A stretch of DNA of 34,555 bases from an uncultured Erysipelotrichaceae bacterium (GTDB lineage: Bacteria; Bacillota_I; Bacilli_A; RF39; UBA660), in contig CADANX010000014.1 of assembly GCA_902789425.1 (NCBI GenBank), forward strand, positions 1-34,555, given 5' to 3'. Below the pieces are notes generated by a model. That model had not been told where the DNA came from, ran no database searches, and saw only the letters and a program-made list of their open reading frames with translations. Position 1 is the stretch's first letter. Each line of letters starts with the position of its first letter. This document shows, in pieces, positions 1 to 34,555 of the stretch. The translations under genes and the position numbers were made by a program.

Positions 1-24
1 TTTTTTTTCATATTAATTAACCTA

Positions 25-53
25 TTGACTTTATTAAAAATAAATTTTATACT
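25..53 (+). promoter_or_regulatory. Sigma-A-type promoter of rny
   Basis: TTGACT at 25-30 and TATACT at 48-53, spaced 17 bp, upstream of the AGGAGG Shine-Dalgarno of the RNase Y gene. Confidence 0.7.
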
Positions 54-90
54 AAAAATGTATAGTTTAATAAAAATTTAGGAGGAAAAT

Positions 91-1632
91 ATGAATGGAA
101 TAATATTTTCCATACTTGGATTATTTTTGGGAGTTTTATTAACTATAATTATTACTGCGATTATAAATAAATCTAAAGATAAAAAATATGATAATATAAT
201 AGAAAAAGCTAAAAAAGAAGCTGAAAAATATAAAAGAGATGCAATATTAGAATTAAAAGAAGAACAACATCAAATGAAAAAAGACTTTGAGTCTGAACTT
301 AAAGATAAAAAAGAAGAAGCAAAAAGTATTGAAGATAGATTACAAGCTAGAGAAGATAGTATTGATAGACGTGATCAATTACTTCAAGATAGAGAAAATT
401 TATTATCAGAAAAAGAAAAATCTTTAGAAAATAAACAAAAAGATATTCAATTATTGGAAGAAAAAACAACTGAAACATTAAAACAAGAATTAGAAAAATT
501 AGAAAAAATATCTGGTTTTTCTAAAGCAGAAGCAAAAAAACAAGTAATGAAACAAGTAGAAGAATCTATGACTAAAGAAATAGCTGCATACATTAAAGAT
601 AAAGAACAAGAAGCTAAGCTTAATATAGATAAAAAAGCTAAAAATTTACTTGTAGCATCAATGCAAAAATATGCAACAGATGTAACTAGTGAAGTAACTG
701 TTACAGTTATTGATCTACCTAATGATGAAATGAAAGGTAGAATAATTGGTAGAGAAGGAAGAAATATAAGAACAATAGAAGCAGTAACAGGAGTAGATTT
801 AATTATTGATGATACACCTGAAACTATTGTAATTTCATCTTTTGATCCATTAAGAAGAGAAATAGCAAAAGTTACTATAGAAACTTTAATTAAAGATGGA
901 AGAATACATCCATCTAGAATTGAAGAAGTATATGATAAAGTATGTAATGATATACATGCTAAGATTATTGAAAAAGGTGAAGAAGCAGTATTTAGTCTTG
1001 GATTAAGTAATGTTGACGCTGAATTAATTGAAATAATAGGTAAAATGCATTTTAGAACTAGTTATGGACAAAATGTATTACAACATTCTATTGAGGTTGC
1101 AAATCTTACTGGAATACTTGCAGGTGAAATTGGTGAAAATGTTTCACTTGCTAAAAGAGCTGGTTTATTACATGATATAGGTAAAGCAATTGATAGTGAA
1201 ATTGAAGGCAGTCATGTTGAAATTGGTGTTAATATAGCTAAAAAATATAATGAAGATCCAGTTGTTATTAATGCAATAGGTTCACACCATGGTGATTGTG
1301 AAGTAACTAGTATTATATCTTCATTAGTAGCAATTGCAGATGCAATAAGTGCTGCAAGACCAGGCGCTAGAAATGATAGTTTAGAAAACTATATTAAACG
1401 TCTAGAACAATTAGAAGAAATAGCTGATAGTTATGATGGTATTGATAAGTCATTTGCTCTTCAAGCAGGTAGAGAACTTAGAGTAATAGTTAAACCTGAG
1501 GAGATTGATGAACTTAAAGCAGTTAAACTTGCTAGAGATATCAAAAATCGTATTGAAGAAGAAATGCAATATCCAGGAACTGTTAAAGTAACTTTAATTA
1601 GAGAAACTAGAGTTATAGAAGAAGCTAAATAA
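91..1632 (+). CDS. rny: Ribonuclease Y
   Basis: Endoribonuclease that starts mRNA turnover at the membrane in Bacilli. The 513-residue protein has the full family layout: one N-terminal membrane helix (about residues 3-25), a long charged coiled coil (about 30-190), a KH RNA-binding domain containing [12 protein letters not shown] near residue 217, and an HD phosphohydrolase domain with its HDIGKA metal-binding motif near residue 362 and a later HH pair in GSHHGD. Length is normal for the family (about 520). The ATG follows a strong AGGAGG. The gene has its own promoter (25-53) and an intrinsic terminator just after the stop, so it is probably monocistronic. In B. subtilis rny lies close to recA; here recA is about 19 kb away. 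Confidence 0.98.
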
Positions 1633-1657
1633 AAAAGCAATATTATTGCTTTTTTTT
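1631..1657 (+). terminator. Intrinsic terminator of rny
   Basis: AAAAAAGCAAT pairs with ATTGCTTTTTT, followed by a T-run, directly after the rny stop. Confidence 0.85.
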
Positions 1658-1681
1658 CATATACTTTTATAGGTGATTTTA

Positions 1682-2590
1682 TTGAAAAACTCTATAAACT
1701 ATTATTATGACATTTATATAGATGAAATACATAAAACTAGAGATTATTATTACTTTTATTTAAATAATCATGAATATCATTTAAAAGTATATGATAGACC
1801 AGAAGAAGAAATAAACTATTTATATAGTTTAAATGAAGAAATGATAAAAAGAAATATTCTTGTTCACAAAATTATAAAAAATATAAATAATAGTCCAGTT
1901 ACTTTAATAGATGGAAAATTTTTTGTTTTACTAGAATTATGTGATTACAAAAATGATAAAGTCTTGTTAAATGATTTAAAATACTATAATAACTTTACGA
2001 GTAATCTAAATAATAAAAATTTATTTAGAAATGATTGGATATATTTATGGAGTAGTAAGATAGATTATTATGAATATCAAATAAGTGAACTTGGAAGAAA
2101 ATATAAGTTATTAACAGACTCACTTAGTTATTATATTGGTTTATCTGAAAATGCAATTAGTTATTTAAATAATAATAATGTAAGTAATAATAGCTTTATT
2201 GTTTCTCATAAAAGAATTAATATAAATGGTGGAAGTAATGATTTTTATAATCCATTAAATTTTATTGTTGATAATAAAATAAGAGATATATCTGAATATA
2301 TAAAAGAAAGTTTTTTTAATAATGATTTAAATATTTATGAAGTTAAAGAATATTTAGATAGTATTATTATTGATAAAAGTGAATATATTTTACTTTTTTC
2401 AAGATTATTATTTCCTAGTTATTATTTTGATATTTATGATGAAATAATAAATAATAATCTTCCTGAAGAAACTATTATTAGTATAATAGAAAAAAATAAC
2501 GCTTATGAGGCGTTTTTAAGAAATATATATAAATATATTAGATATGAAAAAAACACCTTTATAGAGCCTATAGAATGGCTTATAAGGTGA
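1682..2590 (+). CDS. yutH: YutH/CotS-family kinase-fold (spore coat-like) protein
   Basis: Protein of 302 residues resembling YutH, a spore-coat-associated member of the CotS/aminoglycoside-phosphotransferase fold group. The C-terminal part carries the family's SRLLFPSYYFDIYDEII-like segment and an EPIEWLIR ending. The N-terminal kinase lobe is very divergent and I see no clear catalytic HxD...D pattern, so enzymatic activity is doubtful. The adjacent convergent nfu-type gene recalls the yutH-yutI pair of B. subtilis, which supports the call. I chose the TTG at 1682 because AGGTG (1671-1675) lies 6 bases upstream; the GTG at 1673 overlaps that ribosome binding site. The protein is very rich in Asn, Tyr and Ile, matching local base composition. 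Confidence 0.72.
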   Translation: MKNSINYYYDIYIDEIHKTRDYYYFYLNNHEYHLKVYDRPEEEINYLYSLNEEMIKRNILVHKIIKNINNSPVTLIDGKFFVLLELCDYKNDKVLLNDLKYYNNFTSNLNNKNLFRNDWIYLWSSKIDYYEYQISELGRKYKLLTDSLSYYIGLSENAISYLNNNNVSNNSFIVSHKRININGGSNDFYNPLNFIVDNKIRDISEYIKESFFNNDLNIYEVKEYLDSIIIDKSEYILLFSRLLFPSYYFDIYDEIINNNLPEETIISIIEKNNAYEAFLRNIYKYIRYEKNTFIEPIEWLIR

Positions 2591-2591
2591 T

Positions 2592-2828
2592 TTAAAGTAC
2601 TTGTTCTACGGATAATACTTCTGGAAGTTCAGCAGTTATTACTTCTTCAACCATATCTTTAATAGTATAATCTGCCATAGAACAATTCACACAATTACCA
2701 AGTAATCTAACATATACAATATTTGTTTCTTCATCATATTTTACAAATTCAATATCACCACCATCACCTAAAATGTATGGTCTAACTTTTTCTATGATAT
2801 GTTTAATTTTTTCAACAGTATTATCCAT
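2592..2828 (-). CDS. NifU-like Fe-S scaffold (Nfu domain) protein
   Basis: Small protein of 78 residues consisting of a single NifU C-terminal (Nfu) domain. It holds or transfers a [4Fe-4S] cluster to apoproteins in the cytosol. The conserved GNCVNC cluster-binding CxxC is present, followed by the usual S-M-A-D-Y-T-I-K helix start, and the N-terminal half has RPYILGDGGDIEFV, typical of the family. The start at 2828 is set by GGAGG five bases upstream; a longer in-frame TTG at 2840 overlaps that site. It is convergent with the YutH-like gene, with one base between the stop codons. It corresponds to B. subtilis YutI. Confidence 0.93.
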   Translation of the reverse strand: MDNTVEKIKHIIEKVRPYILGDGGDIEFVKYDEETNIVYVRLLGNCVNCSMADYTIKDMVEEVITAELPEVLSVEQVL

Positions 2829-2927
2829 AAAAACCTCCAATTAAATTATACATTATATTTGTAAAATTATAAAGTAGTAATTTATTTTATAATAAAAACA
2901 TGTTAAAATAAACCAAGAGGTAATTTT

Positions 2928-3290
2928 ATGAAAAAATATAGTCCAAATGATATTATTTCAGTTACAATTACTGCGATAGAACCTTATGGTGCATTTGCAA
3001 TAGTAGATGATGATTATACAGGTTTAATACATATATCAGAAATAAACGGTAAATTCATCAAAGATATTAACAAATTCATAAAGATAGATAGTAATATAAA
3101 AGCTAAAGTCTTAGAAGTAGATGAAGATAAAAAACAAATTAAACTTACATTAAAAAATGTGAAAGAAGTTAGAAAGAAAAATATACTAAAAGAGGTAGGA
3201 TCAGGCTTTGAAATATTGCAAAAAAATCTACCAAAATGGATAAATAATAAGAAAAATGAAATAAATCAAATAAAAAATGAAAAAAAATAG
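2928..3290 (+). CDS. S1-domain RNA-binding protein (YugI/CvfD-like)
   Basis: Protein of 120 residues with one S1 (OB-fold) RNA-binding domain over about residues 7-75, shown by VTITAIEPYGAFAIVDD, GLIHISEI and the closing VDEDKKQIKLTLK. A basic Lys/Asn-rich tail follows. Single-S1 proteins of this type (GSP13/YugI, CvfD) bind RNA or ribosomes and influence translation or stress responses; the precise role here is inferred from the family. The ATG is preceded by AGAGG. The gene is divergent from the Nfu gene and immediately upstream of the first tRNA promoter. Confidence 0.88.
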   Translation: MKKYSPNDIISVTITAIEPYGAFAIVDDDYTGLIHISEINGKFIKDINKFIKIDSNIKAKVLEVDEDKKQIKLTLKNVKEVRKKNILKEVGSGFEILQKNLPKWINNKKNEINQIKNEKK

Positions 3291-3299
3291 TATTTCTCA

Positions 3300-3328
3300 T
3301 TGACAAAAATGTCTACAAATGTTATATT
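3300..3328 (+). promoter_or_regulatory. Promoter of tRNA operon 1
   Basis: Consensus TTGACA (3300-3305), 17-bp spacer, TATATT (3323-3328), about 27 bp before tRNA-Val. Confidence 0.85.
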
Positions 3329-3354
3329 TATTGATGTCAATGTTTGAATTTTTT

Positions 3355-3431
3355 GGATTCTTAGCTCAGTTGGTTAGAGCACCTGCCTTACAAGCAGGGG
3401 GTCACAGGTTCGAGTCCTGTAGAGTCCACCA
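3355..3431 (+). tRNA. tRNA-Val (UAC)
   Basis: Complete cloverleaf with acceptor GGATTCT/AGAGTCC, anticodon loop CTTACAA (anticodon TAC), T-arm GGTTCGAGTCC and an encoded CCA. First gene of a five-tRNA operon. Confidence 0.97.
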
Positions 3432-3434
3432 TTT

Positions 3435-3518
3435 GGGGAGATAGCGAAGTGGCTAAACGCGGCGGACTGTAAATCCGCTCCTTAGGGTTCGGTGGTTCGA
3501 ATCCACCTCTCCCCACCA
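3435..3518 (+). tRNA. tRNA-Tyr (GUA)
   Basis: Acceptor GGGGAGA/TCTCCCC, anticodon loop CTGTAAA (GTA), a long variable arm as expected for a class II bacterial tRNA-Tyr, and an encoded CCA. Confidence 0.97.
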
Positions 3519-3523
3519 GAGTT

Positions 3524-3598
3524 TGCCTTGTAGCCAAGTGGTAAGGCATCAGACTTTGACTCTGACATGCGCAAGTTCGAATCTTGCCAAGGCAGCCA
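3524..3598 (+). tRNA. tRNA-Gln (UUG)
   Basis: Acceptor TGCCTTG/CAAGGCA, anticodon loop CTTTGAC (TTG), discriminator G and an encoded CCA. The U1-A72 start is typical of bacterial tRNA-Gln. The glutamyl-tRNA synthetase at 27791 may charge this tRNA before transamidation, as in most Bacilli. Confidence 0.97.
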
Positions 3599-3604
3599 AA
3601 ATAT

Positions 3605-3680
3605 GATCCGTTAGCTCAGCCGGTAGAGCACTTGACTTTTAATCAAGGGGTCATGAGTTCGAATCTCATACGGATCACCA
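3605..3680 (+). tRNA. tRNA-Lys (UUU)
   Basis: Acceptor GATCCGT/ACGGATC, anticodon loop CTTTTAA (TTT), encoded CCA. Confidence 0.97.
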
Positions 3681-3682
3681 CT

Positions 3683-3758
<76 letters not shown>

Positions 3759-3770
3759 CTTTGGTTATAT

Positions 3771-3798
3771 AAAAAGAACTTTATTAGTTCTTTTTTTT
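3771..3798 (+). terminator. Terminator of tRNA operon 1
   Basis: AAAGAAC and GTTCTTT arms around TTTATTA, followed by eight or more T. Confidence 0.85.
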
Positions 3799-3806
3799 AT
3801 GTTAAT

Positions 3807-3834
3807 TTGACTTATTTATAAGTTATAGTATAAT
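3807..3834 (+). promoter_or_regulatory. Promoter of the 288-residue orphan gene
   Basis: TTGACT (3807-3812), 16-bp spacer, TATAAT (3829-3834), 25 bp before the ATG. Confidence 0.7.
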
Positions 3835-3859
3835 AATCCACAAAAAAAGGGAGTTACTA

Positions 3860-4726
3860 ATGAAAAAAGTAGAATTATCAGATTTTTTAAATCAAAATAT
3901 TGTTATTGATAGACATCAATGCTTTGATATATTTTTTGTTTCAAAATTACATTCAATATATGAGTTTGCTCTTAGTAAAAATGAAAAAATAGTATATAAT
4001 AATCAAGATTTATTAGAGTATATTGAAGAACAAAAACAATCTATTTTAAATGCACCATCTAGAAATGAAGTACTTGAAAAAGTTGAAAAACAAGATAAAA
4101 AAAGATTTATATTTCGTTCATTATATGGTACTTCAATATTCTTATTTGTTATAGGCTCTCACGTATTTTGTAAAGATTATTTAATTCATGAAAAAAGTAA
4201 TGTAAATAATTCATATGGATTAATAAATGAATTATCTTATGAAGATAATGAAATTACAAGTATTAATACTTCTGATTTAAAAGATATTAATGATTATTTT
4301 GATCCTACATCTGATAAATATTATAAAAATACTAATTTATTTTATAATTTAACTGATGATTTAAGAGTACTTGATAATATATCAATAAGTAAAGTTTTAG
4401 ATAATAAAGGAATAGATGTTATTCAAATAGATAATAGTTTATATTCTAAGACTGGAAATGTTACTATTGTTAATTATACTGATAATGAACATATAAAAAC
4501 ACTAGTAACATCAAAAACATTTACTAAAGATGATGAAATTATTAAATTATTATGTTCTGAAAAAAAGGGTAGATATTTAATTATTAATAAAGAAGAATTA
4601 CCTGCTTTAAAATTTGAAGAAATACCTTCAGTATACAAAAATAAAAATACAGGTGAAGTAAGCGTTAAGAACCCATCAAAAGTTAGAAAATTAACATTTG
4701 AATTTATAAATAAGCATTTTAATTAA
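3860..4726 (+). CDS. Single-pass membrane protein of unknown function
   Basis: I do not recognise this 288-residue protein. Residues 1-85 are charged and soluble, ending with a basic patch KKRFIFR. About residues 90-108 form one membrane helix (YGTSIFLFVIGSHVFC). The remaining 180 residues would lie outside if the positive-inside rule holds: they are rich in Asn, Asp and Thr, with no lipobox, LPXTG or catalytic motif that I can see. It is flanked by its own consensus promoter and intrinsic terminator, between two tRNA operons, so it is an independent transcription unit and very probably a real gene. Codon use looks like that of its neighbours. A regulatory or envelope role is only a guess. 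Confidence 0.8.
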   Translation: MKKVELSDFLNQNIVIDRHQCFDIFFVSKLHSIYEFALSKNEKIVYNNQDLLEYIEEQKQSILNAPSRNEVLEKVEKQDKKRFIFRSLYGTSIFLFVIGSHVFCKDYLIHEKSNVNNSYGLINELSYEDNEITSINTSDLKDINDYFDPTSDKYYKNTNLFYNLTDDLRVLDNISISKVLDNKGIDVIQIDNSLYSKTGNVTIVNYTDNEHIKTLVTSKTFTKDDEIIKLLCSEKKGRYLIINKEELPALKFEEIPSVYKNKNTGEVSVKNPSKVRKLTFEFINKHFN

Positions 4727-4751
4727 AAAGAACTATTTTAGTTCTTTTTTT
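4725..4751 (+). terminator. Terminator of the 288-residue orphan gene
   Basis: AAAAAGAACTA and TAGTTCTTTTT stem overlapping the stop codon, followed by a T-run. Confidence 0.85.
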
Positions 4752-4822
4752 ATTTTATAAGTAATATTTTTATCTAATTTTTATATAATATAGTATTAGA
4801 AGTAGAAAAAATAAAAAAAGTC

Positions 4823-4851
4823 TTGCAAAATAATGAAATATATTATATAAT
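4823..4851 (+). promoter_or_regulatory. Promoter of tRNA operon 2
   Basis: TTGCAA (4823-4828), 17-bp spacer, TATAAT (4846-4851), upstream of tRNA-Leu. Confidence 0.75.
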
Positions 4852-4882
4852 TTAGAAGTCCAGTGCAATTGGATATGGTGCT

Positions 4883-4971
4883 GCCTTAGTGGCGGAATTG
4901 GTAGACGCACAGGACTTAAAATCCTGCGTGAGTTAAATCACGTGCCGGTTCAAGTCCGGCCTGAGGCACCA
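4883..4971 (+). tRNA. tRNA-Leu (UAA)
   Basis: Acceptor GCCTTAG/CTGAGGC, anticodon loop CTTAAAA (TAA), long variable arm, encoded CCA. Confidence 0.97.
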
Positions 4972-4981
4972 TTTTTTTATT

Positions 4982-5074
4982 GGAGAAATACCCAAGTCTG
5001 GTTGAAGGGACCGGTCTTGAAAACCGGGAGGTCGAGCAATCGGCGCGGGGGTTCGAATCCCTCTTTCTCCGCCA
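4982..5074 (+). tRNA. tRNA-Ser (UGA)
   Basis: Acceptor GGAGAAA/TTTCTCC, anticodon loop CTTGAAA (TGA), long variable arm, discriminator G and encoded CCA. Confidence 0.97.
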
Positions 5075-5088
5075 TTTAAAATTTGTAT

Positions 5089-5165
5089 CGCGGGATAGAG
5101 CAGTCTGGTAGCTCGTTGGGCTCATAACCCAGAGGTCGTAGGTTCAAATCCTGCTCCCGCAACCA
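5089..5165 (+). tRNA. Initiator tRNA-fMet (CAU)
   Basis: Anticodon loop CTCATAA (CAT). The acceptor CGCGGGA/TCCCGCA leaves C1 opposite A72 unpaired, and the anticodon stem has three consecutive G-C pairs next to the loop. Both are hallmarks of the bacterial initiator, so this is not elongator Met or lysidine-Ile. CCA is encoded. Confidence 0.96.
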
Positions 5166-5174
5166 TATGATTTT

Positions 5175-5198
5175 TAAGAACTTAATTGTTCTTTTTTT
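5175..5198 (+). terminator. Terminator of tRNA operon 2
   Basis: AAGAAC and GTTCTT arms around TTAATT, followed by a T-run. Confidence 0.8.
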
Positions 5199-5199
5199 A

Positions 5200-5228
5200 T
5201 TGTAATAATATTATTCATATGTTAAAAT
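5200..5228 (+). promoter_or_regulatory. Promoter of the lipoprotein gene
   Basis: TTGTAA (5200-5205), 17-bp spacer, TAAAAT (5223-5228), just upstream of GGAGGT. Confidence 0.55.
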
Positions 5229-5246
5229 TATTTTATGGAGGTAAGT

Positions 5247-5684
5247 ATGAGTAAGAGTAAGATAATTTTAGCTTTCGTTCTAACATTTTCTGTATTATTT
5301 ATTGCTGGTTGTTCTCAAAAAGAATCTAAACTAGTATGTACACAAACTACAAGTGGAATTGATATAGAATTTAATGTTGGTTTCAAAGGTAATGTGATTA
5401 AATCTATGGATTTCAATTATGATATGGATTTATCAAAATATAGTGATACTCAAATTAAAGCAATTGGAAAACAAGATTTTTGTTCAACAGTTAAAAATTA
5501 TATGAGTCAATTTAAAGATGCTTTTTCTAACTGTAAACAAGATATTGGTAGTGATAAACACTTAAAAGTTGCTGCTGAATTTGAAGTAGACAAATTAACT
5601 AAAAGTTATCTAGACAAAATATCTACACCAGCTAAAACTAAAAAAGAATTAGAAGCTAGTGGATATAAGTGTACAATTAAATAA
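5247..5684 (+). CDS. Small lipoprotein of unknown function
   Basis: Protein of 145 residues with a lipoprotein signal peptide: a basic start (MSKSK), a hydrophobic stretch (about residues 6-20) and lipobox IAGC near residue 22, so it should be lipid-anchored outside the membrane. The mature part holds several Cys (VCTQ, FCST, NCKQ, YKCT) that could form disulfides, and resembles in general layout the small secreted lipoproteins common in Bacillota. I do not recognise a named domain. The ATG at 5247 is chosen because GGAGGT lies six bases upstream; an in-frame ATG at 5235 overlaps that site. It has its own promoter and terminator between tRNA operons 2 and 3. Confidence 0.85.
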   Translation: MSKSKIILAFVLTFSVLFIAGCSQKESKLVCTQTTSGIDIEFNVGFKGNVIKSMDFNYDMDLSKYSDTQIKAIGKQDFCSTVKNYMSQFKDAFSNCKQDIGSDKHLKVAAEFEVDKLTKSYLDKISTPAKTKKELEASGYKCTIK

Positions 5685-5708
5685 AAAATGCTTTTTATAG
5701 CATTTTTT
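5683..5708 (+). terminator. Terminator of the lipoprotein gene
   Basis: AAAATGCT and AGCATTTT arms around TTTTAT with a following T-run; the stem begins at the stop codon. Confidence 0.85.
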
Positions 5709-5736
5709 ATTTTATTTATTTTTTTTTTCAAAAGTA

Positions 5737-5766
5737 TTGACATATTTACTAAAAATTTAGTATACT
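5737..5766 (+). promoter_or_regulatory. Promoter of tRNA operon 3
   Basis: TTGACA (5737-5742), 18-bp spacer, TATACT (5761-5766), upstream of tRNA-Asp. Confidence 0.8.
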
Positions 5767-5787
5767 AAAGTAGCGTTTTAGTTAATT

Positions 5788-5863
5788 GGTTCCGTGGTGT
5801 AGTGGTTAACACGTCTGCCTGTCACGCAGAAGATCGCGAGTTCAATCCTCGTCGGAACCGCCA
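5788..5863 (+). tRNA. tRNA-Asp (GUC)
   Basis: Acceptor GGTTCCG/CGGAACC, anticodon loop CTGTCAC (GTC), discriminator G and encoded CCA. Confidence 0.97.
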
Positions 5864-5875
5864 TTTTTTTTTATT

Positions 5876-5951
<76 letters not shown>

Positions 5952-5980
5952 TTTTAGAAAAATTAATGTGCGCTAAGTAT

Positions 5981-6057
5981 GCGCTCTTAGCTCAGCTGGA
6001 TAGAGTGTTTGGCTACGAACCAAAAGGTCAGGGGTTCGAATCCCTTAGGGCGCACCA
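5981..6057 (+). tRNA. tRNA-Arg (ACG)
   Basis: Acceptor GCGCTCT/AGGGCGC, anticodon loop CTACGAA (ACG, presumably deaminated to inosine by TadA), encoded CCA. The spacer just upstream repeats the 5' end of the gene: TGCGCT occurs at 5969-5974 and again at 5980-5985. Confidence 0.97.
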
Positions 6058-6062
6058 TATAC

Positions 6063-6139
6063 CGGGGTGTAGCACAACTTGGCAGTGCGCTTGGTTTGGG
6101 ACCAAGAGGTTGCAGGTTCAAATCCTGTCACCCCGACCA
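6063..6139 (+). tRNA. tRNA-Pro (UGG)
   Basis: Acceptor CGGGGTG/CACCCCG, anticodon loop TTTGGGA (TGG), encoded CCA. Last gene of operon 3. Confidence 0.97.
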
Positions 6140-6150
6140 TTTATATAAAT

Positions 6151-6175
6151 AAGATGATTATTCATCTTTTTTTTT
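6151..6175 (+). terminator. Terminator of tRNA operon 3
   Basis: AAGATGA and TCATCTT arms around TTAT, followed by T-rich sequence. Confidence 0.85.
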
Positions 6176-6205
6176 CGAAAAAAAATAGATCAAATAGATC
6201 TATTT
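6176..6205 (-). terminator. Terminator of the Cys-rich microgene
   Basis: On the minus strand AAATAGATC (6205-6197) pairs perfectly with GATCTATTT (6191-6183) and is followed by a run of T. The stop codon of the 26-residue gene lies in the stem, as for several other genes here. Confidence 0.8.
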
Positions 6206-6280
6206 ATTGCATCCGCAAGTACAATTACCTTTGCAAGTACATTTTCCTTTGCATTCACATTTACATTTTTTCTTTCCCAT
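6200..6280 (-). CDS. Cys-rich metallothionein-like microprotein (26 aa)
   Basis: Peptide of 26 residues with eight Cys (positions 6, 8, 10, 14, 16, 20, 22, 24) in CxCxC, CxC and CxCxC clusters separated by Lys/Gly, and no aromatic residues. This pattern is that of a small metallothionein, binding Cu(I), Zn(II) or similar metals through thiolates in the cytosol; the metal is unknown. The frame is supported by an AAGGAG ribosome site six bases before the ATG, a TATAAT at 6304-6299 on the minus strand, and its own terminator. It lies antisense to nothing else and between tRNA operon 3 and a promoter running the other way. I see no clear -35 element and no metal-sensor site. It is too short for ordinary gene finders. 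Confidence 0.75.
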   Translation of the reverse strand: MGKKKCKCECKGKCTCKGNCTCGCNK

Positions 6281-6342
6281 ACAATACTCCTTATGACTAT
6301 TATATATAAAAAAAATCATATTTTGCTAAAAAATGTAGTATT

Positions 6343-6371
6343 TTGACATAAATCGACATTTTTTTTATATT
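6343..6371 (+). promoter_or_regulatory. Promoter of the 55-residue microORF
   Basis: Consensus TTGACA (6343-6348), 17-bp spacer, TATATT (6366-6371). Confidence 0.65.
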
Positions 6372-6410
6372 TTCTTTGATAAATTATAAATATGAAAGGA
6401 ATGATATGTT

Positions 6411-6578
6411 ATGTATAAGGTTTTAAATAAAAAAGAAATTAGTAGTTTTGAAAGGAAATATCCTTTTATATTATGTGATGATATAAAAGATGTTTCTTTA
6501 ATAGAATATAATGGAGTGTGTGAATATTTAATAAATAATAAGTATTTATTTAAAATAAATGGAAAAAGTGTGTTATAA
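6411..6578 (+). CDS. MicroORF of unknown function (55 aa)
   Basis: Open frame of 55 codons downstream of a consensus promoter, with AAGGA ten bases before the ATG. The predicted peptide begins MYKVLNKKEI and ends KINGKSVL; it is soluble, with alternating beta-like hydrophobics (EYNGVCEYLINNKYLFKI). I recognise no family. It precedes the zinc-ribbon gene by 22 bases, which may share the transcript or use the TATAAT at 6574-6579. It could be a translated leader rather than a functional protein. Confidence 0.5.
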   Translation: MYKVLNKKEISSFERKYPFILCDDIKDVSLIEYNGVCEYLINNKYLFKINGKSVL

Positions 6579-6600
6579 TACATGTAAATGGGGTGGTTTT

Positions 6601-6960
6601 ATGGATTACGGTAAATGTTTTGTTTGTAAAAAAATAATTCAATTTGATAAGATTAATATATGTGATAATTGTATTCAAAATGAGATTAAAAAAATAAGAG
6701 ATTTTGTTAATGAACATGGCAAAAAGCCTATAGATGATATTCATGAAAATACATGTGTTTCAAAAAAACTCTTATTTTATCTATATAATGAAGGATTATT
6801 ATATTCTGATGAAGAGTATTCAAAAGAATCAAGAGAAGAATTATTAAAAAGGAAAAAATTATTATTAATACATGAACTTAATAATTCAATTAAAGAAGAA
6901 AATAAAGAAACAAAAGTAGAACGTAGCGGTGCTAGAATGTATACTTATAAAAAAAACTAG
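6601..6960 (+). CDS. YvyF-like zinc-ribbon / helix-turn-helix protein
   Basis: Protein of 119 residues. Residues 6-9 and 22-25 give two CxxC pairs (CFVC, CDNC), a zinc ribbon. Next comes a region like a helix-turn-helix recognition segment (NTCVSKKLLFYLYNEGLL), then a Lys/Glu-rich helical tail. The ribbon plus 'xVSxxxIxxFIxEGxL' layout is that of YvyF, encoded in flagellar operons of Bacilli and of uncertain function. No flagellar genes are in the window, so the role is open. I chose the ATG at 6601 because GGGGTGG lies just upstream; the longer in-frame start at 6559 overlaps the preceding microORF and has no ribosome site. It ends in a terminator shared with gatD. Confidence 0.68.
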   Translation: MDYGKCFVCKKIIQFDKINICDNCIQNEIKKIRDFVNEHGKKPIDDIHENTCVSKKLLFYLYNEGLLYSDEEYSKESREELLKRKKLLLIHELNNSIKEENKETKVERSGARMYTYKKN

Positions 6961-6982
6961 AAATTTTTATTTCTAGTTTTTA
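6956..6982. terminator. Bidirectional terminator between the YvyF-like gene and gatD
   Basis: ACTAGAAA and TTTCTAGT arms around TTTTTA, with A-rich sequence on the left and T-rich on the right. The two stop codons lie in opposite arms, so the hairpin serves both converging genes. Confidence 0.8.
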
Positions 6983-7638
6983 TATGCAAGTTCATCTAAT
7001 TTATAGTTACCATCTATTATTTTATATTTACTATCTTTATTATGAATAAGCTCTTTAATAAAATATTTACAAAATTCTGGATTTCTTACAAGCAGTGGAC
7101 CAATTACATAACTACCATAAAAGTTCTTCTTTTTAACACCTTCATCTTCAAATAAATGTTCTTCTTTACTATTTAAATATCCTGGATGATTTTCAAATCC
7201 AATAATATTTTTATTTATTAAATTACATTTATAATTTACATCTTTAACGATTCTATCTTTTAAATCATAATCATATTCTACAAAATAGTTAAATATATTT
7301 AATGTTTTAATTACATTACTTTTAATTCTTATATATTTACCAAATAATTCAAAAGAATTACCAGTTGCTAATATAAATTTATTGTTATCAATGTATTTTT
7401 TTATATCATTTTTATAATTTTTAAGATCTTCAAGTGCTATTAATAAGTTTTTATCAGTTCCAGATCCAATATATACAAGATCATATTTATTAAAATACTT
7501 TTTATCATTAACAGATAAATATTTTATAGTAACATCTATTTTTTGTTCTTCAAGGTGATATTTTAGAGCCATTATATTTCCAACATCTCCATAAAGATTT
7601 AATAAATCATGATATAAATAAGCTATTGTCATTTTCAT
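6973..7638 (-). CDS. gatD: GatD-like glutamine amidotransferase subunit, apparently inactive
   Basis: Partner of MurT in the MurT-GatD complex, which amidates D-Glu of lipid II in Gram-positive bacteria. The 221 residues align along the class I (CobB/CobQ-like) amidotransferase: IAYLYHDLLNLYGDVGN at the start, YIGSGTDKN, GFENHPGYL (146-155) and GSYVIGPLL (175-183). The nucleophile elbow, normally A-x-C-G-G-Y-Q, reads ATGNSFELFG (91-100), placing Gly93 where the catalytic Cys should be. The catalytic His of the usual G-T-Y-L-H-G-P is Ile179. Both key residues are thus missing although the fold motifs remain. The start overlaps the murT stop as TAATG, with AGAGGTGA upstream, so the two are translationally coupled. 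Family call is firm; glutaminase activity is not expected. Confidence 0.88.
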   Translation of the reverse strand: MKMTIAYLYHDLLNLYGDVGNIMALKYHLEEQKIDVTIKYLSVNDKKYFNKYDLVYIGSGTDKNLLIALEDLKNYKNDIKKYIDNNKFILATGNSFELFGKYIRIKSNVIKTLNIFNYFVEYDYDLKDRIVKDVNYKCNLINKNIIGFENHPGYLNSKEEHLFEDEGVKKKNFYGSYVIGPLLVRNPEFCKYFIKELIHNKDSKYKIIDGNYKLDELAYKN

Positions 7639-8951
7639 TATTTATCACCTCTTATTTTGTTTTTAAAAGGCTCTATATAGTCAAAATTAAGTATTGCATA
7701 AACATCACCTTTTGTATTTTTTAAATCATTTTTAATATTATCTAAATTATATTTAATAATTAATTTCTTTTCATCAATACCAGCATATTTCATTCTAAGT
7801 GCTATATCATATTTATAAGGACCAGCACATATTATTTTATCTACTGATTTATCATTTAAAAGTTCAAAACTACTTCTGCTTATTTCGTTAAGACCAAGTA
7901 CGATGGTCTTTTTTTCATTACTTAAACTTGTATATAATAATGCAAGATTATAAGTGGCATTGTTTTCCGCTTTACAATTTAAAGTAATATATTTTCTATC
8001 TTTTATTATAATTTCTTCATATATTTTATTATCAATTCCTAAATTATTTAGTGAATCAATTATTTTATTTCCATCAATTTTTAATAAGTCACAAACAGAA
8101 TAAACTGTAATAATGTTATATAGATTAAATAATATATAATTTGTAATATTTATTTCATCTTTATTATTAATTGTAATTGTCATTTTTTTCTTATCAATAT
8201 TTGTTATATCATAACTAACATTTTCTCTTTTATAACCACAATTATTACATTTATAATCACCGACACTACCATAATGATAATAATTAAATTTAAGTTTGCT
8301 ATTACAATTTGGACAATATAAATTATCTTTTGTATAATCTATTTCTTTATCAGTACTCATAAAGTTTTTTTCTATTCCATAATATGTAATTTTTCCTTTA
8401 TGGTATAATTCAAAACTCTTAGTAAGGGGGTCATCTGCATTAACAATTAAATGCATATTTTTGTAAATGCCTTTTTTTATTTCGTTAAATACAAATTCAA
8501 AAGATGTATTTCTTGGTGGTTGGTCTCTAGTTATGTTGTTGATAACTAAATAATCAGGTTTAATATACTTAGTGATTAGTTTAAGATATCTTTCATCAAC
8601 TTCATATACAATATAATCTGTTTTTATTTTACCATTTATAGATGAATCATTTATAAGCATCGTAATAAATGCATTCACTAAATTTGATCCTTTATAATTT
8701 GTAGTAACAGTATATCCATTATCTAAAAGAACTTTAGTAATCATTTTTGTTGTACTACCTTTTCCAGTAGAACCAGTTACAAATATTGTTGTTTTAGGAT
8801 AAGTAATATTATTTAAAATATCTGGACAAATCTTTTTAGCTACTGATCCTGGAAATACAGATGCATTGTATTTAATAATCTTAAATTTTCTTAATAATTC
8901 AATAAATTTAATTAAAAATTTCCCTACAAATATACTTATATATAATCTCAT
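7638..8951 (-). CDS. murT: MurT-like lipid II isoglutaminyl synthase, ligase subunit
   Basis: Mur-ligase-family subunit that activates the D-Glu carboxylate of lipid II with ATP. The 437 residues show the N-terminal MurT segment (FPGSVAKKICPDIL), a P-loop TGSTGKGSTT (59-68), the DEADE-like VDERYL and NNITRDQ region (117-143), NADDPL, and a four-Cys zinc ribbon inserted in the ligase domain (Cys213, 216, 235, 238). The C-terminal DUF1727 domain is divergent: the usual KNPAG reads NCKAENNA (325-332), and the expected D-G-x-D-x-S-W-x-W-D segment, source of the Asp that completes GatD's triad, is shortened to LNEISRSSFELL (354-365). It starts after AGAGG and leads a two-gene operon with gatD. Confidence 0.9.
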   Translation of the reverse strand: MRLYISIFVGKFLIKFIELLRKFKIIKYNASVFPGSVAKKICPDILNNITYPKTTIFVTGSTGKGSTTKMITKVLLDNGYTVTTNYKGSNLVNAFITMLINDSSINGKIKTDYIVYEVDERYLKLITKYIKPDYLVINNITRDQPPRNTSFEFVFNEIKKGIYKNMHLIVNADDPLTKSFELYHKGKITYYGIEKNFMSTDKEIDYTKDNLYCPNCNSKLKFNYYHYGSVGDYKCNNCGYKRENVSYDITNIDKKKMTITINNKDEINITNYILFNLYNIITVYSVCDLLKIDGNKIIDSLNNLGIDNKIYEEIIIKDRKYITLNCKAENNATYNLALLYTSLSNEKKTIVLGLNEISRSSFELLNDKSVDKIICAGPYKYDIALRMKYAGIDEKKLIIKYNLDNIKNDLKNTKGDVYAILNFDYIEPFKNKIRGDK

Positions 8952-9044
8952 AACATACCTCTTAAATAATTATATCATAATTTAAAAAAAATGTAATATA
9001 CGAAAAAGTAATGCATATAGTTTAGTAAAGAAAGTAGGGATTAA

Positions 9045-10520
9045 ATGGAAAAATTAGAAATTATTAAAAGTATATCAAATAGAACTAATGGTGATATATA
9101 TTTAGGTGTAGTAGGTGCAGTTAGAACAGGTAAATCTACATTTATTAAAAAAGTTATAGAAAATTTAGTAGTACCAAATATAACTGATGAATTTGAAAGA
9201 AAAAGATGTTTAGATGAAGTACCTCAAACTTCACAAGGGAAAAACATTATGACAATAGAACCAAAGTTTGTTCCAAGTACATCAGCTAAGATAACAATTG
9301 ATAGTTTTGAAACAAATATAAAGTTAATTGATTGCGTAGGCTACATAATACCAGGTTCATCAGGTTTTGAAAATGAAAATGGTGAAATTAGAATGGTTAA
9401 AACTCCATGGTATAGTGATGAAATTAGTTTTGTTGAGGCTGCTGAAATAGGTACTGAAAAGGTAATAAAAGATCATTCTACTATAGGTATTGTAATGACT
9501 ACAGATGGAAGCATAGGACAAATTCCAAGAAGTAGTTATGTTGATGCTGAAAATGAAGTTATTAGTGAACTTAAAGAAATAGGTAAACCTTTTATTGTAG
9601 TATTAAACTCTACTCATCCAGAAAGTACAGAAACGATTGAACTAGCAAGAAAGATAAAAGAAGAAAATGATGTTCCTGTTTTACCTATATCTGTTGAAAA
9701 TATGAATGAAAAAGATATTTATCAAATTTTAAAAGAGGCATTATTTGAATTTCCTGTTATGAACATAAAAATAGATATACCAGATTGGATAGCTTGCCTA
9801 AATCCAGAACATAAAGTTAAACAAATTTATATGAATGCAATAAGAGAATGTGTAGTTGAAGTAGATAAATTAAAAGATGTAGAGACTATAAATAATCATT
9901 TTACTCATTGTGATCAAATTGAAGATTCTTATATTTCATCAGTTGATACAGTTAGTGGTGATGTTACAATAACTCTAAAAGCACCAGATTCACTTTATAA
10001 TGAAGTATTAAGTGAAATTATGGGAACAAGTATAAATAGTAAATCTAAATTAATATCTGTTTTTCAAGAATATAATTGCATAAAAGAAGAATTTTCTCAG
10101 TATAAATCTGCACTTAATATGGTAAAAGAAGTAGGTTATGGAATAGCAATTCCAACTATAAAGGATATGAAACTAGATAAACCTGAAATAATAAAACAAG
10201 GTTCAAGATATGGAGTAAAATTAAAGGCAGTTGCACCAAGTATTCATATGATTAGAGTAGATGTTGAAAGTACTTTTGAACCAATAATTGGATCAGAACT
10301 TCAATCTAAGGAGTTAATTGATTATTTAACTAAGAATAATGAAGACCCAGAAAATATATGGAAAAGTGAAATTTTTGGTAGAAGTTTAGACGAAATTGTA
10401 CAAGAAGGAATACAAGCAAAACTATCAATAATGCCTGAAAATTTAAGGTATAAATTACAAACAACATTATCTAAAGTAGTTAATAAGGGTTCTAATAATC
10501 TAATAGCTATAGTTATATAG
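9045..10520 (+). CDS. spoIVA: Stage IV sporulation protein A (spore coat ATPase)
   Basis: Cytoskeletal ATPase that polymerises on the forespore surface and forms the coat basement layer. The 491-residue length matches the family (492 in B. subtilis). The Walker A GAVRTGKST has Lys30, Walker B is KLIDCVGY with Asp96, and MTIEPKFVP contains the sensor region. B. subtilis has two adjacent Thr (70 and 71) there; here Thr70 is kept and position 71 is Ile. The middle and C-terminal domains are well conserved (FGRSLDEIVQEGIQ, ending NLIAIVI). The ATG follows TAGGGA. Upstream, AATATA (8995-9000) and CATATAGT (9014-9021), 13 bp apart, loosely resemble a sigma-E promoter. hup lies three genes downstream; in B. 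subtilis it is adjacent. This is the strongest sporulation marker in the window. Confidence 0.96.
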   Translation: MEKLEIIKSISNRTNGDIYLGVVGAVRTGKSTFIKKVIENLVVPNITDEFERKRCLDEVPQTSQGKNIMTIEPKFVPSTSAKITIDSFETNIKLIDCVGYIIPGSSGFENENGEIRMVKTPWYSDEISFVEAAEIGTEKVIKDHSTIGIVMTTDGSIGQIPRSSYVDAENEVISELKEIGKPFIVVLNSTHPESTETIELARKIKEENDVPVLPISVENMNEKDIYQILKEALFEFPVMNIKIDIPDWIACLNPEHKVKQIYMNAIRECVVEVDKLKDVETINNHFTHCDQIEDSYISSVDTVSGDVTITLKAPDSLYNEVLSEIMGTSINSKSKLISVFQEYNCIKEEFSQYKSALNMVKEVGYGIAIPTIKDMKLDKPEIIKQGSRYGVKLKAVAPSIHMIRVDVESTFEPIIGSELQSKELIDYLTKNNEDPENIWKSEIFGRSLDEIVQEGIQAKLSIMPENLRYKLQTTLSKVVNKGSNNLIAIVI

Positions 10521-10532
10521 CTATTTTTTTTC
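10502..10532 (+). terminator. Terminator of spoIVA
   Basis: AATAGCTAT and ATAGCTATT arms plus T-run; the stem covers the last codons of spoIVA. Confidence 0.8.
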
Positions 10533-10541
10533 ATATTTTAC

Positions 10542-10570
10542 TAGACTTATAACAAATAAAATGTTATTAT
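10542..10570 (+). promoter_or_regulatory. Promoter of the DUF1292-like operon
   Basis: TAGACT (10542-10547), 17-bp spacer, TATTAT (10565-10570), before GAGGAG. Confidence 0.5.
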
Positions 10571-10596
10571 ATTATATATAGTAGAGGAGAATAAAA

Positions 10597-10923
10597 ATGG
10601 AGAATGGAGTAAATGTTGTAACTAATTTAGATGAAAACTTTTTAATCAAATTAGAAGATGGTAAGATTAAGCCAGCAACACCTATAACTAGGATAAAAAT
10701 AGATGGTACTGACACAGAATACTTTTATTATGCTATTGATGATGAAAATGATTCAAATAAAGCATCAATATTAGCATCAAGATTAATAGTTGAAGATAAA
10801 AATGGACAAAAGACAGAAGTATTAAAAGATTTACAAGATGAAGATGAAAGAAAAATTGCTTTTAAATTATTTCAAGAAGCATATTCAATTATAAAGGAAA
10901 AAAATTCAAAAAAAGATAACTAA
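10597..10923 (+). CDS. DUF1292-like (YrzB-type) small acidic protein
   Basis: Protein of 108 residues resembling the DUF1292 family: a beta strand reading the domain's 'x-Y-x-Y-x-x-D-D-E' pattern (TEYFYYAIDDEN), then an ILASRL segment and a closing acidic helix (DLQDEDERKIAFKLFQEAY). The family is widespread in Bacillota, with no settled function. The protein is acidic and soluble. A good GAGGAG precedes the ATG. The next gene starts 13 bases after its stop, with its own GGAGGTG, so the two probably form an operon. Confidence 0.65.
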   Translation: MENGVNVVTNLDENFLIKLEDGKIKPATPITRIKIDGTDTEYFYYAIDDENDSNKASILASRLIVEDKNGQKTEVLKDLQDEDERKIAFKLFQEAYSIIKEKNSKKDN

Positions 10924-10936
10924 TGGAGGTGTAAAA

Positions 10937-12400
10937 ATGGCCGTAGATTTTAATGAGTACTCAATAGAGACTTTGAGAAGCCTAAAAAATATTAAAGATA
11001 AAATATCTATGCGCAAGACTAATATAGCTCAAATCCTCCAAGAAATTAGAGATAATTATGATTCAATGAATGAATTAAAAGAGATTTTATCAAATTCAGA
11101 AAAGGAATATAATGAGATTTCAGCTAAAGGTGCAGAAAATATAACAGCTAGTGAAGAGGCTAGACAATCAGCTATACTAGATGAAGGAATTGAACTAAAA
11201 GATAAAATTAGTAAATTAGAAGATGTTATTCTAAATTTAAGTCTTAAAAAAGAAGCAGAAGAAAAAGAATTAAAGATTTTAGAAGAAGAAAAAGAAAACA
11301 TTAATTCTAATAAAATAACTAATGATGAAACTGAAAAAACAGATTTTTATAATGGTAATATAACTATAGAAAGAGATATTAATGCTGTTTTTGAAGGTAA
11401 TCATAAAAATAACTTTGTGGCTGAAGTAAATTCTCATAGAGAAATAAATTCATTAAGAAGATCATTCTTTATTGCTCCTAAAGAATCAATAGAAGTAAGC
11501 CCTGAATTAAAAAGTATTATTAATGATAGAGAAGATATTATTTTTATAGATATAAAAGATGGTTCAAGAGAAAAATATTTAAATGAATTAAAAAGAAAAA
11601 GAACTTTAGAAGAAATAGAAAAAGAAATTCAGAATATTGCTTCTACTTCAAAAGAAGAGGAAGTAAGCTTAAAATCTTCTCTTGGAGAAGAAAAAGAAGT
11701 AAAAGAAGAAGTAACCGAAATTACTCCTGAAGTAACAGAAGAAACTCCAGTTGTTACTGAAGAAGCAAGTGAACCAGTTATTGATGAACCAAAACTTGAT
11801 GATACAGTAGAAATTACTAAAGAACAAGAAATAGATATAAATAATGAAGAAACTAAAGAAGAAGCACCATCTCCAGTTAATTTAGATGTTCCATATATTC
11901 CAGAAAGAAATATTGAACCAATTAAAGATGAAAATGTGGTGCCAACTATAAATGCTATTGAAGAACCAAAAGTAGAAGAAACTTCAACTATTACTCCTCT
12001 TGAAGTTACTACAGAAACTCCAGTAGTTAATAATATATTTGAAAATATAAATAATGAAGAAAATATTCCTGTAGTAAATGAAGAAAGTAATAAAATAGCT
12101 ACAGCTCCTAAAGAAGAATCATTTACTCTAGAAGCTAATTTTATGAAAAATAAAGTGGCATCAACTACAATGGAAAAGAAGGGAAATATAATTACTAATT
12201 TAAGTGAACCTAATAATAAATTAATTGCTAAAGTTGATGAGAATAATAAAATTGTTGATTTATCAAATTCAGAAGGTCAAATTAACAAGGTAGAACAAGA
12301 AGAAACAGTGGCTCCAGTAGCTGAATCAGCTAATATTTTTGCAGCTGCTCAAACTAATATGTCTAAAAATGAAAATAATCCTATTAAATTAAGTGCATAA
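10937..12400 (+). CDS. Acidic coiled-coil protein of unknown function (487 aa)
   Basis: I do not recognise this protein. Residues 1-120 form a charged coiled coil; about 135-225 look like a small folded domain (REINSLRRSFFIAPKES, DIIFIDIKDGSREKYLNELKRKR); about 235-410 are low-complexity, rich in Glu, Pro, Thr and Val with repeated 'TPEVTEETPVVTEE'-like units; and the last 80 residues contain an ITNLSEPNNKLIAKVDENNKIVDL strand region. There is no signal peptide or membrane helix. It lies in an operon with the DUF1292-like gene, between spoIVA and hup. A structural or scaffold role, possibly in the spore, is suggested only by position and composition. The stop lies within a terminator hairpin. 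Confidence 0.82.
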   Translation: MAVDFNEYSIETLRSLKNIKDKISMRKTNIAQILQEIRDNYDSMNELKEILSNSEKEYNEISAKGAENITASEEARQSAILDEGIELKDKISKLEDVILNLSLKKEAEEKELKILEEEKENINSNKITNDETEKTDFYNGNITIERDINAVFEGNHKNNFVAEVNSHREINSLRRSFFIAPKESIEVSPELKSIINDREDIIFIDIKDGSREKYLNELKRKRTLEEIEKEIQNIASTSKEEEVSLKSSLGEEKEVKEEVTEITPEVTEETPVVTEEASEPVIDEPKLDDTVEITKEQEIDINNEETKEEAPSPVNLDVPYIPERNIEPIKDENVVPTINAIEEPKVEETSTITPLEVTTETPVVNNIFENINNEENIPVVNEESNKIATAPKEESFTLEANFMKNKVASTTMEKKGNIITNLSEPNNKLIAKVDENNKIVDLSNSEGQINKVEQEETVAPVAESANIFAAAQTNMSKNENNPIKLSA

Positions 12401-12412
12401 TAGGATTTTTTC
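12380..12412 (+). terminator. Terminator of the DUF1292-like operon
   Basis: CCTATTA and TAATAGG arms around an 11-base loop, followed by a T-run; the stop codon is inside the hairpin. Confidence 0.7.
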
Positions 12413-12445
12413 TTTATTTTTAAACAAAAAATGTGTAAAAAAGTA

Positions 12446-12474
12446 TTGTATTATTTGAAATTTAATGGTAATAT
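12446..12474 (+). promoter_or_regulatory. Promoter of hup
   Basis: TTGTAT (12446-12451), 17-bp spacer, TAATAT (12469-12474). Confidence 0.6.
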
Positions 12475-12519
12475 TATTTATGTAAGCATAGAATGCTTAA
12501 AATATGGAGGTAGAATAGA

Positions 12520-12792
12520 ATGAACAAATTAGAATTAATCGATGCTATTGCAGCAAAATCAGGATTAACAAAAGCAGATTCAGCTCGTGCTTTAGATGCA
12601 TTTATGGCAGCTGTATCAGAAACTCTTAAAAAAGGAGATAAAATCACTTTAACTGGATTCGGAACTTTCGCAGTAAGCAAAAGAGCTGCTAGAGATGGTA
12701 GAAATCCAAGAACTGGTGAAATCGTTAAAATACCTGCAAGAAATAGCGTTTCATTCAAAGCTGGTAGCAAATTAAAAGATTCAGTAAACTAG
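12520..12792 (+). CDS. hup: DNA-binding protein HU
   Basis: Nucleoid-compacting, DNA-bending histone-like protein, acting as a dimer. The 90 residues match HU end to end: MNKLELIDAIAAKSGLTKADS helices, the TLTGFGTFAVSKRAARDGRNP stretch and the NPRTGEIVKIPA beta-arm containing the intercalating Pro, closing with VSFKAGSKLKDSVN. GC content is a little higher than in the neighbours, as expected for a highly expressed conserved gene. It has its own promoter, a GGAGGT ribosome site and a terminator. Its position downstream of spoIVA is conserved with B. subtilis hbs. Confidence 0.98.
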   Translation: MNKLELIDAIAAKSGLTKADSARALDAFMAAVSETLKKGDKITLTGFGTFAVSKRAARDGRNPRTGEIVKIPARNSVSFKAGSKLKDSVN

Positions 12793-12798
12793 TTAAAT

Positions 12799-12822
12799 AA
12801 GCCATTTTTATGGCTTTTTTTG
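12799..12822 (+). terminator. Terminator of hup
   Basis: AAGCCAT and ATGGCTT arms around TTTT, followed by seven T. The TATAAT at 12826-12831 just beyond it probably belongs to the next gene. Confidence 0.88.
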
Positions 12823-12849
12823 TGCTATAATATAAAGGGATGTGAAAAT

Positions 12850-13638
12850 ATGTTTGAGTGTGCAAAAGAACTCTTAAAAGTGCTTGAAAATAAGAATTAC
12901 AAGGCATATATTGTAGGTGGCTTTGTAAGAGATAAAATACTTAATATTAATTCTAAAGATATTGATATATGTACAACAGCAACTCCATATGAATTATCAA
13001 GTATTTTTACTGATATAAAAATATTTGAGGCATTTGGTGCAGCTAAAGTAGTATATAAAGGTTATTATTTTGATATTACATCACTTAGAAAAGATATTAA
13101 ATATGGATTATCAAGAAGAGATGTAACTATTGATTATGTAAATACAATAGAGGAAGATGTATTAAGACGTGATTTTACTATAAATGCTCTATATATGGAT
13201 AAAGATGAAGAAATATATGATTTAGTAAATTCAAAAGAAGATTTAGATAATAAGATCATAAAAACAATAGGTGATCCAAAAAAATCTATTTGTGATGATC
13301 CAATTAGAATACTTAGAGCAATAAGATATGCTGTTAAATTAAATTTTTCATTAGATATTGATTTATATAATGCTATAAAAGAAAATAAAATAGTTTTATT
13401 AAATTTATCTTACAGTAGAAAAAAAGAAGAATTAGATAAGATATTTAGGTTATCTAATTTTGAATATTTTGAACAAATAGTAAAAGAATTAGAATTAGAA
13501 AGAGTTTTAGATATTAAATTTAATAATTTGGAATATAATTATGATTATTTAAATGTATGGTCACAAATAGATTTTTCTAATAATTATCCTTTTACTAAAG
13601 AAGAAATAGAAATTATCAATAAATATAGACAAAACTAA
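12850..13638 (+). CDS. cca: CCA-adding enzyme / class II tRNA nucleotidyltransferase, short form
   Basis: Adds or repairs the 3' CCA of tRNA. The nucleotidyltransferase head is complete: YIVGGFVRDKIL and the metal-binding DIDICTTATP (catalytic D-x-D), RRDVTIDYV, RRDFTINALYM, the IGDP turn and the nucleotide-selecting DDPIRILRAIRYAVKLNF. The protein is only 262 residues, against roughly 390-450 for the family in Bacilli, and the alpha-helical body and tail that hold the tRNA are mostly gone. No frameshift is evident: the frame closes cleanly with YRQN. All 12 tRNAs here already encode CCA, so a repair role is likely; a poly(A) polymerase is the alternative. I take the ATG at 12850; an upstream in-frame start at 12820 lies in the hup terminator. 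Confidence 0.85.
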   Translation: MFECAKELLKVLENKNYKAYIVGGFVRDKILNINSKDIDICTTATPYELSSIFTDIKIFEAFGAAKVVYKGYYFDITSLRKDIKYGLSRRDVTIDYVNTIEEDVLRRDFTINALYMDKDEEIYDLVNSKEDLDNKIIKTIGDPKKSICDDPIRILRAIRYAVKLNFSLDIDLYNAIKENKIVLLNLSYSRKKEELDKIFRLSNFEYFEQIVKELELERVLDIKFNNLEYNYDYLNVWSQIDFSNNYPFTKEEIEIINKYRQN

Positions 13639-13673
13639 TAAAAATATGATAAATATATAAGTAGGTGAAAAAA

Positions 13674-14315
13674 ATGAATGAAAATATTTTAAAAGATATT
13701 ATAAATGTAAATAAAAATTATATAATTCCTAATTATGTTATAAAGTATTATGATAAATTAAATCTTGAAAATAAAGAATTAATACTATTAACATATTTAT
13801 TAAATCAAAAAGAAAATGTTATATTTGATTTAGAAAGAATATCAAATGATATTTATATTCAAACAAATGAAGTATTGGATTTAATAAATAGTCTTAATGA
13901 AAAGAATTATATTTCAATCGAAATGAAAAAGAATAATGGAGTAATAGAGGAATTTATTTCTCTAGAATTATTTTATAATAAAATATTTTCATTTATTATT
14001 GATAATAAAGAAGAAAATGCATCAAATGATATATTTATGTTAATTGAACAAGAATTTGGAAGAACACTTTCACCTATGGAATGTGAAACTATTAATGGAT
14101 GGAAAGAAAAGAATATTAGTGAAGAACTAATTAAATCAGCATTAAAAGAGGCTGTATTAAGCGGAGTAACCAATTTAAAATATATTGATAGAATTCTAAT
14201 TGAATGGACAAAAAAAGGGTATAAATCAAGCGAAGATATAAAAAGTACAAAGATTAAAAAAGAAGATAATTATGTAGAAGAAATATATGATTATGATTGG
14301 ATAAATGATAATTAA
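13674..14315 (+). CDS. dnaD: DnaD-domain replication initiation protein
   Basis: DnaD takes part in loading the replicative helicase and in restart at stalled forks. The 213 residues show an N-terminal winged-helix part (about 10-100, with NEVLDLINSLNEKNYISIE as the wing region) and a C-terminal DnaD domain containing EQEFGRTLSPMECETINGW, ALKEAVLSGVTNLKYIDRIL and the acidic, aromatic tail YDYDWIND typical of the family. I chose the ATG at 13674, six bases after AGGTG; the GTG at 13665 lies inside that site. It follows the CCA enzyme by 35 bases and may share its transcript. It ends in a terminator shared with ponA. Confidence 0.9.
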   Translation: MNENILKDIINVNKNYIIPNYVIKYYDKLNLENKELILLTYLLNQKENVIFDLERISNDIYIQTNEVLDLINSLNEKNYISIEMKKNNGVIEEFISLELFYNKIFSFIIDNKEENASNDIFMLIEQEFGRTLSPMECETINGWKEKNISEELIKSALKEAVLSGVTNLKYIDRILIEWTKKGYKSSEDIKSTKIKKEDNYVEEIYDYDWINDN

Positions 14316-14343
14316 AAAAAGGAATATTTAAATTCCTTTTTTA
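14315..14343. terminator. Bidirectional terminator between dnaD and ponA
   Basis: AAAAAGGAAT and ATTCCTTTTT arms around ATTTAA; A-run on the left and T-run on the right. It serves both converging transcripts. Confidence 0.85.
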
Positions 14344-17300
14344 TTTTACATTAATAATTCTAGTTGCTGTATAAGTTTCACCTTCATAAGTAATTGTATA
14401 ATCTATTTTATATTGTCCTTTAGCAGTAAATGTATAAACTGAATCAATACCAGTTCCTGTTTTACTAGCACTAGTATTAACAACTACATGTGCATTACTA
14501 TTTGTTATATTAACACCATTTATACTAAATCCTTTCTCAGTATATGATACTTCATTTCCTGATAGTGTTAAATCTATTTCAGAGCTATCATTAAATGTTA
14601 CATTATCTTCAGGAACTGATTCTATTTCACCAGTACCAGCTACTTGTGTTGATATACCACTACTTGAAGAACTTTTATTGTTACTATAACATGTTTTTAC
14701 AATATATTTTGCATCACTAACAAGTCTTTTTGTAGTAAATTTTGTACTTTTAGTGAATCCTAATGATGTAGTAGTTGTAGGTGATTCTACAAATACTTCA
14801 TAACCAAATTCACCATTAGATGAAATTATTTCAGCAGCTTTTTCATTAGCTTCTTTTAAATATAAACCTTTTAAAGATACAGCTAAAGCTTCTTGATTAT
14901 AATAATTATTACTACTTGCAGCATTCCATGATAATGTTACTGTATCATCACCAACAGATGCATTAAGTGATCCTGGATTATCAAGTGTTGCATATCTATT
15001 TGATACTTCACTTGGAACAGTTCCTTTTTTAAAGTATTCTGTTACTTTCATATCATCTGGTGTATTAGCACTTGGAAGTAATCCTGGAAATGTTTCTTTT
15101 TCAATTGTTCCTTTAACTACACTACTAGGTACTTCAAATGTTTTACCTGGTGTAGAAATTGAACTAATAATTTGTCTAAATAATTGACCACGAGCAGAAT
15201 AACCTTCACTACCACTATAGTAACCAGCTTCAATAGAAGCATAACCATACCATAATGATACAGCATATTCTGGAGTAAATCCTGTTACCCACATATCATT
15301 GTTTGCTGATGCTGGGAAACCATATTTTCTTCTTGTTTCAGCATCAAAGTTTGATGTACCAGTTTTAGCAGCTAATTGAACTCCATCAACACCACCACCG
15401 ATATTACCATAGCTATTAACAGCATATAATAGGGCATCAGTAATCATGTAAGCAGTTGAATCAGACATTGCTTTTTTTCTTTTTGGTTTTAAACTAACTG
15501 TTTTTTCATTATCTATATATTCAACTCTAGATACAGTATATGGTTCAGTATAATAACCACCATTTGCAAATGCAGCATAAGCACCAGCAAGCTCTTTTGG
15601 ATTAGAACCATTAAATGCTCCAAGTGCATGTGCTTCATGTAAATAACCATTACTATCAACTTCAGGTTTAATACCTAAATTTGTAACAAATTCTTTAATT
15701 TTAGCATTATCAACAGATTGGAATACTTTAACAGCAGGAATATTTCTCGATGCTGCCATTGCGTATTTATATGTCATTAGTCCGCCATAACTTCCATCAG
15801 CATTCTTTATCGATGTTCCATTTGAATATGTATGAGGTGCATCAAGAACTTGCGTTGCTTCAGATGCATTATTATATTCATATGCAGGACCATAATCGAA
15901 TAATGGTTTTGCACAAGAACCAATTTGTCTATTAATCATTGTTGCAAAGTTATATTGTCTTTCACCAGTTTGGTTTCTACCACCACCAACTGCAACTAGT
16001 TTACCAGTATTAACATCAACTATAGCAATACCGGCATTGATTTTATCATCTTTCCATTGCCATGTTTCACCAGAGTATATTTTATTTAATACGTCTTGTT
16101 TTGATGGATCTAAGTTTGTGTATATTTTCATACCAGCAGTATATGGATTATCTCCAGTTTTCTTTTCAACTTCTTCTATAACAACATCTATATAAGATTG
16201 ATATTGAGATGAATTAGATTCATCACCACTGCCATGATTTAATAATGATTCAATAGGAATACTTTGTGCCATTTTTTGTTGTTCTTCAGTTATATAACCA
16301 TGTTTTTTCATTAAGTATAAAACAGTATTTCTTCTTTGCTCAGTTGTTTCTGGATATCTATATGGGTTATATGAAGTAGGTGCTTGGAATAGACCTGCTA
16401 TTACAGCTGCTTCAGATAAGTTAATATCAGAAACTGATTTACCAAAATAACTTTGACATGCTTGTTCAACACCATAAGCTCCGTTTCCAAGGAAAGGTGT
16501 ATTAACATAAAATTCAATTATTTCTTCTTTTGAATATTTCTTTTCTAATTTGAATACTGAAATATATATATCAGTAAATTTTCTAACTATTCCGTCAAAA
16601 CCAGATGATACTGTAGATGTATAATCATTTTTAACAACTTGCATTGTTATAGTAGAACCCCCACCGGCATTTCCACCATTATGAGCAAGTTTATTTATTA
16701 CTTGTCCAACAGATGCTTTAAAGAAACGAGGTGCATCAAATCCATTGTGTTGCATAAATCTTGAATCTTCTGTTGCTATAATTGCATCAACTAATACTTC
16801 AGGAAGATCTTCATATGTTACATTCTTTCTTTTTTCTATACCTAGTTTAGTAATTTGTTTTCCATTAGCATCATATAGTACAGATGCTTCAGTTTTATAT
16901 AAGTTTTGTGGATCAAAGTCTGGTGCTTTAATTACTATATATATACAAAATACAACAGCTAGAATAAGTAATATTAAGAATAAAAATAAACATGTATTAA
17001 TAATAAATCTTATAATCTTATTCTTCTTTTTGTTATTTTTTCTTTTACTTTTAAGTTTTGCTTTAGTCTTTTTCATATCTTCCTTTTCTTCCTTTTCACT
17101 ATCTATAATATATGGATCATCTTTTAGTTCATATATGCTATCAGCTGAAAACTCTTTAGTTTCATCTATTAAGTTTTCTGTTTCTTCTTCTTTTTTATTC
17201 ATAATATCTTTTATAAACTCAAGACCACCAGTCTCAATAAATAGTAAATTAAGAATTAAGTCAATAATTAGAAAAATAATTCCTAATTTAAAATTAAGTA

Positions 17301-17406
17301 TTAATAGTATTAAAAATAATACAAAAAATACAATGTTTATTATTGAATATATTTTATTTCTTTTATAAAATCTTTTTAAATATTTTATTATTCTTTCTTT
17401 TTTCAT
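14341..17406 (-). CDS. ponA: Class A penicillin-binding protein (PBP1A-type)
   Basis: Bifunctional peptidoglycan synthase of 1021 residues. A hydrophobic hairpin (about 20-57) precedes a charged linker, then the usual membrane anchor (about 131-159). The glycosyltransferase domain has ATEDSRFMQHNGFD with catalytic Glu213, and GGGSTITMQ (248-256). The transpeptidase domain has SCAK (497-500, the SxxK nucleophile; most relatives have STFK), SRN (553-555) and KTGTS (681-685). The last 200 or so residues contain a fibronectin-like segment and a closing Ig-like domain (IDYTITYEGETYTATRIINVK region). The extra N-terminal hairpin is not part of typical PBP1. It forms an operon with recU, starting 2 bases after the recU stop, as in B. 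subtilis. Confidence 0.95.
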   Translation of the reverse strand: MKKERIIKYLKRFYKRNKIYSIINIVFFVLFLILLILNFKLGIIFLIIDLILNLLFIETGGLEFIKDIMNKKEEETENLIDETKEFSADSIYELKDDPYIIDSEKEEKEDMKKTKAKLKSKRKNNKKKNKIIRFIINTCLFLFLILLILAVVFCIYIVIKAPDFDPQNLYKTEASVLYDANGKQITKLGIEKRKNVTYEDLPEVLVDAIIATEDSRFMQHNGFDAPRFFKASVGQVINKLAHNGGNAGGGSTITMQVVKNDYTSTVSSGFDGIVRKFTDIYISVFKLEKKYSKEEIIEFYVNTPFLGNGAYGVEQACQSYFGKSVSDINLSEAAVIAGLFQAPTSYNPYRYPETTEQRRNTVLYLMKKHGYITEEQQKMAQSIPIESLLNHGSGDESNSSQYQSYIDVVIEEVEKKTGDNPYTAGMKIYTNLDPSKQDVLNKIYSGETWQWKDDKINAGIAIVDVNTGKLVAVGGGRNQTGERQYNFATMINRQIGSCAKPLFDYGPAYEYNNASEATQVLDAPHTYSNGTSIKNADGSYGGLMTYKYAMAASRNIPAVKVFQSVDNAKIKEFVTNLGIKPEVDSNGYLHEAHALGAFNGSNPKELAGAYAAFANGGYYTEPYTVSRVEYIDNEKTVSLKPKRKKAMSDSTAYMITDALLYAVNSYGNIGGGVDGVQLAAKTGTSNFDAETRRKYGFPASANNDMWVTGFTPEYAVSLWYGYASIEAGYYSGSEGYSARGQLFRQIISSISTPGKTFEVPSSVVKGTIEKETFPGLLPSANTPDDMKVTEYFKKGTVPSEVSNRYATLDNPGSLNASVGDDTVTLSWNAASSNNYYNQEALAVSLKGLYLKEANEKAAEIISSNGEFGYEVFVESPTTTTSLGFTKSTKFTTKRLVSDAKYIVKTCYSNNKSSSSSGISTQVAGTGEIESVPEDNVTFNDSSEIDLTLSGNEVSYTEKGFSINGVNITNSNAHVVVNTSASKTGTGIDSVYTFTAKGQYKIDYTITYEGETYTATRIINVK

Positions 17407-17408
17407 TT

Positions 17409-17972
17409 TTACTCTCCTAAATAATTCTTATCTATAATTTTTAAATAATCAATTCTTGGATTATACTTTTCTTCTATTAAATGTCCGTATTCTTCTATGT
17501 AATTAAGTGGAATAGATTTTCTTTCATTATTATTAATAAAATCCTTTAGATATTTTGCGTCTAAAAAAAATGTTTTATTTAGTTCAGTGAACCTTATAAT
17601 AACAAATGCAATTCCACCATGATCTATTACTGAACATAAATGATTAATTTGATGAGAATGAATATTTCTTAAAGAAAAAGATGTTTTATTCTTTGTTTCT
17701 TTTGCTTCAAAGTCTATATATTTACCTTTATATATTCCGTTATAATCAGTAGTTGATGGTACTTCATAATAAGCTTCGTTTATAGTAATACCTTTTATTT
17801 CATTAAATGATGTCTTAACGATTCTAATTGGTGTAGGCTTTTTATAAATTAATGCTTTATCTATACTTCTATAGTATATATTAGATTCATTAATATCATT
17901 TTCAAGGTTCATTCCTCTTTTTCCGTAATTAATAAATTTCTTAGTTGCTATTTTCTTATTTGGATAATTCAT
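17409..17972 (-). CDS. recU: Holliday junction resolvase RecU
   Basis: Endonuclease that cuts Holliday junctions during recombination and chromosome segregation. The 187 residues carry the family's N-terminal YGKRGMNLENDINESN stretch and the catalytic core TDYNGIYKGKYIDFEAKET, holding the Asp, Glu and Lys metal-binding residues, followed by FSLRNIHSHQINHL. The ATG at 17972 follows GGTGAT, and a TATAAT lies upstream on the minus strand (17993-17988) without a convincing -35. The GGAGAG ribosome site of ponA is made from the last recU codons. The recU-ponA pairing is conserved in Bacilli. Confidence 0.96.
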   Translation of the reverse strand: MNYPNKKIATKKFINYGKRGMNLENDINESNIYYRSIDKALIYKKPTPIRIVKTSFNEIKGITINEAYYEVPSTTDYNGIYKGKYIDFEAKETKNKTSFSLRNIHSHQINHLCSVIDHGGIAFVIIRFTELNKTFFLDAKYLKDFINNNERKSIPLNYIEEYGHLIEEKYNPRIDYLKIIDKNYLGE

Positions 17973-18054
17973 TTTATCACCATACTAATTATACTATATA
18001 ATTGATATTTTTGGTAGAGTTTGAATTAAAAAAAATAAAATAATTATCTAACTT

Positions 18055-18061
18055 TGTCGAA
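18055..18061 (+). promoter_or_regulatory. Spo0A-box-like heptamer TGTCGAA
   Basis: Exact match to the B. subtilis Spo0A box core, in the recU / microORF intergenic region. The motif is short and, at this base composition, a few copies would be expected by chance in a window this size, so it is only a candidate. Confidence 0.25.
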
Positions 18062-18112
18062 ACTATATTCATAATAAATAAATAGTGATATTGTCTTTAT
18101 AAGGAGAAGAAT

Positions 18113-18205
18113 ATGAATAATTTATACTTGGTCTATTTATTTAATGTATTAATAGATGATATAGATGATATTAAGCTTGATTTAATATCTAAAAGTTGTA
18201 AATAA
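18113..18205 (+). CDS. MicroORF (30 aa), possibly Sda-like
   Basis: Open frame of 30 codons with a strong AAGGAG seven bases before the ATG. The peptide starts MNNLYLVYLFNVLIDD and ends ISKSCK. Its spacing of one Tyr and amphipathic hydrophobics, with an acidic middle and basic end, weakly recalls the second half of Sda, a 46-residue antikinase that delays sporulation, but the identity is too low to call. It lies alone between recU and gpsB. About 300 bases here (17973-18275) hold no other gene; they contain this ORF, the recU upstream region and the gpsB promoter. Confidence 0.45.
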   Translation: MNNLYLVYLFNVLIDDIDDIKLDLISKSCK

Positions 18206-18222
18206 AAGTAATAATATGTAAA

Positions 18223-18251
18223 TTGACAAATACGTTATTTTTTGTGATAAT
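18223..18251 (+). promoter_or_regulatory. Promoter of gpsB (and probably rnpB)
   Basis: TTGACA (18223-18228), 17-bp spacer, GATAAT (18246-18251). Confidence 0.75.
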
Positions 18252-18275
18252 AGAGGTGTCCGAGGTGATATAAAA

Positions 18276-18599
18276 ATGAAAAGTGATGAAATAGTATTAA
18301 CACCTGATATGATTCTTAATTGGGATTTTAAAGTTGATGCAAGAGGTTATAGACCCCAAGAAGTTGATAAAGTTCTTGATATGGTAATAAATGATTATTA
18401 TGCATATAATAAAAAAATTAAAGAACTTGAAGTAAAAATGGGTGAAATGAATAACGAAATATTAGACTTAAAATACAAATTAAGAACAGCAAAAGCTAAT
18501 ATGGATATAGTAAAGAATAGTGAAAAAGAAGTAACTAATGTAGATTTACTTAGAAGAATTTCACAACTTGAAAAAATTATATACGGAGATAAAGAATAG
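18276..18599 (+). CDS. gpsB: Cell-cycle protein GpsB (DivIVA family)
   Basis: Cytosolic adaptor that links PBPs and other wall enzymes to the division site. The 107 residues match GpsB: the N-terminal DivIVA membrane-binding region (LTPDMILNWDFKVDARGYRPQEVDKVLDMV), a coiled coil (about 45-80) and the short C-terminal trimerising helix (DLLRRISQLEKIIYG). GAGGTGAT precedes the ATG. B. subtilis GpsB partners PBP1, whose gene is nearby here. The TAG stop touches the 5' end of the RNase P RNA gene, an arrangement like the gpsB-rnpB adjacency of B. subtilis but tighter. Confidence 0.95.
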   Translation: MKSDEIVLTPDMILNWDFKVDARGYRPQEVDKVLDMVINDYYAYNKKIKELEVKMGEMNNEILDLKYKLRTAKANMDIVKNSEKEVTNVDLLRRISQLEKIIYGDKE

Positions 18600-18945
18600 T
18601 TTTTTAGATAAACGCTGCATTTTTATAATGTAGAGGAAAGTCCATGCTCACACCGATCTGCGATGACGGTAGTGTTTGTGTATAAGGAAAAAATAACTTA
18701 TAGTAGAGCAATCTAACGGCGGCGAATTATCCTAAAGGTAACTATGGGTATAGTAGCTATAAAAGTGCCACAGAAACGAGTTTTTCTTGAAAAAGAAAAA
18801 ATGAAACGAGGTAAACCCCGCAAGTGAGAAACCCAAAATTGGTAGGGGAACTCTTGAAGAGGAATTGAACGAATCAAGGGATGAGCAATCATAGATAAAT
18901 GTTTATCACCAAGTAATTGGTACAAAACATGGCTTATTAAAAACT
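18600..18945 (+). ncRNA. rnpB: RNase P RNA, type B
   Basis: Catalytic RNA that matures tRNA 5' ends. Conserved elements are in order: AACGCTGC, GAGGAAAGTCCATGCTC (18634-18650), ACAGAAACGAG, GGTAAACCCCG, GAATTGAACGAAT and ACAAAACATGGCTTAT. The 5' TTTTTAGATAA and 3' TTATTAAAAA close the P1 helix. The layout is the Bacillus (type B) form. Ends are approximate. No separate promoter fits between it and gpsB, so it is either processed from the gpsB transcript or transcribed from inside gpsB. A T-run follows P1 and may serve as the terminator. Confidence 0.96.
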
Positions 18946-18979
18946 ATTTTTTTATTTTATTTAAAGGAGTTGAATTATT

Positions 18980-19468
18980 TTGAATCAAATTAGTGAAATA
19001 TTGCAAAAAAAGAGAGAAGAAACAGGAATTTCTCTTGAAGAAGCCGCTAATGATTTAGATTATGATATAAAAGAATTATCAGATATAGAAAGTGGTAATT
19101 TTAAAAGTTTTAAAGATATTTTTATTTTAAAAGTAATAATTAGTGATTATGCAAAATACTTAGGATTAGATCCAGAAAAAATTATTGATGAATTTAATGA
19201 TTATGTATTTGAATCTACATCAAAAATACCAATTGATGAAATACAAAGAGCATCAAGAGAAAAAGAAAAAAATTCTGATGATAAGATTATGTCACCATAT
19301 ACAGCACCTGATAAAAAAGGTAATAATTTAATAAAAGTATTAGTAACAATAATGATTACATTAATAATAATTGCTATTTTAATACTAATTCACAATAGTG
19401 GAGTAAAAGGCAATGATGATACTGGATTAAAAGTAAGTTATGAAGTAGGTGAGTTAAATGAAGAATAA
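18980..19468 (+). CDS. rodZ: RodZ/YmfM-like helix-turn-helix membrane protein
   Basis: Protein of 162 residues: a cytoplasmic Cro/CI-type helix-turn-helix (about 3-70, with LQKKREETGISLEEAANDL and the RodZ-like [13 protein letters not shown]), a linker, one membrane helix (about 115-140) and a very short outer tail. RodZ links MreB to the cell envelope and helps to set rod shape; B. subtilis RodZ is about 290 residues, so the outer domain is nearly absent here. The start is TTG, ten bases after AAAGGAG. Its stop overlaps the start of pgsA by 11 bases, and the ymfM-pgsA-recA order is conserved with B. subtilis (cinA is missing here). Confidence 0.83.
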   Translation: MNQISEILQKKREETGISLEEAANDLDYDIKELSDIESGNFKSFKDIFILKVIISDYAKYLGLDPEKIIDEFNDYVFESTSKIPIDEIQRASREKEKNSDDKIMSPYTAPDKKGNNLIKVLVTIMITLIIIAILILIHNSGVKGNDDTGLKVSYEVGELNEE

Positions 19469-20057
19469 AGATTTACCAAATCAATTAACTATTTTTAGAA
19501 TAATACTTTCCATTATAGTAATAATTATTTTATTATTTCCATTTAATATGGTAAATGTAACATTTCCAAAATATTTAATTGATGGAACATTAATATTAGA
19601 TATAAAATTAGTCATATGTGGTGTAATATTTGTTATAGCATCTATAACAGATGGAATAGATGGTTATATTGCTAGAAAATATGATTTAGTTACTGATAAA
19701 GGAAAAGTACTTGATGCAATAGCTGATAAAATATTAGTTAATTCAATACTTATTATTTTATGTGGACAAGGTTATATTAATCCACTTATTCCAGTAATAG
19801 TAGTAACTAGAGATACAGTTGTTAATACAATAAAAATGATTGCAGGTCAAAAAGGAACAGTGGTTGCTGCAATTAAAACAGGCAAATTTAAAACTGCGTG
19901 TTTAATGATTGGTGTATCATTAAAATTATTTGGAAATTTTCCACTAGGTTTATATAATATTGCACTTGATGATTTCTTCTTAATAACAGCTACAGTTTTA
20001 TGTGTAATGTCTGGTTATGAATATTATAAAATTTATAAAAAATATTTTAAAAATTAG
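19458..20057 (+). CDS. pgsA: CDP-diacylglycerol-glycerol-3-phosphate 3-phosphatidyltransferase
   Basis: Makes phosphatidylglycerol phosphate at the membrane, the first committed step of phosphatidylglycerol synthesis. The 199-residue protein has several membrane helices and a perfect CDP-alcohol phosphotransferase signature D-x2-D-G-x2-A-R-x8-G-x3-D-x3-D at about residues 69-91 (DGIDGYIAR... then GKVLDAIAD). The N-terminal LPNQLTIFRIILS is characteristic of PgsA. AGGTGAG precedes the ATG inside the end of the rodZ-like gene, so translation is probably coupled. Confidence 0.95.
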   Translation: MKNKDLPNQLTIFRIILSIIVIIILLFPFNMVNVTFPKYLIDGTLILDIKLVICGVIFVIASITDGIDGYIARKYDLVTDKGKVLDAIADKILVNSILIILCGQGYINPLIPVIVVTRDTVVNTIKMIAGQKGTVVAAIKTGKFKTACLMIGVSLKLFGNFPLGLYNIALDDFFLITATVLCVMSGYEYYKIYKKYFKN

Positions 20058-20061
20058 GTTT

Positions 20062-20122
20062 TTGTACTATAAATATTACAAAAAGCAAAATTTTCTATAG
20101 CAAAAATTCCTTTATAGTACAA
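20062..20122 (+). repeat. 12-bp perfect inverted repeat upstream of recA
   Basis: TTGTACTATAAA (20062-20073) is the exact reverse complement of TTTATAGTACAA (20111-20122); the 37-base loop is A-rich. It lies 5 bases after the pgsA stop and is not followed by a T-run, so it is not an ordinary terminator. It could be a transcript-end stabilising hairpin or a protein-binding site. Confidence 0.7.
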
Positions 20123-20132
20123 CAAAATTTAC

Positions 20133-20181
20133 AATAATGCAAACAAATGTACGAAAAATGCTTGCATTATTTTTTTTTTCG
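20133..20181 (+). terminator. Terminator of the rodZ-pgsA transcript
   Basis: AATAATGCAA (20133-20142) pairs perfectly with TTGCATTATT (20162-20171), followed by a run of nine T. The right arm also carries the probable -35 of recA. Confidence 0.85.
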
Positions 20182-20190
20182 GTTTATAAT
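20162..20190 (+). promoter_or_regulatory. Promoter of recA overlapping the upstream terminator
   Basis: TTGCAT (20162-20167), 17-bp spacer, TATAAT (20185-20190). I see no Bacillus LexA box (GAAC-N4-GTTC) nearby. Confidence 0.7.
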
Positions 20191-20224
20191 TAAATTGTAT
20201 TCAGTTAATAAGGAGGATATTTAA

Positions 20225-21238
20225 ATGGCTACAGCTAAAGATAAAGATAGAATTTTAGAAGATGTATTAAGAGATATGGAGAAACAATTTGGTAAGGGAG
20301 CAGTAATGAAACTTGGTGATGAGGTTGATAAAGAAATAGATGTTTCATCAAGTGGTTCACTTACATTAGATATAGCTCTTGGAGTTGGTGGTTATCCAAA
20401 AGGAAGAATAATTGAAATATATGGTCCAGAATCAAGTGGTAAAACAACATTTGCACTTCACGCTATTGCAGAAATTCAAAAGAAGGGTGGAAGAGCTGCT
20501 TTTATAGATGCAGAACATGCCTTAGATCCTGTTTATGCTAAAAAGCTTGGTGTAAATATAGATGATTTACTATTATCTCAACCTGATACTGGTGAGCAAG
20601 CTTTAGAAATATGTGAGGCCCTAGTTAGAAGTGAAGCAATAAATATAGTTGTAATAGATTCAGTAGCTGCACTTGTACCACAAGCTGAAATAGATGGTGA
20701 AATGGGAGATTCGCATGTTGGTCTTCAAGCAAGACTTATGTCACAAGCACTTAGAAAACTTTCTGGAACAATTAATAAAACAAATACAATTGCTATATTT
20801 ATAAATCAATTAAGAGAAAAAGTAGGTGTATTATTTGGCAACCCTGAAACAACACCAGGAGGAAGAGCTCTTAAATTCTATTCATCAATAAGACTTGATG
20901 TTAGACGTAATGAACAAATTAAACAAGGTGAAAATGTAATAGGAAATAGAACAACAGTTAAAGTAGTTAAAAATAAAGTTGCTCCACCATTTAAATCTGC
21001 TCAAGTAGAAATTATGTATGGAGAGGGTATTAGTAAAGAAGCTGAAATTATTGATTTAGCAGCTGATGCTAATATTATTGAAAAAAGCGGTTCATGGTAT
21101 TCATATGAAGGAAATAAAATAGGACAAGGAAAAGAAACAGTAAAAGCTTTATTAAAAGAAAATACTAAATTAAGAGACGAACTTGAAGAAAAAGTAAGAG
21201 AATATCATAATATTTCTAAAAAAACTAAAAAGGATTAA
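20225..21238 (+). CDS. recA: Recombinase RecA
   Basis: Central strand-exchange ATPase and SOS co-protease. The 337 residues have Walker [10 protein letters not shown] (near 65), Walker [11 protein letters not shown], the MAW-like [12 protein letters not shown] and the DNA-binding loop region [17 protein letters not shown]. The C-terminal tail is Lys-rich rather than strongly acidic. AAGGAGG precedes the ATG. It has its own promoter (20162-20190) and terminator, so expression can be independent of rodZ-pgsA. Confidence 0.99.
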
Positions 21239-21252
21239 TATCCTTTTTTTTG
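21227..21252 (+). terminator. Terminator of recA
   Basis: AAAAAGGAT and ATCCTTTTT arms around TAAT with a T-run; the stop codon lies in the loop. Confidence 0.85.
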
Positions 21253-21277
21253 ATTATACTAATAATATGGAGGTATT

Positions 21278-21844
21278 ATGTCTTATTTTATTCATTTGTT
21301 TATGCTATTTTTAATATATAGTGTAATTGGTTTTATACTTGAAACATTAAGTATTTTTCTAAAATTTAAAAAACTTGTAAAAAGAGGTTTTTTATTTGGG
21401 CTATATCTACCTATATATGGTTTTGGTGGACTTATTATTTATTATACTGATATACTTTCTTCTTCACTAATTATTAAGATTATAGTGCTTACTATTTTAT
21501 TTTCGATTTTAGAATATTTTACAAGTTATATTTTAGAAAAGCAGTTTAATTTAAGATGGTGGGATTATTCAAAAAACAAATTTAATATAAATGGAAGAAT
21601 ATGTTTATACAATATGAGTAAGTTTGTTGTTCTTGGAACTATTTCACTATTTTTAAATAAATACTTTTTAGAATTTATTAATATTATTCCGTATAAACTA
21701 TGTTTAGCATTTTTATTACTTTTTTCTTTCGATGTAGTTATATCTCTAGTAATTCTTTTCACAGTAAAAGTAAAAAAAGAAAAAAATAAAGATAATACTC
21801 AAAAAATTCATAAAATAATCTTAGATTTATTATTTAATAAATAG
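21278..21844 (+). CDS. PF06541-type integral membrane protein (putative CmpB-like permease)
   Basis: Polytopic membrane protein of 188 residues with about five helices. It has the layout of the 'putative ABC-transporter type IV / CmpB' family common in Bacillota: Y-S-V-I-G-F-x-x-E-T near the start (14-23), KRGFLFGLYLPIYGFG, then E-Y-F-T-S-Y-x-L-E...W-W-D-Y-S and the N-x-x-G-R-I-C-L-Y segment. The biochemical function of the family is unsettled and no ATPase partner is nearby. GGAGG precedes the ATG. Confidence 0.78.
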   Translation: MSYFIHLFMLFLIYSVIGFILETLSIFLKFKKLVKRGFLFGLYLPIYGFGGLIIYYTDILSSSLIIKIIVLTILFSILEYFTSYILEKQFNLRWWDYSKNKFNINGRICLYNMSKFVVLGTISLFLNKYFLEFINIIPYKLCLAFLLLFSFDVVISLVILFTVKVKKEKNKDNTQKIHKIILDLLFNK

Positions 21845-21875
21845 TATTATGTTATAATTATTTTAGGTGATAAGA

Positions 21876-24260
21876 ATGAATAATATATTTATAAATAATA
21901 GTATTTTAATAATTCCAAATGAATATAAAAGGGATGTTTTAATTAGTCTAAATAAAATGGACGAAAAATATAATATAAAGATTATGTCACTAAATGAATT
22001 TGTAAGTTTATTTACATTTTCTTTTGATGAAAAATCTATATGTTATATTGTTGAAAACTATGATGTTAATTACAAAGTTGCAAAAGATTATTTAAAATAT
22101 ATTAGATTTCTTGATGATAAAAAATATAAAAGTGAAAAATTAAACTTTTTATTAAAAATAAAAAAAGAATTAGATGAAAATGATCTACTTATTTATGATG
22201 ATAATTTTACAAATTTTATAAATAATAAACAAATTGTTGTATATGGATATGATTATATAGATAAATTTTCATTAAATATATTAAATAAATATAACCCAAT
22301 TATTATTAATAAAGAATATAAAACTTATGAACATGAAATATATGAATTTAATTCACTTGAATCTGAAGTGACTTTTGTTGCTGAAAAAATATGTGAACTT
22401 ATTAAATCTAATAAAAGCATAAATAATATAAAAATTGCTGGTATTAATGATAAATACTATTTTACTTTAAAAAGAATTTTTTCTTTATACAATTTAAATA
22501 TAAATATTAATAATTTACCTAGTATTTATTCATCTAATATAGTAAAAGATTTTTTAGATAATTTAGATGATATAGATATTACTTTAAACTATATTTCGGG
22601 TAAATATAATATGGATAATCCAGATAATTTATATGTATATAATAGTATTATAAAGATATTAAATAAATACTATTTTATTAATGATTTCTGTGAAATAAAA
22701 GAAATACTAGAAGAAGAATTTAAAAGTATTAAATTTAAAGAAAAAAAATATAAAAATAAAATAGATATTATAGATATTAATAAATCTATAATTAATGATG
22801 ATGATTATGTGTTTTTACTTGGCTTTAATCAAGGTTTGATACCTAAAATTTATAAAGATGAAGAATATTTATCTGATAAAGAAAAAGAAGAGTTAAATAT
22901 AGAAACATCAAAGGAAAATAATATAAAAGAAAAAGAAATAACATTAAATAATATAAAAAATATAAAGAATTTAATAATAACATACAAAAATAAATCTTCA
23001 TTTGATGAATACTATCCATCATCACTTATATATGATTTAAATATGCCTGTTATTGTTAATAAAGAATTAAATTATTCTTATTCTAACTTAAATAATAAAT
23101 TATTACTTTCAAAAAAACTAGATAACTTAATGAAATATGGTTCAAAAGATGATAAGTTAGAGGTTTTATATACTAGCTATAAAGATATACCATATAAAAC
23201 ATATTGTAATAAGTATAATAAAGTAAATAAAGATAAACTAAAAGAATTTTTAAAAGAAAAATTAACACTATCTTATTCTAGTATGGATAATTATTATAAA
23301 TGTCCATTTAAATACTATTTAAATAATATACTTAGAATTGACAATTATGAAGAAACATTTGATATGTTTATAGGTAATTTATTTCATTATATTTTATCAA
23401 TTTGTTTTAATGAAAACTTTGATTTTGAAACAGAATATACTAATTATATAAAAGAAAAAGATTTTTCATTTAAAGAAAAGTTTTATATTAATAAATTAAA
23501 AGAAGATCTTAAATTTATAATAAGTACTATAAAAAAACAATATACTCATATGTCATTTGATAAAGCTCTATATGAAGATGAAGTAATTGTTAATTATGAT
23601 AAAAGTATTAAAGTAACATTCAAAGGATTTATAGATAAAATACTTTATACAAATAAAAATGATAATATATATGCAATAATTGTAGACTACAAAACAGGAA
23701 CACCTGAACTTGATTTAAAGAATGCTTATTATGGAATAAATATGCAACTTCCGATATATATTTATCTAGCTAAAAATAATAATAAAATAAAAGATGTTAA
23801 AGTACTAGGTTTTTATCTTCAAAAGATATTAGATAATCCTACAAGAAAAGAAAAAGATAAAACAATGAAAATGTCTAAAGAAGAAAGATTAAAACTTCAA
23901 GGATATTCAGTAAATAATGAAGAATTATTATCAATTATTGATGATTCTTATGAAAATAGTGAAGTAATAAAATCATTAAAAATGACAAAAAATGGTTTTT
24001 CAAGCTATTCTAAAATTATTTCAGAAGATATCATAGAAAAAATTTCATCTTTTACAGAAGAAAAAATTAATAATGCTGTTGATAACATAATAGATGCTAA
24101 TTTTGATATAAGTCCAATTATATTAGATGGTAAAAATGTTTCATGTGAATACTGTAAATTCAAGGATATATGTAATATGACATATAACGATGTTAAAGTA
24201 CTTGATAAAAAAGAAAATTTAGATTTTTTAGGTGGTGAAGAAGATGCCAGAGTGGACTAA
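21876..24260 (+). CDS. addB: AddB-like subunit of the AddAB helicase-nuclease
   Basis: With AddA it processes double-strand breaks into 3' tails for RecA. The 794-residue protein is shorter than B. subtilis AddB (about 1166) but has the diagnostic C-terminal nuclease: YSSMDNYYKCPFKYYL (first cluster Cys), GFIDKI and AIIVDYKTG (RecB-type metal-binding D and D-x-K), NMQLPIYIYL (QxxxY) and CEYCKFKDIC with the last three Fe-S Cys. Its helicase-like N-terminal part has no clear Walker A, so that part is probably structural. I chose the ATG at 21876 after AGGTGA; TATAAT lies at 21853-21858. The stop overlaps the start of addA by 17 bases. Confidence 0.9.
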   Translation: MNNIFINNSILIIPNEYKRDVLISLNKMDEKYNIKIMSLNEFVSLFTFSFDEKSICYIVENYDVNYKVAKDYLKYIRFLDDKKYKSEKLNFLLKIKKELDENDLLIYDDNFTNFINNKQIVVYGYDYIDKFSLNILNKYNPIIINKEYKTYEHEIYEFNSLESEVTFVAEKICELIKSNKSINNIKIAGINDKYYFTLKRIFSLYNLNININNLPSIYSSNIVKDFLDNLDDIDITLNYISGKYNMDNPDNLYVYNSIIKILNKYYFINDFCEIKEILEEEFKSIKFKEKKYKNKIDIIDINKSIINDDDYVFLLGFNQGLIPKIYKDEEYLSDKEKEELNIETSKENNIKEKEITLNNIKNIKNLIITYKNKSSFDEYYPSSLIYDLNMPVIVNKELNYSYSNLNNKLLLSKKLDNLMKYGSKDDKLEVLYTSYKDIPYKTYCNKYNKVNKDKLKEFLKEKLTLSYSSMDNYYKCPFKYYLNNILRIDNYEETFDMFIGNLFHYILSICFNENFDFETEYTNYIKEKDFSFKEKFYINKLKEDLKFIISTIKKQYTHMSFDKALYEDEVIVNYDKSIKVTFKGFIDKILYTNKNDNIYAIIVDYKTGTPELDLKNAYYGINMQLPIYIYLAKNNNKIKDVKVLGFYLQKILDNPTRKEKDKTMKMSKEERLKLQGYSVNNEELLSIIDDSYENSEVIKSLKMTKNGFSSYSKIISEDIIEKISSFTEEKINNAVDNIIDANFDISPIILDGKNVSCEYCKFKDICNMTYNDVKVLDKKENLDFLGGEEDARVD

Positions 24261-25761
24261 AGAACAAAAACTTGCTATTGATAAAGAAGGATCTAATATA
24301 ATTGTTTCTGCAGGTGCAGGTAGTGGAAAAACTGCTGTACTTACTGAAAGAGTAATAAGAAAACTAAAAGAGGGAGTATCTATTGATGAATTATTAATAC
24401 TTACCTTTACAGAAGCAGCTGCTAAAGAAATGAAAGATAGAATCAGAAGAGCAATAGTAAAAAATGAATCTTTAAAGAAAAATTTAGAACTAATAGATTC
24501 TGCTTACATAACTACATTTGATAGTTATGCTCTTTCAGTTGTAAAAAAATACTATTATTTACTTAATATATCTCCAAATATAAAGATATGTGATGAAAAT
24601 ATTTTGTTTTTAAAAAAATCTGAAATACTAGATGATATTTTCGAAGACTATTATAGAGAAAATGATGAATTATTTATAAAACTAATAACTGATTATACAA
24701 ATAAAAATGATACATTTATTAAAAATAATATATTAAGTATTAATAATAAATTAGATAGTATTATTAACAAAGAAGAATTTTTAGATAATTATTTTTCTAA
24801 TTATACTGATGAAGATATAGATAAATATATAAGTGAATACAATAATTTACTTATTAGAAAAATAAATAGTATTAAAAATTTAATTCATTCATTATCATTT
24901 TTTGTAGAAAACACATATATTGAAAAATTAAATAATGAATTAAAAAACTTACTTAATTCTAAAACATATAATGAGGTTAAAACTAATTGTGAAATAAAAC
25001 TTCCATCACTTCCAAGAAATTCTTCAGAAGAAGCAAAAGCATATAAAGAACTTATAAAATCTATGCTTGATAGTGTTAAAAAATTATGTACTTATGAAAA
25101 TGAAGAAGAGATTAAAAGTAGTATTTTCAAAACAAAAGACTATGTAAAAGTAGTAATTGATATATTAAAAAGATTAGATAATGAAATAAAAGAATTTAAG
25201 AAAGAAAATGAATTATATGACTTTTTAGATATAGAACTTCTTGCAATTAAAGTATTAAAAGAAAATAAAGAAGTAGCAAAATCTATAAAAGAAAGTTTAA
25301 ATGAAATAATGATAGATGAATATCAAGATACAAATGATATACAAGAAGAATTTATTTCATATATTTCTAATAATAATGTTTATATGGTTGGTGATATAAA
25401 ACAATCAATATATAGATTTAGAAATGCTAATCCATATATATTTAAAAGTAAATATGATAGTTATAAAGATGGAAACGGATTTAAAATAGACTTAAATAAA
25501 AATTTTAGATCAAGAGAAGAAGTACTTGATGGAATTAATAAAATATTTTCAAAAATTATGGATGACTCAATTGGTGGTGCAAGTTATATAGATTCTCATC
25601 AAATGATATTTGGTAATCTTGATTACAATAATAATGGTAAAGTAAATCAGAATAATAATCTTGATATTTATAATTATACTTTTGATAAAGAAAGTGGATT
25701 TTCAAAAGAAGAATATGAAGCTTTTATAGTTGCAAATGATATAAAAGAAATAGAGATTTAG
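24244..25761 (+). CDS. addA: AddA helicase-nuclease, N-terminal part (frame interrupted)
   Basis: N-terminal half of the UvrD-like helicase AddA: a Q-motif WTKEQKLAI, Walker A SAGAGSGKTAVL (about 25-36), motif Ia LTFTEAAAKEM, the TTFDSYALSVV segment, Walker B DEYQDTNDIQ, motif III GDIKQSIYRFR and motif IV LNKNFRSREE. The reading frame then ends at TAG 25759-25761 after VANDIKEIEI, just before the second helicase half. The continuation lies in the -1 frame with no gap (see the C-terminal entry). One missing A, near the A-run at 25743-25746, would account for the break. The ATG at 24244 is chosen because GGTGG lies 8 bases upstream, inside addB. Confidence 0.92.
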   Translation: MPEWTKEQKLAIDKEGSNIIVSAGAGSGKTAVLTERVIRKLKEGVSIDELLILTFTEAAAKEMKDRIRRAIVKNESLKKNLELIDSAYITTFDSYALSVVKKYYYLLNISPNIKICDENILFLKKSEILDDIFEDYYRENDELFIKLITDYTNKNDTFIKNNILSINNKLDSIINKEEFLDNYFSNYTDEDIDKYISEYNNLLIRKINSIKNLIHSLSFFVENTYIEKLNNELKNLLNSKTYNEVKTNCEIKLPSLPRNSSEEAKAYKELIKSMLDSVKKLCTYENEEEIKSSIFKTKDYVKVVIDILKRLDNEIKEFKKENELYDFLDIELLAIKVLKENKEVAKSIKESLNEIMIDEYQDTNDIQEEFISYISNNNVYMVGDIKQSIYRFRNANPYIFKSKYDSYKDGNGFKIDLNKNFRSREEVLDGINKIFSKIMDDSIGGASYIDSHQMIFGNLDYNNNGKVNQNNNLDIYNYTFDKESGFSKEEYEAFIVANDIKEIEI

Positions 25762-27332
25762 GTAAATCAAGAAAAGCTAAATATAATGATTTTGTTATTC
25801 TTATAGATAAGTCAAAAGACTTTGATTTATATAAAAAAATATTTGAATACTATAATATTCCATTAAGTATTTTAAAAGATGAAGATTATAAAGATGATAT
25901 TATATTAGCAATAATAAAAAATCTAATAAATATAACTATTAAATACAAAAATAATGAAATTGATAGTGAGTACAAACATTCATTAGTATCAATTATGCGT
26001 AGTTTTCTATTTGAAATTAAAGATAATGAAATATTAAATATGTTTATTAATAAAGATTTTACAAATAATGAAGTAATAAACATTATAAAAGAGATAAATA
26101 TAGATAGTATGAGTACAAGTATGCTTATAAATACTTTTATAGATAAATTTAATATATATGAAAATCTAATAAAAGTAGGTAATATTAATTCATCACTTGT
26201 TGTACTAGAATACTTAATAAATAAAAGTAGTGAATTATCAGAACTTGGTTATACAATTAATGATTTTAATAATTATTTAAATGATGTTATTGATAATAAT
26301 TTATCAATTAAATTTTCAGTAGAAAACGAAGCATCTGATTCTGTAAAAATAATGACTATTCATAAATCAAAGGGTTTAGAATATAGTATATGTTATTTTC
26401 CAGAACTATTTAATAAATTTAATTTAAGAGATTTAAATGATAACATTCTATTTGATAGAAAATATGGAATAGTTATGCCATACTTTGATGATGGTTTAAA
26501 TAATTCTATTGTAAACACATTATTAAAAGATAATTATATAAAAGAAGAAATAGGTGAAAAAATAAGACTATTTTATGTATCTTTAACAAGAGCAAAAGAA
26601 AAAATGATAATGATATGTGATTTATCGGATGATTATATGTCATCTAAAGATGAAAATGGACTTGTTGATGAAGATAAAAGACTTACATATAGTTCTTTTA
26701 AAGATATAATAGAGTCTATAAAAGAAGATTTTAATTCAAATATAAAAGAAATAAAAACTGACTACTTAACAAATGATTATAAGAAAGTATTAGATATTAA
26801 TGTAAAAATTGATGAAACAAATAATATAATTACTGTAAATGAAATAGATAAAGATGATGAGATATTAAATGAAAAACATTTTTCAAAAGATCTTGTTAAG
26901 TTAAATACAAAAGAAGAAATAGAAAACATGAAATTTGGTACATATATGCATTATTTACTTGAGACAATTGATTTTTATAAAAGAGATATTTCATTTGTAG
27001 ATGAAAAATATAAAGATAAATTAATTAAATTTTTAGATTTAGACATAATAAAAGATTTAGATGGTGCAAAAGTATATAAAGAATATGAATTTATTGAAAT
27101 AGATAAAGATGATGAAAATCATGGTATTATTGACCTTATGATAGAAAGAAAAGATTATATAGATATAATTGATTATAAACTTAAAAATGTTGCTGATGAA
27201 TCATATTTAAAACAGCTTAATGGTTATAAGAATTTTATTACAAAAAGATTTAATAAAAAAGTAAATATTTATTTATATTCAATTATAGATGAAAAACTAT
27301 ATAATTTAGATAATAAAGAGTTAGTAAAATAA
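25749..27332 (+). CDS. addA: AddA helicase-nuclease, C-terminal part (continuation in -1 frame)
   Basis: The frame is open from 25740 and reads, from 25749, N-R-D-L-G-K then YNDFVILIDKSKDF, the motif expected straight after the N-terminal part. It continues with motif V MTIHKSKGLEYSICYFPE, motif VI GEKIRLFYVSLTRAKEKM and the C-terminal RecB-type nuclease: FGTYMHYLLE, GIIDLMIERK and DIIDYKLKN (metal-binding residues) and QLNGYKNF (QxxxY). The first ATG in this frame is at 25995 with no good ribosome site, so independent translation is unlikely. Joined, the protein would be about 1030 residues against about 1230 in B. subtilis. A sequencing error, a real mutation or recoding are all possible. 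Confidence 0.88.
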   Translation, partial: NRDLGKSRKAKYNDFVILIDKSKDFDLYKKIFEYYNIPLSILKDEDYKDDIILAIIKNLINITIKYKNNEIDSEYKHSLVSIMRSFLFEIKDNEILNMFINKDFTNNEVINIIKEINIDSMSTSMLINTFIDKFNIYENLIKVGNINSSLVVLEYLINKSSELSELGYTINDFNNYLNDVIDNNLSIKFSVENEASDSVKIMTIHKSKGLEYSICYFPELFNKFNLRDLNDNILFDRKYGIVMPYFDDGLNNSIVNTLLKDNYIKEEIGEKIRLFYVSLTRAKEKMIMICDLSDDYMSSKDENGLVDEDKRLTYSSFKDIIESIKEDFNSNIKEIKTDYLTNDYKKVLDINVKIDETNNIITVNEIDKDDEILNEKHFSKDLVKLNTKEEIENMKFGTYMHYLLETIDFYKRDISFVDEKYKDKLIKFLDLDIIKDLDGAKVYKEYEFIEIDKDDENHGIIDLMIERKDYIDIIDYKLKNVADESYLKQLNGYKNFITKRFNKKVNIYLYSIIDEKLYNLDNKELVK

Positions 27333-27335
27333 TGT

Positions 27336-27364
27336 TTGAATTAATTAATTTATTATGATAAAAT
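27336..27364 (+). promoter_or_regulatory. Promoter of the T-box / gltX operon
   Basis: TTGAAT (27336-27341), 17-bp spacer, TAAAAT (27359-27364), immediately before the T-box leader. Confidence 0.55.
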
Positions 27365-27370
27365 AAGAAA

Positions 27371-27575
27371 GAAATATTTAACTGTGATGAAAAAGAAGAG
27401 TAAAATATTAGTTATTTTATAGAAAGCTTATGGTTGATGGAAATAAGTAATAATTATATTTGAAGAAACTTTGGAGTAGTTCGTAATTCTTGCGTTATAA
27501 GAAAAAAGTGCATAGAGTTCTATGAAGTAGGGTGGTACCGCGAATTTTCGTCCCTACATTATAGGGCTTTTTTTA
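27371..27575 (+). promoter_or_regulatory. T-box riboswitch leader with terminator
   Basis: tRNA-sensing leader. The T-box core AGGGTGGTACCGCG is at 27529-27542 and can pair GTAGGG with CCCTAC as antiterminator; the competing terminator is CCCTA (27552-27556) with TAGGG (27562-27566) plus T-run. Stem I has the AGAAAGC...GGTTGATGGAAATAAG distal elements (27421-27447) and GGAGTAG at its base. GAAGAA at 27462-27467 is the likely specifier region, fitting Glu and the downstream gltX; the exact specifier needs a folded alignment. It fills most of the 259 bases between addA and the 68-residue gene. Confidence 0.93.
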
Positions 27576-27591
27576 TTTAAAAGGAGAAATT

Positions 27592-27798
27592 ATGAACGAA
27601 AAATTAGAAGGACTTAAAAAGGTATTAGAAGTATTTTCTAAAGAATATAAAGAAGAAACAAAATATAGAGAGTTTATGGAACAAAATATAGATAAAATGA
27701 AATTCTCAGATTATGATTTTGAAAGTCCTGATGATATGGTTAAAAGAATAAATAAAAGAAAGATAAATATTAGAATGGAGGAAAGTATTTATGACTAA
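27592..27798 (+). CDS. Small charged protein of unknown function under T-box control
   Basis: Protein of 68 residues, helical and highly charged (MNEKLEGLKKVLEVFSKEY... ending EESIYD). No signal, membrane helix or metal motif. It sits directly after the T-box terminator with AAGGAG before the ATG, and its last 8 bases overlap the start of gltX. Its own codons contain the GGAGG of gltX, so at minimum it couples translation of the synthetase. I recognise no family. Confidence 0.75.
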   Translation: MNEKLEGLKKVLEVFSKEYKEETKYREFMEQNIDKMKFSDYDFESPDDMVKRINKRKINIRMEESIYD

Positions 27799-29443
27799 TA
27801 AAGAATATGCTGATATTTTACTTCCTGGTGTAGAGCATACTTGGGAAGAATATGAAAAAATGTATCCTGAAAGAGATTTAAAAGAAGGTGCAATAGTAAC
27901 TAGATATGCACCAAGTCCAACAGGACTTCCACATATGGGAAATTTATTTCAAGCATTTATTTCAAAAGTATTTTCAAATCAAACTGATGGAGTATTTTTT
28001 ATAAGAATTGAGGATACTGATACTGAAAGAACTATTGAAGATGGTGTTAAAAAAATACTTGAAGCTGTAGCACCGTTTGATATGAAATTTGATGAAGGAG
28101 CTATTTCTGATACTGAAGAAGTAGGTGAATATGGCCCTTATTTTCAAACAAAAAGAGGAGATATTTATAAAGCTTATGCAAAAAAATTAATTGAAGAAGA
28201 TAAAGCATATGCTTCATTTGCATCAAAAGAAGTACTTGATGAAATAAGAAAAGAACAAGAATTATCAAAACAAAGACTTGGTTATTATGGTAGATGGGCT
28301 AAAGATAGATTCTTATCAAAAGAAGATGTAATTAAAAGAATAAATGAGGGTGAACCATATATTATAAGACTTAAATCTCCAGGTAATTTTTATGAAAAAG
28401 TTGTTTTAAATGATGCAATAAAAGGTAAAATAGAAATGCCTGAAAATGATATAGATGAAGTAATAATTAAGAGTGATGGACTTCCAACATATCATTTTGC
28501 ACATGTTATTGATGATCATTTAATGCATACAACTCACATAATTAGAGGTGATGAATATGTTTCATCAACTCCAAAACATTTACAAATGTTTGAAATGCTA
28601 GGTTTTAAAACACCTAAATATTGTCATATAGCACCACTTAATAAAAATGATAATGGTACAATAAGAAAATTATCAAAAAGAAAAGATCCAGAAGCAAGAT
28701 TAATGTTTTATATAGAAGAAGGTATTCCTACAGATGCAGTTATGCTTTATTTAGCAACTATTACTAACTCAAATTTTGAAGCTTGGCTTGATGCAAATCC
28801 AACTGGTAAAATTGAAGACTTTAAATTTGATTTTAAAAAAGCTAATTCTACAAATGGAACATTATTTGATTTACCAAAACTACTAAATATTTCTAAAAAT
28901 TATTTAAGTAGACTTACTAAAGATGAAATATATAATAATTTAGTTGATTATACAAAAGAATATGATAAAGATTTCTATGAAATAATTACTAAATATCCTG
29001 AATATACAAAAGATATATTAAATATAGAAAGAGAACAAAAGAAACCAAGAAAAGATTATTCAAAATATTCAGATATAAAAAATGGTATTTGGTATATGTA
29101 TGATGAATTATTTAATAATAAAGAGCTTATTTATGATTATCAAAGTATTACAGATAAAGATGAAATTAGAACAATAATTAATACATACATTGATAAATAT
29201 TATGATGAAAATGATGATAAAGATACTTGGTTTAGTAAAATGCAAGAATTATGTGAAGAATTATCTTATGCTGGAAATATGAAAGAATATAAAGAAAATC
29301 CAGATAAATATAAAGGAAATGTTGCAGATGTTTCAACAGTAATAAGAGTTTCACTTACAACAAGTTCTCAAACACCTGATTTATATGAATTATTAAGATT
29401 AATAGGAAAAGAAAGAATTAAAGAAAGATTTAACAGAATTTAA
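27791..29443 (+). CDS. gltX: Glutamyl-tRNA synthetase
   Basis: Class I aminoacyl-tRNA synthetase. The 550 residues show RYAPSPTGLPHMGN (38-51, HIGH motif), FFIRIEDTDTERT, GDEYVSSTPKHLQMFEMLG, and IRKLSKRKDPEAR (KMSKS-type). It is longer than usual (about 480-490), with an N-terminal extension before the Rossmann fold and extra sequence in the anticodon-binding half. No GlnRS is in the window; tRNA-Gln may be charged by this enzyme and the GatCAB amidotransferase. Expression is controlled by the upstream T-box, and GGAGGAAAG lies inside the 68-residue gene. Confidence 0.95.
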   Translation: MTNKEYADILLPGVEHTWEEYEKMYPERDLKEGAIVTRYAPSPTGLPHMGNLFQAFISKVFSNQTDGVFFIRIEDTDTERTIEDGVKKILEAVAPFDMKFDEGAISDTEEVGEYGPYFQTKRGDIYKAYAKKLIEEDKAYASFASKEVLDEIRKEQELSKQRLGYYGRWAKDRFLSKEDVIKRINEGEPYIIRLKSPGNFYEKVVLNDAIKGKIEMPENDIDEVIIKSDGLPTYHFAHVIDDHLMHTTHIIRGDEYVSSTPKHLQMFEMLGFKTPKYCHIAPLNKNDNGTIRKLSKRKDPEARLMFYIEEGIPTDAVMLYLATITNSNFEAWLDANPTGKIEDFKFDFKKANSTNGTLFDLPKLLNISKNYLSRLTKDEIYNNLVDYTKEYDKDFYEIITKYPEYTKDILNIEREQKKPRKDYSKYSDIKNGIWYMYDELFNNKELIYDYQSITDKDEIRTIINTYIDKYYDENDDKDTWFSKMQELCEELSYAGNMKEYKENPDKYKGNVADVSTVIRVSLTTSSQTPDLYELLRLIGKERIKERFNRI

Positions 29444-29453
29444 TTCTTTTTTT
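29412..29453 (+). terminator. Terminator of gltX
   Basis: AAAGAATTAAA (29412-29422) pairs perfectly with TTTAATTCTTT (29439-29449), with a 16-base loop and T-run; the stop codon is in the right arm. Confidence 0.75.
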
Positions 29454-29524
29454 GTAAACAATTATAAAATCTATTTAATTATTATGCTTTTATGGTTATA
29501 ATATACTTAAGGGTAGGTGTAAAA

Positions 29525-30052
29525 ATGAAAGAAATAACAATTAATAAAGGCAGATTAAAAGATAATGAAGTTACTGAAGTAATAGAAAAATCAAGAATAG
29601 TACTTAGAAATGAAGATAATGATATTACTTTAACTAGATTTAACAGAGTATACTTTTTACCAGGTGGAAAAATAGAAAATGGCGAAACACCTGTTGATAC
29701 TATAAAAAGAGAAGTAATGGAAGAAACAAATATAAATATATTACTTGATGATATTGAACCATTTGTTGTAGTAAAACACTATTTAAGAGACTATAAATTA
29801 GATGATGGTTCTGTAGTAAATAGATTATTTAAAACATATTATTTTACAGGATTTACTTCTAAGGATAATATAGAATATTTTAATTTAACAGTCGAAGAAA
29901 AACATGATCATTTAAGAGCTTTCTTTGTTGAAATGGAAGATGCTAGAGAACTTTTAAAAGAATATGATAAAGAAAATCCTAAAGCAACATATTTAGCTAT
30001 TGAAACAATGAAAGTATTAGATGAGTATGAAACTTTAAATATAGATGAATAA
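29525..30052 (+). CDS. Nudix hydrolase
   Basis: Protein of 175 residues with a Nudix box GGKIENGETPVDTIKREVMEETNI, matching G-x5-E-x7-R-E-U-x-E-E-x-G-U except that the penultimate Gly is Asn. Members hydrolyse nucleoside diphosphates linked to another group; the substrate cannot be told from sequence. The N-terminal part has the usual strand IVLRNEDNDITLTRFN and the LPGGK entry. I chose the ATG at 29525 after TAGGTG; a longer in-frame GTG start at 29492 has no ribosome site. Confidence 0.9.
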   Translation: MKEITINKGRLKDNEVTEVIEKSRIVLRNEDNDITLTRFNRVYFLPGGKIENGETPVDTIKREVMEETNINILLDDIEPFVVVKHYLRDYKLDDGSVVNRLFKTYYFTGFTSKDNIEYFNLTVEEKHDHLRAFFVEMEDARELLKEYDKENPKATYLAIETMKVLDEYETLNIDE

Positions 30053-30073
30053 AATAGGTTTATACCTATTTTT
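30051..30073 (+). terminator. Terminator of the Nudix gene
   Basis: AAAATAGGT and ACCTATTTT arms around TTAT with a T-run, directly after the stop. Confidence 0.8.
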
Positions 30074-30074
30074 A

Positions 30075-30103
30075 TTGTTTTATTTTTTTATTTATTGTAT
30101 AAT
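30075..30103 (+). promoter_or_regulatory. Promoter of the PH-like gene
   Basis: TTGTTT (30075-30080), 17-bp spacer, TATAAT (30098-30103). Confidence 0.5.
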
Positions 30104-30133
30104 ACAAAAAAAGAAAGAAAAGGAGAAGTATGT

Positions 30134-30548
30134 ATGTTTGATAATTTAGAAAGAAGAACTAGTACTTTTTTAAGAAAATATCCTTTAACTATTGCACAAA
30201 GACTAAGAGCACATAACAAAATAATTGAAAAGCATTTAAATGTTGGTGAAGAGATAATATATATGTTTCCAGCACAAAAACAACAAGGTGGACCATTTTC
30301 AACTTGTATAGTTTGTTGTACTGATAAAAGAATTTTAATTGGTCAAAAAAAGGTGTTCCCAGGATATCATATTAATTCAATTACACCGGATTTATTTAAC
30401 GATTTCCAAGTATATAAAGGATGGATCTGGGGAAAAGTTACAATTGATACTGCAAAAGAAATAGTAACATTTACTTATATTAACGGCATTGTCTGAATAT
30501 TTCTTAACAGCTAAACAAAAATACTTAAGAGCAAAAAAGGATGATTAA
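30134..30548 (+). pseudogene. PH-like (bPH) domain protein with a 3' frameshift
   Basis: The first frame gives about 120 residues (MFDNLERRTSTF... to TYINGIV) ending at TGA 30494-30496. It resembles bacterial PH-like proteins: LNVGEEIIYMFPAQ, TDKRILIG and W-G-K-V-T-I-D...TFTYI. In the +1 frame the sequence continues ALSEYFLTAKQKYLRAKKDD and stops at 30546-30548, inside a typical terminator hairpin, as other genes here do. The shift must occur between 30468 and 30493. The likely full protein is about 137 residues; a sequencing error or recent mutation would explain it. The ATG at 30134 follows AGGAG by 8 bases. Function unknown; such domains often bind lipids or protein partners. Confidence 0.65.
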
Positions 30549-30560
30549 TCCTTTTTTTTT
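30532..30560 (+). terminator. Terminator of the PH-like gene
   Basis: AAAAAAGGAT and ATCCTTTTTT arms around GATTA, followed by T. It fits a gene end at 30548 rather than at 30496. Confidence 0.85.
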
Positions 30561-30598
30561 GCAAAAAAATATATTATAATTAAAATAGAGGTGATTAT

Positions 30599-31405
30599 AT
30601 GGATATTATAAAGGGGATTTTAACATTTCTAATTAGTTTTACACTTGTAATATTAATAAGTGCTTTAACTCTTAGAAATACACTTGAAAAAGTACAAAGT
30701 AAACTATTACTTGAGGTATCAAAACAATTAGTATTATCAAATGATAATAATTATTCATCAGAAGAATTACAAAAAATAAATAAGTTAAATGAACTTGAGG
30801 GAGCAAATGAAGTTATTAGTGCAGTATTAAATGATTACATTAATTATGTTGATAACAATTCACAAATAAGTGAAGAAACAATTGATACAATTATTGATTT
30901 TTGTGTTAATAATGTAACAGTACTTGAAGAAATATCAGGAGAACAACTAGATATTAATGAAATAAGATCATCATCTGCAAGAGAAAATTTAAGAAATACT
31001 CTTACCGAAGCTTATGATAATATAAAAGTAGAAAGTGATTCACCAGTAAAAACTGTTGTTGATATTTATGCAAAAGTTCTTTCAAATAGTTTTAGAAATA
31101 TATTATTAGTTTCTATAATTGTATTATTCTCATTAATGATACTAGTAAGTTTTTCACCATATAAATGGCTTAGACCTGCAGGTATAACTGTTTTATCAGC
31201 TGGTGTAACTGTATTATTAAATTCTGGATTATTATATTTCTTATTAGTTGCTGCAAGACAAGGTGCTAATATGAATATTGATATAGATTTAAGTCAATTA
31301 CTAGTTTATGGAATAATAGAATTTATAGTGGGTGTTTGTGTATTAATTATTTTCTCTATTATTGACAATAATCACAATAAAAAAGTAAACCAAATAGCAT
31401 ATTAA
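30599..31405 (+). CDS. Integral membrane protein of unknown function (268 aa)
   Basis: Four predicted membrane helices: one at the N-terminus (about 5-25), then, after a soluble helical region of about 130 residues outside the membrane, three near the C-terminus (about 168-187, 195-217, 232-252). I recognise no family. The paired hydrophobic ends around a large soluble domain recall general membrane sensor or stress proteins, without any motif to support that. GAGGTGAT precedes the ATG and a UUCG-tetraloop terminator follows. Confidence 0.8.
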   Translation: MDIIKGILTFLISFTLVILISALTLRNTLEKVQSKLLLEVSKQLVLSNDNNYSSEELQKINKLNELEGANEVISAVLNDYINYVDNNSQISEETIDTIIDFCVNNVTVLEEISGEQLDINEIRSSSARENLRNTLTEAYDNIKVESDSPVKTVVDIYAKVLSNSFRNILLVSIIVLFSLMILVSFSPYKWLRPAGITVLSAGVTVLLNSGLLYFLLVAARQGANMNIDIDLSQLLVYGIIEFIVGVCVLIIFSIIDNNHNKKVNQIAY

Positions 31406-31427
31406 AAGAACTTCGGTTCTTTTTTTA
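31404..31427 (+). terminator. Terminator with UUCG tetraloop
   Basis: AAAAGAAC, loop TTCG, then GTTCTTTTTTT; the extra-stable cUUCGg loop is unusual for the window. Confidence 0.9.
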
Positions 31428-31462
31428 TTATATATGATATAATAAAAATAATGGAGGACTAT

Positions 31463-32947
31463 ATGTATAATAAAGATTCACTTAATTTTCTAAGAGTTAT
31501 TAATGATATTAATAAAGAGATACAGTTTACAAAAATGTTAAATCTAAATAATTTAGTTCTTAAACTTTTTATACGTTACGAAAAACTTGTACCAATACAA
31601 AAGCTTAAAGAATATGTGGCAGAAGATGCAGATAATTATTTAAATTATTTTTCAGAAGTGTATCATGAGATTTCTACGGATTATAATTATAGATCTATTT
31701 ACGCCTTATTGAATACTTATATACAAAATCTTACAAATTATTATTTTTATATTTTTCATGAAGATGCGAGTAAATTTGATCGTTATATAGAAATATCAAG
31801 TGGACGTATGCCAGATAAAAATATTATTAAAGATGAACATATAATTATGGATTATGAAGAGTTACAAAGATCCATGAACGCCTTAAATGAGGCCGTAAGA
31901 AGATATTATGAAATATACCATAATAAAAGATTAATTGCTGATTTTTCTAACAATGAAAAAATGGAATTTAAAATAAAAGAAGCAGAATTATCTCATGTTT
32001 TAGGTTTAAATATGAAAAAAATTGTTTTAGATGATAAATATAGAGAATTATTTCATATTACTGATGCTGAAAAAGAGGTAGTATTAGATACTACTTTTAC
32101 CTTAGATCCAGAAAGAAAGGTTATCGTTGATTTACTTCATAGAATAATTGATTTAAATCCTGATGATATTTATCAATTAGAACATGATAGAATAAAAAAA
32201 TTTAATCAATTTAGTTTTAAATATAAAGAAGAAGAAAAACCAGATGTTTTATTAAGACAATTTTCTAAGGTAAATATGAGAAGTAAAGCTTTTATAGATT
32301 TTAGACCTCTTGAAGAATTGTCATTGGCACTAGATTTTCCAGAGGGTTATGATATGTTTAAAGTTTCTAAAAAAACGAATTCTAAGCATGGTTTATTAAT
32401 TTCAAAAAATTCTTTGTCAAGGATTTTTAGATATTCTTCATTAGTAACTAATATTGATAGAACTAATAATAGACGTTATTTTCAATCTTTATTAATTAAA
32501 CAACCAGATGAATTTGAACAATGGCAAAAAGATGCAATACCTTCAATCACTCTTAAAGTAGAATTAGCACCTGATGATCATTCTGGTGGAGGATCTGTAA
32601 TTTCTGTCTTTTCAACTGAGCAACAATTAAGATTTATTTATGAAGTAATTAATGATTTTAAATATATTAAAATAGAACCTTTAGTGGATTACTTTAAGAA
32701 TATTACAAAAAAAATGGACACAAAAATAAAAGATGTTGATAATTCTCCTTATACAAAAACTAATAATATAAATAATTATGATAATATTTTAAATGTAAAA
32801 AATGATTATTTAACTGATTTAGATAAAAAATATGCACAAAATAATAATAAAGATATATATTTATATAAAGATGTAGAAAGGTTATTAAAACAAGAAAAAG
32901 AACGAAGATTAGAAGAGGAAGAAAAGAAGATAAAAAGAAAGATTTAA
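31463..32947 (+). CDS. Large soluble protein of unknown function, possibly with a PBECR4-like segment
   Basis: Protein of 494 residues with no membrane helix or signal. The N-terminal 150 residues are helical. Around residues 160-200, an F-K-I-K-E-A-E-L-S-H-V-L-G-L stretch resembles the 'H-x-x-H-L-L-G-L' signature of PBECR4-type barnase/EndoU-like domains, though the match is partial. The middle region (about 290-400, HGLLISKNSLSRIFRYS and WQKDAIPSITLKVEL) may be another small domain, and the end is a charged coiled coil (KQEKERRLEEEEKKIKRK). I chose the ATG at 31463, because GGAGG lies just upstream and overlaps the earlier in-frame ATG at 31451. It is followed by an imperfect terminator. 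Function is not established. Confidence 0.75.
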   Translation: MYNKDSLNFLRVINDINKEIQFTKMLNLNNLVLKLFIRYEKLVPIQKLKEYVAEDADNYLNYFSEVYHEISTDYNYRSIYALLNTYIQNLTNYYFYIFHEDASKFDRYIEISSGRMPDKNIIKDEHIIMDYEELQRSMNALNEAVRRYYEIYHNKRLIADFSNNEKMEFKIKEAELSHVLGLNMKKIVLDDKYRELFHITDAEKEVVLDTTFTLDPERKVIVDLLHRIIDLNPDDIYQLEHDRIKKFNQFSFKYKEEEKPDVLLRQFSKVNMRSKAFIDFRPLEELSLALDFPEGYDMFKVSKKTNSKHGLLISKNSLSRIFRYSSLVTNIDRTNNRRYFQSLLIKQPDEFEQWQKDAIPSITLKVELAPDDHSGGGSVISVFSTEQQLRFIYEVINDFKYIKIEPLVDYFKNITKKMDTKIKDVDNSPYTKTNNINNYDNILNVKNDYLTDLDKKYAQNNNKDIYLYKDVERLLKQEKERRLEEEEKKIKRKI

Positions 32948-32963
32948 ATATTTTTCTTTTTTT
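32932..32963 (+). terminator. Probable terminator of the 494-residue gene
   Basis: AAAAGAAA-GAT and AT-ATTTTTCTTTT arms around TTAA with a T-run; imperfect and very AT-rich. Confidence 0.55.
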
Positions 32964-32967
32964 ATGC

Positions 32968-32996
32968 TTGACAAACTATAAAAAAAAGAGTAATAT
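32968..32996 (+). promoter_or_regulatory. Promoter of the sigma-like operon
   Basis: TTGACA (32968-32973), 17-bp spacer, TAATAT (32991-32996), before AAGGAGG. Confidence 0.75.
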
Positions 32997-33026
32997 TGTT
33001 CTCCTGCCTTCAAAAAGGAGGTTACT

Positions 33027-33620
33027 ATGGACTATTTAAATTTGCTTAAATATCAATTTATAAAAGCAAAAGGATATCCAATTTCTTATTTAGATGAAAA
33101 GGATATAAAAGAAGAATTTTTAAACTGGTTATATACACTTAAAAAAAATGTAAATGAATTTAGTAATTATGCAAAGTATTTAGGTTTAGATATATATAAT
33201 TATATAGAATTAGATAAAGGTGTATACGATACAGTAGATAGTAAAACTATAATATCACCACACGCAAATACACTGAAAAAAGAAGATTCAAGATTGTTTA
33301 TGTATCAGGGGGAACCTCTAATTATTAGTGGTTCTAATATAAAAAAAGGACAGGTCGCTGATACATATTTATCTCATAATCCTTATAATTTGGATAACTA
33401 TTCTTCTATATTTTCTCTATGTAAGAATGGTTATAATATTTGTTTTTCAGTTTTTGGAAATAAAAGTGATAAAGATATAAAAGAAAAAATAATATTATTT
33501 AGTGAATTAAAAGATGTTGGTTACAATTTAGCGTGTGAAGACGAAGAATTTGACGGGAATTATTGTCTTGTGCTATACTCTAAAACAAAAAAATTAAGAA
33601 AAGGGGGACTTATATTATGA
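33027..33620 (+). CDS. Protein of unknown function coupled to a sigma-like factor
   Basis: Protein of 197 residues, soluble, with no motif I recognise. Residues 1-60 are helical ([35 protein letters not shown]); the rest looks alpha/beta with two Cys ([11 protein letters not shown]) and ends in the basic [10 protein letters not shown]. It opens an operon with a consensus promoter and AAGGAGG, and its TGA overlaps the ATG of the sigma-like gene (ATGA). This tight coupling suggests that the two products work together, for example as factor and regulator, but nothing in the sequence proves it. Confidence 0.78.
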
Positions 33621-34528
33621 TTATAAAAGAAGTATTATATGATTTAATAAAAGAGAATAAAAAGTTAAATATAAATGAAGCAAAGGAATTATTATTAAAA
33701 GCTAAAGAAACTGAAAACAAAGAAAAACAAAAGAAGTATTTGAATGAAGTTGTATTAGGAACTTTATATTTTTTATATGATCATTTAGATGCAAATGTAC
33801 TAAATATACTTGCTGAAACAGATTATGATATAGAGGATATTATTAGTTCATTTACTGAAGAATGGATTAAGAATATTTATAATTATTCATTACTAAATGT
33901 AGATAGATTTTCAAGATTATTTACTAAGAATTTTTATACAAATCTAGTTTCTAATTTATGTGGTAATGCTTATCCAATAGGTGATTTTACTTGTATTACT
34001 TCTGATGTGTTTTCAAAGATTTTTATTGATTATATGCAGTTAAGAAATAACAATCATGTTGTGTCATTTAATGATTTTAAAGAATTATTAAATAAAAATA
34101 AAATAGTTAGAGATTATTTCTATGAAAATGAAGCTAAGAATTTATATGTATTATTTAATAATATATATGCGTCAATAAAAAAGGATGAATTAGGTGAATG
34201 TAATGTAACTGAAACAAGATTTGATTTTTTAAAACAATTATTAATAAACAATGCTTTAGAAGAAGGTTTAAATGATAATGTTTCTTATGAAATAGATTTT
34301 ATTCATAGAGTAAATATAGAACAAATGCATGATGAATTAAACCAATCTAGATTATCTAAAAAAGAAAAAGAATTAATAAAGGATCGTTATGGACTAAATG
34401 ATGGAAAAGCAAAATCACTTGAAGAAGTAGGAAAGAATTTTAGTGTTACAAGAGAAAGAGTAAGACAGGTCGAAGCAAAGGCATTTAGAAAATTAAGATT
34501 GAGTAATTCTCTTAAAGAATATATTTAA
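33617..34528 (+). CDS. Divergent sigma-70-family factor
   Basis: Protein of 303 residues. The C-terminus is a convincing sigma region 4: [30 protein letters not shown] followed by [18 protein letters not shown] (about 249-295), the helix-turn-helix that reads -35 elements, in the RpoD style. The N-terminal part (about 45-115) keeps the helical rhythm of region 2 ([20 protein letters not shown], then [15 protein letters not shown]) but lacks the usual aromatic melting motif and A-x-x-W-I core. It may therefore be a specialised sigma factor or a transcription regulator built from one. The start overlaps the previous stop (ATGA), with AAGGGGG upstream. Terminator follows directly. Confidence 0.82.
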
Positions 34529-34554
34529 AAATGACTAATATTAGTCATTTTTTT
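34527..34554 (+). terminator. Terminator of the sigma-like operon
   Basis: AAAATGACTAAT and ATTAGTCATTTT arms, then T; begins at the stop codon. Confidence 0.85.
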
Positions 34555-34555
34555 A

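Follow-up and report, generated by a model that had tools for sequence, protein, structure and literature searches.

The locus described here lies in a stretch of 34,555 nucleotides (the window) from an uncultured Erysipelotrichaceae bacterium whose genome is a 1.03-Mb assembly (coded G000). Two intact open reading frames on the minus strand overlap by one base: a murT-like gene (7638-8951, minus strand) encoding 437 amino acids with Mur_ligase_M and MurT_C domains and a zinc ribbon, and a gatD-like gene (6973-7638, minus strand) encoding 221 amino acids with a GATase_3 domain, i.e., a class I glutaminase fold without the catalytic cysteine and histidine. Among solved structures, the pair comes closest to MurT-GatD from S. 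aureus, S. pneumoniae and S. pyogenes, with which it has in common the two-gene operon, the GATase_3 fold, a Mur ligase middle domain with a Cys4 zinc ribbon, and MurT_C. An earlier note on this DNA held that the fold motifs of GatD had been kept, and the AF2 model of the window's GatD (pLDDT 95) agrees, its best PDB matches being GatD structures at TM 0.85-0.88; the structure model of a relative's MurT likewise has MurT as its top match. Homologous folds, adjoining genes and the zinc ribbon all speak for kinship with MurT-GatD. Both proteins fall far short of the NCBIfam equivalog cut-offs (GatD with 114 of 400 bits, MurT with 154 of 800 bits), and the nearest named records come from uncultured 'Bacilli' and 'Mycoplasmatota' MAGs. 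As for the surroundings, twelve tRNA genes in three clusters (3355-6139) lie just beside the pair. A small lipoprotein-like ORF is found at 5235-5684; its relatives occur near murT-gatD in four congeners (L096, L099, L100, L110), where murT-gatD sits among ribosomal protein genes and not by spoIVA. Elsewhere in the window (24232-27332), UvrD-type helicase matches are split between an N-terminal domain (24232-25761) and a C-terminal domain (25995-27332), possibly reflecting a frameshift or a split gene.

The central claim of the earlier note, that this GatD carries Gly93 for the catalytic cysteine and Ile179 for the catalytic histidine, was confirmed by alignment to S. aureus GatD: Gly93 (codon 7360-7362, minus strand; motif ATGNSFELFG) occupies the position of Cys94, and Ile179 (codon 7102-7104, minus strand; motif GSYVIGPLL) that of His189. 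The same state is found across a whole subfamily. Thr92 and Gly93 are present in 54/54 glutaminase-less GatDs compared and Asn94 in 93% of them, such that T-G-N replaces I-C-G, and position 189 is occupied by Ile, Leu, Val or Thr, with His in 0/54; among canonical GatDs (n=26), Cys94 and His189 are both at 100%. Arg128, the glutamine-capturing residue of S. aureus GatD (PMC5871853), has an equivalent in 85% of the dead GatDs, including the window's (Arg129, codon 7252-7254, minus strand), and the GP and Asn motif that follows position 189 is kept in 100%. When substitutes were sought in the 54 subfamily GatDs, cysteine did not exceed 13% in any listed column, and the best column for histidine reached 57%, with Tyr at that place in the window. 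An alternative working Cys/His dyad, named earlier as a possible refutation, was rejected, as no such column is conserved across the subfamily. Between close relatives dN/dS is 0.08-0.28 for GatD and 0.08-0.22 for MurT, from which it follows that the genes are maintained by purifying selection. Judged from its sequence, the window's pair represents a type of MurT-GatD that occurs in nature, is conserved and lacks the glutaminase. The label isoglutaminyl synthase, which most annotation pipelines would give to the two subunits, should be withheld, because a feature that defines that enzyme, the Cys/His pair of GatD, was looked for and is absent.

A MurT_C domain was found in 33/78 sampled genomes of the window's family, three of which (G069, G071, G074) were left unclassified. 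Counted by hand from search tables, the glutaminase-less form occurs in 32 genera of this family and in 3 genera of a second family (f19), and canonical pairs in two genera of the window's family (G034, G077). A phylum-wide search yielded no matches beyond the class, to which these distribution figures apply. In the MurT tree, the canonical rows group together (support 100/96), and a branch of weak support (82/35) separates them from the 55 dead rows, which comprise clade A (49 rows, including the window; support 100/98) and clade B (6 rows; support 100/100). In one further variant (G114; L142 5929-9633), GatD has Glu at the Cys position and Arg at the His position, and the pair lies directly after glnA (glutamine synthetase).

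The ligase subunit has been remodelled along with this history, as seen in an alignment of 49 clade-A MurTs to which the percentages below refer (S. aureus residue numbers). The P-loop lysine (K59), E108, D110, E111, N85 and R138 are kept in 100%; in the window, the invariant E-x-D-E residues for Mg/ATP are E117, D119 and E120 (8592-8603, minus strand). In S. pneumoniae MurT, N85 is the residue in contact with the acceptor carboxylate, and D112/E113 are the Mg ligands (PMC6085368). The zinc-ribbon cysteines (C213, C216, C235, C238 in the window; 8238-8315, minus strand) are also kept in subfamily MurTs. The earlier note described operon and ATP-binding motifs as intact; the genes do overlap, and the P-loop Lys, E108, D110 and E111 are invariant. 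Together with N85, Arg128 of GatD and the GP..N interface motif, these residues are what the subfamily shares with lipid II isoglutaminyl synthase, from which it differs in the loss of Cys94 (to Gly) and His189 (to Ile or Leu) in GatD and in four stretches of MurT, each now a different conserved motif. The P-loop, canonically TGTNGKTTT, has the clade-A consensus TGSSGKGST (core GSSGKGS; GSTGKGST in the window, 8751-8774, minus strand). FRDQMDR has become TRDQPPR, which includes the loop changes F132T, L136P and D137P, and NYT has become NFD (Y418F, T419D; F423-D424 in the window, 7680-7685, minus strand). KNPAG, described earlier as eroded, is better understood as replaced by a conserved K-[AN]-E-N in which Lys and Glu are both at 100% (K327-A-E329-N330 in the window, 7962-7973, minus strand). 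At the site of the S. pneumoniae KNP loop, other Mur ligases have an acidic residue that touches the ATP ribose (PMC6085368); by analogy, the clade-A Glu may restore this contact.

A further claim, that of a coordinated loss in both subunits, proved wrong. Asp349 of S. aureus MurT is the third triad residue (PMC6113224), and the segment that carries it is indeed missing from the window's MurT. However, the segment persists in relatives whose GatD is dead in the same way: the D349 equivalent is present in 94% of the 49 clade-A MurTs and the SW(L/I)(Y/W)D that follows (W352/D355) in 98%. The D..SWLYD segment was removed by a 36-nt in-frame deletion near 7869-7875, private to the window's MurT and known from one assembly only, with the junction of the 12 missing residues at R359-S360-S361 (7869-7877, minus strand). 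A loss of the Asp segment in step with GatD was hence rejected. The deleted stretch corresponds to Asp355, Trp360 and Asp361 of S. pneumoniae MurT (numbering obtained by subtracting an 18-residue tag), which border the gate to GatD and anchor that subunit, and W360A in that protein abolishes GatD binding (PMC6085368).

This leads us to an important caveat: the window's copy may be less representative than its relatives. It is possible, if somewhat doubtful, that this one copy is in early decay or reassignment, a reading that concerns the window's copy only and is compatible with the others. The absence of the GatD-contact segment from its MurT-A would fit such a course, as would the clade-B pair held in the same genome. 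Moreover, no MurT in the genus diverges as far as this one (mean identity 0.53 vs 0.60-0.65), which is not true of its GatD, and dN/dS between the window's copy and relatives is 0.37-0.52. On the other hand, both reading frames are intact and overlapping, the window departs, besides the deletion, at only one MurT and one GatD column among those conserved at 90% or more, and another genome (G005) has both pairs yet an intact MurT-A. The proposal of a changed reaction rather than decay is supported for the subfamily by the fixation of the GatD change in 32 genera of the family, dN/dS of 0.08-0.28 in close pairs and conserved new ligase motifs; the window's own copy may be drifting.

The second pair of this genome, on contig C1 (L091 9458-14900), belongs to clade B, is also glutaminase-less (TGNALEIF and TYLLGPF in its GatD) and forms part of an operon. 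One neighbour encodes a RimK-like ATP-grasp protein, another an EctB-type diaminobutyrate transaminase that passes the TIGR02407 cut-off of 552 with a score of 563, and a third is ornithine-racemase-like, its 340 bits falling short of the required 480. The gene order is the same in G005; G096, from another genus, has murT-gatD-ectB in a different order. EctB was found in 5/78 family genomes, including 3/3 recognised clade-B1 carriers (chance 1.3e-4, uncorrected for relatedness). In G098 ectB adjoins murE, and in G079 it adjoins the same ATP-grasp gene as in the clade-B operon. The racemase-like gene was rejected as a general partner, occurring in 1/78 sampled genomes (the window's own) plus G005. 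The position of ectB beside clade-B murT-gatD, murE and the ATP-grasp gene ties diaminobutyrate to wall synthesis in these genomes, be it as a substrate of MurT-B or as a stem residue. The earlier idea that another amine is joined to the stem peptide finds backing in this operon but not in clade A, where the pairs of relatives, like that of the window, stand without any amine-making gene alongside.

Our preferred reading, to which we assign a probability of about 0.5 from comparative sequence evidence, is that MurT-GatD of this subfamily uses an amine other than glutamine-derived ammonia and that GatD has become a dead scaffold. As for substrate, acceptor and mechanism, we infer the following. 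GatD, which keeps its fold and MurT-facing motifs, would be a catalytically dead partner (a scaffold or an allosteric subunit), and MurT would most likely still activate a stem-peptide carboxylate as an acyl phosphate, like other Mur ligases, the acceptor presumably being the D-Glu alpha-carboxyl of the lipid-linked precursor. The nucleophile would be an amine not derived from glutamine, entering without GatD catalysis; the leading candidate in clade B would be diaminobutyrate, as its genes sit with EctB and the racemase. The use of another amine is best supported for clade B, and it is also favoured by the re-tooled pocket and by the reported ability of S. aureus MurT to replace MurE in vitro (PMC3266927), which implies that the fold can take an amino acid. 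MurE-type amino acid ligases have a related fold and likewise join an amine to a muropeptide carboxylate at the expense of ATP. The profile alignment to MurE had too many gaps to support statements about single residues.

Amines on the D-Glu alpha-carboxyl do occur in nature (PMC10628300), as in the polyamine-containing peptidoglycan of Selenomonas and Veillonella and the N-acetylputrescine of Cyanophora (PMC10628300, PMC3266927), although these organisms belong to different phyla and no link to MurT-GatD was found. A more specific and more tentative version of our reading, which we regard as somewhat less likely to be right than wrong, is that glutaminase-less MurT-GatD pairs are amide ligases placing amino acids or diamines on the D-Glu alpha-carboxyl of precursors, with diaminobutyrate as the substituent in clade B, perhaps in the D-form from the adjoining racemase. 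In the literature searched, no gene for D-Glu-substituted walls has been identified; if true, the amide-ligase reading would supply the kind of enzyme that such walls need.

For the window's own copy, a serious rival is that the product is the same D-isoglutamine, made from free ammonia that may be plentiful in the gut, with GatD kept only for the stability of MurT. Carbamoyl phosphate synthetase I is a precedent for the use of free ammonia. Moreover, S. aureus MurT combined with GatD C94G, a laboratory mutant with the identical Cys-to-Gly change, keeps NH3-dependent amidation, loses the glutamine-dependent reaction and still needs GatD (PMC3266927); a dead GatD is therefore compatible with ordinary isoglutamine, and the retained fold and interface motifs would be expected. 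Nonetheless, the S. aureus enzyme used NH3 at pH 8.5 and not at 7.5 (PMC3266927), and the mutant is an engineered single change, unlike the natural family, which has also lost His189 and remodelled its MurT. Such extensive fixed changes in the ligase site are not needed for a mere switch to ammonia, and the genomic links of clade B are to diaminobutyrate and racemase genes. We consider free ammonia the less likely nucleophile for the subfamily, while recognising that the C94G result at pH 8.5 and the solitary clade-A pairs both count against another amine. A third possibility is that MurT-A acts on an acceptor other than the D-Glu of lipid II, e.g., another wall or spore carboxylate. The F132T, L136P and D137P substitutions, the changed C-terminal pocket and the adjoining spoIVA in the window would suit this; we nevertheless judge it improbable, since the acceptor-carboxylate Asn85 and the Mg-binding D110/E111 are invariant and spoIVA is not a conserved neighbour among relatives. 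Finally, sequencing or assembly error or a pseudogene has next to no probability left: its one support is the MurT deletion known from a single assembly, and for GatD it was rejected by the survey of relatives that the earlier note had proposed, which found the same changes in every subfamily member compared, i.e., in dozens of genomes and MAGs.

The wall of this family provides further context for the use of another amine. FemAB-type aminoacyl transferases are encoded in 77/78 family genomes (C1:92699-93901 in the window's genome), which suggests a bridge made by another route and so counts against another amine; by the same sequence evidence, they probably weaken the case for a family-wide type B peptidoglycan (bridged at the D-Glu alpha-carboxyl) and argue for a type A bridge. 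A type B bridge ligase was also sought in the literature, and none was found. The ectB-murE adjacency in G098 also weighs against another amine, as diaminobutyrate may there be a stem residue and not a MurT substrate. DapB scored above cut-off in 1/78 family genomes only, namely G077, which has canonical MurT-GatD, and own synthesis of DAP therefore seems absent; yet, in an apparent conflict over DAP as third stem residue, the MurE of the window's genome has the DNPR motif. DNPR was commoner in MurT carriers (14/15 vs 3/9, p=0.004; relatedness uncontrolled, MurE unmatched in two further genomes), a comparison not used as evidence here. Many family genomes have two tandem MurE-like ligases that differ in the amino acid recognition motif, DNPR in one and mostly DDPH in the other (L176, L186, L188, L191, L197). 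In G003 and G008 (L190, L192), MurE-like ORFs reach 768-789 aa, exceeding the usual length by about 300 aa, and are possibly fusions.

Our results have implications whichever nucleophile is used. If it is free ammonia, the subfamily would amount to the S. aureus C94G experiment performed and fixed by nature, and to an amidotransferase of a rare type that works without a glutaminase. If it is another amine, an enzyme that loads substituents onto D-Glu becomes testable, and a whole family of bacteria would have a peptidoglycan chemistry that has so far escaped notice, at the residue by which cross-linking and innate immune sensing are controlled.
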